Below are positions 1 through 54,810 of a stretch of DNA of 54,810 nucleotides, one piece after another (within the stretch, counting starts at the first letter, position 1; every line of letters begins with the position of its first letter). Where the stretch lies: NCBI GenBank assembly GCA_905182715.1, contig CAJJCP010000026.1, positions 1 through 54,810 of the forward strand, read 5' to 3'. A program made the translations under genes and the position numbers. The DNA is from an uncultured Candidatus Poseidoniales archaeon. Its GTDB lineage: Archaea > Thermoplasmatota > Poseidoniia > Poseidoniales > Poseidoniaceae. The notes beneath the pieces are model-generated. The model was not told the DNA's origin. It did not search any database and saw only the letters and a program-made list of their open reading frames with translations.

Positions 1-75
1 AATTCGAACAGCTGATGTAGGGAGAAATCCACGTTGCCGCAAGAGTGCAGTCATCTCCTCCTCCGACGCACCCAT
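1..75 (-). CDS. 5' end of a truncated gene, possibly glycyl-tRNA synthetase
   Basis: An open frame runs off the left edge of the window. From the ATG at 75 it reads MGASEEEMTALLRQRGFLPT, followed by SAVRI; an in-frame TGA lies upstream at 126-124, so the start is within 75-123. A pattern of acidic residues, then ALLRQRGF.PTSAVRI, resembles the start of archaeal glycyl-tRNA synthetases, where a helix ending RRRGF is followed by an aromatic/Ser stretch and then IYGG. Only 25 codons are visible, so the family call is tentative. No clear ribosome binding site precedes the ATG. It lies just downstream of cinA on the same strand. Confidence 0.4.
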   Translation of the reverse strand, partial: MGASEEEMTALLRQRGFLPTSAVRI

Positions 76-139
76 GCATTGGAGGTGAGGCCTACGCTCC
101 AAAAGCACACCGGTTTGAACGGTTCACTTTTTGAGTCGT

Positions 140-844
140 TCAATCCCACTCAACTTCGTCATCAAGTGAGGTATCTCGAGTAGGAGGGGCACCCTCACCG
201 TCCCACGCATCATCTTGCCAAGGTGCTGATTGGCGTGCAGCAGCTTCTCTTTCCGCACGTTCCAATTCAAATTGAGTCTTCTCCAATTCGAGTTCAGCCT
301 TTTGACGTTCCATTTCTTTGCGATGCTCTTCAGCTTGGACCATGGCTTCATCCCATCGTTTGATGGTGGATAATAATGCAAAATGAACGAATCCAATTTT
401 GTTTTCCGCACGGTTACCACCAATTTGAGTTGATTCTGCATTTGCCCAATTATTGGATGCAATTCCGACGTACACAAGCCCGACTTTCTTGTTGGTTCCA
501 TCGTTTTTTGGTCCTGCAATGCCGGTTATGGAAATCGCAATATCTGCGTTTGCATGCTTTAGTGCACCTTGTGCCATTTGAATCGCCACTTCTGCTGAAA
601 CAGCACCTTTCTTTTCAATTGATTTTGGTTGGACTTCCAATTCCTTGATCTTAGCATCATTCGAATAGGTAATCCATCCTTGATTAAACCAAGAAGATGC
701 TCCGGCAATGTCAGTGAAAGCACTCGCGAGTAGCCCGCCCGTGCATGATTCAGCAACAGTGATTGTGTGGCCACCTTCTTTGATGCGCCGTACGAGACGA
801 GCCGCAGCGGCTTGCACATCTTCATCCATTGTGTCCAATGGCAT
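140..844 (-). CDS. CinA C-terminal-type amidohydrolase (PncC-like) with coiled-coil tail
   Basis: 234 residues. Residues about 10-170 form a stand-alone CinA C-terminal domain, known in bacteria to deamidate nicotinamide mononucleotide (PncC) in pyridine nucleotide salvage. Visible family motifs are VAESCTGGLLAS near residue 30, WFNQGWITYSN near 52 and ISITGIAGP near 105. The usual N-terminal MoCF-like domain of full-length CinA is absent, as in PncC. After the domain comes a highly charged helical stretch (EEHRKEMERQKAELELEKTQ and onward, residues about 172-205) and an acidic Trp-containing end (PWQDDAWDGEGAPP). This coiled-coil tail is not part of the known enzyme; its role is unknown. The start could be Met1 (844) or Met6 (829); neither has a strong ribosome binding site. 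Confidence 0.88.
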   Translation of the reverse strand: MPLDTMDEDVQAAAARLVRRIKEGGHTITVAESCTGGLLASAFTDIAGASSWFNQGWITYSNDAKIKELEVQPKSIEKKGAVSAEVAIQMAQGALKHANADIAISITGIAGPKNDGTNKKVGLVYVGIASNNWANAESTQIGGNRAENKIGFVHFALLSTIKRWDEAMVQAEEHRKEMERQKAELELEKTQFELERAEREAAARQSAPWQDDAWDGEGAPPTRDTSLDDEVEWD

Positions 845-911
845 TGTTCTTCAGTTTTGATGTTAACCCAAGCATCAATGCCTTCAATAACACCTTCTCA
901 CAGGGTTGGTT

Positions 912-984
912 GGGTCTGTGGTCTAGTGGTTATGACACCGCCCTTACACGGCGTTGATCGAGGGTTCAAATCCCTCCAGACCCA
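912..984 (+). tRNA. tRNA-Val (anticodon TAC)
   Basis: A full cloverleaf can be drawn. The acceptor stem GGGTCTG (912-918) pairs with CAGACCC (977-983), discriminator A at 984. The D arm is GTCTAGTGGTTATGAC (921-936). The anticodon loop CTTACAC (943-949) carries TAC at 945-947. The T arm is GAGGG TTCAAAT CCCTC (960-976). The anticodon stem has one mismatch: C938 faces T954, while the other four pairs are G-C. No intron and no encoded CCA (984 is followed by CTACCA). The stop codon of a minus-strand gene starts at the very next base. Confidence 0.93.
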
Positions 985-1293
985 CTACCAAAGAAATGTA
1001 CGTATGTCTTCATTCGTATTGGCTATGACTTTGGTGATTCCGGAACGGCGACGAAATGTTTCAGCCTCAGTTTGAGTTCCATCGATTACGATGAGATGGA
1101 CCGCTCGTTGCCACAGCCCGTCTGCAGGTACTACGCCCCGATGGTCAACTGCAACCAAAATATCATCCAATTCAGTAAACATCAACAACGATGCTGATCG
1201 TTCAAGTTCACTTGCAGTAAGGAGTAGCCATCGAGCACCATGCATGTCAGCACGTTTGTCTTCTTTCAAATCAGCAAGTGTTACGATTCGCAT
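985..1293 (-). CDS. Small conserved-context protein of unknown function
   Basis: 102 residues from the ATG at 1293, which has a GAGG-type ribosome binding site a few bases upstream; a GTG at 1308 overlapping the pelota stop would add five residues. The protein starts MRIVTLADLKEDKRADMHGA, with hydrophobic beta-like segments (ARWLLLTASEL, DDILVAVDHRGVVPADG, AVHLIVIDGTQ) alternating with charged helices, which suggests a small soluble alpha/beta protein. No family is recognised. It directly follows pelota, with stop and start regions touching, so it is probably translated with it. Its stop codon abuts the 3' end of the tRNA-Val gene on the other strand. Confidence 0.6.
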   Translation of the reverse strand: MRIVTLADLKEDKRADMHGARWLLLTASELERSASLLMFTELDDILVAVDHRGVVPADGLWQRAVHLIVIDGTQTEAETFRRRSGITKVIANTNEDIRTFLW

Positions 1294-1304
1294 AGTCTCG
1301 CCTC

Positions 1305-2369
1305 TCACATTGCATATCGGAGTAAAGCAACCACTCCTCCAAGCCCCAGAAGTTGTTGCCCAGCATCATGGTCAGTTGAACATTGAACCAGTTCTGCTCC
1401 AATGTCAGATAAGCCATTGGCCCATTCCATCCATGTTTGTTTTCCGATTCCTTCATTCTCTGCGCGTAAAAGGTCTGCTGAGATGAGCAGTGTTTCGATT
1501 GCACCTTCATCCATCGCTTTCTTCAAAGCCTCTGGTCCATAGGCAACAGCGCCGTTTGTCGCCAATCGTTCCCAAGCCTTTTCGATCAGTGATATTTCTC
1601 GAGTAATTGCATGTTCACTGAGAAGTTCACCTGCCAATCCTTCACGAAGAATTTCATTGGCACCAGCTCTTCCTGCCATTGAAGTGGCAATTGATTTCAT
1701 CATTCGAGTTTCTCCTGCGGTTTTCAAATCACTCAGTAAAGCATCTCGGGCATGTCCTGGTCCACAAATGACCAGTGGTGTGTTTTCACCTAAAGTGTCG
1801 ACAAGAGCATCGATTACCTTTGAACGGAAAGTGGCAGCGATTCCAGCAGAATGACGGATTTCGCCTCTTTTACCACCGCCTCTCATGGTCCAAGTGGCAC
1901 CTTCACGCAACCCTCTGGCGGTGACATGGAACAATACGACTTCATCCGTTTCTACAACTGCAAGCACGACATTTGTTTGTCCCGATGCTTTTTCTGATTG
2001 TCTGAGTAAGTCTTTGTCAGAGGATGAAAAGAAATGTGGTGACGTCAGTTCGACATCATCGCGGATTTCTACAATGTGGGTGTGATGCATTCCAATATCG
2101 AAGTGTGCTTCTTCAATTGTCCCATGAACGCGAAGGTTTTCATTGAAAGTTTGGTATTCCGTAGATTCAATCCGTAATCGGATCCACATCCTCTTCCTTT
2201 CTGCAGATTTAGCTCTTCCACCTTCTTCGCCACCTGTTGTTTGGTCACGACGTTCTCCAAGCATTCCAATGTGCATTCCCTTTCGAGCGAGGCGTGCAAG
2301 CGTCCATAAATCATCTTCGGTCTCAATTCTGAGACGCCAAAGTTGAGGTTCACGCTTGAGGATTTTCAT
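1305..2369 (-). CDS. pelA: Pelota (Dom34), mRNA surveillance and ribosome rescue factor
   Basis: 354 residues from ATG at 2369; the start MKILKREPQLWRLRIETEDD is typical for archaeal pelota. A GTG at 2378 overlaps the upstream stop and is less likely. The N-terminal Sm-like domain (about 1-130) includes RLRIESTEYQTFNENLRVHG. The central eRF1-type domain (about 135-265) includes EVVLFHVTARGL and LVICGPGHARDALL. The C-terminal L7Ae-like domain ends the protein (ALKKAMDEGAIETLLISADL, then LVQCSTDHDAGQQLLGLGGV). As expected for pelota, no GGQ motif is present. With aEF1alpha/ABCE1 the family binds stalled ribosomes and promotes their splitting. The gene overlaps the end of the formate-THF ligase gene region by a GTGA-type junction, so the two are probably co-translated. 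Confidence 0.95.
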   Translation of the reverse strand: MKILKREPQLWRLRIETEDDLWTLARLARKGMHIGMLGERRDQTTGGEEGGRAKSAERKRMWIRLRIESTEYQTFNENLRVHGTIEEAHFDIGMHHTHIVEIRDDVELTSPHFFSSSDKDLLRQSEKASGQTNVVLAVVETDEVVLFHVTARGLREGATWTMRGGGKRGEIRHSAGIAATFRSKVIDALVDTLGENTPLVICGPGHARDALLSDLKTAGETRMMKSIATSMAGRAGANEILREGLAGELLSEHAITREISLIEKAWERLATNGAVAYGPEALKKAMDEGAIETLLISADLLRAENEGIGKQTWMEWANGLSDIGAELVQCSTDHDAGQQLLGLGGVVALLRYAM

Positions 2370-2374
2370 TCGGT

Positions 2375-4090
2375 TCACCCAAAGACACCAGTGAGACGTC
2401 CTTCCTCGTCCATATCCATGTCGAGGGCAGCAGGTCGTTTTGGTAATCCTGGCATGGTCATCATGTTGCCGAGTATGGCCACAATAAATCCAGCGCCAGC
2501 ATTAAGTCGGAATTCACGAACTGGGATTGTAAATCCAACCGGCGCACCTAATTTCCCGGGGTCATGTGAAAACGAGTATTGTGTTTTTGCCATACATACC
2601 GGGAGATGGTCGTATCCCCATGCCTGTAATTTCGCGAGTTGCTTCATTGCAGGAGTACTGATTTCAACACCTTCTGCTTTGTAGATACGTGTCGCAATTG
2701 CATTCATTTTCTCAAGGACAGGAGTTTCAGGAGTAAACAGAGGTGTGAACGGCCGACCTTTGGCCACGTGGTCATGAACCGCAGCAACAACGGCCTTGGC
2801 TAACTCTTCTCCACCTTTTCCACCGTTGGCATGAACTTCTGTCAAAGCCACATGTGAGGCGCCACTCTTGTGAGCAGCCATCTTGAGAGCATCCAGTTCT
2901 GCATCAGTATCGGAATAGAATCGATTGATTGAAACAATGACTGGCATTCCAAATCCTGCCATGTTTTTGATATGGCGATCTAAATTACCTTGTGCACCAC
3001 GAAGAACAGCATCAATGTCTTCCTTTTCCAATTCATCCTTTGTTGGTCGGTAGCCTCCGCGAGTTCCAAATGCTCCGCCATGAAGTTTCATCGAACGGAT
3101 GGTGACATTCATTACAACGCAATCTGGAGCTTTACCAGAATTTACTGCTTTGATGTGCATGAACTTTTCAGCACCCATATCTGAGCCAAAACCTGCTTCA
3201 GTGACCACAATGTCTGCTGCTCCAAGAGCTAAGCGGTCAGCAATAATACTTGAATTTCCATGGGCAATGTTAGCAAAGGGTCCACCGTGGATAAACGCAG
3301 GATTTCCTTCGAGGGTTTGAACTAAATTAGGTAGGAAGGCATTTCGTAGAAGTAAGGTCATTGATCCAGCAGCACCGATTTCTTCAGCCTTTACGGGATT
3401 GCCGTCAGTTGATTCACCGATGACAATTTCTCCGATTCGCTTTCGCAGGTCGGCGTAATCTTGTGCGAGGACAAGAATTGCCATCACTTCACTTGCGGCA
3501 GTAATATCGAATCGGTCTTGCCGTGTATTTCCATTTGCGGAACCACCCAACCCAATGACAACATCACGAAGTGAACGGTCATTCATATCGATCACTCGAG
3601 GCCAAAATACCTTGGTTGGTTCGAGTTTTGATTCATTTCCTTGTTTGATATGGTTATCAATTAGCGCAGAAAGAAGGTTGTGTGCAGAAGTAACGGCATG
3701 TAAATCACCTGTGAAATGGAGGTTGATGTCTTCCATTGGAATCACTTGTGAATGTCCTCCGCCAGCAGCACCTCCTTTGATTCCAAAAACCGGACCCATC
3801 GAAGGTTCACGAATGACGCATGTGGCGCTTTGACCGATGGCACAGAGTGCCTGTGTAAGTCCGATTGTGGTCACCGTTTTCCCTTCACCAAAAGGAGTTG
3901 GATTGACCGAGGTCACCAAGACGAGACTGCCTTGGGGTTTGGAAAAGCGTTGACTGAGGGCTTCCCAAGTAATTTTCGCCATGCCTCGACCCATTGGGAC
4001 TAATTCATGAGATGATATGCCTAATTTCCAGGCAATGGCCTCAATTGGTTCCATTGTAGCCGCTCGTGCGATATCTAAATCACTTACCAT
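2375..4090 (-). CDS. fhs: Formate-tetrahydrofolate ligase
   Basis: 571 residues from ATG at 4090, which has AAGGA about eight bases upstream; an ATG at 4096 is the alternative. The enzyme makes 10-formyl-THF from formate, ATP and THF in the cytosol. Family marks: TSVNPTPFGEGKTVTTIGL (P-loop-like ATP site), REPSMGPVFGIKGGAAGGG, NLLSALIDNHIKQGN, TEAGFGSDMGAEKF, and near the end FTIPVREFRLNAGAGF. Length fits the usual 550-580. The ligase is common in bacteria and patchy in archaea, so a transferred origin is plausible. Ketopantoate hydroxymethyltransferase at 33282-34103 uses the same one-carbon pool. It overlaps the possible GTG start of pelota (TGA inside GTGA). Confidence 0.96.
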   Translation of the reverse strand: MVSDLDIARAATMEPIEAIAWKLGISSHELVPMGRGMAKITWEALSQRFSKPQGSLVLVTSVNPTPFGEGKTVTTIGLTQALCAIGQSATCVIREPSMGPVFGIKGGAAGGGHSQVIPMEDINLHFTGDLHAVTSAHNLLSALIDNHIKQGNESKLEPTKVFWPRVIDMNDRSLRDVVIGLGGSANGNTRQDRFDITAASEVMAILVLAQDYADLRKRIGEIVIGESTDGNPVKAEEIGAAGSMTLLLRNAFLPNLVQTLEGNPAFIHGGPFANIAHGNSSIIADRLALGAADIVVTEAGFGSDMGAEKFMHIKAVNSGKAPDCVVMNVTIRSMKLHGGAFGTRGGYRPTKDELEKEDIDAVLRGAQGNLDRHIKNMAGFGMPVIVSINRFYSDTDAELDALKMAAHKSGASHVALTEVHANGGKGGEELAKAVVAAVHDHVAKGRPFTPLFTPETPVLEKMNAIATRIYKAEGVEISTPAMKQLAKLQAWGYDHLPVCMAKTQYSFSHDPGKLGAPVGFTIPVREFRLNAGAGFIVAILGNMMTMPGLPKRPAALDMDMDEEGRLTGVFG

Positions 4091-4187
4091 GAGCATCCTT
4101 GCGGCTCGATTTGGCTTTGAACCCCTCGGCTCACGTAGAGTGAAATCATACGATTTCAGGACCTGAGCCAGTTCACCGTAGTGGTGT

Positions 4188-5654
4188 TTACTCGTCTTTC
4201 ATTGCGCCAAGGTATTCAGGCAATTCGATTCCAGCCATCTTGGCCACATCGTGGACAGGAGGTAGGCTTTGCATCAAAGAAGAGATGAAGTTCGAGGTTG
4301 AACCACCTTCACCGTTTTTGCCACCGTTACCAGAATCCCAGACAGTAATCTTGTCAATCTTGAGATTTGATATTGCTTCAGTTTGGCGTGCTACTAATCC
4401 TTCGACCTTTTCAACCATCAAGAGAGTTGCAACGGCTTTCGGATCTCCACCTGCACTTGCAACGAGGGATTTGTATCCAGCCGCTTTTGCTTCAAGAACC
4501 GCTTGTTGACCTTCTGCTTCTGCTTTGTACTTTGCAAGAATAGCATCTGCTTGACCTTGAGCGATACGACGTTGGCGCCCTGCTTCAGCATCAGCAGCAA
4601 TTTCGATTTGTTCCTTAGCAACTTTCTCACGTGCAATGTCAGCAGCACGAAGACGTTCGCTTTCGAGTGAATACTGTGCTTTCTCGATTTGTTCTTGAGC
4701 ATGACGCATAGCAACTTCAGAACGTTGCCGTGCTTCAGCTTCTCGTTCTGCAAGAACTGCATTTGAGAGTGCAATGTCTGCAAGACTCAAGTTCACGCCT
4801 TCAATTGCATTCTTCTGTTGTTCTTGGACAGATATTTCTTCAAGACTTACAGCAGCGGCAATACCCATTTTGGATTCGGATTCCGCTTCTTGAACTGCAA
4901 TTCGTTCGAGTTTCTTGGCTTCTGCTTTTCCAGCAATAGCAGCCGATTCTTTCTTTTGAACTTCAATTTCACGGTTTGAATCCGCTGTAGCGACTTGAAT
5001 CTGTCCCATTTGGAGTGCTTTGGCTCGGTCTCCAGTTGCACCAGCAATTGCTTCTGCAGCTGCCTTAGCACCAATCGAAACGATGTATTCTGCTTCGTCA
5101 GTGATGTCAGTGATGTTGACGTTAATGAGGTACAGTCCAATCTTGTGCAATTCGGAGTCGACGTTACTGGAGACTTGCTTCAGGAAGACTTCACGGTCTT
5201 GATTGATTTGTTCAATGGTGAGTGTTGCAATTGTCAAACGAAGTTGACCAAAGATGATTTCGCTTGCCATGTCTTCTTGCTGTTGTTGTGAAAGTCCAAG
5301 AAGACGTTCTGCAGCGTTCTGCATAATCGAGGGGTCTGTGGAAATACCAATCGTAAAGGTTGATGGTACGTTGATACGAATGTTTTGTTGTGACAAAGCA
5401 TGTTGCAAATCAATTCGAATAGTCATTGGCTTGAGATCGAGATAAGCGTAGTGTTGAATCAATGGCCAGACAATTTTACCACCACCGTGGTAACATGCGG
5501 CAGCACCAGCATCTTTGACATTACCATACACGACTAAAATCTTGTCTGAAGGTGCCAATTTGTAACGGCTTGTTGCAATGTAAACAGTTCCAAAAACTGC
5601 CAGAGTGAATAAGAATAAACCAATTACTGCTATCGAAGTGCCAACGCCTGCCAT
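4188..5654 (-). CDS. Flotillin-like SPFH/band 7 membrane scaffold protein
   Basis: 488 residues. Residues about 5-28 (TSIAVIGLFLFTLAVFGTVY) form one membrane anchor. The SPFH domain (about 35-200) starts APSDKILVVYGNVKDAGAAA and includes RINVPSTFTIGIS. A long Ala/Glu coiled coil follows (about 200-410; AEAIAGATGDRAKALQMG, QEQIEKAQYSLESERLRAAD). The end includes NFISSLMQSLPPVHDVAKMA, like the flotillin C-terminus. Flotillins oligomerise and organise membrane microdomains. Upstream on the same strand are an NfeD-like gene and two small membrane genes; in bacteria flotillin (FloT) is typically encoded beside an NfeD partner (YuaF), so the pairing supports both calls. Confidence 0.94.
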   Translation of the reverse strand: MAGVGTSIAVIGLFLFTLAVFGTVYIATSRYKLAPSDKILVVYGNVKDAGAAACYHGGGKIVWPLIQHYAYLDLKPMTIRIDLQHALSQQNIRINVPSTFTIGISTDPSIMQNAAERLLGLSQQQQEDMASEIIFGQLRLTIATLTIEQINQDREVFLKQVSSNVDSELHKIGLYLINVNITDITDEAEYIVSIGAKAAAEAIAGATGDRAKALQMGQIQVATADSNREIEVQKKESAAIAGKAEAKKLERIAVQEAESESKMGIAAAVSLEEISVQEQQKNAIEGVNLSLADIALSNAVLAEREAEARQRSEVAMRHAQEQIEKAQYSLESERLRAADIAREKVAKEQIEIAADAEAGRQRRIAQGQADAILAKYKAEAEGQQAVLEAKAAGYKSLVASAGGDPKAVATLLMVEKVEGLVARQTEAISNLKIDKITVWDSGNGGKNGEGGSTSNFISSLMQSLPPVHDVAKMAGIELPEYLGAMKDE

Positions 5655-5723
5655 GATGTCTCATGCGTGGCGTCCTTTAAGAGTCTTCACCCGTCGTTTA
5701 ACGGTTGTAATCTTCAGAAATAC

Positions 5724-6347
5724 TTATTCTTCTTCAATCACGGAAGCCACTGAGAGCGGCTTTACAATGAGAGTTTCTCCAATCGCCTTGACGACCTCGA
5801 CAAACTTACCCGTTTTTAGGGTCATGGTATCATCCTCGAGAACAGCATCGCACGTACGCATTGCATTCTGGAATTCGACTTGCACTTTACCAGTTTCACC
5901 GGCTCCAATGTCCATGTAGACTTTGCCTTGTGCTCCAATCGATAACGAATGTTTGACCGTAGCATCAACTTCGAGAGATTTCATGACTTGGAATACTTTT
6001 CCAATCACCCACATTGAAGACATTCCAGAGACGATGGCGACTACAATGGCAAGGAGGTCAGAACCCTCGCTCTGTGTTACTGCAAGGCCTGCAATTCCAA
6101 ACATCATGATGAAACTCAAGATTCCTTGTATCGTGAGCATGTGGAATATTCCTTCTGCCCCCAAATCGAAATCAGTATCAAATCCAGCTATTTCGAGTGC
6201 TCCATCAGCCAACCCACCGATCAGAATGAGAACAAAATAAATCAAGAACAAAAAGGTTCCAATTACGGCCATCACAGCAAAGAGAATATCGATGCCAGTT
6301 ATGCCGCCCAATCCAATGAGGTCAAGAAGGTTTGAAATTAAGGACAT
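5724..6347 (-). CDS. NfeD/YuaF-like membrane protein, flotillin partner
   Basis: 207 residues. Three or more membrane spans are visible: about 18-50 (IDILFAVMAVIGTFLFLIYF and onward), about 70-90 (LTIQGILSFIMMFGIAGLAV) and about 96-118 (LLAIVVAIVSGMSSMWVIGK). The last about 85 residues are soluble and beta-rich, starting HSLSIGAQGKVYMDIGAGET and ending ETLIVKPLSVASVIEEE. This fits an OB-fold as in NfeD/YuaF proteins. The gene sits 69 bases upstream of the flotillin gene on the same strand, the usual arrangement. Family function: membrane partner of flotillin; the exact activity is not known. Confidence 0.85.
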   Translation of the reverse strand: MSLISNLLDLIGLGGITGIDILFAVMAVIGTFLFLIYFVLILIGGLADGALEIAGFDTDFDLGAEGIFHMLTIQGILSFIMMFGIAGLAVTQSEGSDLLAIVVAIVSGMSSMWVIGKVFQVMKSLEVDATVKHSLSIGAQGKVYMDIGAGETGKVQVEFQNAMRTCDAVLEDDTMTLKTGKFVEVVKAIGETLIVKPLSVASVIEEE

Positions 6348-6374
6348 TGTATCACTGGTTCTTACTAACGGGTT

Positions 6375-6632
6375 CTATTCTTCAACCTTCGCCTTTTGCT
6401 GTTTTAATATCGGTCGAATGTAAATGAAATAATAATGCCCGAATACAACCGGACCCAGAGAAAGTCCGAACATCAGCCCGATTCCCCAAGAGGGTAAGTG
6501 AAGTGCCAATCCAATGGCGACAATAATGAGTAATGTGATGAGAATAGATGCTTTTTCAAGAATAATCATGATGGCTGATGAGCCATTGTTGACACGCTCT
6601 TTCATGACAAAAACGTCGAGCAAGCCCGCCAT
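6375..6632 (-). CDS. Small two-span membrane protein in the flotillin operon
   Basis: 85 residues, preceded by GAGGTGA at good spacing before the ATG at 6632. A short charged N-terminus (MAGLLDVFVMKERVNNGSSA) is followed by two hydrophobic spans, about 20-46 (IMIILEKASILITLLIIVAI) and about 48-70 (PSWGIGLMFGLSLGPVVFGH). The C-terminus is basic/acidic (LKQQKAKVEE). No family is recognised. Part of the second span, GIGLMFGLSLGPVVFG, resembles ALGLLFGPSLGVIVG in the next upstream gene, so the two may be related. Its place between that gene and the NfeD-like gene suggests a membrane-domain role. Confidence 0.72.
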   Translation of the reverse strand: MAGLLDVFVMKERVNNGSSAIMIILEKASILITLLIIVAIGLALHLPSWGIGLMFGLSLGPVVFGHYYFIYIRPILKQQKAKVEE

Positions 6633-6641
6633 CTCGTCACC

Positions 6642-7016
6642 TCAGAAGAGGAGGTCGGACCAGGAACTTTCGCTCATCAAGACAATCATCAGGTAAATGC
6701 CGGCAACGAAGAATGTTGGATTCCGCCCTTTCTCAACCGTACTTTCGACAATTTGAGAACGACCTTCTGCGTCTTGGATAATTTGGGTTGCTTCTGAAGT
6801 AAGGTAATTTCCGCCCTGGGTGAATTCATTTTCGTTTTTCCTGCTTTGGTACAATAAGAATACAATGGTTCCGACGATGACGCCAAGACTAGGACCAAAT
6901 AAGAGGCCAAGGGCAGCATTAAATTCCGTCCACATTGCAGCAGTTAAGTAAATCCCCAATCCGGCTGTCAAAAGCGAAATTACTCCTTTGCCCTTACTTA
7001 GATTTGTGTACTCCAT
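6642..7016 (-). CDS. Small membrane protein, first gene of the flotillin operon
   Basis: 124 residues from ATG at 7016; an in-frame GTG at 7061 would add 15 residues (KRGRVEKGGVLRRF), and a GGAGG lies in that stretch, so the start is uncertain. Hydrophobic spans are at about 10-28 (GVISLLTAGLGIYLTAAMW), 32-54 (AALGLLFGPSLGVIVGTIVF) and near the C-terminus (PTFFVAGIYLMIVLMSES). A polar segment of about 45 residues separates the second and third spans. No family is recognised. The gene ends ten bases before the next small membrane gene starts, which points to a shared transcript with NfeD-like and flotillin genes. Confidence 0.68.
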   Translation of the reverse strand: MEYTNLSKGKGVISLLTAGLGIYLTAAMWTEFNAALGLLFGPSLGVIVGTIVFLLYQSRKNENEFTQGGNYLTSEATQIIQDAEGRSQIVESTVEKGRNPTFFVAGIYLMIVLMSESSWSDLLF

Positions 7017-7125
7017 GAATCTTCTAAGCACGCCTCCTTTTTCAACTCTGCCCCGTTTCACAAGTATTCACGCCATGATGTTGAAGAACTTCGGCACCCA
7101 ACACTCGCCATGGCACAGGTGAGGT

Positions 7126-8151
7126 ATGCGATTTGCGGCCATCCCTGTATCGCATTCTCTCTCTCCTCTTTTATTTGGATTAGTCATGTCGAACCTTGAA
7201 AAATTCGGCAAGAACATTGACTTTAAAGTTAAGAAAACTAAACTTGAGTTAGTGGAGACCAGAGCTATTGAAGATGCATTGGGTTGGGGTTATGCTGGCC
7301 ATACGCCGCACCCTCCTCAAATGGGAGTATACCGGGGCGCCCTTTGGGAAATATCGAACAGAGGCTCTCGTCCAGAAAGCCTTGAAGCCGCTTTAGAGAT
7401 CGAAGATGCTGATCCGCGCCTCTCGTCAAGTTTCGAATCTGAACTCGAGGACCAAGAGGTACATTCGCATTCGTTTTTACTTCAAGCACAATTGAAACAT
7501 CTCCCAACTCACTGCTTAGAACACGAAGTTTGGCTCAACTTAACATCGCCCCTCAAACATCAACTTTCGAGTGAGGCGGTATCGACAATTGATGATTCGA
7601 TGTCACTTCAGTCGGTTAATGCATTACGTTGGGACGGCCAAGCATGGTGGTGCGCTGGGGTTGATGGCAGTGGGGTTGTAGCTGTTGCACAATACCATGG
7701 GGTGCAAGTCGAAAATGGTGCCCTTTTGGGAATTGTTGGAGGCGGTGGTGCAGCACGAGCAACAGTGGATTCATGGTTGAAAACAGGAGGTACGGTCCGA
7801 TTATTCCCGGGGAAGCGTCTCTTGGAGATACCTTTGGAATTTGAATCGGATGATTCTGATCGCTCAATCGATTTTGCCGTGGATTTTGATGGTAATGGCG
7901 AGTACGACGAGGAGTTTGAAGCATGTCCAACTCGGTTGAATCCACGTTATACGAATCTTGAAGGCGACATTGAATCAAGAATCGAACATCTCTTGACGAC
8001 ACCTCTGGACGGCCGTTGGATGTTGGCGGCTCAACATTTGGAATCATGGCGTCGTCTTTGGGCTCCGCAATACGCAGCATATCTGCCTTCGATTGGTTTG
8101 CTTCTCACTCAACTTGTTCACGCTGAATCTGTGCTGAAAACCTATGCATAA
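7126..8151 (+). CDS. Divergent shikimate dehydrogenase-like protein
   Basis: 341 residues, longer than usual AroE (about 270). Family marks are recognisable but altered: AAIPVSHSLSPLLFG (the SxS shikimate-binding site), LTSPLKHQLS in place of NVTxPxK with the catalytic Lys kept, SVNALRWDGQ for the NTL segment, AGVDGSGV where the catalytic Asp of NTDxxG is kept but Asn-Thr is lost, and GIVGGGGAARATVDSWL as the dinucleotide-binding loop. Residues about 95-120 contain an acidic insertion. It would reduce 3-dehydroshikimate in aromatic amino acid synthesis if active. The loss of several substrate contacts leaves open another quinate/shikimate-like substrate. It is divergent from the flotillin operon. 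Confidence 0.75.
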   Translation: MRFAAIPVSHSLSPLLFGLVMSNLEKFGKNIDFKVKKTKLELVETRAIEDALGWGYAGHTPHPPQMGVYRGALWEISNRGSRPESLEAALEIEDADPRLSSSFESELEDQEVHSHSFLLQAQLKHLPTHCLEHEVWLNLTSPLKHQLSSEAVSTIDDSMSLQSVNALRWDGQAWWCAGVDGSGVVAVAQYHGVQVENGALLGIVGGGGAARATVDSWLKTGGTVRLFPGKRLLEIPLEFESDDSDRSIDFAVDFDGNGEYDEEFEACPTRLNPRYTNLEGDIESRIEHLLTTPLDGRWMLAAQHLESWRRLWAPQYAAYLPSIGLLLTQLVHAESVLKTYA

Positions 8152-8200
8152 CTCCCAAAGCAATTAGAATGATTACTCCAAGGGGCAGGTAGGGCTGGAT

Positions 8201-10993
8201 ATGAATTCGAGAAAACAATTGGTTTGCCTTTTCGTGTTACTCGGGTTTGTTTTGCCAAGTTTTGCCGCAGTTGTATCTGCTCAACACGCTTCTGAAGACC
8301 AAAATTACACTATGCCACACACAGGTTCAGATTTTCCTGTTGGTTGGGAGGATGTTTCCTACGGTTCTTTCCCTCCCAATCAATTTCGTCTTCTTTATCC
8401 TGCAATGAGTGACGGTGAAAGTACTGAAATGGCGGGGAATGGTCCTTTTCCACATATCCAATTTTTCATTGATTCCGGGGAGTCTTTCGACTCCTACATG
8501 GATTTCACGGCACGCTTAGTGGAGCGTGGATTCATCGTTGCTGTTCATCGACAATCGTATGATTCAACCGAGTTCGCTGAAATCATCGAGCAAACCGTTG
8601 ATGTGAATGTCCGTCTTCAAGAATTAAATAATTCGAGTTCAGGTCCGATTACGGGTTCGTTTGGTCAGTTTGACCTCACACATTGGGGATTTGGGGGGCA
8701 TGGAGTTGGTGCAGCAGGAGCCTACGGGGCGTATCCGTATTGGATGAATTCCACTTTACATGAGAGTATACAACCCCCACGTGCACTCTTTGGGCTCGGA
8801 GTTGATTTCGAGGAATGGGACGGCCAACATTGGGATGATTTTGCTCTTTCGACTTGGATTCATTCGCCGGCATCACCTGCAGCAGCCTTGTTTCTGACCG
8901 GCTCTGCTGACGAGGTTGCTCCATCACTCGATGTGGAGGCAGTACTCACTCAAGGCGACGGTCTCGGTTGGCAAATCATGCAAGTCATTGGAGCGAATCA
9001 CTACCAATATCAGGACTCAACCTCTTTCTTGGAAGGGTTCAATGACGGTGATGCAACCATGACGCAGGATGAGCAAAACTCCATTTCCGCGGAACATGTT
9101 AATGCATACCTCGACCTCACTCTACGGGGTTCCCATGAGCATTTCCGTGAAGCGTTTAATCGCCCACTTGGTCCTCATGTTGTCAGCGATACTGACGCCT
9201 ATATTGTCGAGGACCTTCTTGACAGTTCTTTCTTACTGGTCAATCACACATCAATTACCCCGAACGATAATTTTACCTTTGGGCCACAAATCACGGTGAA
9301 TTCATTTGTAAATTGGACATTGAGGGATGGTCGGACATACGGCGAATTACCGAGTGGTTGGGACCTTGACATTGAATGCCGAGTATTGGGGATGAACATG
9401 ACTGCAGGATTTTTCGATGCGAATGGAACAGCACGTTGTCTCTTCCCAATGCAAGATGTGCCTCCAGGACCTCACACGATGCAAATACGAATATTTGTCG
9501 AGGGTGCGGCATCTACGGTTGAATTCGATTTTGTCCGGACAGATGCGCCACTGGTGCTCACAATTCCAGTTCCAATTCTTCAAGTGGAACAACGAGGAAG
9601 TACACATGTCGATGCATCTCTTTTTGGATATGACCCTGATGGTCAAGAGGTTTTCATCCAAGCGGCAGAACTTGCTGGCAGCTCGTCTTCTGACTTTTCA
9701 TTCACTGTTGACCAAGATCAACATGGCTTAACATTGAATCATATTGTGACGGGTGAAGAAATCGATGGTGCAGAACTCCAAATCACTCTTCGAGCAGATG
9801 GAAATGGTGTCATCGATGAAGCTGTTACCACAGCGACGATACTGATTATCCCTGTCGATGACCCAGCGGTTAAAACAGCAGATGTACCAATGCAAAATAT
9901 GATTGAGGATGGAGAGCAAGTTCTGCTGAATCTTTCAGATTATGTGCAAGACCCGGAAGGTGAAATGCTGTTTGCTACAATCGGCGGGGAGATGAATGGG
10001 GCGTATGGTCCAGTTTCTTTCGCCATCGCAAATGGTCAAATTACCTTGACTCCTCTACCGAACAGCAACGGAGCTGCCGTGATTCATCTCCTTGTTGGCG
10101 ACGGTACGACTCTGCCGGTCGAGTTAGATATTCCACTGTATGTTGAGCCAGTCAATGATGCCATCATCATCAATGAAACGGCCTGGACGTTGACCATTTC
10201 CGAAGACGAGAGTTTGTATCTCAATCTTTCCGATCTTGGCTGGGATTTAGATGGTGATAATCTCTTTTGGACCATTAACAGCAGTTCACAATCAGTGAGT
10301 GTTCTTCGTTCCTTTTCGCAATTCATCATCACACCGATTTTGGATTACTCCGGATTTGACGATTTGACTACAATCAATGTTACCGATGGAACGCTCATTG
10401 TGATGCAGACGTTGCAGATTACCGTCACTCCATCGCCGGATGCTCCCATTTTGACGCTCCGTGAATTAAACCTTATCGATTCGACTGCCGGAAGTCTTCA
10501 ATGGTGGGTCTACGATGCGGACGGAGTCATCCCATCGGGTACAGAAGTTCAGGTGAATGGAACCGTGATTGAAAACCTCACACATTCTTGTGTCTTTGAC
10601 CCGTTGGATTCAACCAATCGTTGCCTCTCAATGTTACCGTTCCCAGCATTTCAGAATGGAACTGTCGAAGTTCGTGTTTCGGTCTTCGATGAAGAAATAG
10701 GCGCTAGCACTGTCGCCTATATCTCGATTAATATGTCTCCTTCTCAACCCGCACCGACGACCACGACATCAGAATCAGATGGCTTTGATATGCTCAGTGC
10801 AAACCTACTGGCCACGCTGAGTTTGGTCGTTCTCATCATTTTAATCAGTACTATTGCTTTTCTTCGGAAAGGAACGAAAACTTATCCAGAATTACCGGTT
10901 GTTGAAGTTGAAGTTGAAGACGAACCTGAAGACGAACAAAATGATGCCCCTTTAGGTGGCGGTTTATTGGCTCGAGCATCACAAAAAAAGTAA
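8201..10993 (+). CDS. Secreted alpha/beta-hydrolase-fold protein with cadherin-like repeats and C-terminal anchor
   Basis: 930 residues. A signal peptide is clear (QLVCLFVLLGFVLPSFAAVV, cleavage near AQH). Residues about 40-320 look like a dienelactone/PAF-acetylhydrolase-type alpha/beta hydrolase: HIQFFIDSGESFDSYMDFTA, the nucleophile-elbow region THWGFGGHGVGAAGAYG, an Asp in LTGSADEVAPS and a His in IGANHYQY. The elbow has Gly where GxSxG hydrolases have Ser, so the classical nucleophile appears missing. Residues about 440-770 hold tandem cadherin-like domains marked by DPDGQE, DPEGEM and DLDGDN. A membrane span near 865-885 (LLATLSLVVLIILISTIAFL) and an acidic tail follow. Expected to face the cell exterior. 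Substrate unknown. Confidence 0.82.
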   Translation: MNSRKQLVCLFVLLGFVLPSFAAVVSAQHASEDQNYTMPHTGSDFPVGWEDVSYGSFPPNQFRLLYPAMSDGESTEMAGNGPFPHIQFFIDSGESFDSYMDFTARLVERGFIVAVHRQSYDSTEFAEIIEQTVDVNVRLQELNNSSSGPITGSFGQFDLTHWGFGGHGVGAAGAYGAYPYWMNSTLHESIQPPRALFGLGVDFEEWDGQHWDDFALSTWIHSPASPAAALFLTGSADEVAPSLDVEAVLTQGDGLGWQIMQVIGANHYQYQDSTSFLEGFNDGDATMTQDEQNSISAEHVNAYLDLTLRGSHEHFREAFNRPLGPHVVSDTDAYIVEDLLDSSFLLVNHTSITPNDNFTFGPQITVNSFVNWTLRDGRTYGELPSGWDLDIECRVLGMNMTAGFFDANGTARCLFPMQDVPPGPHTMQIRIFVEGAASTVEFDFVRTDAPLVLTIPVPILQVEQRGSTHVDASLFGYDPDGQEVFIQAAELAGSSSSDFSFTVDQDQHGLTLNHIVTGEEIDGAELQITLRADGNGVIDEAVTTATILIIPVDDPAVKTADVPMQNMIEDGEQVLLNLSDYVQDPEGEMLFATIGGEMNGAYGPVSFAIANGQITLTPLPNSNGAAVIHLLVGDGTTLPVELDIPLYVEPVNDAIIINETAWTLTISEDESLYLNLSDLGWDLDGDNLFWTINSSSQSVSVLRSFSQFIITPILDYSGFDDLTTINVTDGTLIVMQTLQITVTPSPDAPILTLRELNLIDSTAGSLQWWVYDADGVIPSGTEVQVNGTVIENLTHSCVFDPLDSTNRCLSMLPFPAFQNGTVEVRVSVFDEEIGASTVAYISINMSPSQPAPTTTTSESDGFDMLSANLLATLSLVVLIILISTIAFLRKGTKTYPELPVVEVEVEDEPEDEQNDAPLGGGLLARASQKK

Positions 10994-10994
10994 C

Positions 10995-12557
10995 TTAGAG
11001 TGGAATGTTTCCGTGCTTTTTAGGAGGGCTCCACTGCCTTTTGGATTGGAGAATGTTGAGTGCCCGACACAGCCTTAGACGGCTTTCGCTCGGTTCAATT
11101 ACATCATCGAGCCATCCGTTTCGAGCAGCCACATAGGGGTCTCCAAATTTGGCCTTATACTCTGAAATCAAGCGTTGTCGAGTTTCTTCTTTTTTGCCCT
11201 CAGGTGCTTTAGCAATTTCAGTTCGATGGATGACATTGACTGCTCCTTCCGCACCCATCACTGCGAGTTCAGCAGTTGGCCATGCGATGTTGTAATCACT
11301 TTGCAAATGCTTGCAAGACATGGCCAAATATGCTCCGCCGTATGCCTTTCGAGTTACAAGAGTGAGTTTAGGGACCGTCGCTTCTGCATATGCAAACAAG
11401 AGTTTGGCTCCATGACGAATAATTCCACCCCATTCTTGTACAACTCCTGGTAAAAACCCAGGTACATCTTCAAAGGTAACTAATGGGATGTTGAATGAGT
11501 CACACGTTCGGATAAAGCGCGCAGCCTTGATCGATGCGTCGATGTCCAAGCATCCAGCCAGTACCTTTGGCTGATTACCTACGACGCCAATTGTTTTACC
11601 TTCTAAGCGTGCAAAACCGATGATAATGTTATCTGCATATGCTTCAAACAGTTCCAAGAAGATACCATCATCCACAATTTCTTCAACCACTTTGACCATG
11701 TCATACGGTTTATTTGGATTATCTGGTACCAGTGTTTGCAATTCGGTGTTTAATCGCTCAGCAGGGTCAGCTGTTTCTTCACGAGGCGGGTCGGCCATGT
11801 TGTGATCGGGTAAATACGAAAGGATTTCAGAAGCCAAACTGCAAGCATCTTCTTCATCATCAGCAATCAAACAAGCAATTCCAGAACGCGATGCATGAAG
11901 TGTTGCCCCTCCAAGTCCTGCCGCATCAATTTCACCTTCGAGAACTTCAGGAGTTTCAAGTGGTGAAGAGAGGAACAATTGTCCATGTTCTTCACCCAGG
12001 ATTGTGAAGTCTGCTAAACTTGCTGCAAGTGCAGATACACCAACGACTGGACCGAGAACCAAACTAATAATTGGCACACGGCCACTGCATTGGACTAATC
12101 GGTCGAGTAATTCACCGGTTCCGGCCAAAGCAGATATTCCATCATGAGCTCTTTGGCCACCGCCATCCCACATTCCGATAATTGGTGCTTTCACACGTTC
12201 TGCCATTTCGATAATTTTAGCGATCTTCTTGGCATGGATTTCACCCATGCTTCCTCCATGAACACTGAAGTCCTGTGCGAAACAGTAGATGCGTCGACCA
12301 TCGACTGTTCCATGGCCTGCGACAACACCGTCGCCAAGTGTGTGGTGGAGGAACATGCCATTATCGGTTGAGCGATGGGTTGCAAACGAGTCGATTTCAA
12401 TGAAAGAACCTTCATCGATAAGTAAACTGATTCTGTCACGCGCAGTACCTCTACCGCTGGTGCGTATTGCTTCTTGACGCTTCAATCCACCACCGAGACG
12501 AGCTTGCTCACGCTTGTATTGGAGTTCCTCGAGGCGTTCACTCGAATTCCCTGTCAT
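10995..12557 (-). CDS. Acyl-CoA carboxylase/decarboxylase carboxyltransferase subunit
   Basis: 520 residues from ATG at 12557, preceded by GGTGGAGAAGAT; an upstream in-frame start at 12641 would overlap gatD and lacks support. The crotonase-like carboxyltransferase fold has its two halves: N-terminal (RDRISLLIDEGSFIEIDSFA, HGGSMGEIHAKKIAKIIEMA, GGGQRAHDGISALAGTGELL) and C-terminal (TFEDVPGFLPGVVQEWGGII, TRKAYGGAYLAMSCKHLQSD). The family moves carboxyl from biotin to acetyl- or propionyl-CoA, or the reverse in methylmalonyl-CoA decarboxylases. The WDGGGQRAHDG segment replaces the more usual DSGGARIQEG, so substrate choice is unclear. No biotin carboxylase or biotin carrier gene is in the window. 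It follows gatD by 37 bases. Confidence 0.92.
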   Translation of the reverse strand: MTGNSSERLEELQYKREQARLGGGLKRQEAIRTSGRGTARDRISLLIDEGSFIEIDSFATHRSTDNGMFLHHTLGDGVVAGHGTVDGRRIYCFAQDFSVHGGSMGEIHAKKIAKIIEMAERVKAPIIGMWDGGGQRAHDGISALAGTGELLDRLVQCSGRVPIISLVLGPVVGVSALAASLADFTILGEEHGQLFLSSPLETPEVLEGEIDAAGLGGATLHASRSGIACLIADDEEDACSLASEILSYLPDHNMADPPREETADPAERLNTELQTLVPDNPNKPYDMVKVVEEIVDDGIFLELFEAYADNIIIGFARLEGKTIGVVGNQPKVLAGCLDIDASIKAARFIRTCDSFNIPLVTFEDVPGFLPGVVQEWGGIIRHGAKLLFAYAEATVPKLTLVTRKAYGGAYLAMSCKHLQSDYNIAWPTAELAVMGAEGAVNVIHRTEIAKAPEGKKEETRQRLISEYKAKFGDPYVAARNGWLDDVIEPSESRLRLCRALNILQSKRQWSPPKKHGNIPL

Positions 12558-12594
12558 ATCTTCTCCACCTCTTCTCGGTTTTTCATTCAAGCGC

Positions 12595-13950
12595 TCATGA
12601 ACGAAGTAAATTATTCCCTTCTCCACAAAGGTTTGAAGCAATTGCCTCTTTGATTTTCATCCCGTTTGAAAGAGCCCAGTGAACCTTGACTACAACGGTT
12701 TCTGGTGCTGCTACGCTACCGTGTCCAAGGATTCCCATTTCCATTTGCTTACGCCCTTTCGAGTATACATTCATATCGACTGGTCCATGTATGCATTGAT
12801 TTGTTACAACAACAGGAATTTCTCGATTAATACAGCGTGTAAGGGCGCGCCAAAGTTTAGTATTTTCAGGAGCATCCTTGGCAGGGTCGTCAATTGGTAG
12901 GTGGCCTAGGCCAGTGCCTTGAATGATCACTGCCTGTACACCGGTCAACACAATGGCTTCAATTTCCTCTGAGTGAAGCCAAGGTCCTGCAACAAACTGT
13001 GCAATTCGAACACTTGTTTCATACATCGTAGGCCGTTGACAGACCGGGCGCGATGACTTTTCATTGAGCGTTGTTTGGTATCGCTCATCCAGTGCATGAG
13101 AGCACGTACCATTGTCAATTGTGATGTTGGCCAGTGCTTCACAATTGACTGGCTTGAATGCATCACGGCGGGATGAATGTAATTTGCGAACACCTATTCC
13201 TGGATAGACTGCACACGCTCCATCGTTATTGGTAGCATGCATGACAACAACGACTCCATCACCAGCATCTCCACATGGCGCAGGCGCATTGGCAGCCCAG
13301 TGAACGGCAGAAAGTAAATTTTCAGTTGCATCAGATGAACCTCGGTCTGATGAGCGCTGTGAGCCAACGAACACAATCGGGCCGGGAGGAGTTTCACCTT
13401 TTCCACCCCAAGCAAAACTCAAAGCTGCTGAAGAAAGATGCAATGTGTCTGTACCATGCGTAACTACAACTCCGTCACAACCGTCTTCAAATGCTTGCTT
13501 TGATGCTTGAATGATGGCATTCCAGTGTTGTGGACGGATGTCGTCGCTGAACATATTGCCAAGTTTGACTGCTTCAATATTTGCAAGTTCAGAGAGTTCA
13601 GGTAAAGCAGCAATCAATTCTTCAGGTTCAAATCGGGCAACAACCGCTCCAGTTGCATAGTCGACTTTGGATGCAATTGTGCCACCTGTGTGGAGAATGC
13701 GCACCCGCGGGAGTGAGGTATCGGGCGTTATTGCGGAGGGAGTGGCAGCATTGGGTAGGTTCTGCGTCCCGAGAATCTCAATTGAAACGACATCTTCCAG
13801 TGGATAATTTGCGTTATATCCATTTACAAGTTTAACCGATACATGGTTCTTGGCTGCTGGGTGAAGGACAACGCCTTCAATGGTTGTCAGGCCGTTGTGG
13901 CTGTTGACCTCGACTTTTACCCGTTGGCCAGCAGTAGGAGCATCAACCAT
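12595..13950 (-). CDS. gatD: Glutamyl-tRNA(Gln) amidotransferase subunit D
   Basis: 451 residues from ATG at 13950, preceded by GGAG in TGTGGAGAATAC; an ATG at 13995 is less likely. GatD with GatE converts Glu-tRNA(Gln) to Gln-tRNA(Gln) in archaea. The N-terminal beta-barrel domain is visible (GQRVKVEVNSHNGLTTIEGV). Next come the L-asparaginase-type motifs ILHTGGTIASKVDYATGAVV (first catalytic Thr) and GVVVTHGTDTLHLSSAALSF (Thr-Asp pair). A conserved FVGSQRSSDRGSSDATENLL and the C-terminal domain (IPVVVTNQCIHGPVDMNVYS) follow. Length fits the family. GatD is archaeal-specific, one of the firmest taxonomic signals here. GatE is not in the window. Confidence 0.95.
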   Translation of the reverse strand: MVDAPTAGQRVKVEVNSHNGLTTIEGVVLHPAAKNHVSVKLVNGYNANYPLEDVVSIEILGTQNLPNAATPSAITPDTSLPRVRILHTGGTIASKVDYATGAVVARFEPEELIAALPELSELANIEAVKLGNMFSDDIRPQHWNAIIQASKQAFEDGCDGVVVTHGTDTLHLSSAALSFAWGGKGETPPGPIVFVGSQRSSDRGSSDATENLLSAVHWAANAPAPCGDAGDGVVVVMHATNNDGACAVYPGIGVRKLHSSRRDAFKPVNCEALANITIDNGTCSHALDERYQTTLNEKSSRPVCQRPTMYETSVRIAQFVAGPWLHSEEIEAIVLTGVQAVIIQGTGLGHLPIDDPAKDAPENTKLWRALTRCINREIPVVVTNQCIHGPVDMNVYSKGRKQMEMGILGHGSVAAPETVVVKVHWALSNGMKIKEAIASNLCGEGNNLLRS

Positions 13951-14034
13951 GTATTCTCCACACGCCGAGAGCACATCAACAGTTCGCAACATCAAAGGTG
14001 AAAAACGAACAGTTCTACCTTCTCAATGGATTGG

Positions 14035-14161
14035 TGCCGGGAGCGGGGCTCGAACCCGCGACCTTCGGATGTCTCAGACACCGCAAGGGGTTTGCACGTC
14101 ATACGATTGCCACGAGGGCTGCCCTATGAGTCCGACGCGCTACCAACTACGCCACCCCGGC
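14035..14161 (-). tRNA. tRNA-Met (CAT), elongator type, with 54-nt intron
   Basis: Exons are 14125-14161 and 14035-14070. The acceptor stem GCCGGGG pairs with TCCCGGC (one G-T pair), discriminator A at 14035. CCA is encoded at 14034-14032. The D arm is GCGTAGTTGGTAGCGC. The anticodon stem is TCGGA/TCCGA around the spliced loop CTCATAA. The anticodon is CAT, and the intron sits after position 37, the canonical archaeal site. The acceptor does not start with the AGC typical of archaeal initiator tRNA, so an elongator tRNA-Met is favoured; a tRNA-Ile2 with modified CAT cannot be excluded from sequence alone. Confidence 0.92.
14071..14124 (-). other. tRNA-Met intron with bulge-helix-bulge splice motif
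   Basis: 54 nt. On the gene strand the 5' exon ends CTCATA and the intron begins GGGCAG; the intron ends CTGAGAC and the 3' exon begins ATCCGA. Exon CTCA pairs with intron TGAG, a 4-bp helix. It is flanked by the 3-nt bulges TAG and ACA, each cut after its second base. The outer helix is GGA/TCC and the inner GGCA/TGTC with one G-T pair. This is the standard substrate of archaeal tRNA splicing endonuclease. Confidence 0.9.
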
Positions 14162-14230
14162 TTATCTCTCGCCTGTCGCGTTCCCCATTTCAACCATACG
14201 GCTGAAAAGTGATGTAACTTCACCGTAGCC

Positions 14231-14238
14231 TTCATGCA
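14231..14238 (+). promoter_or_regulatory. Weak TATA-like element before the 14260 membrane gene
   Basis: TTCATGCA is centred about 26 bases before the ATG at 14260, the same place as stronger TTCATA elements elsewhere in the window. This gene also has a GGAG ribosome binding site, so its start site may differ. Confidence 0.25.
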
Positions 14239-14259
14239 CTCTACACCTTAGGAGTAAGT

Positions 14260-15183
14260 ATGGTTGACCTCAATACTGCTATGTCCGCCGCTTCAGTCGA
14301 CCGCCAAAAAAGAGTGGCCGACGAGGGTAAAGAACGCATGAAGCGGCGCAGTGGCCGTGACCTTGGCATCGAGGCTTTCGATCCGGTCAAACACGTTTCC
14401 AAAGAAAAAGCAGAGACGGCGTCAATGTGGCTCGTCATTGTCTTTTCAGTCGTTGTGTCTTTGTTGATGCGATACGTGTTAATGCCACGAACTACAGTGG
14501 AGAAATCAGACATACTTTACCTGGCTCCTTTGTCAGCAATTTTCCTGATTCCGCAAATTCATCGTATGGTAATGCCAGCGAGTTTCAACGAGTTATACAC
14601 GAAAGGAACATGGTTCAAAGCCGGTTTCCTTCATACGTTCACTTTCTTAGCTATGGCCTTCCTGCTGGTGAATCCACCGTTGGGTGATATTGTTGCTCCG
14701 CAGTTAGCTGAAAAATGGGTTTTAGTACAAAATGAAGGCGATGAATTTAATTTTTCCAAAGGCGCAAGTGAATCCGGTACAATTACTTGGGAAGTTCAGC
14801 AAGATGCCAAATTGACTGGTGATATTTGGCTTCTTTTCGGATTGGCTGATAACGTGAATGTTGAAGGGGCGGAAGTTACCGTTCAGTTGACCAATAATGG
14901 CGGCGTATCCGAATTGGTAAGTGACGCAGACTTTTGGGCCGATAATTACGAAGTCATCTCAAATGCGACCGGGAACATTTCCGATACCAAATCCTCTTCC
15001 ATTCTTATGCCGCACGGGCAGTTAGATCAGGACTTTGCAATTCTTCTCGGTTCAAACCTCGCTGTAGGTGAGCATCGTATCACAGTGACAATTATCGAAC
15101 AAGGAGATCCTTGGGAAAACAGCCGTGTCTATACGTGGCTCTTGAAAGTCGTCGAACAACTTCCTGAAGTTTCTGCTTCATGA
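14260..15183 (+). CDS. Membrane protein with extracytoplasmic beta domain, unknown function
   Basis: 307 residues; GGAG precedes the ATG by five bases. The first about 55 residues are basic and soluble (DRQKRVADEGKERMKRRSGR). Hydrophobic spans are at about 57-75 (WLVIVFSVVVSLLMRYVLM), 84-98 (DILYLAPLSAIFLIPQ) and 125-142 (LHTFTFLAMAFLLVNPPLG). The C-terminal half is beta-rich and probably outside the cell (SESGTITWEVQQDAKLTGDI, VEGAEVTVQLTNNGGVSELV), with potential N-glycosylation sites (NATGN). No family is recognised. It lies alone on the plus strand between tRNA-Met and rfcS. Confidence 0.7.
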   Translation: MVDLNTAMSAASVDRQKRVADEGKERMKRRSGRDLGIEAFDPVKHVSKEKAETASMWLVIVFSVVVSLLMRYVLMPRTTVEKSDILYLAPLSAIFLIPQIHRMVMPASFNELYTKGTWFKAGFLHTFTFLAMAFLLVNPPLGDIVAPQLAEKWVLVQNEGDEFNFSKGASESGTITWEVQQDAKLTGDIWLLFGLADNVNVEGAEVTVQLTNNGGVSELVSDADFWADNYEVISNATGNISDTKSSSILMPHGQLDQDFAILLGSNLAVGEHRITVTIIEQGDPWENSRVYTWLLKVVEQLPEVSAS

Positions 15184-15354
15184 AAGTAAATCGCTGTGTG
15201 CCAATAAAATCGTGTTGAGTAGGCGACTAATCCTGTGAACATCACGCTGCTCTTGTGTTTGTTTTTGTAATTGTCTTTTTCGGAGCACATGAATCAAAGG
15301 GGCAACTGCTGTCCAACACATCAAGTCGAGGCATCGATTGGTAAAGGTCGTCAT
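15178..15354 (-). CDS. Possible small protein downstream of rfcS (weak)
   Basis: 58 codons from ATG at 15354, preceded by GGAAAG at five bases; the frame stays open up to the rfcS stop in the same frame (TTG start possible at 15402). The sequence contains a basic helical stretch (HVLRKRQLQKQTQEQRDVHR) and a hydrophobic end (RISRLLNTILLAHSDLLS). No family is recognised and chance openness is quite possible. The 3' end overlaps the opposite gene by six bases. Apart from this frame, 15184-15420 (237 bases) holds only a short GTGAAA tandem and T-rich stretches. Confidence 0.27.
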   Translation of the reverse strand: MTTFTNRCLDLMCWTAVAPLIHVLRKRQLQKQTQEQRDVHRISRLLNTILLAHSDLLS

Positions 15355-15400
15355 ATTCTTTCCGACGTCGTCAGCATGGAGTTCTTTTCCAACGCCCTTC

Positions 15401-15420
15401 AAGTGAAAGTGAAAGTGAAG
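15401..15420. repeat. Three tandem GTGAAA-type units after rfcS stop
   Basis: AAGTGAAAGTGAAAGTGAAG lies directly against the rfcS stop codon. On the rfcS strand it reads as a CTTTCA pyrimidine tract, which could assist transcription termination between the two convergent genes; that role is inference. Confidence 0.45.
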
Positions 15421-16376
15421 TTAAGTTCGCAAATGAATCACAAGACGTGCGGTGAGTGCATCCAATTGTATCTGCTCTCCACCGCCTTCAACCAAGCGGT
15501 AATCAACTTCAGCCATCCACTCAGTCATGTCGAGTTTAGCGTCTTCGGTGAGGAAATCGGCGGTGTACAATTCACGATGCAGTTGATTTACGAAATCAGT
15601 TCCTGCAAGACCATACTTATCCAAAAGTTCTCTCAGCCGCCTTCGTGCAGCGTGAAACCATCGTCTCGACAGGCCATGAGAAATTGATGCAATGATTCAG
15701 GAGGTGCTGTAGCTGAAGTTTCATAAATCAGTTCACGAGTTACTTTCATGTCCAATGCTGCTGCCACTTGAAGCCCAGTGATTGCTTTGCGCAGGTCGCC
15801 TTGTGAGATTCGAGTCAATGCCTCTCCAGCATCTTCCGCTAATTCTACCCCCTCTTCTTTGGCCACGTGATGGATTTGAGCATTCACATCGGTATCGGCG
15901 AGTGGTCGAAATCGGAATACAGCACAACGTGATTGGATCGGTTCAATAATTTTCGAAGAATAATTGCAAGACAAAATAAATCGGCATGTTTCGGCATATT
16001 GTTCCATAATTCGGCGCAGTGCGCCTTGTGCATCATTGGTCAAAGCGTCGGCTTCATCGAGAAAAATAATCTTGAATGAAGCACTGCCATAGGGAGCCGT
16101 TCGTGCGAATTGCTTAACTTTGGTACGTATGCTTTCCAATTTACGTTCATCGGATGCGTTCATCTCGAGTAGATTCCTGCGGTATTCCTCTCCAAAAACG
16201 TCCTTCGTTAACGCCATGGCTGCAGTTGTTTTCCCTGTTCCTGGCGGGCCAGCAAACAGTAAATGTGGAAACTCTTTCTTCTCAGAATAGATTGTCAAAC
16301 GCTGTACAACTGCTGCTTGACCTCGAATCTGGTTGACGGACTGAGGGCGGTGTCTTTCAACCCAAAGTTCGCTCAT
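15421..16376 (-). CDS. rfcS: Replication factor C small subunit (frame broken by one base)
   Basis: Start at ATG 16376 ([20 protein letters not shown]); an upstream start at 16409 is less typical. The AAA+ clamp loader subunit has Walker A ([15 protein letters not shown]), Walker B with DEAD ([13 protein letters not shown]), the SRC sensor ([16 protein letters not shown]) and sensor 2 ([14 protein letters not shown]). The first frame reads MACRDDGF and then stops at 15633. The C-terminal collar continues in another frame ([20 protein letters not shown], then REL..., [20 protein letters not shown]). One extra base in the A-run at 15655-15657 restores a 318-residue protein, the normal family length. 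It loads PCNA onto DNA together with the large subunit, which is not in the window. Confidence 0.93.
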
Positions 16377-16480
16377 GGGCGGGTGTCGTTGGCGAGCCTC
16401 CTTGAACATTCTCCTTTCATTTGAAGAGAAATCCGCTGAACATTTCAGCTCAACGTGAATTTCGGATTCTCAAATTGAGA

Positions 16481-16488
16481 TTCATACC
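16481..16488 (+). promoter_or_regulatory. Putative TATA-like promoter element of the giant surface gene
   Basis: TTCATACC is centred about 26 bases before the ATG at 16510, the distance expected between an archaeal TATA box and a start site at the ATG itself (leaderless mRNA). No ribosome binding site is seen before this ATG. Confidence 0.4.
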
Positions 16489-16509
16489 TGTGAAGGGAAA
16501 AGACAGTAT

Positions 16510-19500
16510 ATGGCGCAGGGCTTGAACGCTTTGAGCCCCATGCTACGCGAGACACCCCCCCGTCGGACCACGTTGACCATCTTCCTCGTTTTGATGTTCA
16601 TCTTTGCAGATTTATTGTTACCGCAAGCACTGGAATATGACACAGAACTTGCCGAGCAGCATCACGTTTCTCTGGTTACCTCGACGGTCGCAGCTTCGTA
16701 TGACACCTCTCTCGATGAGTCCAATCCGACATCAAATTCTAATCAAACAGAGTCCGCACTTCTTGGAATCTCCGATATCGGATTTGACAGTCGACTTCTA
16801 TTTGGATTCCCGCTGAATTACACTTCATCTGACTCAATTCACTCTGCAACATTGAATCTCGTATGTGTAGAGGCTTCTCTGGCATCTCCAGATCTTTCAA
16901 TTTATGCAACAACTCCATCGTCATGGAATTCTACAACCGCTACTTGGGCTACAATCCGATACCGGTGTTCCTTGGGATTCACCCGGAGCAGATGGCTCTA
17001 CTGACCGTGGGGCTTGGGAGCCTCCATTCCGTTCATCATCCAGCGCGACATTTGCTCTCAATGTTACGGCGATCGCTCAGTCCGCAGCATCAAGGAATCA
17101 GTCCTCCGTGAACATTCTTCTTTCTGGTCATCGGTTCACAGTACGAGTGTTCACTTTCAGAAGCCACGCAACCCTCTTGATCGTCCCCAACTTGTTCTTG
17201 TGACCTCAGCCTCGGCAGCAGGTGATGGCGGTTCAGTTACTTCGGATTTCGCAGTTGACGGTATGCCATTGATGAGCGGAGATTTGATATTGACTGCTGA
17301 TACAACTCCTACACTTTCGTATAATTCCTTGATTGGAGATCATGTTGAATATCAACTTTCACTCGATCTTGAATTCAAAACCAGCACCGACCTTGGATGG
17401 CATTATTCTACGCTTTGGAATGCGTTCACAACAACATCAACCAGCGGAACTTACTCGGTTCCAGCGTCAGAACAATTTTCGAATGGAACTCATGCCTATT
17501 ATCGAGTCCGAAGTATTGACTCCACAGACACATTGAGTGATTGGTCAGCAACCCAAGATTTCCTTTTGCCTGCACATGATGTGACCGATAACGGGGATGG
17601 GACTGCAAGTATCGAGGTCGATATCGATGACCTCGGTTTATCTGATTCCTTCATCGAAGACTCCTATTCGAATCAATTGAGCAAGAATTCAAAATATGGC
17701 TCTGTCGATACCATGGAAACCAGTGTGACATCAAACAAAGAGTCGCTCATTCATCTTCGATTCAATCTTGCTTTACTTGGTCTTCCTTCGAATGCGACGA
17801 TTGTTGATGCACAAGTGAATTTAACTCGCGACTCCTCATCAAATGATGCGCTTCTTTCCATGCACGAAATGACTCCTAATCAATGGGTTGAAAGTGAAGT
17901 AACTTGGAATCGAGGTTCGAACTCAAACGTTTGGTCTGACGGTGGACGTGACTTTTCATCATCAGCATCCGATACTGGGATTAATGGTTCACAAACAAGT
18001 TCAAACTTTAGTTTTGAATTCACCAACGTATTGCAAAATTGGGTCGAGAGTGGTTCGACTGCCAGTGCAGATTTCATGATTACTGCTCGAGGGCTAAACG
18101 AAGCATACTCGACTACAGGAATCAAGAGTCGCGTCTTCTTTTCATCTGATGTTGTTATTGATGCAAAGAAACCTAAAGTTTCGATTACCTATGCCTGGGG
18201 TTCATCATCTCCTTTGATGAATGTAAGTCTAACATCCCCTCCCCCTGGAGAGGCAGTTTGGAATCAATCGGGCCATAATTTCACTGCAAACTTGACTCCT
18301 TCGATTTCGTGGATGCCAACCACCTTCTCGTATGCTATGATTCTTCAACTTGCTACCGATGAGCAATTTCGGGACCTGGTTTTTGTTTCAAATACCGTTT
18401 CAGATAGCGACTTTGCCCCTTCTGATGGCATTCTCAATATGACTGGAAACCTTACTTTGACATCAGGGAATATGTACTTTTGGAGAATGGCAAATCTTGA
18501 TTCAGATGGACGGCATGGCCCTTGGTCGACATCGAAATTCCTCGTTAGTTCACTCGAAAGTACCTGGCTCGGTGCTGACCGATATGAATTCCGAATGAAG
18601 CACGGAAATGGTACCAGCGATGGCCTTTACCCTGAATGTCTTGACACCTATGTCGACAGTGGAACTCCTTCACAGAATTACAACGATGAATCGAAACTTC
18701 AGATTGCCTACAACACGTATCCAATCGAAGCCGTCGGCCTTTTGAGTTGTAATTTACGTTCCAACCTTTTACCAGTTGGTTATGCTGTTGAATCCGCTCA
18801 CCTCTCGATGATGATCGCCAGTTCTCCTTCGAATTCACCGAATGTAGCCGTTTGGGAAAGTCGCCAACATAACTGGACTGATGAGGGCGCCACTTGGGCG
18901 ACCTATGATGGTACAAACAGTTGGGGAATGGCTGGGGCGAAAGGTTGGGAGCGTTCTTCTTTACTTGATTCAGTTCAACTGAGCACGACCTATGTGACCG
19001 GTGACCGAATCGATTGGAATGTCACTTTAGGTGTACAAAACGCAATGCGTGAAAACCGTAGTGTCGATTTCCTCATTGGTATTCTGGGTGCTGGTAGCGG
19101 CCAAACTCGTGAAGTTCAATTGTACCCTGGCTTATCTCCGGATGCGCAAAAGCCTGAATTGACTTTCGTTTATGTTCCAGGTTCAAATGTTGTACCGCTC
19201 AATCCAGTACCTTTGACTCCTCTCAATGGTACTTGGTCAATGGGAACTGGTGTTGACCAAACTCCTGAGAAACGTCCTTCGCTTACATGGTCATTTGGGA
19301 ACAACCTTGCTGTTGGTGGTTGGGCAGTCCAACTTGATACCTCGTCAACTTTTGATTCAACGGATCTTCAAACGAAGACCTCTTGGAACGATGCCGGATT
19401 TGATTCCATGAATTTTTCTTACACGCCGACTTCCGACTTGGATGATGGAGTGACATGGCATTGGAGAGTTCGGGCAATTTCCTCAACCAATCAAATTGGT

Positions 19501-22500
19501 AACTGGTCGAATTCCTTTTCCTTCATTATACCCGATTTGACCACTTGGCAAACATGCCCTGATGGTTCATGTGCTTCGGTAGAACTTCGTCATAGAGAAG
19601 CAATGCCAAGTTTAAATCTCCCGAATTTCCTTGACACATTTGTGATTGAATCCGGTGCTGGCGCTTCGAGTAGCTATAATACTTCATCACAAATGAAAGT
19701 CGGTGCTGTTGCGTATGACCGACAAGCAATTTCGCTCATTCGAATTCCTCTGGACTCTATCCCTCAACCAGTGAATGCCCGAGTTACTTCTGCTCAGATT
19801 AATCTTTACTCAGAATTTTCATCCTCCACTGGAGAACCTATTGCTGTCCGTCCAGTCTATCAGAATTGGACCATTGATGCAAATGGTTCAACCTATGACG
19901 GGACCAATAATTGGTCACAACTCGGAGGACGTGATCTTGGTGTAGACCTCGGAGCGTACGTAGATTTGCAAGACTCAGTTAGCGCTGGTTGGATGACCTG
20001 GGATGTCAGTGAGGCAGTTCAAGCAACGCTCGATGCAGGTTCTTCAACCCTTTCGTTAGCATTGTATGCTTCCAATGATATAACGGCATATTTGAACGGG
20101 CCGAATGTGGTAAGTTTTACTTCAACAGAAGGCCTTTCCTCTCAGCACCCATGGTTAAACATGACTTGGTCCAATGGCACCAGTCCAGTTCCAACTACAA
20201 CCGGTGTCAATATTGGTCCTGCCAATAATTCACTTACTTGGGACATGAACACACATGCATTATTGCCGGATGCAAGTCCGGAATTCAGTTGGTCTCACTC
20301 ATCTCCAAATTCGGTCGATGCTTGGCGAATCCACATCTTTTCCGATGTTGACGATGACATGGCTGGCCGTTATACATACGATTCACGTGATGACCCGAGT
20401 TTGTTTGACATTCAGAACCTTACCTTTACCCCATCATCGGAGATTGATTACGCTCAAACAATTCGTTGGACAGTACAATCTGTGCAAGCGGGAATGATTG
20501 GACCACAAAGTGTTTCGACAATCTTCCATATTCCGGACACTGACTCGGGAGAGATCGATTCAACTCATGCGTGGGTTTCACTTCAAGAAGGCACCATTGT
20601 CGAGTCACAAAACTATCCACTCATTACCCAAGACACCTTTTTGGATGGCGGAAACACGCTTGCTAATCAAGGAAGTTCAGGATATCTTGCAGTTGGACAA
20701 AGTCCGAGCAACAGTATTCTGCGTTCTACGAGTTTGATAGAAATTGACTTTTCGACCCTCCCTCTTCCAACTTCCTATGAAGTGAACAATGCAACATTAG
20801 AACTGACCATGCTGTCTGGTTCTGGCGAGATTTTCGTTACAGTTTCAGAAATGATCACCGGCTGGAATGAAGCCTCTAACTGGGCTCAGCCTGGAAATAA
20901 CACAACATCATGGGCAGGAACAGGTGCTTACCATTCAACTGACTCTCAAATCCCTGAAACCAATGGATTTTGGATTAACGCAACCGATGTCTTTGAAATT
21001 AACATTACTTCAATGCTCCAACATGCCATCGAACGAGGGCAAGAAAGTTTGAACATTCTCATTCAACCTGAAGAAATAGATGGAACTGTTGATGGTAGGT
21101 ATTACTTCGCAAGCAGTGAATATACCGGTGTTTCCGACCGGCCAAAATTGACAATGACGTATGAACTTACTACACCATGGTCGCCTTTGAGTCCAACGAA
21201 CATTGGACCAGTTGATGGTTCCACACTTTGGAACCTCTCCGCCCCAAAGCCAAGTGGTGCTGATATGTTCAGCACTAACTGGTCAAGTTCTTCGGCCAAC
21301 CACACTCAGTGGGTGGTCTGTGCTGCAAGCGAACCTCGAATGGTTGAAGATTTAGATTGTGCAGATACTGGTGAAATAGTTGCTGGAAACATCACGAACA
21401 CGACTTGGGATGCCCTCAACCTTACGATTACACGCACAGAATCTTCTAAAGGCGATGAATGGCAATATTGGCGAGTTCGTGGTGACCAAGATGGTCGAAT
21501 CGGTCACTGGTCCAATGTCAATAAGTTCCGAATACCTGAGGACCAAGGATTCGATGACGGGCTCGGAAATTATACTGTGCCTCTCAGCCGTGGTTCAGTG
21601 TTCTCCCAAACTGGACTCCTCCCTCTGGTCCCTGATGCTGAAGTCTCTTCTTCAGCAACCGGTAATCTTGGGTCCTCCACGCAACTGAATCTTGGAACTT
21701 CTGCGTCCGGTACTGGGGAAAGTCAAATTTATCTTGAATATGACTTGAGTTCAATGCCTTGGCCATCAACCATGACTCCAACATCGATGCTCCTCGGATT
21801 GTATCGTACCGGTGTAACTGGTACAACTTCCACGACCATTTCCGCTCACGCTTGTGGACCATTTTCAGAATCGTCTGTGAATTGGAACTCGAATGTGGTT
21901 TGCCAGACAAGTGAAATCACCCGTTCGACGCTAACCCTCTCTCCTGCTTCAGGGTGGATGGAATGGGACCTTACCAGTCTTGCCCAAGATAATGTGGCGA
22001 ATGGAAACCTTACAATGACGATTTTATTGAAGTCTGTTGGTACACCCGCTACAAACCATGCGTTTGCTTCCTCGGAAGTAAGCACTGAAACATTGCGTCC
22101 ACGATTGCTCTTACAGTATATCGATAACATCAATGGAATTCAACCTCCTGCCCAACCGGTTTTGACTTCGCCTCAAGACGGTCAAGTGTTGTACAACCAA
22201 AGCGCCTCAACTTTGCAACCTGATGACAAGCCAATTCTTTCATGGTCGCCAGTGACAGGTGCGAACGGATATATCGTGACGATTGCAAATGAAACAGGCG
22301 TCTACAAATTCAACTCTTTGGATGCAAGTGAGATCAGTGGCACATCCTTCCGATTTGCTTCCTCTCTCACAACAGGAGAAGTGTTTACTTGGTGGGTACA
22401 AGGAGTTAACCAATCGATTCCTGGACCTTCCTCTTCTCGTTGGAGTTTTGCTGTTGGAGACCCTCACCATACGGATAACAATGATTTGACCTACACCTAT

Positions 22501-25500
22501 ACATTCCAAACTGGTAATGAGGTGATTCAATACGGACACACCAATATTCGTGACACTCACTTAAGCGAAGCCTCACCTTCAACCAATTACGGAGATGCAG
22601 CACTCGTCGAATTAGGTACCTATTCGGGAGCGAATGCAGGAATGGAATCACGTTTTACTCTTGCATTAGATAACGGCCAAGTGCCTCTTCCTGCCTATGC
22701 AAATATCCATTCGGCAAGTCTTGGACTTTATCTCGATTCATGGGTTGCTACGGGTGGAGCGAATGAAATGACATTCAGTGTTCACCGAGTGCTCAATGGA
22801 AACTGGGCCCAGTCGTCTTCCACTTGGAACGCATCTTCGAGTGCCTCAACTGGTACATGGGGTACACCCGGTATGCAAGCAGGTGTCGATTATGATGCTA
22901 CACCAATTGCAACTTTTGTTGAAACTGATATGAGTGACCAGCGATGGGTTTGGTTTGATATCGGCGTCGATGGAATGTTAATTGATAACAACAACGCTTG
23001 GATTATCCTCGCGACTCCAAACCGAGGAAGTTTGCTTGCTAACTTTATCTCCAGTGAAAATGGCTTAGAGAGTTACCGTCCACAGATTCTCTTGAATCAC
23101 ACCAACCTCACTTCGATTGATTTATCGCCAACATCTCCTACAACAGATGCTGACACTTCGGTGTCCTTTTCCTATGTGGCTTCTGATCATTTGACACTGC
23201 CTATTAACGCACCAATTGTTTGGAGTGCAAGCAATGGAAGTATTTCTCAGGCTGGAGTCTTCACTCCATATGCATCTGGTCAACAGACCGTTACCGCATG
23301 CTTTGGCATTATTTGCTCGACCGAAATTGTGACGGTTGCCCCAGGTGCTCCGGTGACGTTAGTCGTTCTACCAGAATCTGCAACTCTTTCTGCAGATGAT
23401 ACTTTACAAATCACTGCTTATGTTGTTGACCAACACGGTAACGCAGTTCCTGGTCAATCAATCACCTATCTGCCGAGTAACGGTAGTATGGCTGTGACCA
23501 CTGAAGGCTTGTTTGTTCCTTATGCGAGCGGAGTTCAAACCGTTCAGGTGTCGTGGGTCGATTTGACAGGTTCCACACAAACAACAGTTGTTTCAATTAT
23601 CGTTGAGACCGGCGCTCCTTCCTACTTTGTATTGGATGGATGCCAAGGCACAGTTCCTGCAGGAATTTGGTGTGCTGTCACACATACATTGTTCGACCAG
23701 TTTAGCAATGTAATCACAGATGTTTCCGAAGCAGGTGACCTCACTTGGACCAAGACCAATGGGAATTACAGTGAAACTGGAAATGAATACTTCCCTGACC
23801 AAGTTGGAGTTTGGCATTTGAACCTCACCTCATCATCCGGTGCTGCTGGTTCTTTGATGCTGACAGTTGGTCATGGTCAAATAGCAAGTTTAGAGCTTGA
23901 TGCTTCGACCACTTCGATTACTGCTGATGAACATGTTTGGATTAACACAACTCGTATCGATGTCCGTGGAAACCGATTACCAGTTCTTTTACCAAGCGAA
24001 AACTGGGTTCAGGTTCAAGATGGACAATTGATGGTTGGAGAACCAGCAATATGGACTCCAACTTCGCGTGGTGCCAAGGTTATCGAAGCGTATTATGAGA
24101 CCATTTTCTCTCAGATCACCATTACGGTACAAGAAGGTGCAATTGTATCTTTAATTCTCATTGTTGACAATAATGTTTCAACTTGGGAATCTTTTGATAT
24201 TACTGCTGATGACCTTCTTGATGTTAAGGTCAAAGCATACGACCAGAAAGATAACCGCTGGATTATATCAGCGAACTGGTCTATCGCCCATTCTGAATGG
24301 AGTTCACAATCTGCTCTTGAGCAACTCGTTGGCGATGAAACTACTTTTGTTCCATATCTCGCCTCAACCGAACCTTATTCAATTACCGCCACATATAACG
24401 ATGGTTTCTATCTTCATGAAGTTGCTATCAATGTCACCGTCTCACACGGTGATTTGAATTCAGTTCTGTTGACTGTTACAGATTCTTCAGGTGCTGCGAA
24501 TACGGCTTTTGATATGACTGCTGATGAACATCTTGACTTCACCGTAGGACTTTCGGATTTGGATATGAATCCGATTGATCCAAGCATCTTGGTTTGGTAT
24601 CTGACCAACATGGATTCGGGCGAGTTTGAAATCATTACGGATTCTCTTCTCAATGCGAATATGCGATGGGATGCTTCACATGTTGGCAACTGGAGTATTT
24701 CTGCCTCTGCCATCAACGATGCTGGATATAATGTCAGTGATGTTGTAACCATGGTTGTCCATCACGGAGAAGCAGTTCTCATCTCTGCTGAACTTGACAC
24801 TGCTGCACAAACCGCTGGCGGTGAAATTACCATGATTGTTACTGGAGAAGATTCCGACGGAAACACATTCCCGCAACTCGTTGAATGGTCGGAAAATGGC
24901 ATCCTTGTGGAGAATATTACCTCTGGCCAAGATGAAGGAACCTACATCTATACAGCAACTCTTGCCGGACCGCACACTTTGGACTTCGCAGCCGGTAATT
25001 CTGAGAGTTTTGCGAATATCTCTGTTGACCCACTGTATGTTGTTGATTCACTCAGCATTGAACTCTCTTCAGATTCCATCGATCAATTAGGTAACTTCAC
25101 AGTGACTGTCAAGGCATTCGATGTCTATCTCAATCCAATCCCTATGCCTTCGAGTGCAAATGTCGATTCAACAGGGCGAGCAGAAGTCTTGAATCAAGGA
25201 CAAGGTGTATGGAACATCGTCACTCTTGATGATGGACCTCAAACCGTTACAATCACTGCTGGAAAGGTTTCTGAAGAACGGACGATAGAAGTTACCGGAA
25301 ACATAGGTGGTTTCTTCAAGGCAGGAGGCGCTCTTTACTACGTTGGTGCAGTTCTCATCGCTATCGTCAGTCTTGTCATTATCGGGTTACTTGTTGCAAC
25401 CTTACGCGGTGGAGATGCCGACTATGATGATGAGATGACGATGACGATCAATACGACGATGACAATGCTCCTTCTGGTCCAACGCCTGGACCGAGCGGTC

Positions 25501-25703
25501 CTGCGCCTGGTACGGCACCCGGTCCAAGCGGTCCCGCGCCGGAAAGGAAAACTGTTCCAGAAATTGAGGCAGTGACCGAAGACACTTCGTGGCAAGTTGA
25601 ACATCGTGTTGATGATGACGGTACCGAATGGGCCCAAGATGAAAACGAAATTTGGTATTACCGCCAAGAAGGCGAAACCGAATGGGGCGAATGGACGGAC
25701 TAA
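16510..25703 (+). CDS. Giant surface protein with DNRLRE-like, FN3-like and Ig-like repeats (frame broken in places)
   Basis: About 3,060 residues once the frame is joined. A signal/anchor segment lies near the N-terminus (TLTIFLVLMFIFADLLLPQA). To about residue 2,190, about seven DNRLRE-like beta domains (marked by ESEVTWNRGSNSNVWSDGG, TDEGATWATYDGTNSWG, NWTIDANGSTYDGTNNWSQL) alternate with FN3-like modules (WHWRVRAISSTNQIGNWSNS). Then come about eight bacterial Ig-like (Big2/invasin-type) domains (IVWSASNGSISQAGVFTPYA). A membrane span (ALYYVGAVLIAIVSLVIIGL) is followed by an Asp-rich and Pro-Gly-Ser tail and a Trp-rich end (TEWAQDENEIWYYRQEGETE). Three plus-one shifts at about 16951, 17126 and 17173, and a missing base near 25433, break the frame. 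The role is probably adhesion or polymer binding at the surface; no catalytic domain is visible. Confidence 0.85.
25475..25550 (+). repeat. Pro-Gly-Ser-rich repeat in the cytoplasmic tail of the giant protein
   Basis: In the tail frame the stretch encodes PSGPTPGPSGPAPGTAPG followed by PSGPAP, an imperfect repeat of PSGPxPG. It lies between the Asp-rich stretch after the membrane span and the Trp-rich end. This reading needs one base added near 25433. Confidence 0.6.
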
Positions 25704-25745
25704 TCCGTCATACCTTTGATAAATGTTGAAACTCAATGTGATCTT

Positions 25746-28394
25746 ATGCGAACCTTTAGCGAACTCCGAACATGCATGCTTAGCATGCTTTGTATTGTAT
25801 TGTTTACGTTCCACGGTATGAATACCGCAGTAACGCACTCTTCATTGGATGAAGCGCAACTTCTTGCTCGGGCTGGAACGCCTGTTCGGGTCGAAGTGGT
25901 CGCCGAGATGACGACTCTTTCTGCTGATGAAGTCACGATGTTTACAGCCGACTTGTATGACTCTGTCAACAACCTTGCAACAGGTGAAGTGTCTTGGAGT
26001 TGTTCAAATGGCTCAATCTCTCCTGATGGAATGTTTTACCCTTGGAGTTCAGGAGTCATCACAATCGAAGCATCTCACAATGGCTTGGTTGGTTCGGTCA
26101 ACATCACAGTAACTCCTGGTGTTGGTCAATCGCTTGAAATTACAAGTTTGAACGCCCACGCATTGGTCCCAGTTTCGCTTTCATCAAACCTCCTTGATGC
26201 ACGCCAGAATCCCCAAGCAGCACAGAATGTTGTATGGACTGTTGACGGAGTATACCTTGGAGTAGGAAATCCTTCATGGACGCCTCAAGATACTGGCACG
26301 TATATTCTCCGAGCTCGACTTCACCAGATGGAACATATAGCGACCATGGTGGTCACTGCTGGAACTCCGCATGAATTTGTACTTGATGAAGGCTTACAAG
26401 TTCGAAGTGGGCATTCTCTTTTCATCACACCACAACTCCTCGATATCAATGGCTTTGAAATGAACATCACCGAAGCGGGTAACCGTGTTTGGACTGTTGA
26501 AAATGGTAGCATTCTTCCGTCGGGTTGGTTCACAGGTTCACATCCTGGATACTGGAACATAAGCGTAGCGGCTGGAGATGTTGTCGGCTTCGGAATAATT
26601 CGAGTCGTACCTGCCGATGCAGCACTTTCACAAATTGTGGTTCTCTCCGATGACCAAAAATTCACTGCAGGTACATCGTATGAACTTGCAGCAATGCGTA
26701 CCGATTCACAGGGATATACTGGTACGATTATACCACCATTGGCGAACTTCACAGTGACCAGTGGCGGACTGGCTACCATGAATGATGGAGTTCATTGGAC
26801 TCCAGGTGCAATGGGTATGCATCAACTTCGAGTTGTTGATGATGGTGTGATTTCGACTCTTAATGTTGAAGTTGTTCACGGCCAAGCAATCGACACCTTC
26901 CTTCAACTTACACCAACGAACTTAGTCGCAGGAGAACAGAGTTCAGTCATCTTCACTGCAATCGATGTTGTCGGCAATCAATGGATGGTCAATGGTTCCT
27001 TAACGATGGTGAACGGAAACAATTCACAATTCATTGCATACGATGGTTATGCTACAATCACTCCACAACAAGTGATGACATGGAGAGTTGAAGGTTCATG
27101 GTTCGACTTAAAGACCGATACTCGCTTTGAGTCAGTCTTTCAAATGCAGTCACAGCCTGGGCGATTAGCCTTCATCCAAATAAACGGTGAAGGCGATATT
27201 TTGCCGTCAGATACAGCCTTATCTCTTGACCCGCTCTTTTTTGATAGTTATTCGAATCCTCTCGAAGAAATTGGGCTAAATTGGACCGTTGATGGTTCAG
27301 ATGTAACCGTCGATGTTCTTCTTTCAAACCTTCACTGGATTCCAACTGAAGTCGGTGGACATGAAATTAGAGCAAATGCCGACGGGGTTTTCGCAACGGT
27401 CCGCTTAACGGTCGTTGCGGGGGAGGCTCGAAACTTGGTCACCGATGTTGAAGACGGTTTGTTCGTTCAAGCCGGAGTGGCGAGTGAACTGTTTATTCAA
27501 TCCATTGATGCACATGGCAACCTTGCTCCTTCAACCAATGTGACAACGACATTAGAGACTGAATACGGTACATTACAAGCGTCTTCATCAGGAAATGGTT
27601 ACTGGGATCTGGTTGGTCAAACTGCAGGTACCTATACCCTTCAACTCGTTCAAGATGGAGCAATGCACAGTATCCCACTTATCGTTGAACCTGGTGCTGC
27701 GGTAAGACTTGTGTCTTCTATTGAAGACCAAAGTATCGCCCAAGGGGACACAGTTCTTCTTCGAGTCCAAGGCGTTGATATCTTTGACAACATCGTTACG
27801 GTCGATGCAAAAAATACGACAGTCAGTTGCACTTCCGGTTCGGCTGAACACGTGACTTCCGATACGTGGGAGTTGGATGTGTCGGCTTCAGGAAATGACC
27901 GCTCTTGTAACGTTCTTTGGAATGGCCTCATCTCACAAAATTACTTTGATGTTGAATCTGTTCTTCTTGGAGGAGCGGTAGGTTCGACGAACACCGCTAT
28001 GGGCCTTGGAATCTTTTTGTTAACACTTATTCTTGTCACTCTAGTGGTCCTCGTTCGCCGAGCGAATCAACAAGATGAGGATTGGGTTGAAGATGCCTTT
28101 GAAGATGAAGATGAGGATGAAGACGAATTCGACGAAGAAACACAAGCTGAATCTACCGAAGAAGCCCTCATGAACGAAACTCCTGCACCGAATTCGGATG
28201 GAACTAATACATCTGAATCGGGCATTTTGACCGATGAATTACGAGCAACTCTCGCTCAACAAGCATCCGAAGTCGGCGTCATGCAAGCGGCTCCAGGAAC
28301 TGAACAGGGCTCAAGTGGTTGGTACGTCGATGTCAGCAGTGAAGTCCAATATTGGAATGTGGGTGCTGATGGTTCTTGGACCCGAGGTGAGTAG
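25746..28394 (+). CDS. Secreted Ig-like repeat protein with C-terminal anchor, related to the preceding gene
   Basis: 882 residues from ATG at 25746 (MRTFSELRTCMLSMLCIVLF); a TTG at 25716 is possible. A signal peptide is followed by about eight Big2/invasin-like domains, each with a GxVSWSCSNGSISPDGMFYP-type core (also HEFVLDEGLQVRSGHSLFIT, PDTALSLDP-type edges). A membrane span lies near 765-790 (TAMGLGIFLLTLILVTLVVL). Then comes a very acidic tail (EDEDEDEDEFDEETQ) and a Trp-containing end (GWYVDVSSEVQYWNVGADGS). The layout and the domains match the C-terminal third of the giant protein 42 bases upstream, so the pair likely arose by duplication and may be co-transcribed. Surface-structure role; ligand unknown. 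Confidence 0.85.
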   Translation: MRTFSELRTCMLSMLCIVLFTFHGMNTAVTHSSLDEAQLLARAGTPVRVEVVAEMTTLSADEVTMFTADLYDSVNNLATGEVSWSCSNGSISPDGMFYPWSSGVITIEASHNGLVGSVNITVTPGVGQSLEITSLNAHALVPVSLSSNLLDARQNPQAAQNVVWTVDGVYLGVGNPSWTPQDTGTYILRARLHQMEHIATMVVTAGTPHEFVLDEGLQVRSGHSLFITPQLLDINGFEMNITEAGNRVWTVENGSILPSGWFTGSHPGYWNISVAAGDVVGFGIIRVVPADAALSQIVVLSDDQKFTAGTSYELAAMRTDSQGYTGTIIPPLANFTVTSGGLATMNDGVHWTPGAMGMHQLRVVDDGVISTLNVEVVHGQAIDTFLQLTPTNLVAGEQSSVIFTAIDVVGNQWMVNGSLTMVNGNNSQFIAYDGYATITPQQVMTWRVEGSWFDLKTDTRFESVFQMQSQPGRLAFIQINGEGDILPSDTALSLDPLFFDSYSNPLEEIGLNWTVDGSDVTVDVLLSNLHWIPTEVGGHEIRANADGVFATVRLTVVAGEARNLVTDVEDGLFVQAGVASELFIQSIDAHGNLAPSTNVTTTLETEYGTLQASSSGNGYWDLVGQTAGTYTLQLVQDGAMHSIPLIVEPGAAVRLVSSIEDQSIAQGDTVLLRVQGVDIFDNIVTVDAKNTTVSCTSGSAEHVTSDTWELDVSASGNDRSCNVLWNGLISQNYFDVESVLLGGAVGSTNTAMGLGIFLLTLILVTLVVLVRRANQQDEDWVEDAFEDEDEDEDEFDEETQAESTEEALMNETPAPNSDGTNTSESGILTDELRATLAQQASEVGVMQAAPGTEQGSSGWYVDVSSEVQYWNVGADGSWTRGE

Positions 28395-28563
28395 TCTGTC
28401 AGACTCAACTCCTTTGCTTGATTCTGATGACTTGAAACAAACGTTGTGGCTCTTTCCAATTGTTGTTTGTTGGCAAGGACATTCCTTCGCCTCGCTTGTG
28501 ATCAGCGAACTTGTTGTACCATTACTGAATCTAAGTGTTTTGTTCAGACCTTTTTTGACTTGA

Positions 28564-30246
28564 TCATCCTTCTTCGTGGAAATCATTTTCAAATGCCGTG
28601 ATGAACTCATCAATATCAATCACTCCATTTTCATCTGCATCTGATTTGTGGAAGATGTCGCGGTATTCATCATTTGAATAATTGAAGTCAAGGGCCTTGA
28701 GTGCGTTGATGAACTCCGGTACAGTGAGGTGGTTCTTTTGACCAAGGTCTGCAGCCTTGAACGCAGCCAGTCGGAGTTTGTGTTCAGCTTCTGTTGGATT
28801 AGAGAATTGTTTCCTGAGGCTTTGGAATGGAGTCGTACGAATTTGGCTGTGCTTTCTACCATAGCCATAGTAGGTTATTGTTCCAAGAGTAACTGCGGCT
28901 CCAGCTCCAATGAATGCTTTACTTCCCATGAGGTAAATCAGCGCCATACCGGCAACGATACCCCAAATCTGAATCCACGGATATAAGTGTGATTTGTATT
29001 CCGGTTTGTACCATGTTTGTGCTTGAGGCGAGCGTCGAAGTATAATTACACAGGAATTAATCATCATGAACACCATGATTTTGAAACCTGATGCCAACTT
29101 AGCAACATCCTTCACAGGCAAGTACAGTATGGCAAGAAGCATAGCTAATCCAGTAATGATAATCGGCCAATGTGGAGTTTCATATCTTGCATTGACAGTT
29201 TCAAGAGATTGAGGCAGGAGGTTGTCACGTGCCATGGCAAACAAGAATCGTGACGCTGCCAGAATACCAGCGAGCGCCATTGAGATCATCGTTAACACCG
29301 CTAATGCTGCTGCAAGTGCGCCGACCTTTGAACCAGCAATGACTTTAACGAAATAATAGACTGGGTCTTCGATTGGCTCACCACCTATTGATTGGCCAGT
29401 CAAGTACCAGTAATCTGGAAGTGCAGCCATCATCACATAGGTTACGACACAATAGAGGATGGTGGCAATCAACAAGGAAATCATGATTCCAAGTGGGAGG
29501 TTACGACCTGGTTCCTTCACTTCACCACCAATGGCTGCCACTTTTGTTACACCTGCGTAAGCCACAAACACGAATGCTGCAGTTTCTGCAATAGTTGCTA
29601 ACGACTGGTCAAAAGCACCGTCTCCACCGTTAAGAGGGCGTGAAAAGTCAGTGGCGGGGTCGAATAACGCAACAATACAGATAATCCCCAACAAGAGCAT
29701 AGTGACGGCAAGGATTGGAGTTTGGATGGCTTTCACCTTTTTGACACCGAAAATATTCACTACGGTGATGAGAATAAGAGCGCCAACCGAAATCCACTGA
29801 AGATTATTTTTGGTAAGTTCAAATTCGAAGTAGGTGGTGAGTGCATACATGTATGCTGAAAATCCGATTAAAGCAAACGACGCTTTGAGAAGGAATGAGG
29901 CCCATAAACCAAGCCCGCTGATAGTTCCAAACAAGGGGCCATAGGTTCGTTCAAGGTAGACATAGGACCCACCACTCGAAGGCATAGCAGAGGCGAGTTC
30001 GGATTTAGAGAGTGCACCAGGTAACACCACAGTTGCCGCAAGTAAGAATGCCAACCAAATTCCAGGCCCCATCATTTGGGCGGCAAAAGCAGGCATCACA
30101 AAAAGACCAGAACCAAGCATTGAGGACAATGATATAATGACGATACCGGAAAGTCCAATGGTTCGTTCAATCGTTTTAGAAATGTCATCTATAACGCCAC
30201 GAACATCACCTTGGATGAGTTTTTCTGCTGTGCCTTTCAAATCCAT
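28564..30246 (-). CDS. APC-family amino acid permease with C-terminal EF-hand domain
   Basis: 560 residues. Residues about 28-455 form a 12-span APC transporter: SGIVIISLSSMLGSGLFVMP is the conserved first span, and AFVFVAYAGVTKVAAIGGEV with KEPGRNLP is the consensus segment in the middle. The last about 75 residues are soluble and carry an EF-hand pair. The first loop (DLGQKNHLTVPE, about 500-511) is degenerate. The second (DADENGVIDIDE, about 536-547) has all canonical calcium ligands. Calcium control of uptake is inference. The gene lies 106 bases downstream of the dioxygenase-deaminase gene on the same strand, suggesting import of the pathway substrate or a precursor such as an aromatic amino acid. 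Substrate specificity cannot be read from sequence. Confidence 0.92.
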   Translation of the reverse strand: MDLKGTAEKLIQGDVRGVIDDISKTIERTIGLSGIVIISLSSMLGSGLFVMPAFAAQMMGPGIWLAFLLAATVVLPGALSKSELASAMPSSGGSYVYLERTYGPLFGTISGLGLWASFLLKASFALIGFSAYMYALTTYFEFELTKNNLQWISVGALILITVVNIFGVKKVKAIQTPILAVTMLLLGIICIVALFDPATDFSRPLNGGDGAFDQSLATIAETAAFVFVAYAGVTKVAAIGGEVKEPGRNLPLGIMISLLIATILYCVVTYVMMAALPDYWYLTGQSIGGEPIEDPVYYFVKVIAGSKVGALAAALAVLTMISMALAGILAASRFLFAMARDNLLPQSLETVNARYETPHWPIIITGLAMLLAILYLPVKDVAKLASGFKIMVFMMINSCVIILRRSPQAQTWYKPEYKSHLYPWIQIWGIVAGMALIYLMGSKAFIGAGAAVTLGTITYYGYGRKHSQIRTTPFQSLRKQFSNPTEAEHKLRLAAFKAADLGQKNHLTVPEFINALKALDFNYSNDEYRDIFHKSDADENGVIDIDEFITAFENDFHEEG

Positions 30247-30352
30247 TCAATCACCGGAAAAGTACTCGTATTTCACTAGTATTGGATGGTAAACCGCCGC
30301 GTCCTATAGATTTGTGGCGCAAATCCGATGCGAAGTTCCGGAAACCGGAAAC

Positions 30353-31789
30353 TTACTCAGCCGGCGGCGCTTTGGCAATGACCTTCATTTCAACAGCAAT
30401 CGGTGTAGGAAGGGCTCGAATGGCGAGTGTAGTTCGGGTCGGTCCTACTTGGCCAAGGGTTTCTGCCCAGACTTCATTGTAACCTTGGAAGTCACGATCC
30501 ATATCGACGAGGAAAGAAGTAACATCAAGAACATCATTGATTGTTCCTCCTGCTTCTTCAAGAATCCGTGTAATGTTATCTACAACCGCTTGAGTTTGTG
30601 CTTTAATGTCATAATTGAGTGGTTTTCCATCTGCATCATGAATGGGTCCACCAGGTATTGCATTGGTCCCCGGTTGCCGTGGACCCACGCCTGAGAGGTA
30701 GAGTAAGTCTCCAACTCGTCGAGCATGCGGATAAGCCCCCACTGGTTTTGGAGCAGCCGCACTGTTAACAGAATCTTTACCTTCAGTTGGATCCCATAAA
30801 GCAGGGCCATTTTCCTGTGGTTCTCCTGGTTTTGATTCGACATTTACAGAATCGATTTCTTGATGATCACTTTGGTCACCGTCCAATACATTTCTCTCAC
30901 CAGCGAAATATTCGACGTCATCTTCATCGTATTCGATGTCTCCCGCCCCAGAAGGTGTCGGATCGAGGTGAACAACTGCTCCACCAGCACCGTGCAGTGC
31001 TTCATAGGCAAGTACTTGTCCAGTCAAGTTGTTTCTGTTTGAATTCATTCCTGAAAGCCACCACATTGGCTTGAATGCTACGACCTTATTGACTCGAATT
31101 TGTCGATGAATCGTACGTGAGAGTTGGCCAACATCTTCGAGACGTCCTTCGCCTAATAACTCGAGAATCTTCAGATTCCATTCATCATCTTTCAGAGAAT
31201 GAATTCGGTCATCTTTTGGTTCAATTGGTTTGGTGAACATTCGATTGGAAAGGGACATTGCTGTGATTGCGATTGCTTTTCTTCCGGTTGCTTTGACAAC
31301 ATCCATGCATGCTTTGGCAAGAACGGTTGTTTCAGCACGGTTCGCATAGACATTCGAAGATACGATGACTGCAGGGATGGCATTGTCGGGATTCAAAAGT
31401 TTCAGTGCAACCACAGAACCGACATCAATTGGGAATCCATGGTAGGCAACTGTTCGACTTTTGAGGCCACGCTTTTCATTTGCTTCGTTCCAAGCGTGTG
31501 CAAACTTTTCATCAATGTTAAACGAATAAGGAATCGAACCCAATTCGTGGAAATCATGGTCGACCATGACCCATTCTGGATTTGGGTCTGCAATGATTTG
31601 GTGTCCAATAATACTGGGCCAAGTGGTTGAATAGATGATGAGAAGGTCCGCCCCACTCTCCTTGATACGCTGTGCGGCGTCATCATAGGCTGTGCGTAAT
31701 CGTCCCCAGCCTTCATTTTGCTCAGGAGCTAACACTGTATGAGGATGAACGGGAACGATGTATGAACCAATTAATTCTCCCTCACTCAT
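30353..31789 (-). CDS. Fusion: 2-aminophenol-1,6-dioxygenase alpha-like + RidA/2-aminomuconate deaminase-like
   Basis: 478 residues. Residues about 1-275 are LigB-fold and match the alpha subunit of 2-aminophenol 1,6-dioxygenase (GADLLIIYSTTWPSIIGHQI; YHGFPIDVGSVVALKLLNPD). Thr-Thr replaces the Pro-His that supplies the second iron ligand, so this half is probably non-catalytic. An acidic linker follows (about 280-340, EYDEDDVEYFAGERNV). Residues about 342-478 are RidA-fold and closest to 2-aminomuconate deaminase (YPHARRVGDLLYLSGVGPRQ; DIKAQTQAVVDNITRILEEA), with the conserved Arg (about 452, GPTRTT) and Glu (about 467, VEMKVIA). It would stabilise ring cleavage and hydrolyse 2-aminomuconate to 4-oxalocrotonate plus ammonia. 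Its start overlaps the beta-subunit stop by four bases (ATGA). Confidence 0.88.
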   Translation of the reverse strand: MSEGELIGSYIVPVHPHTVLAPEQNEGWGRLRTAYDDAAQRIKESGADLLIIYSTTWPSIIGHQIIADPNPEWVMVDHDFHELGSIPYSFNIDEKFAHAWNEANEKRGLKSRTVAYHGFPIDVGSVVALKLLNPDNAIPAVIVSSNVYANRAETTVLAKACMDVVKATGRKAIAITAMSLSNRMFTKPIEPKDDRIHSLKDDEWNLKILELLGEGRLEDVGQLSRTIHRQIRVNKVVAFKPMWWLSGMNSNRNNLTGQVLAYEALHGAGGAVVHLDPTPSGAGDIEYDEDDVEYFAGERNVLDGDQSDHQEIDSVNVESKPGEPQENGPALWDPTEGKDSVNSAAAPKPVGAYPHARRVGDLLYLSGVGPRQPGTNAIPGGPIHDADGKPLNYDIKAQTQAVVDNITRILEEAGGTINDVLDVTSFLVDMDRDFQGYNEVWAETLGQVGPTRTTLAIRALPTPIAVEMKVIAKAPPAE

Positions 31790-32688
31790 TCACTCGCCTC
31801 CTTGTGGTTTCGAGCAGGCCATTCAACAATGGCATTACCTGTGCCGATGATGGTTCCATAGCCATGAAGAATTCCAGGATAGGTGGGGACATCAAGGGTT
31901 GAAAGAAGCCATGAAAGTCCTCCGCCATCACTTTCTGCGATTGCTTGTTCAGTAAACTCTGGCATTTCATCAAGAATTCGCTGTGCTTGACCAGTACGGA
32001 AATATTCAATCATACGCATGTCCCACAAATGCATTGCATGGCTGGCGATGTGCTCTTTACTCATGTCTTCAGGGATTGCAGATTCTGTGGTGAAATGGCG
32101 GTGTGAGAGGGAATTACTTGCAATGACGACGACTTTCTTTCCACTTGCTAGAATTGCCTCACGAGTAACGCGCCCTAATTCAATCATCATTTCTTGCATC
32201 ACTTCAACCGAATAATAGTCTCGAGAGCGATTGCTCGAAATGACCACTAAAGGCTTGTCCCAAGAAGGATTGAACATGTGTCCAGTGGTAATTGCACCAT
32301 AATCAACACGGAAGTCCGGATTTTTCATCATTGCTACTGCCAAGCCAGCATCAGCAGCACGGTCATGGATTTGTTGTGCGAGTTCGACGTCAATATCGAG
32401 GTCATAGTGGTAGCGGAACAGGTTTGGAAACACGGGGTCGACGGAGAGACTCTTGAAATTAGGAAGCCCGAGGAAATGGGTTCCCACATAGGTTTGCCAG
32501 TGTGGCGAAAGCAAAACAATCGCATCATAGTCGACTCCAGCAAGAGATTCTCGTAGTCGCTCATATCCCCAACGCAACTGTTCCCAACCGCCTTCGGCAA
32601 TGGGTTCATTTTGTGGCGGATTCTCTGCATAGACCAAGTGAGGCGGGTGAGGGGCTAAACAACCTGCGACAATTTCACCCTTCGACAT
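31786..32688 (-). CDS. 2-aminophenol-1,6-dioxygenase beta-like extradiol dioxygenase
   Basis: 300 residues, LigB superfamily, catalytic subunit. It strongly resembles AmnB-type proteins through APHPPHLVYAENPPQNEP, GGWEQLRWGYERLRES and NPDFRVDYGAITTGHMFNPS. The iron ligands expected from the family structure are present: His14, His63 (LLSPHW) and Glu252 (AIAESDGGG), plus the catalytic His196 (NSLSHRHF). The family opens the ring of 2-aminophenol between C1 and C6 with Fe(II) and O2, giving 2-aminomuconate 6-semialdehyde; relatives act on 4-amino-3-hydroxybenzoate. It is the first gene of a minus-strand unit followed by the fused alpha-RidA gene and the permease. Substrate is inferred, not proven. 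Confidence 0.92.
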   Translation of the reverse strand: MSKGEIVAGCLAPHPPHLVYAENPPQNEPIAEGGWEQLRWGYERLRESLAGVDYDAIVLLSPHWQTYVGTHFLGLPNFKSLSVDPVFPNLFRYHYDLDIDVELAQQIHDRAADAGLAVAMMKNPDFRVDYGAITTGHMFNPSWDKPLVVISSNRSRDYYSVEVMQEMMIELGRVTREAILASGKKVVVIASNSLSHRHFTTESAIPEDMSKEHIASHAMHLWDMRMIEYFRTGQAQRILDEMPEFTEQAIAESDGGGLSWLLSTLDVPTYPGILHGYGTIIGTGNAIVEWPARNHKEASE

Positions 32689-32789
32689 GAATCAACCGAA
32701 GCATCGGGGGATTATATCGGCATCGGAGAATCTGTCTTCACAGCGGTTCGTGCCCGAACCCTCAAACAAGTCCGCAACTTGGGGATGTC

Positions 32790-33281
32790 ATGGACGAGGA
32801 AATTACCGAGGTTGAGGTTAAAATCGAGGCACCTTTTCTCTCCCGTGCATTGGATTTCGAGACTGGTTTGAAACATATCCTCGCTCCTGCCTTTCTTGGT
32901 GTTGCCTTCGGAGGTCTTTGGCAAGCATTCATCATGCCACACGTTGGAGAAATCAATTTACCAAACCCGATTCACGGTGCCTTTCTCATCAGTATTCTGC
33001 TCTCACCGTTGTTGTATCACCTTCTTCTTGATGATGAACCTTCACGATGGAAAGAATACACACTCGGGCTTTCGAGTTTGGGACTTTTGTTTTCTATGAT
33101 TTGGCTTTCGGGGTGGGGGGCAATCTTTTGTGGCGGGTATGGTGCTTTGCTGGTATGGGTTTGGGTCAGTACCGATTGGGGCCGTCACCATCTGCCACCG
33201 TTCCGATATGGTCTATGGCACGCCTTTGGAATCGATCTCGGAGCCTTTGCCGGCAGTGTGTTGGTCTTCACACAATTTTGA
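32790..33281 (+). CDS. Four-span membrane protein of unknown function
   Basis: 163 residues. The acidic N-terminus (MDEEITEVEVKIEAPFLSR) is followed by hydrophobic spans at about 28-48 (HILAPAFLGVAFGGLWQAFI), 62-82 (IHGAFLISILLSPLLYHLLL), 92-122 (TLGLSSLGLLFSMIWLSGWG) and 145-160 (AFGIDLGAFAGSVLVFTQ). No family is recognised. It is the only plus-strand gene inside the aromatic-amine block. Its stop touches the stop of panB (convergent, no gap), and it is divergent from the dioxygenase unit, so the 101 bases before it should hold both promoters; no clear TATA box was found there. Confidence 0.72.
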   Translation: MDEEITEVEVKIEAPFLSRALDFETGLKHILAPAFLGVAFGGLWQAFIMPHVGEINLPNPIHGAFLISILLSPLLYHLLLDDEPSRWKEYTLGLSSLGLLFSMIWLSGWGAIFCGGYGALLVWVWVSTDWGRHHLPPFRYGLWHAFGIDLGAFAGSVLVFTQF

Positions 33282-34103
33282 TTACGAAGTATAACTTTCT
33301 TCATCGTTCGGGAAATCTCCTGAACGGACATCCTCGCAGTAGTTTTTGATAGCACCGTCGATTTCTTCAGCTAAATTGAGGTAACGTCGGAGGAAACGGG
33401 GAGAGAAGTCCATTGTAATGCCGAGTAAATCGTGCAAGACCAATACTTGACCGTCACAATCAGGCCCTGCGCCAATACCGATGGTTGGAATGGTGAGGGC
33501 TTGACTCACTTTCAATGCCAATTCGCGTGGTATCTTTTCAAGAACGATGGCAAAGCAACCGGCTTTCTCCAGTAATTTTGCGTCTTCAATCAACTTTTCA
33601 GCCTCATCGTCTTCTTTGGCCCGCACCGTATAGGTTCCGAATTTGTAAATCGATTGTGGTGTCAGTCCTAAGTGACCCATGACGGGGATTCCCGCCGTAA
33701 GGATACGTTCAACTGATTGTAGAATTTCTGCACCGCCTTCAAGTTTCACTGCATGACCTTCTGATTCTTTCATGATTCGAATCGCTGATTCCAGTGCAAT
33801 TGCAGAATTCCCTTGATAGGTTCCGAACGGCATATCGACCACAATCAATGCTCGGTCAACAGCGCGCTGTACACACTGTGCATGGTAAATCATATGTTCA
33901 AGTGTGATTGGAACAGTGGTCACTTGACCAGCCATCACATTTGATGCCGAATCACCAACTAAAATGACATCGACACCGGCTTGATCAACAAGTTTGGCTA
34001 GTGAATAATCATACGCCGTTAGCATGGTGATTTTTTCACCCGCTTGCTTCATCCCTTGGAGAGTATGCGTGGTGATTTTCCGCGCTTCGCTGTGGACTGA
34101 CAT
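33282..34103 (-). CDS. panB: 3-methyl-2-oxobutanoate hydroxymethyltransferase
   Basis: 273 residues from ATG at 34103 ([20 protein letters not shown]); an in-frame start at 34196 would add a basic, unconserved extension overlapping the upstream gene. The enzyme adds a hydroxymethyl group from 5,10-methylene-THF to ketoisovalerate, giving ketopantoate for CoA. Family motifs: [39 protein letters not shown] (Mg2+-binding Asp), [49 protein letters not shown], and [20 protein letters not shown]. Length is normal. It follows the Lon-type domain gene by 46 bases at the end of a long minus-strand run. Confidence 0.96.
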
Positions 34104-34149
34104 GGTTGTGCGACGGTCATGTTTGTTTTGAAACCCTCGCCGAAGAATG

Positions 34150-34872
34150 CTATTCTTCTTCTTCAACCATCGAGACGTGGTGAACAAGTTCTTCAACAGC
34201 TTCTTCTATCGTATCACACGCAAGCATTTGTTGCTTTGCTTCCAACTCATTCAGGACTAATGCAGCGACTGTATAGGCTGAATAAGGGCTCTCACTGACT
34301 GAATTGCCAACACGATCGTTGATCCATTGTTGCAATACCTCTTCCTCTATTCGAAGAAGAATTCCAATACGTGTCAGTACATGATTCAAGATGTCTCTGA
34401 GAATCTCCTGTAATTCATCGGAAGTTGGCTCATTGTGAGGATGGTATTCGACTTCACCACTGATGTAGAGTTTTGAGTGGCCGACATCTTCAGGAATTAA
34501 TCCGAGCAGGGTCTGTAAGTCGGGGAAAAGGCCATCTTCTTCGATATGAGATTCGAACATTGGATGATCCATCGGTGGTAATGCCGGAGCAATTACTTTT
34601 CGAACCGTGAATTTTCGACGTCCAACAATTTGGATGAAGTGATTGCTGCCCTTGGTTTCGTGATGCAATATTTCTACTTCACATCCATGTTGTCGAGGAC
34701 CATCCCATGAGTTGGTTGGTTCAAAAGGGTCATTCATCACGAGGCCAAAATTCTTCTCATCCAACAGGCAATCATCGAGCATTTGTCGGTATCGAGGCTC
34801 AAAAACCCGTAATTCTTGGACTTCGCCGGGCATTAAGACCATGGGTAACACAAATAATGGCAACACTTCCAT
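34150..34872 (-). CDS. Lon N-terminal (LAN/PUA-like) domain protein
   Basis: 240 residues. The start [20 protein letters not shown] and [20 protein letters not shown] are the signature of the Lon protease substrate-recognition domain (PF02190 type), followed by FGLVMNDP and [16 protein letters not shown]. The second half is helical and acidic. No AAA+ or protease domain is attached. In other organisms stand-alone LAN proteins are thought to bind proteins, but their job is unclear. The gene lies 39 bases after the ALDH gene and is probably part of the same transcript. Confidence 0.85.
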
Positions 34873-34911
34873 AACTCTAAATCACCTCTCTTACTTTTGA
34901 AGATATGTTTG

Positions 34912-36369
34912 TCAAACAGAATCTTGGTTTTTAACACAAACATTCGTCATCTCGGAAAAGAAATCGAGGGACCATTGTCCTCCTTCTCGACCGACACCCG
35001 AATTCTTTACTCCGCCAAAGGGAGTGCGTAAATCTCTGTGAAGCCAAGTGTTTACCCAGACAATTCCCGAATCTATTTTTTCTGAAAATGACCGTCCTCG
35101 CGCTAAATCCTTCGTCCATACTGAACCTGCAAGGCCGTATTCAGAAGCATTGACCATCCCCAATGCTTCATGTTCAGTCGAGAATGTATGCAAGGTTACC
35201 ATCGGTCCAAATATTTCTTCAGTCGCACAGCGAGAGGTATGAGGTAGATGAGCGACAACGGTTGGTTGTAAAAAGGCCCCAATTCCTTGTGGTCCAGCGA
35301 ATCCAGTCATCTTTCGTGTCCCACCGGTTAACACAGTGCCGCCTTCTTCTATTGCCAACTCAATATACGATTCCACTTTGAGCAGATGTTCAGGTGAAAT
35401 GACGGAGCCCATAGTTGTGTGCTCATCCATCGGGTTACCGATTTTGATGGCATTGACTTTCTCGACAAATTTGTCTGTGAATTGTTCAGAAATACTCTCA
35501 TCGATGAATATTCGAGAACCACATAGACACACTTGACCCGAATTCGTGAATGCTGCACGAACTGCTCCATCAACAGCATTCTCGAGTTCAGCATCTTTCA
35601 ATATGATTGTCGCATTTTTACCACCGAGTTCCAGTGATAACTTCTTGAACATAGGAGCAGCAGTACGCGCCACGATTCTTCCAGTCTCGGTGCCACCTGT
35701 GAAGGAGATCGCCTTGATTTTTGGATGCTCAAGTATGGCTTGACCAACTTCTGGGCCTAATCCGTGAACAAGATTGAATACACCTTTTGGCAAGTCGAGT
35801 TCGAGTAAAGTTTCAGCCAAAAGATGGGCAGTGAGAGGTGTGACTTCACTTGGCTTGGCGACGATTGTATTTCCCATAAGGAGTGCAGGAGCTACTTTCC
35901 AAGTCAACAGATAAAGTGGGAGATTCCAAGGAGTAATCAAACCAACCGTTCCAACAGGAGAGCGGTGAACGTAATTCATAGCGTCTTCCATTTCGAATGT
36001 CATTTCAGTCTGTTGCCTTCCAAATGAAGCGAAAAACCGAAAATTACTCACTGACCGTGCAGCATCGACGCTTCGTGCTAATGCAATTGGCTTTCCCGTG
36101 TCCATTGACTCTGTTTGCGCAATGAGTTCAGTTTTTTCCTCAAGAGCGTCGGCGATTTTATCCAACCAAACTGCCCGTTGTTCCAATGTCAAAGCTGTCC
36201 AAGCAGGTTGAGCGGATTGAGCAGCCGATACGGCGAGTTCAACATCCTCCGATTGTGAACGCGGGATGGTTGCAATGCATTGAGCAGTTGCTGGGTTGAA
36301 GTCTTCAATGTATTTGGCACCGAGAGCTTGAGTAAAGGCGCCATCGATGAAGTTCTGGATGTTGAGCAT
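34912..36369 (-). CDS. 2-aminomuconate-6-semialdehyde dehydrogenase-like ALDH
   Basis: 485 residues from ATG at 36369, which has GAGGTG six bases upstream; a GTG at 36375 overlaps the previous stop. The NAD-dependent aldehyde dehydrogenase fold shows VGLITPWNLPLYLLTWKVAP (Asn of the oxyanion hole), ISFTGGTETGRIVA, KLSLELGGKNATIIL (general base Glu), NSGQVCLCGSRIFID (catalytic Cys) and EEIFGPMVTL. The C-terminal segment VWVNTWLHRDLRTPFGGVKN followed by SGVGREGGQWSLDFFSE closely resembles hydroxymuconic/aminomuconic semialdehyde dehydrogenases (AmnC, ALDH8A1). In the pathway it oxidises the dioxygenase product to 2-aminomuconate. Its start overlaps the asparaginase-like gene. Confidence 0.9.
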   Translation of the reverse strand: MLNIQNFIDGAFTQALGAKYIEDFNPATAQCIATIPRSQSEDVELAVSAAQSAQPAWTALTLEQRAVWLDKIADALEEKTELIAQTESMDTGKPIALARSVDAARSVSNFRFFASFGRQQTEMTFEMEDAMNYVHRSPVGTVGLITPWNLPLYLLTWKVAPALLMGNTIVAKPSEVTPLTAHLLAETLLELDLPKGVFNLVHGLGPEVGQAILEHPKIKAISFTGGTETGRIVARTAAPMFKKLSLELGGKNATIILKDAELENAVDGAVRAAFTNSGQVCLCGSRIFIDESISEQFTDKFVEKVNAIKIGNPMDEHTTMGSVISPEHLLKVESYIELAIEEGGTVLTGGTRKMTGFAGPQGIGAFLQPTVVAHLPHTSRCATEEIFGPMVTLHTFSTEHEALGMVNASEYGLAGSVWTKDLARGRSFSEKIDSGIVWVNTWLHRDLRTPFGGVKNSGVGREGGQWSLDFFSEMTNVCVKNQDSV

Positions 36370-36371
36370 AT

Positions 36372-37487
36372 TCACACCTCGACATCATACAACCAACGGT
36401 CTTGGTCAGGGTCCCATTCATCCCATGTTGGTAATGTTTCGAGTTGTGGCAAATAGTGTTCAGGAACGATGCCTGGGACGATGAATGCTTTTTGTCGATG
36501 CAATGGGTAAGGATTACGCAGATCAATTCCTAAGACGCCTAAGACGGCACGTGCAACATACCACATGGCTTGTGAATTCCATCCATGTGCAATTTTGACA
36601 ACAATTCCCAAGCCTTTGGGATAATCGGGATGTTCTATTGCGAGTCCAAGCAAGCCATCCGCTCCTTCTTTGGCAATGACTTTGCCGCCACCAGCCTTGA
36701 GAATGGTTGAATCAAGTCGATTGAATCCACCAACCAAGTCCGGACTACGAACCATTGATTCCCAAATCCAATCGTTGTCTTTGTCCCGCACTAAGCCGGC
36801 ATAGATTTGCGCGAGTTCAGCAACTGTATTGGAAACTGTAGGGAGTCCACATCCATCTTTTGCAATACGCAATGGTTTCCAATCTTTGCCGAGATAGGTT
36901 CGTAATTCGACCATGTATGCATCGAATACTTCGTGGGTAGGCAAGGTGTACCCCGCTCGATTCCATCCCTTCTTCCGGCATCCATGAAGAATAGCAGCAT
37001 GTTCTCCAGAGCAGGTGTGGAACCAACGACGAGGTCGGCGTACTTGACGGCCAAATTGAATCAGAGGGACATCTAAGGGCGTGAGCATGAGTGGCCATTC
37101 TTCTTCTGAAAGAAGAGATTGTGCAGCAGCGACGTGTTCTGTATCGCCGTTATGTGATGCAACAGCAATCGCTTTTTGTTCCCACGAAGTATCTTTTAAT
37201 TCTTCAGTGAAGGCCTTGAGCATAAATGGTTTCATCATTGAGCGGCCATAACACAATACGTTTCCACCAAAGGAATGAATCACTTCATCACCATGTGACC
37301 ATGCGATTGCGCCGTGAATTGTGGTTTCTGATACACCGTTTCTGCGATAATCAACCAAAGGTTCCCAAGCTACTTCACGGCCTGTAGGGATTCCTTCGAC
37401 TTTTTCACCGAGTGGTGAATCAGGAAACAAGGAACTTCCTGGTTTTCCCGGTTCAACAGCGGATGGTGTATCATGTTGAATCGCCAT
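36372..37487 (-). CDS. Asparaginase II-family amidohydrolase, altered active site
   Basis: 371 residues from ATG at 37487, preceded by GAGGTGA. It belongs to the Rhizobium etli-type asparaginase family (PF06089), unrelated to GatD. Visible motifs: VLCYGRSMMKPFMLKAF (the Ser-x-x-Lys pair), HTCSGEHAAILHGC (family CSGKH, here with Glu for Lys), AKDGCGLPT (the second conserved Cys) and GGGKVIAKEGADGLLGLAI (conserved Lys). In the family the CSGKH Lys and the two Cys form a zinc site, so the change to Glu may shift chemistry or substrate. It sits between the flavin monooxygenase and ALDH genes with overlaps, so a role on an amide in the same pathway is possible but inferred. Confidence 0.87.
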   Translation of the reverse strand: MAIQHDTPSAVEPGKPGSSLFPDSPLGEKVEGIPTGREVAWEPLVDYRRNGVSETTIHGAIAWSHGDEVIHSFGGNVLCYGRSMMKPFMLKAFTEELKDTSWEQKAIAVASHNGDTEHVAAAQSLLSEEEWPLMLTPLDVPLIQFGRQVRRPRRWFHTCSGEHAAILHGCRKKGWNRAGYTLPTHEVFDAYMVELRTYLGKDWKPLRIAKDGCGLPTVSNTVAELAQIYAGLVRDKDNDWIWESMVRSPDLVGGFNRLDSTILKAGGGKVIAKEGADGLLGLAIEHPDYPKGLGIVVKIAHGWNSQAMWYVARAVLGVLGIDLRNPYPLHRQKAFIVPGIVPEHYLPQLETLPTWDEWDPDQDRWLYDVEV

Positions 37488-37491
37488 ATGT

Positions 37492-38742
37492 TCACCTCGA
37501 TTCAAGTATTTTTTCGACACGAGGCACAACGTGCTTCATGTAAGCAGTCATGTCTCTACAGACTCGGTCAGAGTCGTGATTAAAGAAATCAAACCATGCC
37601 ATGATTCGGTCTTCAGGATGGAACCGTTCCAGAATCTGTTGGGTTACTTCTTCGATGTTTCCAATCAAAGCGTTTTGTGCAGCATTTTCAACTTTCGACG
37701 GGTCAATGGTTCCTTCCAAAGCATTCCAGTAGGCGCCGAGGGCCGCCTTTGCTTCTTTCTTTGCAGACTCGCTTTGCTGTTCAGGTGTCAATCCATCCTC
37801 CGCATTGAGGAATATGAAAGAAGTACGGGGCATATCACTTCGCTTCCATGCTCCACCTGCTGGATGGAATGCCTCACGCATGCGGTCATGTGTGGCGTCA
37901 ATAACTTCAGGTTTCGTGATTGATAAATTGAATACCTTGACCGGCAAAATGGTATTGAGAAATACCTGTGCATTTGGGTCATGTGTTCCTGCAACCATCA
38001 CGAGTAATTCACGACGGAAATGTTGCGGGATTATTTTCAAGTCTTCAAAGACGTAACGCTTAGGGATTTCAATTTCTTCGGGAGCGGATTCCAAGTTCTC
38101 AAATTCTATCGCTGCATTTTGAACTTTTTCCCAATCTTCATCGCTTCGGAAATTACCACGTCGAAGAACGGTTGAATGGGTCATCTCTGAATTGACGATA
38201 TCACCGCGCAGAAGTCGCAAAAAGATGTCTCCTGCTTCCATGAATATTTGGCCACGAAGTGCAGGCCAAGCAGCCTCTTCGATTGAATTTCGAGGAATGA
38301 TTCCGTAAGGCCGTGCCATGAATTCAAACCGTCCTGCTGAAAAACCAACGTGGAGTTTACGCTTCTCATTCGGATTGAGTCCGTGCAGTTGGAGTGTATT
38401 CGCAATTCGTTCTGCTTGAGCAATCGGTCCGCCGGATGCTAGTATTGAAACGACCGCACTTCCAATTTCAATCGATTGTGTTCTTCGAAATGATTCCATT
38501 GCCAATTGCGGAAAATCAGTGCAAAGCCCAACTTCGCCCAGCCAGTGGGGGACGACAGGTTTTGAGTTTGACTTTTGAATCTCGGTAGATAAATGGGCTT
38601 GTGCAATCCATCCGACGCCGAAACCAAGTGCGTCTGCACACTCCAGTTGTTGGAAATAATTGGCAAACATCTCTTGCTCGCTAGGAATCAAACCCGTTGA
38701 ATCCGGAGTTTGACTGATTGAGAAGAATATGTCATGCTCCAT
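37492..38742 (-). CDS. Luciferase-like flavin-dependent monooxygenase
   Basis: 416 residues from ATG at 38742 (MEHDIFFSISQTP); an ATG at 38778 is possible. The bacterial luciferase-like (F420/FMN) TIM barrel is shown by ECADALGFGVGWIAQAHLST, TQSIEIGSAVVSILASGGPI, AQAERIANTLQLHGL and LHVGFSAGRFEFMARPYGII, followed by NALIGNIEEVTQQILERF near the end. Members oxygenate or dehydrogenate diverse substrates using reduced FMN or F420. It is the upstream gene of an overlapping unit with the asparaginase-like and ALDH genes (the next ATG lies five bases past its stop). It may prepare the aromatic substrate for ring opening, but the reaction cannot be read from sequence. Confidence 0.88.
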   Translation of the reverse strand: MEHDIFFSISQTPDSTGLIPSEQEMFANYFQQLECADALGFGVGWIAQAHLSTEIQKSNSKPVVPHWLGEVGLCTDFPQLAMESFRRTQSIEIGSAVVSILASGGPIAQAERIANTLQLHGLNPNEKRKLHVGFSAGRFEFMARPYGIIPRNSIEEAAWPALRGQIFMEAGDIFLRLLRGDIVNSEMTHSTVLRRGNFRSDEDWEKVQNAAIEFENLESAPEEIEIPKRYVFEDLKIIPQHFRRELLVMVAGTHDPNAQVFLNTILPVKVFNLSITKPEVIDATHDRMREAFHPAGGAWKRSDMPRTSFIFLNAEDGLTPEQQSESAKKEAKAALGAYWNALEGTIDPSKVENAAQNALIGNIEEVTQQILERFHPEDRIMAWFDFFNHDSDRVCRDMTAYMKHVVPRVEKILESR

Positions 38743-38802
38743 GGGTGGCACCAATCCTTCCAGTTGAAACCACATCATAACGAGTGTGGCTCATTGCGAT
38801 GG

Positions 38803-39651
38803 TCACTTGTTGGTTTTTTGTTGTATGTTGGTCGTGTTGAAATCAGCAAGATCTTCGATGCGCTGACGGACTGCCAATGGGGTAGGTAGGCCAACATTAA
38901 GGAAAGAGTGAAGGCAATCAGAAAGTTGCAGCATTGCCGTTTCGTAATCTTCCGCAATCTCTGCGATATCTGCAAGTCCCCACCGTGCCACGAGTTGCCC
39001 AGATAAGTCTTCAAGTTCGACCGAAAGATTGAGTGATTGTTCATATAATTCTTTAGCAGCAACAAAATTTCCAATCGTAGCTTGGGTGTGAGCTAAATCG
39101 GCAAGCGCCTCAATTTGAGCTTCTTCATCTTTCATTTGCATGGCGAGTTCAATACGTCGAGTGCCGTGAACCAATGCATTGTCATGGTCGTTTAATTTCT
39201 TTGAACACGTTTCGAGAACCGCAAGGCCGTAGGCGATCCCATTCAAATCATCGATACTTTCCCGAAGCCGAAGTGAACGAGTGGCAAAGGTTTGGGCTTC
39301 ATCGTATTCGTCTTTGCTCATGTGCATTAAAGCGACATGATGCGATACCGCAGCAGCTAACGGAGCACCGCCTTCCATCACTTCTGATTTAGCGCTCAAT
39401 TCTGCAAAAACATCGATACTCTTCCCAGAATGCTTGAAACCTTCAAAATCAGCCCAGCCACGTTCAAGTTCGTCTGTTGAATTGTCTTGTGCGTGTTTGA
39501 GCAAGCGTTCAGCAAGTTCGAGGTCTTCTAATTCGATTGCCAAAGGCATCAATCGGAGTGCAAGTGCAGTATTGATGTCATCCATCGCACCACCGGCGGT
39601 AAGCATGTCGAGAATCCGACGGGCTTGTTCAGCATCCACTTCTCCGCTCAT
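38803..39651 (-). CDS. TPR-repeat protein
   Basis: 282 residues, almost wholly helical, with tetratricopeptide-like repeats. These include MPLAIELEDLELAERLLKHA, KDEYDEAQTFATRSLRLRES, LNDHDNALVHGTRRIELAMQ, IGNFVAAKELYEQSLNLSVE and AEDYETAMLQLSDCL. No signal peptide or membrane span, so cytosolic, probably protein-protein contact. It is the first gene of the minus-strand run that continues with the flavin monooxygenase, 60 bases downstream. Partner unknown. Confidence 0.83.
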   Translation of the reverse strand: MSGEVDAEQARRILDMLTAGGAMDDINTALALRLMPLAIELEDLELAERLLKHAQDNSTDELERGWADFEGFKHSGKSIDVFAELSAKSEVMEGGAPLAAAVSHHVALMHMSKDEYDEAQTFATRSLRLRESIDDLNGIAYGLAVLETCSKKLNDHDNALVHGTRRIELAMQMKDEEAQIEALADLAHTQATIGNFVAAKELYEQSLNLSVELEDLSGQLVARWGLADIAEIAEDYETAMLQLSDCLHSFLNVGLPTPLAVRQRIEDLADFNTTNIQQKTNK

Positions 39652-39710
39652 ATCTGTGCGCTACCCCTTCGCGTCAAGAACCTATGTGTTTACTTTCTTC
39701 AAAGTTAAAA

Positions 39711-39718
39711 TTTGATAA
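39711..39718 (+). promoter_or_regulatory. Putative TATA-like element before the DNase I-fold gene
   Basis: TTTGATAA is centred about 26 bases before the ATG at 39741, in an AT-rich stretch between divergent genes. Same spacing as the elements before 16510, 45146 and 51432; compatible with a leaderless transcript. Confidence 0.33.
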
Positions 39719-39740
39719 CCCGAACTGCACACCGCACATT

Positions 39741-40718
39741 ATGGGAGACTATAATGGATATTTGCAAGGTTTGAGTCTTGCAGCGATTCTCGTTCTTGCT
39801 CCCATCGCACTGCAATCACTTCTGACCGACGACGCAGATGTCGTCTACGTATTCGTGCCGGGTGAAGATGAAACGACAACCGTCTACATCGAAAATAATA
39901 CTTCGAGTGATGATGCTCGCGCTCCAGAACTAAACCGGAGCGAAGTTGCTCGCATTGCCACGTTCAACATCAAAGTATTCGGTGAAACTAAAATGGGCAA
40001 GCCAGCAATTGTCGATATTCTTGTTGACACGGTATTGCAGTATGATTTAGTCGCTGTTCAAGAAATAAAAGATATCGACCAAACAGTACCTTACGATTTC
40101 CTTGATGCGCTTAATAACAAATCATTTTCCACATGGGATATGGTACTCAGCCCCCGCAGTGGTTTACAAGACGATGACCAATCTTCTCAAGAACAATATG
40201 CATTTTACTACAATACTTCTGTTTTCCGTTCAATGGGGAATGGAACTCTGCACAATGACAGTGTTGATGATTCATTCCAAAGAGAGCCTTTCATCGCTCA
40301 ATTTGAAGTCCTCGATCAAAACGGAACAGGTACGGGTTTTGACTTGAGTCTTGTCACCATTCATACCAAACCCGCAGCCGCTTTGAGTGAAATAAATGCT
40401 TTACCTCATGTCGTTGATACATATCTTGAACAACATCCAAATGAATCGGAAATTGTCATCCTTGGAGATTTCAATGCAGCCTGTTCCTATGTTTCCTCAA
40501 ATGAATTATCAAATTCACCTTTGGCCCATTCAAATTACACATGGTTAATTGAGAACAACGTTGATACAACGGTTTCCGACAGTTATTGTGCATACGACCG
40601 AATCGTTACGAATGGCGACCTCGATGGACGCTTAGTCGGTACTTGGGGTGTCGACACTTCCTTTTCAGACAATAATGTATCCGACCATTACCCCGTTTGG
40701 TTTGATATCAAAAGGTAA
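39741..40718 (+). CDS. Membrane-anchored DNase I-fold (endonuclease/exonuclease/phosphatase family) protein
   Basis: 325 residues from ATG at 39741 (MGDYNGYLQGLSLAAILVLA). An N-terminal hydrophobic segment (about 10-28) acts as signal or anchor, so the domain should be outside the cell. The family motifs are all present: IATFNIKVFGE, YDLVAVQEIKD (metal-binding Glu), LVTIHTKPAAA, IVILGDFNAACSY (Asp-x-Asn), AYDRIV and the final SDHYPVWF (catalytic Asp-His). The spacing resembles DNase I-like nucleases more than lipid phosphatases. A likely job is degrading extracellular DNA for nutrients; this is inference. Confidence 0.88.
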   Translation: MGDYNGYLQGLSLAAILVLAPIALQSLLTDDADVVYVFVPGEDETTTVYIENNTSSDDARAPELNRSEVARIATFNIKVFGETKMGKPAIVDILVDTVLQYDLVAVQEIKDIDQTVPYDFLDALNNKSFSTWDMVLSPRSGLQDDDQSSQEQYAFYYNTSVFRSMGNGTLHNDSVDDSFQREPFIAQFEVLDQNGTGTGFDLSLVTIHTKPAAALSEINALPHVVDTYLEQHPNESEIVILGDFNAACSYVSSNELSNSPLAHSNYTWLIENNVDTTVSDSYCAYDRIVTNGDLDGRLVGTWGVDTSFSDNNVSDHYPVWFDIKR

Positions 40719-41534
40719 TCAGATACTTCGCAAACGGCCACCGTCGACCGCCAGACTGACGCCACGAATACCACTTGAGGCAGGGAGTGCGAGGAAAGTA
40801 ATTGCTGATGCAGTTTCCAATGGTTCGATTAATCGTTCAATTGGAACTTGACTCATCCATCCATGGTGAACTTCTTCGAGGCTCTTTCCAGTTCGTTGAT
40901 TGATCGAAGAAGCCAAAGAGCCTAACCGTTCAGTGTTGGTAAAACCGGGCAAGACGTTGTTGATGGTAATACACGGTGCAAGTTCACGAGACAAACTCTT
41001 GGCCCATGAAGCCATAGCTCCTCGAAGGGTATTGGAAAGTCCAATGTTTGGAATTGGTTCTTTGACCGAAGTGGAAATAATTTGGATAATGCGACCATAG
41101 CCTTCCGCTTCCATCGAAGGAACGAGTAATTGCGTCAAGGTATGCGCAGCATGGAGATGTCGCTTGAAAGGTGCTTCAAAATCCTCGATTGAGTTGCCGA
41201 GCAAGGGGCCACCAGGTGGTCCACCTGCATTGTTGATGAGTATGTGAACAGGTCCACGTTGTTGAAGCAAGGTCGTGATTGCCGGTTCGAGTCCAGATGT
41301 GTCTTCAAGGTCGAGGACAAGTGATACATGTTCGCCCTTTCCAAGTTTGGATAACTCCTCGCATAGTGTTGTCAAAGCCTCTCCGTTCCGTGCGCACACC
41401 GTGACATTTGCACCTGCTTTAGCCAGCATTTTTGCAGTAGCAGCGCCAATTCCCTTACTGGCTCCGCATACCAATGCGTGCTTGCCTACCAGAGCGCTTG
41501 TCGAATACGGATAGTCACTGCCGAGGAGGTCCAT
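40719..41534 (-). CDS. Short-chain dehydrogenase/reductase-like protein with altered catalytic motif
   Basis: 271 residues. Rossmann fold with GKHALVCGASKGIGAATAKM (TGxxxGxG type), VTVCARNGEAL, VHILINNAGGPPGGP (NNAG) and the substrate-loop region TINNVLPGFTNTERL. The catalytic Ser is likely kept (IISTSVKEPIPN), but YxxxK is replaced: GLSNTLRGAMASWAKSLS has Ser and Arg at the Tyr and Lys positions. Similar non-canonical members are known among FabG-like SDRs, so function as a normal reductase is uncertain. It is convergent with the DNase I-fold gene with no gap. Confidence 0.87.
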   Translation of the reverse strand: MDLLGSDYPYSTSALVGKHALVCGASKGIGAATAKMLAKAGANVTVCARNGEALTTLCEELSKLGKGEHVSLVLDLEDTSGLEPAITTLLQQRGPVHILINNAGGPPGGPLLGNSIEDFEAPFKRHLHAAHTLTQLLVPSMEAEGYGRIIQIISTSVKEPIPNIGLSNTLRGAMASWAKSLSRELAPCITINNVLPGFTNTERLGSLASSINQRTGKSLEEVHHGWMSQVPIERLIEPLETASAITFLALPASSGIRGVSLAVDGGRLRSI

Positions 41535-41574
41535 GTGTGGGGCAGAAGGTACTCCTCAAAGGGTCTTCCGTTCT

Positions 41575-42351
41575 TCAAAGCCATTGGAGAATCGAATCTA
41601 ATTCGACCAACCAATCGTCTGATGCAACATCGATAATCGAGTAATGGTCGCCAGGAAGCCATAACTTTTGTACATCTATGCCCTTTGCAGACATGATGTC
41701 AGCATACGTCTCCGATTGCTCTTTTGGAACATCTGTATCTCTTTCGCCATGCACGAGAAGTACCGGTACGACCGGTGGGTGCTCGATTGGATTTAACCGG
41801 TCCCACAAGGTCCGATTATCTTCAGGACTGCATCCAATCCATCGACGAACAGCATCGCCTTCATCCGAAAGTTTTGCAGCATCAGCACTCATCAAATCTG
41901 TAATTGGGGCTTGTGCAATGACTAACCAAGGTTTTCTTTCAGCATTTGCTGCCAGTAAGAGCGCAAGTTGTCCACCTGCTGAATGGCCCATAACCATCGA
42001 GCGTTTGATGTCAATTCCTGGTAAAAGCGCAAGTTGGCCCCATGCGCGCAAGACATCCGAAAGTGTATCCATCCAAACGCCCTCGTCACCATCACTCCAG
42101 CCTTTGAATTCGATGTTCCACGTAGCAACACCTGCCTCAGCAAGATCTTGGGCAATGGGTTTCATGAGTTCACTGGTCCAAGAACTCTTCCAAAAACCGC
42201 CATGGATGAGCATGACGCATGGAAGGCCTGCGTCGTTCTGAAACGGTGATGGGTCATCTGGTATATGCAAGTCTGCATACTGCCATTTTTCCGCTCCCCA
42301 TTGCATGCGGTCGACTGCCATAACCAAACGGTGCAAGGCGCCATCTATCAC
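41575..42351 (-). CDS. Alpha/beta hydrolase, kynurenine formamidase-like
   Basis: 258 residues from GTG at 42351, which has GGAG five bases upstream; ATG at 42321 is an alternative. HGGFW (residues 50-54, in LPCVMLIHGGFWKSSW) matches the HGGxW oxyanion motif of arylformamidases. The nucleophile elbow is MVMGHSAGGQLALLL, the acid VLLVHGERDTDVPK and the base LPGDHYSIID, so a full Ser-Asp-His triad is visible. Arylformamidase hydrolyses N-formylkynurenine in tryptophan breakdown, which would connect with the aminophenol-type cluster some 5 kb away; broader esterase activity is equally possible. It is divergent from the GPx gene. Confidence 0.82.
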   Translation of the reverse strand: MIDGALHRLVMAVDRMQWGAEKWQYADLHIPDDPSPFQNDAGLPCVMLIHGGFWKSSWTSELMKPIAQDLAEAGVATWNIEFKGWSDGDEGVWMDTLSDVLRAWGQLALLPGIDIKRSMVMGHSAGGQLALLLAANAERKPWLVIAQAPITDLMSADAAKLSDEGDAVRRWIGCSPEDNRTLWDRLNPIEHPPVVPVLLVHGERDTDVPKEQSETYADIMSAKGIDVQKLWLPGDHYSIIDVASDDWLVELDSILQWL

Positions 42352-42409
42352 CCTTACTCCTTCTTTGATGAATACAAGAATTGAAGAACAGATGCTCTGT
42401 GTATGACCC

Positions 42410-42865
42410 ATGGGCAATCCATTGGATATTGAATTTGAAGATATGAACGGCGAACACACCACTCTACGTGCACTCGGTGATTCAAATAACGAACAATGGA
42501 TTGTTGTGAATGTCGCAAGTGCTTGCGGGTTTACCAAACAATATACGCAACTGCAAGAAGCTTCGGTTATGGATGGAGTCACCGTTGTTGGCTTCCCGTG
42601 TAATCAATTTGGGGCCCAAGAACCTGGGACTCACCAAGAAATTTGCGACTTCACCTCTGCAAAATTCGATGTCACCTTTCCATTGATGGCCAAACTCGAA
42701 GTAAAAGGAGGGAATCAACATCCACTCTTTACAGAACTCAGTCAATCGATAGGTTCAGATGAACACACGGGAGATATTCGCTGGAACTTTGAGAAGTTCC
42801 TTGTTTCAAAAGACGGTTCAGTTTCTCGCTTCTCATCGAAAGACTTGCCCTCAGATATGCTGTGA
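42410..42865 (+). CDS. Glutathione peroxidase-family thiol peroxidase
   Basis: 151 residues, GPx fold of the thioredoxin superfamily. Motifs: VVNVASACGFTKQYTQLQ (peroxidatic Cys), VVGFPCNQFGAQEPGTHQE and IRWNFEKFLVSKDGSV (Trp-Asn of the active site). A second Cys in the FPCNQFG motif is the common position of the family. Most non-animal members use thioredoxin rather than glutathione as reductant. It is convergent with the GST-like gene, sharing 15 bases at the 3' ends. Confidence 0.93.
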   Translation: MGNPLDIEFEDMNGEHTTLRALGDSNNEQWIVVNVASACGFTKQYTQLQEASVMDGVTVVGFPCNQFGAQEPGTHQEICDFTSAKFDVTFPLMAKLEVKGGNQHPLFTELSQSIGSDEHTGDIRWNFEKFLVSKDGSVSRFSSKDLPSDML

Positions 42866-43534
42866 AGTTCCAACGTCTTCAAAGGCGTTCGGACGGAACA
42901 CCCATCGTGCTTCATCGGCATCCTCATAGTAGTTCTTGACCAAAGGCTCGTTTGACATTTTTTCATGAAAGGCGAGCAATGATGGATAATGAGCGAGCAT
43001 ATCTGCTGTAATTCCATCAAATTGTCCTGAGAACATCATGAAAGTGTCCATGAAGCCTTTGACATCTGCAATACTCATCGACTCTGTGTTTGCCAGCCAG
43101 CCGGTTGTAGATTGCTCAAATATTTTCGACATGGCCCTCATTGCCTGGTCCATTTTTCCACCTTCTGCAAATAATGCTTGTCGTGCAGCAATCTTTTCAT
43201 CGAGGTCATCGATTGAAAAAGTAGGTATAAAGGCGGATCTCCACCCGTTGATGACTTCGACAATTTCGTCTACTTTGGCTCGAACATAGAGGTCTTTAGG
43301 TTCCATTCCAGCTAAGGCGCCCGTATAGCGAAGCAATGCATTTGATTCTGCAATTGTTCCTTGAGGTGTGCGAATAATTGGCAAATAGCCCCAAGGTAGT
43401 TCTCCTTTCTTTTTGAGTTCAAGGTATCCGTCCCAATCGACAACGGTATTCTTCCATTCAAGTCCGGATATGCCAAGACAGAATCGGGATACTTCGGCAA
43501 AACCTGGCGAGTCAAAATAAACAACTTCATGCAT
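42851..43534 (-). CDS. Glutathione S-transferase-like protein
   Basis: 227 residues. The N-terminal thioredoxin-like half shows VVYFDSPGFAEVSRFCLGIS and GYLPIIRTPQGTIAESNALL (the cis-Pro and Glu-Ser of the glutathione gamma-glutamyl site). The C-terminal half is helical (AALAG..., EQSTTGWLANTESMSIADVK), with the N-capping motif and conserved Asp of GSTs, as in sigma/mu-like types. The last about 30 residues after LVKNYY are extra. GSTs are rare in archaea. Whether the host makes glutathione is not shown here. Confidence 0.84.
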   Translation of the reverse strand: MHEVVYFDSPGFAEVSRFCLGISGLEWKNTVVDWDGYLELKKKGELPWGYLPIIRTPQGTIAESNALLRYTGALAGMEPKDLYVRAKVDEIVEVINGWRSAFIPTFSIDDLDEKIAARQALFAEGGKMDQAMRAMSKIFEQSTTGWLANTESMSIADVKGFMDTFMMFSGQFDGITADMLAHYPSLLAFHEKMSNEPLVKNYYEDADEARWVFRPNAFEDVGTSQHI

Positions 43535-43578
43535 AACTTTGACGCCAATCTCGGTCTATATGAATCTTGACCCAGATC

Positions 43579-44986
43579 TCAAGGACTAACTCGGCGACGG
43601 TCTCGAGGGAATAAGACCGTTTCACGGACATTCTTTGAACCGGTGAGTTTCATCAAAATACGTTCAACACCCAGTCCCCAACCTGCATGGGGAGGCACAC
43701 CATGACGGAAACCAGCCACATAGAATTCAAATTCTTCTGGATCCAAATCCATTGCTTTGAGGTTTTCAATCAGGACATCAATTCTGTGTTCACGTTGTCC
43801 GCCAGAGGTTAATTCATCTCTGCCAAAGTTGAGGTCAAACCCTCTGCTGAGTTGTCGGCCAGTGCTTCCATCTTCACCTTCGACATGATGGATGTAGAAG
43901 GGTTTCAGTTCCATTGGCCAGCGTGGTAGGAAGTAGAATTGTGGAAGGTCCTCGGCTAAGAGGTCCGAGTTTTCAGCATCGATGTCGGCGCCCCATTCGA
44001 TTTTTCCACCTTTGCGTTGAATGGTAGCAATAGCGTCACAATATGACAATCGTGGGAACGGTAATTCAGGCACAATGACTTCAATGGCTTCCTCATCTTG
44101 TGTGGCTCGGAAAGCATTGATAGTGCTGATGTGCTTTTGGGATTCGGGGTCTTCAGCAACTGACTTCCACATGTGATGAATCATACGTTCAAGTACGCCC
44201 ATGACGTCTTCATCGTTTGCCCAAGAACATTCGATGTCAAAAGAAATAAATTCATTCAAATGTCGATATGTATCGTGCTTCTCAGCTCGGAATGCTGGAC
44301 CGATTTCGAACACACGCTCGAGTCCACCTGACATGCATAATTGCTTGTAGAGTTGCGGAGATTGATTGAGGAAAGCGGGCGTGTCAAAATACATCATTGG
44401 AAACAAATCAGTTCCGCCTTCAGTTGCTGTGGCGACAATCTTTGGCGTATGAGTTTCAAAGAATCCTTCATTGATCAGAGGCTTCTCGGCCGTATTGCAA
44501 AATCTTTCCTCGTAAATGGAACATAGCATTGACGTGTGAACGGCGTAAGTCGAGGAATCGATTGTCGAGCCGTGTGTCGAGTGCGACGTGTACTGTATCG
44601 GTAACTCCCAGTGGAAGAGGGGCGACAGCTCGTGCAATCAAATTCACTGAGGTCGCGATGACTTCGTAGGCTGGAGGAGGGACAGGTTCGCCTTCCTTGG
44701 CCTTTGGAGGCCTCTTTTCAGAAACAGTTCCGGTAAACTGAAGGGTAGATTCACGGGTCATTCGTTGAACCATGTCCAAGGCTTCGTCGCCAACATTGTC
44801 ACCTTTCAGGAATATTTGTGTGATTCCAGTTCCATCTCGAAGGTCAACAAAACAGATTGCTCCCTTTCCTCTGTTTGCTTCCATGAATCCAGAAACTGTA
44901 ACTTCTTGGCCAATTAAATCAGCACCAATGTTTTGAATTTCGCCCAATGTGTGAGTGCGGTATGCAGTCGGTACCCAAGTGCTCAT
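43579..44986 (-). CDS. aspS: Aspartyl-tRNA synthetase (frame broken by one base)
   Basis: Start ATG 44986 (MSTWVPTAYRTHTLGEIQ). The N-terminal OB-fold anticodon-binding domain includes EVTVSGFMEANRGKGAICFV. The linker contains DTRLDNRFLDLRRSHVNAMF (class II motif 1 entry). The first frame then stops at 44468 after LRGKILQYGREASDQ. The second frame carries the catalytic core: INEGFFETHTPKIV, ATEGGTDLFPMMYFDTPAFL, FEIGPAFRAEKHDTYRHLNE (motif 2) and AGWGLGVERILMKLTG (motif 3), ending VLFPRDRRRVSP. Removing one base near the A4 run at 44499-44502 joins them into about 468 residues. Charges tRNA-Asp (perhaps also tRNA-Asn). It is divergent from metK. Confidence 0.93.
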
Positions 44987-45087
44987 GATTGGGGGGGGAC
45001 AGGCTGAGAACATCAATCATTCGTTTGAACAACCGTGATTGAAACCTCCTCAGTGGGCTATTTTCTGCTTTTTTATTCCTTATGAGA

Positions 45088-45108
45088 CTTATTGAGTCTT
45101 GAAATAAG
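45088..45108. repeat. Short inverted repeat upstream of metK
   Basis: CTTATT (45088-45093) and AATAAG (45103-45108) are perfect inverted copies, 9 bases apart. They sit just upstream of the likely metK TATA element, so a regulator site is possible but not shown. Confidence 0.35.
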
Positions 45109-45115
45109 CGGTTTA

Positions 45116-45123
45116 TTCATATA
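45116..45123 (+). promoter_or_regulatory. Putative TATA-like promoter element of metK
   Basis: TTCATATA, in the larger AT-rich stretch TTTATTCATATAGG, is centred about 27 bases before the ATG at 45146. The spacing fits a leaderless transcript; no ribosome binding site lies before this ATG. Confidence 0.45.
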
Positions 45124-45145
45124 GGCGGGGACTGGCGCCAAAGTC

Positions 45146-46384
45146 ATGACTGGTGACCTCTTCTCATCCGAATCCGTAACTCGCGGCCATCCTGACAAAT
45201 TATGCGATACCATCTCAGATGCGATTGTCGATGCCTGCCTTGCTGTTGATTCCAATGCACGTGTTGCGGTCGAAACATGCGTGAAAGGCAAAGAAGACAT
45301 GGGGCTCATTGTCCTTGCAGGTGAAGTTTCTTTGAGTGGTTCCGCACCTGATTACGAAGCGGTTGCACGCGAAGCAGCAGCAGGAGTTGGCTACACATCT
45401 CATTCCATTGGAATGGACGCAACATCCTCAAAATTCACCGAAGTTCAAGTTCATATTACAACTCAATCTTCGTACATTGCTCAAGGAGTTAACAAAGATA
45501 TGTTGTCTCAAGGTGCTGGTGACCAGGGCCTCATGTTTGGCTATGCTTGCACAGAAACTGAAGCCTACTCTGAACTTGAAGGCCGATTTTTTCCTCTTGC
45601 AGCAGCTCTTTCCCAACGCCTTACTCGCCGATTAACAGCAGTTCGTGAACAAGGGATTTTACCATGGGCTCGCCCTGATGGAAAGTCGCAAGTAACCGTG
45701 GAGTATGATGAGAATGGTGAAGTTTCAAATGTTCATACAGTCATTATCGCCATACAACACGACAAGGATCTCAAAGACCAATTCAACGGTTCTGAAGAAG
45801 CAGAACTGGAGTACGTCAATCAACAAATTAAGCAACATGTGGTTGAATATGTGATTCCAGCAGGTTTGCGTAAAGGTGACTACACCCTTGTTGTCAACGG
45901 AACCGGACGATTTGCCGATCCTGGCGGTCCCTATGCTGATGCTGGATTGACCGGACGAAAAATCATTGTCGATACCTATGGCGGCATGGGCCGACATGGC
46001 GGTGGAGCATTCTCTGGAAAAGACCCTTCGAAAGTCGACCGTTCGGCAGCCTATGCTTCACGCTGGGCCGCAAAGCACGTCGTCGCTGCCGGTCTTGCAA
46101 GTCGCTGTGAAATTCAATTGGCTTATGTGATTGGAATTGCACAACCCGTGAGCGTTCGAGTTGAAACATTCGGAACTTCCGAACTTTCCGACCGTGTATT
46201 AGCAGAACGAGTGAAATCTACTTTTGATTTCCGACCGGGTGCAATCGCACGTGACTTGAATTTGCTTAACCCGATTTACTCCGTCACTGCTTCTGGCGGT
46301 CACTTTGGTCGAACTCCAGGAGAAAATGGAACTTTCCCTTGGGAGCGAATCGAACAAGAACGAATTGCTTCGCTTCTTAACTGA
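45146..46384 (+). CDS. metK: S-adenosylmethionine synthetase, bacterial/eukaryal type
   Basis: 412 residues. Makes S-adenosylmethionine from ATP and methionine. Classical MetK motifs: SESVTRGHPDKLCDTISDAI (ATP/Mg site), SQGAGDQGLMFGYACTET (hexapeptide motif), NGTGRFADPGGPYADAGLTG and HGGGAFSGKDPSKVDRSAAY (P-loop-like phosphate binding). End: AIARDLNLLNPIYSVTASGG. Length is normal for the bacterial enzyme. Most archaea use an unrelated-looking archaeal MAT, so this copy points to lateral acquisition. It is divergent from aspS and seems to have its own promoter. Confidence 0.97.
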   Translation: MTGDLFSSESVTRGHPDKLCDTISDAIVDACLAVDSNARVAVETCVKGKEDMGLIVLAGEVSLSGSAPDYEAVAREAAAGVGYTSHSIGMDATSSKFTEVQVHITTQSSYIAQGVNKDMLSQGAGDQGLMFGYACTETEAYSELEGRFFPLAAALSQRLTRRLTAVREQGILPWARPDGKSQVTVEYDENGEVSNVHTVIIAIQHDKDLKDQFNGSEEAELEYVNQQIKQHVVEYVIPAGLRKGDYTLVVNGTGRFADPGGPYADAGLTGRKIIVDTYGGMGRHGGGAFSGKDPSKVDRSAAYASRWAAKHVVAAGLASRCEIQLAYVIGIAQPVSVRVETFGTSELSDRVLAERVKSTFDFRPGAIARDLNLLNPIYSVTASGGHFGRTPGENGTFPWERIEQERIASLLN

Positions 46385-46456
46385 GGTAGAGCCTCTCACA
46401 ACGGCCCTTGGGCCGATTCACTCAAGTGGTATGCACGGGTGGCTTGACTTGGTCTT

Positions 46457-49400
46457 ATGTCGTCTCGTCCAGTTCGTGCCGTCGCCTTTGTTCTCGTATT
46501 GTTGTTTGCAAGCATGTCTCCTTTGGCGTTCCAAGCCAGTGCACATCAAAGCATACTTTTGTCCACAGACACCACTCACGTCGTGCTCATGGGCGGGGAT
46601 TCCGGCAATGTTACATTGAATATCGAAAACAATGCAACATCCATTGAAACATTCAATATTTCAATCGATGTGACCGGCTTGTCTTCAGTTTGGAGTATTC
46701 TTCCAAGCGAGGAAACGGTCGAGAATGTGTTTCCTACCTGGTCTAAAAATACAACAATCGTTGTACGGCTTGTTGAAGGTGCAACGCCTTCAGACAGTGG
46801 TTCGTTTGATATCATCGTGACTGAGCCTGACCAGAATATCAGCAGTACCATCACCATCTATGTTTCAGTCGCTCCATCCTATCACTCTTCACTCGATCTT
46901 TCTCCAATGGGTGGTGCACTCACCTCCATGGATTCTGGAACGAATGCTACGTTTACGATCGATGTCAATAACTTAGGCTCTGTTGAAGATACCCTTCTTT
47001 TAGATGTCGAATATCAACCTGACTTAGCCTCATGGTGGGCCAATTATACCAACGGGTCAAGCAATAACGGCGGAAATAATTCGGGCAATAATTCCGGTAA
47101 TAACAGCGGAAATAACTCTGGCAATAGTACTGGGAACGGAACTGGGAACGGAACTGGGAATTCTTCCAGCACCTTGACTGTCAATAATACGCTGATGTAC
47201 GGTAACAGTTACACTTCGTTTAATTCGTTACATACTCTTCTTGAGAATGTCGGTGTCCAGAATGCAGATGCAATAACCGGTGGTGGAAAGAAATTATCTG
47301 CCCACTGGAATGAAGTAAATACTTCCGGACATGTCTCCAATACGACCTTACGTACGACGTTCGATTGGGATTATGTTGTCCTTCAAGACCAAAGCCAAGT
47401 CCCTGGATTCCCTCGTACTAACAGCGAATGGTTGGCCAGTATGAACGGTGCAGTTGGATTGTCAGGTGCGATTGAAGATGAAGGTGCAGAATCGGTTCTA
47501 CTGATGACCTGGGGTCGTCGAAGTGGTGATGCTACAAATCCAATTCTCTACAGCAATTTTACAGTCATGCAAGAACGTTTAGAAGCGGGATATATCGATT
47601 ACCATGACAACATGACTGCAGCTGGAAATACTGTTTGGATTGCTCCAGTGGGTCTTGCTTTTGCCTTCATCCATGACAGCGTTGAAGCTTCAGGGTCAAA
47701 CCCAACCTTGTCTGGGAATACATTCTACGATCTCTACAACGCAGATGGCAGTCACCCTTCATTGGCAGGGAGTTATCTCGCTGCATGTGTTCTGTATGCT
47801 ACCATGACTGGCGATTCACCGGTTGGTTCAAACGATACAGTATCGCTAAACAACACCCTCAAACTTGAGTTGCAACAGGCCGCTGCTGCAACGGTATTCA
47901 ACGAAACTTCTCACTTATCGTATCCTTGGGAATCGGTGACCACATCCTCCAGTATGTTGATGCAATCTCCGAAAGGATTGGGTGGGGGGATTCCTGCCGG
48001 TTGGAATGTTCAATGGGTTGATGATGAATTCGCAAACATGCCTGCTGGCTCATCTCAATCTGCCAGTTTACATGTGAGTGTCCCGAGCAACGCTGCTCCG
48101 GACTATTACGGATTTAGATTGTTTAGTGCTTCAACAGGAGGCAATGTCTCAGCCTCAACCTTGCTTGTCGTTCATGTTGACGAAGAGCATAACCTGAGTG
48201 TATCTTTCCTTGAACAAAGTGCTTTCTTTATTCCAGGGCAATCAACCACTACATCTCTTCAACTCACGAATTCTGGGAACGCAGTAGTGGATTATGACTG
48301 GTCACTTGATGTTCTCAATGGGCCTTGTACTGCTGCTTTAGTCATGGCCACGACTCCTTCCTTTGCTCCTGATGATGTTGTTGATTTGGAGTTCCAACTC
48401 TCTGTTCACAGCGAAGCAACAAAATCGAATGTTTGTGACCTGCAACTGAACGGTATGGGGACTTCCTTCACGGAACAGCATTCAACCACACCATTCGATT
48501 TCACCGTTGACATCGACGAACTTGTATCCTATACCTTGCTTGCGCCTCTTGGAGAACTTCAACTCACTCCCGGTTCCCCAGTTTCGTATGAAATGAGGGT
48601 TCAAAATAACGGCAGTGAGACCGTTACATTCTATCTTGATCACGACTCGAGCAGTGGTTTGAGCACTTCGCTTCAATCCTCTTCGAGCGTCACTGTTTTG
48701 GCTGGAGAGGCCGGGATCTGGTCGCTCTCAACAGATGCAGATGCTGGGCAATCAGGTGTTATGACTCAATCCTTTTCGGTATCGTACGGTGGAGATTCAG
48801 TGGCAGCATCCGTAGATTTCGAGGTACTTGGAGTCAGTGCAGCATCCCTTTCAGGGCCTTTAGACGGTCGAATCCTTGTTCGGCCTGGTGAAACGGTTTT
48901 GACCTCTTTCACTTTAGAAAACACAGGGACTGCAGATCTTTCATTGGTCGCAAGTCTTCTTGGCCTGCCGGTTGAAGCAGAAGCCACTTTGAGCCATCCT
49001 TCGGTCACTCTCAGCGTTGGTCAGAGCGTTGTGGTCGATGTTTCTTTGACCATCGCTACTTCATCATCTGCGGGCACCCATGAAATCTCCTTCGCTTACG
49101 GAAGTTCAGATGTCTCGGTTGAACTCTCACTTTCCTTGCAAATTCAAGAACGTATTGCTTTACTGATGAGTTCAACAGGAAGCCGAATTGTTGCAGGGCC
49201 GAGTTCAAGTGCAGTGTATTCATTTGAAGTAACCAACCTTGGAACGAATTCAGATACTCTCCATCTTAGCCTCCTTGATAACGGTGCATCGACTTGGTTT
49301 GACTTTGAACTGTCGGCAACATCTCTCCTTCTCACATCAGGCCAATCTTCTCAGGTTACATTGAGCGTTCGAGAAACAACTCAAGGCGCTCCAAGCAGTG

Positions 49401-50503
49401 GTATCGAAATCACTCTCGTCTCACAATCATCGAGTGATGATTCAATTACTTCACACCTCAATGTCTCAATTGAATCGTTGGTTGCAGGTGCGGAAATACT
49501 CGTTCTCGCAGATGATGATTCAGCAGAGCCATCGCAGAGCATTCACGGGACCGTCGTTGTAACGAATACCGGAACGGGAACCGATCAGTTGCTCTTGAGT
49601 ACTGTAGGTCTCGATTGTGGTGTCTCAACCGTTCTCTCACTCGAAGCTGGCGAATCATCGTCAGCCCTTCCGTGGTCTTGCGTTCTTGCTGACGATGCAG
49701 AAGCAGGATTGTCAGAATTAAAGTTCCGAGTGACCAGTTCTTCTCGAACCTCCTTCTCGGCTTCAAGCAGCGAAATCTATACCATTGAACCTGTTTGGGG
49801 AAGTTCCGGTGTTTTGGAAATTACTTTTGCAGAACCATCTCTTTCAATCCCTTCATCAGGTGGCTCAACAGTCATGGTTTCTGTCCAAAATTTGGCGAAT
49901 GCTCAAGTGACAGGTCTCCTGTCCATCGAAGGTTTTGGTGACGGCTTGTTAGCAACCGAATGGCTCCGTCTTTCAGACAATACTTCAAGCAATGAATACA
50001 CTCTCAGTCCGGGTTCATCAGTCGAATATTCTCTTACGCTCACCTCGCTGGTTTCCACCTCACAATCTGCAACTTTGCAAATACGTGGTGCGTACCAAAT
50101 TGGAGAGAGCACTTCTTCTGATGTTTCAAATGATTTCGAAGTTGAAATCGAAGGGCCTGCAGTGCCTCCAAATGGCGTCCGATTGCCCTTCGGAATGGAG
50201 TTGAGTCAATCGGATTCGTTGAATGCCTTGTTCGGCGGCTGGGGATTCTCATTGCTTCTTCTTGGCGTCTTGTTTTTGGTTCGTGGAAGAAAGCAGAATA
50301 CAGTAAACGCTGAGGGAGATGCGGAAGAAGAGGAAGAAGAGGAAGAAAAAGAAACACCACTCGGTTTTAATGAATGTCGGATGGAAGATGGAAAAGTATC
50401 TTGCCCTTCTTGTAGCGCACGATTAGGCGTCCCTCGCGGAAGCGAGCCACCGTTCAGATTCACTTGTCCGAAATGTTCGACAATGATTCGTGTTGTTGAA
50501 TGA
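46457..50503 (+). CDS. Surface SGNH-hydrolase-like protein with CARDB-type repeats, membrane span and zinc ribbon
   Basis: 1348 residues. Signal peptide (AVAFVLVLLFASMSPLAFQA). Residues about 35-190 hold beta repeats. An Asn-Gly-Ser linker (about 200-235) follows. Residues about 245-460 match SGNH/GDSL (DUF4886-like) hydrolases: TLMYGNSYTSF (nucleophile Ser), WDYVVLQDQSQ and YNADGSHPSLAGSYLAACVL (Asp-x-x-His). Several CARDB/NEW3-type beta domains follow (NLGTNSDTLHLSLLDNGAST). A membrane span is near 1255-1275 (GWGFSLLLLGVLFLV). The cytoplasmic end has a poly-Glu stretch, then SCPSCSARLGV and FTCPKCSTMIRVVE, a four-Cys zinc ribbon. It may process an extracellular ester or polysaccharide. Its end abuts trmI. 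Confidence 0.86.
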   Translation: MSSRPVRAVAFVLVLLFASMSPLAFQASAHQSILLSTDTTHVVLMGGDSGNVTLNIENNATSIETFNISIDVTGLSSVWSILPSEETVENVFPTWSKNTTIVVRLVEGATPSDSGSFDIIVTEPDQNISSTITIYVSVAPSYHSSLDLSPMGGALTSMDSGTNATFTIDVNNLGSVEDTLLLDVEYQPDLASWWANYTNGSSNNGGNNSGNNSGNNSGNNSGNSTGNGTGNGTGNSSSTLTVNNTLMYGNSYTSFNSLHTLLENVGVQNADAITGGGKKLSAHWNEVNTSGHVSNTTLRTTFDWDYVVLQDQSQVPGFPRTNSEWLASMNGAVGLSGAIEDEGAESVLLMTWGRRSGDATNPILYSNFTVMQERLEAGYIDYHDNMTAAGNTVWIAPVGLAFAFIHDSVEASGSNPTLSGNTFYDLYNADGSHPSLAGSYLAACVLYATMTGDSPVGSNDTVSLNNTLKLELQQAAAATVFNETSHLSYPWESVTTSSSMLMQSPKGLGGGIPAGWNVQWVDDEFANMPAGSSQSASLHVSVPSNAAPDYYGFRLFSASTGGNVSASTLLVVHVDEEHNLSVSFLEQSAFFIPGQSTTTSLQLTNSGNAVVDYDWSLDVLNGPCTAALVMATTPSFAPDDVVDLEFQLSVHSEATKSNVCDLQLNGMGTSFTEQHSTTPFDFTVDIDELVSYTLLAPLGELQLTPGSPVSYEMRVQNNGSETVTFYLDHDSSSGLSTSLQSSSSVTVLAGEAGIWSLSTDADAGQSGVMTQSFSVSYGGDSVAASVDFEVLGVSAASLSGPLDGRILVRPGETVLTSFTLENTGTADLSLVASLLGLPVEAEATLSHPSVTLSVGQSVVVDVSLTIATSSSAGTHEISFAYGSSDVSVELSLSLQIQERIALLMSSTGSRIVAGPSSSAVYSFEVTNLGTNSDTLHLSLLDNGASTWFDFELSATSLLLTSGQSSQVTLSVRETTQGAPSSGIEITLVSQSSSDDSITSHLNVSIESLVAGAEILVLADDDSAEPSQSIHGTVVVTNTGTGTDQLLLSTVGLDCGVSTVLSLEAGESSSALPWSCVLADDAEAGLSELKFRVTSSSRTSFSASSSEIYTIEPVWGSSGVLEITFAEPSLSIPSSGGSTVMVSVQNLANAQVTGLLSIEGFGDGLLATEWLRLSDNTSSNEYTLSPGSSVEYSLTLTSLVSTSQSATLQIRGAYQIGESTSSDVSNDFEVEIEGPAVPPNGVRLPFGMELSQSDSLNALFGGWGFSLLLLGVLFLVRGRKQNTVNAEGDAEEEEEEEEKETPLGFNECRMEDGKVSCPSCSARLGVPRGSEPPFRFTCPKCSTMIRVVE
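47060..47168 (+). repeat. Asn-Gly-Ser tandem repeat inside the SGNH surface gene
   Basis: The DNA repeats a GGNAAYAAYTCN-type 12-mer. It codes for NNSG units (NGGNNSGNNSGNNSGNNSG) and then GTGN units (STGNGTGNGTGNSS). Each NNS and NGT is an N-glycosylation sequon, so the linker may be heavily glycosylated. Copy number is likely variable. Confidence 0.8.
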
Positions 50504-50504
50504 T

Positions 50505-51293
50505 TCAATTCCGTCGATAAGCGACGAGCAAAAATGCAGTGTGTCCAAATGGACCATTGACAGGTCGCACGCCGCCCTTTGATGCTTTACCCCATTGTCG
50601 TTCAATGAGTTCACCCGCCCATTCGATTTCAAAACCAACTTCTTCACAAGCAACCCAAGCAGCTTCAAGTTGGCTTGTTACGGGGCAGTAGCATGCGATG
50701 CGTCCGCCAATGCTGAGCAGTGGAGCAACAGCCTCAATGGCACTCGTGTGTTCAGGTAAATCAAGAATAATGCCATCATATTCTGGAGATGCGAGTTGGA
50801 TTTGATCAACGACATCCTCGATTGCTCCTTCGATGTGGTGATGGGTTGGGAATTCTGACCATCCTTCCTTCGCACGTCGGAGATTTTCAAGTGCAACTTC
50901 AGCATGTTCATTCCGTGGCTCAACCGTAACATGAACTCCTGAATTACCGAGAACCCGAGCAATATACATCGAAAGTCCACCACTTCCAATTCCGGCTTCT
51001 AATATTTTGTCACCGGGACCAATGCCGAGTCTTGAGGTCATGAAACCAGCATCTTTTGCACTTATTGTTTGGGCTCTGCGAAGCATGCCCTTGCTTAATT
51101 CCGGTAGCCGTAAAGGTACGCGTGACAATATTTTCTGTCCGACTAAAACTTCTTCACCAAATTTTATTTTAGAAAACGTTTCAAATGCATCCAAAACACC
51201 CAATCCCTTTATTTTACGAACGCCTGGTATGAGTTCGATAATGTGGATTTTTCCTTCGCCTTCAATGAAAGCGGACCACAGCGATTGGTTCAT
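50505..51293 (-). CDS. trmI: tRNA (adenine-57/58-N1)-methyltransferase
   Basis: 262 residues. N-terminal beta domain (about 1-75), then the class I methyltransferase: the joining helix ISAKDAGFMTSRLGIGPGDK, motif I KILEAGIGSGGLSMYIAR, the acidic loop TVEPRNEHAEVALENLRRAK, and motif IV YDGIILDLPEHTSAIEAVAP. IACYCPVTSQLEAAWVACEE and the end GPFGHTAFLLVAYRR are typical of TrmI. Archaeal TrmI forms m1A at positions 57 and 58 of the tRNA T loop. It is convergent with the SGNH surface gene (one base between stops). Confidence 0.93.
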   Translation of the reverse strand: MNQSLWSAFIEGEGKIHIIELIPGVRKIKGLGVLDAFETFSKIKFGEEVLVGQKILSRVPLRLPELSKGMLRRAQTISAKDAGFMTSRLGIGPGDKILEAGIGSGGLSMYIARVLGNSGVHVTVEPRNEHAEVALENLRRAKEGWSEFPTHHHIEGAIEDVVDQIQLASPEYDGIILDLPEHTSAIEAVAPLLSIGGRIACYCPVTSQLEAAWVACEEVGFEIEWAGELIERQWGKASKGGVRPVNGPFGHTAFLLVAYRRN

Positions 51294-51401
51294 GTTTCGG
51301 GCACTGACTCGACGGCCTAAACTTTACCGTTGTATTGTAATCATTCGCTGTTCAAATGTACCTTCTTACAAATATGAGTTTCCTCACCGCAAATGGAGGG
51401 T

Positions 51402-51409
51402 TTCATATA
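51402..51409 (+). promoter_or_regulatory. Putative TATA-like promoter element of the thioredoxin-like surface gene
   Basis: TTCATATA is centred about 26 bases before the ATG at 51432, identical in sequence and spacing to the element before metK. It lies in the 138-base divergent region next to trmI. Confidence 0.47.
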
Positions 51410-51431
51410 CTGTCTCTCTCGTGGTGTAGGC

Positions 51432-54400
51432 ATGAAGATGTCCGCTCGCCTTCTCGCCTTAACGATTACAGCCCTTTTTATCGGGAGCACAATGACCGCT
51501 CTTGTTAGCCCAATCGAACTTGAACCTCAACAAAATACGCTTGATGATGAGCCCGTGGTTTCTCGTGCAGCAACCTCTCCAGGTCATTCAGTCTTTGCCG
51601 AATACTACGGTGCAGATTGGTGCCCACCTTGCCAGAACGGTGGCTCTCCTTCCATGCATGCTCTGAAAACCAGCTTCCCTGATGACTATGTTTACATTTC
51701 ATACTTTGAAGCGAATGGACAAGGCGTCAGTGACCCTCTTAATCGATTGAGTCACATGCGTGATGGTACTGGAAGTATTCCTGCAGCTGTTTTCGGCGAT
51801 GCAAGATCTGGCAGTTCGTACCACAAACTCGGTGCTAATACTGGCACTACTGCGTATGATACTGAGTTCACCAACGGTGGGGATATGAAGTCAGTCAACG
51901 ATTTCAAACTTTCAATTACTCAATCGCAAAACGGTGCTAACATGGATATCACCTACAAACTCGAATATCTCGGTAGTTCCCCAAGTCAAACAGTTTACCT
52001 TCTTGCAGTAGTGGTTGAAGAAACCGGTCCCGATACCTACAATGATGGTTCAACTCAACCACACAATGTTATCCGCTCATGGCTGTTGAATTCCGCCAAT
52101 AACAATTTCGAATCGTTTACCTTGACGCCCAATACCCCCGTAACAAAGACATGGACGGAACCGGTCAGTTCGGTACGTGCCAATGGGGCAACTTCTGCGG
52201 CTGATAATTTCGTCTCCGTTGGTGCCATCATGAACGGTGATAAGTCGACCTGGAATGATGTTTATGCTGCAAGCGACTCAACAATGGGTCCAAAGATCGA
52301 TATTGGCATTTCCAATTTCGCAATCAACAATCCTTCATCATCGGCAGGTTATGTTCGCGGTGATACACTTACACTCGAGGCTACCGTCAAAAATGTCGGA
52401 GATCTCGATTATTCAGACGGCGGCACTGTAGAATTCTACTACGAAGAAAATAACAACATCATATCGGTCGATACTTCTTCAGTCGGAACTCTACCTTTCA
52501 CTGGCTCCAATTCCATGACTGTTTCGACAACAGTTGATACAACAAATTTCCCTGAAAGTGATTACCTCAAAACATTCGGTGTTCGAATTACTGGACTTGT
52601 CGGCGACAGCAGTTCAATGAACAATCAGGCTACTATGATCTTCAATCACGATCGCCCACCGATCACAAAGAACCCACAAATTGTCGGAGATCAAACAGTT
52701 GAACGAGGCAATCCGGCTGTCGTACTTGCCAAATCAGATGTAAGCAACTCGAATGATTTCGTAGATGATGCCGCTTCAACCACTTTCAATGTGGAAGTTT
52801 CACCGACTGGCCTTAATCAATGGATTAGTTCAGTCGTTACAGGTGGCCAATCAATTGTGAATTCAGGTACACCTAATGAAGGCCGTGAATACCTCGTCAC
52901 ACCTACGGCTGCTATGTCTTCGGGATGGTATGATGTGCGAATTCAAGCAATCGATTCTCGCGGCCAAACTGGCTCTTGGATGTCGATTACGGGGACTTCC
53001 GGTTTCGAACTCCAAAACGGAGTGCCTCAAGTCATTTCTGACCCGATTCCGTCCGTCATGTGCAACACCCCCACCATGGTTTCCATGGCTGGACACATCG
53101 TTGACCCAGAAACTTCTCTTGAGAACCTTATCGTTACATCCTCATCGGAATCCTTTGTCGCATGGCACGCATCGACTAAAGAACTGGAAGTCAATTTCCA
53201 AGGGACCGAACTCAATGCTTGCCCTCTCGGTCAACAAGGCATAGAAGTTCAAGTTGATGATGGAGGAGATTACTCTGCTACAGGTGAGCTGCCTTACGGA
53301 ACTTTACTCTTTAACGTCATTGAAAACGGACAGCCTAGATGGGTCGGTTTGCCGACACAATCAGTCGTTGAAGGTGGAAGCGGGCTGTTGGCTCTTCTCC
53401 CATATCTCAAAGACACCGATGACTCAGGGCAACCAGCTGATGCCAGTACCCTGACTCTTGAACTGATCAGCAATTCTAATGAAGAAGCAATCATGGCAAC
53501 TCTCAACGGAAAGATTATTGGTTTTGAAACAATGGATGAAGATGTAAACGGTCAGGCAATCCTTACAATTCGTGCAAGCGATGGTGTGAAGACTTCTGAT
53601 ACGACCCTAACCGTCAATATTCAACCTGTTAATGATGCGCCTCGTATTACTCCTTTCGATGACCTCGAAACGATTACTTTGAAGCGTAACACACAATTTG
53701 TGGTTGACCTTGGCAGTCGGGTTATCGATGTTGATAATCCTGCTTCTGAAGCATTCATTAGTGTTTCATCCTCAGAACCTGGTGCGGCACGATTCAGTTT
53801 CATCGATGGAAGTCTCACTCTCCAGTTTGAAGAAACGGGTATGCAGACGGTGACTATTTCAGTTATCGACAAGTACGACACCAATATCTATGTGATGAAT
53901 GTTGAAGTTTTCGACGCCTACCCATTCCTCCTCTCACTCAGTGACGATGGAAGTGGGTACATGTTTGTAGGCCTTGAGGACCTGTACATTGGTCAAACAC
54001 CAACCGTTACAATGAAACTCACTTCTGCAGCACCTACCTTCACTTACATCTCTGTGACATGGAATATTTGCAGTAAATTGACTGGAACTTGCGATGGTCT
54101 TCTCCAAGAAAATTTGGATGTTTCACAGTCTGCCTCAAATTGGAACAAGAAATTGGTTATTCCTTCGGTCCTAAACAGCGGATTTGCTCGTGAAGATGGT
54201 TCACAATTCAGGGATTATTACGAACTCTCGATTGTTGCATCTGATGGAACTTCAGAATACAAGACGATGTCCAGTACAAAGTGGAACATTACTGAACAAC
54301 TTCCAGCCATTGAAGACATGCCTGATGCAATGTTCACCAATTACCTTGAAGACCTCACAGCAGAAAAAGTTGAGATCATGGCAAAGATTGAATCTGCGGT

Positions 54401-54810
54401 TGATGGAGAAGACACTTCTTCGCTCGAAGTGAAACTCACTGCCGTCGAAGGTGAACTTGAAACAGCATGTGAAGACTCACGTGCTAATTGCATTACTGAC
54501 TCACAATCTGGAACAACTTCCATAGAAGATTCAAGTGGATTGAACATCCAAATGATTGGTATTATTGCTGGAGTTGTTCTTCTCGGCCTTTTGCTTACAT
54601 TGATGATTACCCGTCGTAATCGAGGCAGTGAAAAGCCTGATGCTTGGAACGACACTGCATGGAACCCAAACATGGTTCCAGCTGGTGACTCCGTTGCAAA
54701 TTCAATGTACGGCGGTGCTCAAGAGATTTTCCAACAACCTGTTGCTATTGTAGCAGCACCTCCACTTGCTGCTGGCCCACCATTGCCAGCTGGCGGCCTT
54801 CCTGCGGGAT
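51432..54810 (+). CDS. Membrane-anchored extracellular thioredoxin-fold protein with Ig/cadherin-like domains (3' truncated)
   Basis: Runs from ATG at 51432 off the right edge, 1,126 codons visible. Signal peptide (LLALTITALFIGSTMTALVS). Residues about 55-150 are thioredoxin-like with a CxxC site (EYYGADWCPPCQNGG) and a cis-Pro segment (GTGSIPAAVFGD). Beta domains follow: CARDB-like (VRGDTLTLEATVKNVGDLDY), Ig/PKD-like, and a cadherin-like pair (NIQPVNDAPRITPFDDLETI). A membrane span is near residue 1040 (MIGIIAGVVLLGLLLTLMIT), then an Ala-Pro-rich cytoplasmic tail (VAAPPLAAGPPLPAGG) that continues outside the window. It may make or isomerise disulfides, or act as a reductase, on surface proteins; substrate unknown. 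Confidence 0.88.
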   Translation, partial: MKMSARLLALTITALFIGSTMTALVSPIELEPQQNTLDDEPVVSRAATSPGHSVFAEYYGADWCPPCQNGGSPSMHALKTSFPDDYVYISYFEANGQGVSDPLNRLSHMRDGTGSIPAAVFGDARSGSSYHKLGANTGTTAYDTEFTNGGDMKSVNDFKLSITQSQNGANMDITYKLEYLGSSPSQTVYLLAVVVEETGPDTYNDGSTQPHNVIRSWLLNSANNNFESFTLTPNTPVTKTWTEPVSSVRANGATSAADNFVSVGAIMNGDKSTWNDVYAASDSTMGPKIDIGISNFAINNPSSSAGYVRGDTLTLEATVKNVGDLDYSDGGTVEFYYEENNNIISVDTSSVGTLPFTGSNSMTVSTTVDTTNFPESDYLKTFGVRITGLVGDSSSMNNQATMIFNHDRPPITKNPQIVGDQTVERGNPAVVLAKSDVSNSNDFVDDAASTTFNVEVSPTGLNQWISSVVTGGQSIVNSGTPNEGREYLVTPTAAMSSGWYDVRIQAIDSRGQTGSWMSITGTSGFELQNGVPQVISDPIPSVMCNTPTMVSMAGHIVDPETSLENLIVTSSSESFVAWHASTKELEVNFQGTELNACPLGQQGIEVQVDDGGDYSATGELPYGTLLFNVIENGQPRWVGLPTQSVVEGGSGLLALLPYLKDTDDSGQPADASTLTLELISNSNEEAIMATLNGKIIGFETMDEDVNGQAILTIRASDGVKTSDTTLTVNIQPVNDAPRITPFDDLETITLKRNTQFVVDLGSRVIDVDNPASEAFISVSSSEPGAARFSFIDGSLTLQFEETGMQTVTISVIDKYDTNIYVMNVEVFDAYPFLLSLSDDGSGYMFVGLEDLYIGQTPTVTMKLTSAAPTFTYISVTWNICSKLTGTCDGLLQENLDVSQSASNWNKKLVIPSVLNSGFAREDGSQFRDYYELSIVASDGTSEYKTMSSTKWNITEQLPAIEDMPDAMFTNYLEDLTAEKVEIMAKIESAVDGEDTSSLEVKLTAVEGELETACEDSRANCITDSQSGTTSIEDSSGLNIQMIGIIAGVVLLGLLLTLMITRRNRGSEKPDAWNDTAWNPNMVPAGDSVANSMYGGAQEIFQQPVAIVAAPPLAAGPPLPAGGLPAG

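Follow-up and report, generated by a model that had tools for sequence, protein, structure and literature searches.

The window, by which we mean the whole stretch of 54,810 nucleotides analysed here, from an archaeon of the Ca. Poseidoniaceae (Marine Group II), carries a gene for an APC-family permease with an EF-hand pair at its C-terminus. The parts of the gene and the neighbours upstream of it are:

28564..30246, (-) strand: APC-family permease with C-terminal EF-hand pair, 560 aa, ATG start
28843..30174, (-) strand: 12-TM APC transport core, GkApcT/CAT-like, residues 25-468 (Pfam AA_permease_2, Foldseek, AlphaFold helices)
28804..28833, (-) strand: conserved linker helix motif T-P-[WFI]-x-[TS]-[FLV]-[RK]-x-x-[FLY], residues 472-481 (column counts, AlphaFold)
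28585..28791, (-) strand: EF-hand pair, residues 486-554 (Pfam EF-hand_7, AlphaFold, Foldseek)
28714..28749, (-) strand: EF loop 1, pseudo-loop, DLGQKNHLTVPE, residues 500-511 (sequence; ortholog counts)
28606..28641, (-) strand: EF loop 2, canonical, DADENGVIDIDE, residues 536-547 (sequence; ortholog conservation)
30353..31789, (-) strand: 2-aminophenol 1,6-dioxygenase alpha-like protein (LigB) fused to RidA/2-aminomuconate deaminase; upstream, co-directional, conserved neighbour
31786..32688, (-) strand: 2-aminophenol 1,6-dioxygenase beta-like protein (LigB), catalytic by homology (8ihg_A, E 8e-104)
34912..36375, (-) strand: 2-aminomuconate 6-semialdehyde dehydrogenase-like protein, further upstream (4u3w, E 2e-142)

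Genomic context of the permease

The permease neighbours appear, by homology, to form an amn-type 2-aminophenol meta-cleavage operon comprising alpha subunit, beta subunit, deaminase and semialdehyde dehydrogenase. The LigB-RidA protein matches the alpha subunit (3vsg_A, 2e-38) as well as the deaminase (6izh, 4e-26), and is thus a natural fusion of an alpha-type subunit with the next-but-one-step enzyme. Among 128 ortholog loci, counting permeases that kept or lost the tail, 109 have a homolog of it upstream in the same orientation, in both families of the order. The position of the permease behind dioxygenase genes, pointed out in the earlier note, is therefore real and conserved across the order, and these genes can now be named as 2-aminophenol-type.

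Because the permease is co-directional with an ortho-aminophenol ring-cleavage operon order-wide, its probable substrate is an aromatic amino acid or some derivative of one, a kynurenine-type compound being plausible. That tryptophan may be channelled into ring cleavage is hinted at by a tryptophan 2,3-dioxygenase in the source genome (G000:C34:19030-20034, 4e-60). A search of this genome, which is 73% complete, gave no kynureninase, and the substrate route is thus incomplete.

Two very large repeat-rich ORFs of 2853 and 892 aa, in the opposite orientation, follow immediately downstream of the permease (window 17014-28394), and relatives of the 892-aa ORF adjoin the permease in many genomes. 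Beside an asparaginase-II gene, a 428-aa protein (window 37492-38778) has no match in Pfam, NCBIfam or the PDB.

Transport core and topology

The permease is a CAT/GkApcT-like member of the APC superfamily, as judged from a profile that covers the whole transmembrane region and from its LeuT-type 12-TM fold. The Pfam scan of the ORF matches AA_permease_2 at residues 31-441 (E 5.4e-43), and GkApcT is the PDB sequence match of the core (1.8e-33). The AlphaFold model, built from a 100-row alignment, contains 12 TM helices (mean pLDDT 80.8), and a Foldseek search with it ranks the CAT homologue 6f34/5oqt first, with a TM score of 0.84. The NCBIfam scores stay below the curated cut-offs of both TIGR00909 (205 bits vs 557) and BcaP (193 bits vs 690), which places the permease, by sequence, in the same family area and outside those subfamilies. 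It is the one AA_permease_2 protein of the source genome (1.78 Mb, 73% complete).

In ApcT and GkApcT, a lysine in TM5 is involved in proton coupling. The residue aligned with it in the GkApcT comparison is T182, and the column holds T, S, A, M or L in 130/130 orthologs and never K. With this lysine replaced throughout, proton coupling may differ from that of ApcT/GkApcT. The APC fold has an N-in/C-in topology and, since 12 TM helices are modelled, the EF-hand tail is predicted to be cytoplasmic.

A calmodulin-like EF-hand pair follows a short linker helix

The tail matches Pfam EF-hand_7 as a pair at residues 494-552 (E 1.4e-8, above the curated cut-off), EF-hand_1 as a single strong hand at residues 527-553, and by its sequence alone retrieves calmodulin from the PDB (7.8e-8). 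In the model, EF helices span residues 486-499, 509-518, 525-535 and 545-554, with paired strands at 506-507 and 543-544. Modelled on its own, the tail (pLDDT 85.8) again folds into a pair of helix-loop-helix units bridged by two short strands; Foldseek matches it to the N-lobes of calmodulin and centrin (TM up to 0.84) and to the regulatory domain of the human ATP-Mg/Pi carrier. The model is that of a calmodulin-like EF-hand pair, with two helix-loop-helix units and a short beta bridge. The earlier note's description of an APC transporter ending in an EF-hand pair is thus borne out by both Pfam matches and the modelled fold.

It had also read one of the two loops as fully canonical, and this agrees with our analysis. 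Loop 2, DADENGVIDIDE, has the full ligand set, with E at position 12, the Ca2+-selective form. Loop 1, DLGQKNHLTVPE, retains positions 1, 8 and 12 and lacks the ligands at 3 and 5. Judged from these residues, loop 2 would be a working-type Ca2+ loop and loop 1 its paired pseudo-loop, comparable to single-site EF-hand sensors. Cooperative two-site Ca2+ binding is therefore unlikely.

A linker helix modelled at residues 473-481 joins the tail to the permease. Among tail-keepers its motif is well kept (T472 in 99/102, P473 in 102/102), and it has decayed in a 15-row tail-less clade. The amphipathicity of the helix is unexceptional, with a hydrophobic moment of 0.50 that 13% of shuffles reach.

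The EF-hand tail is conserved across the order

A permease homolog is present in 173 of 194 genomes of the order. In an ortholog alignment of genes from 130 rows, covering both families, 102 carry the EF-hand tail, again in both families and at identities down to ~45%. The combination of APC permease and EF-hand tail is thus the rule in Poseidoniales, order-wide and apparently ancestral. An assembly or gene-calling artefact, in which an EF-hand gene was wrongly fused to the permease, can practically be dismissed, as can a chance fusion: the same single open frame recurs in ~100 separate genomes and is conserved throughout the order. We note that a contig scan aimed at relatives in other phyla returned as its sole matches five Poseidoniales loci 93-97% identical to the query, because its patterns came from one sequence.

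We took a loop as canonical when it has ligands at positions 1, 3, 5 and 12 together with G6. By this definition loop 2 is canonical in 100/101 full tails, vs 0.12% of shuffled tails. D1 and G6 occur in all 101 rows, position 3 is D/N/E/S, position 5 is N/D/S/T, and position 12 is E in 91. Loop 1 is canonical in just 11/101 tails and degenerate in the remaining 90; its D1 is kept in 88, L8 in 97 and E/Q12 in 102/102. In a 100-sequence alignment, D536, G541, F496 and F532 belong to the ~60 invariant columns of the entire protein.

Nonsynonymous differences per site follow the same pattern. Between ortholog pairs of 75-99.5% core identity they are lowest at the key positions of loop 2 (0.05), rise through the TM core (0.10), the tail (0.17) and the linker (0.25), and reach 0.40 at the extreme C-end. 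Owing to saturation of synonymous sites in these pairs, the values are relative, with no dN/dS claimed. They suggest strong purifying selection on the tail. It is accordingly very improbable that the tail has lost metal binding in vivo and persists by drift as an EF-hand-derived fold; the degenerate first loop and repeated losses of the tail (see below) would fit such decay, but the ligand positions are among the tail's most conserved sites and the second loop is nearly always canonical.

Several conserved residues are not ligands. F496 and F532 are invariant, R529 and H533 nearly so, and together they point to a candidate binding surface. The tail might then dock a partner, such as a signalling protein or the operon's own ring-cleavage enzymes, through the R529/H533/F532 face, with Ca2+ dependence being secondary. 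The conserved non-ligand residues and the conserved operon with its dioxygenase genes speak for such docking. However, tail-less orthologs remain in the same operon, so that operon association is independent of the tail, and we regard partner docking as unlikely.

The face could also contact the transport core. In a search for residues lost together with the tail, E349 (TM8-9 loop) and P473 were altered jointly with TM1 residues in one large tail-less clade. A docking contact between E349 and R529/H533 is only a hint, because E349 and P473 are unchanged in the other tail-losers.

Probable tail loss and a swappable C-terminal slot

On a FastTree of the permease core without the tail, tail state changes at least 7 times: the tail is absent from two large clades (8 and 15 rows) and from five single rows. 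These changes are best read as losses, the simplest reading given that tail-keepers occur in both families and on either side of the midpoint root, although the direction lies beyond proof by the core tree. Dioxygenase genes lie upstream of 26/27 tail-less genes, in the same operon position. Since the operon position is usually kept, the tail-less permeases are orthologs in which the tail was lost in place. A search downstream of them gave no convincing tail relic, the best match being weak (E 0.008, L048). Two tail-less orthologs, L046 and L177, have a common short C-terminal motif (NIQDSVVIDS and SINDSVVTDS, respectively).

Relatives in other Thermoplasmatota, mostly 33-39% identical, align only to residue ~465-490 and then continue into other soluble domains. 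In three such proteins scanned with Pfam, a Usp domain is C-terminal in L166 (E 2e-18) and L159 (E 2e-16), and PTS_EIIA_2 in L163 (E 3.7e-13); no EF hand was seen in the other-Thermoplasmatota relatives read. With Usp and EIIA domains in the same C-terminal place, sensor-type domains seem to be exchanged there, and the permease C-terminus would be a swappable slot for cytoplasmic domains of this type: EF-hand, Usp, EIIA or none. One non-Poseidoniales Thermoplasmatota genome (L158, G222:C32) has two APC genes with long Usp-like C-terminal domains near each other.

Other EF-hand modules on membrane proteins of the order

EF-hands are frequent in these archaea. The source genome has 17 EF-hand_7 matches at E up to 0.01, and PF13499 matches occur in 47/48 sampled Poseidoniales genomes vs 6/146 of other Thermoplasmatota. 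Earlier work noted families of calcium-binding domains that are specific to the two families of Poseidoniales (PMC9258230). We also note that two contig ends of the source genome (L006, G000:C5, and L007, G000:C29) bear identical stretches of a His/Asp/Glu-rich, metal-binding-like EF-hand protein, probably one repeat-rich gene broken by assembly.

A second type of EF-hand pair is found in three further membrane proteins. In A/V-type ATPase subunit I it is inserted in the N-terminal domain before the TM part, with both loops canonical (G000:C34:31352-33694; L005, L179); the insert is present in 16/16 sampled genomes of the source genus, and none of the subunit I loci read from other genera showed it. 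In a sister genus, an EF-hand pair lies between SGAVIH and MGGL of a NuoL/ND5-type complex I subunit (L211, G043:C5; L212, G072:C36). This pair is 60-68% identical to the A-ATPase module and, by its position relative to E. coli NuoL, is probably in the cytoplasmic TM11-12 loop. A 656-aa multi-TM protein with no other Pfam family (L209, G000:C2:19743-20027; L210) ends in an EF pair of the same module type. The second module is 59-73% identical between its hosts and shares only 33-35% identity with the permease tail; a shared recent origin of the permease tail and the A-ATPase/NuoL module was rejected on these values. It follows that several EF modules are attached to membrane transport proteins in the order, which makes a general cytosolic Ca2+ control more credible, short of proof.

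Comparison with known systems and proposed function

The best sequence and fold match of the permease is the GkApcT and CAT/SLC7 branch (PDB 5OQT, 6F34; MmCAT1, 9FQT), which shares the 12-TM LeuT-type fold; unlike the Poseidoniales permease, these entries are without an EF-hand. The Thermoplasmatota permeases L159, L166 and L163 have a related core (~30-39% identity) and a soluble domain in the same C-terminal place, but their regulatory fold differs. With the N-lobes of calmodulin and centrin the tail has the EF-hand pair fold in common; it differs from them in having one full Ca2+ site of two in most orthologs and in being permanently tethered to a transporter.

The mitochondrial ATP-Mg/Pi carriers (SCaMC) similarly combine a solute carrier with a calmodulin-like EF-hand domain through a linker helix, and their regulatory domain (4ZCU) resembles the permease tail model. 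They differ in being SLC25 carriers of a eukaryotic organelle with an N-terminal domain of four EF-hands, whereas the permease has an APC fold and one C-terminal EF pair in an archaeal membrane. The ATP-Mg/Pi carrier is Ca2+-regulated, with a proposed locking-pin mechanism (PMC6283063), and this model is the closest worked example for the permease.

We favour, at a probability of roughly 0.55, an amino-acid importer of the plasma membrane whose cytoplasmic tail would be a built-in, Ca2+-responsive regulator. Ca2+ would bind loop 2 on the cytoplasmic side, and binding would alter how far the hydrophobic face of the EF pair is exposed or how the pair holds the linker helix or the core. The altered hold on linker helix or core would in turn alter transport, and the imported substrate would feed the adjacent ortho-aminophenol ring-cleavage operon. 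Against this reading, the permease survives tail loss, and the tail is thus unnecessary for transport; loop 1 is degenerate, and the linker helix does not stand out in amphipathicity.

The mitochondrial aspartate/glutamate carriers aralar and citrin are a further case of amino-acid carriers with EF-hands on one membrane side, albeit with an SLC25 fold and eight EF-hands. The EF-hand domain of citrin, similar as it is, does not regulate transport, and citrin mutations in the N-terminal domain and at the dimer interface influence localisation (PMC11539162). This precedent weighs against a regulatory tail and would suit a pair with constitutively bound Ca2+ (or Mg2+) whose role lies in assembling, dimerising or stabilising the permease and not in dynamic gating, as would the one degenerate loop in most orthologs. 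Such a structural role fits less well with the regulatory-type ligand set of loop 2 including its prevalent E12, with a tail dispensable in at least 7 lineages, and with the sensor-type domains that fill the slot in relatives. We consider it a distinctly weaker explanation, somewhat ahead of partner docking, than the Ca2+-responsive importer.

Discussion

The earlier note called EF-hands on APC permeases unusual in prokaryotes. This may hold outside the order, in that our literature search found no paper joining EF-hands, amino acid transporters and the APC superfamily, and the relatives scanned in other Thermoplasmatota have Usp or EIIA domains instead; within Poseidoniales it does not, the architecture there being the rule. 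The calcium-gated uptake envisaged in the same note stays a proposal. The parts are each known; what is unmatched in the literature searched is an APC amino-acid permease with an EF-hand pair as an order-wide, apparently ancestral trait. Eukaryotic organelles have transporters gated directly by an attached EF-hand; for prokaryotic amino-acid uptake no such case was found in the literature searched.

A broader proposition, which we advance tentatively, is that cytosolic Ca2+ acts in Poseidoniales as a second messenger tuning membrane transport and energy conversion. Independent additions would have placed EF-hand modules on the cytoplasmic side of the permease (order-wide), A-type ATP synthase subunit I (one genus), the proton pump NuoL of complex I (another genus) and a further multi-TM protein, in a prokaryotic parallel to the way calcium controls mitochondrial carriers and bioenergetics.

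The permease itself is a strong and testable candidate for prokaryotic nutrient uptake under calcium control. Its C-terminal slot is a place where evolution appears to swap regulators, and the natural tail-less orthologs are ready controls. If the proposed function is true, the old question of prokaryotic cytosolic Ca2+ signalling would become testable on one purified protein, and Ca2+ gating would be the norm for this importer in a group of archaea that is abundant in the ocean.
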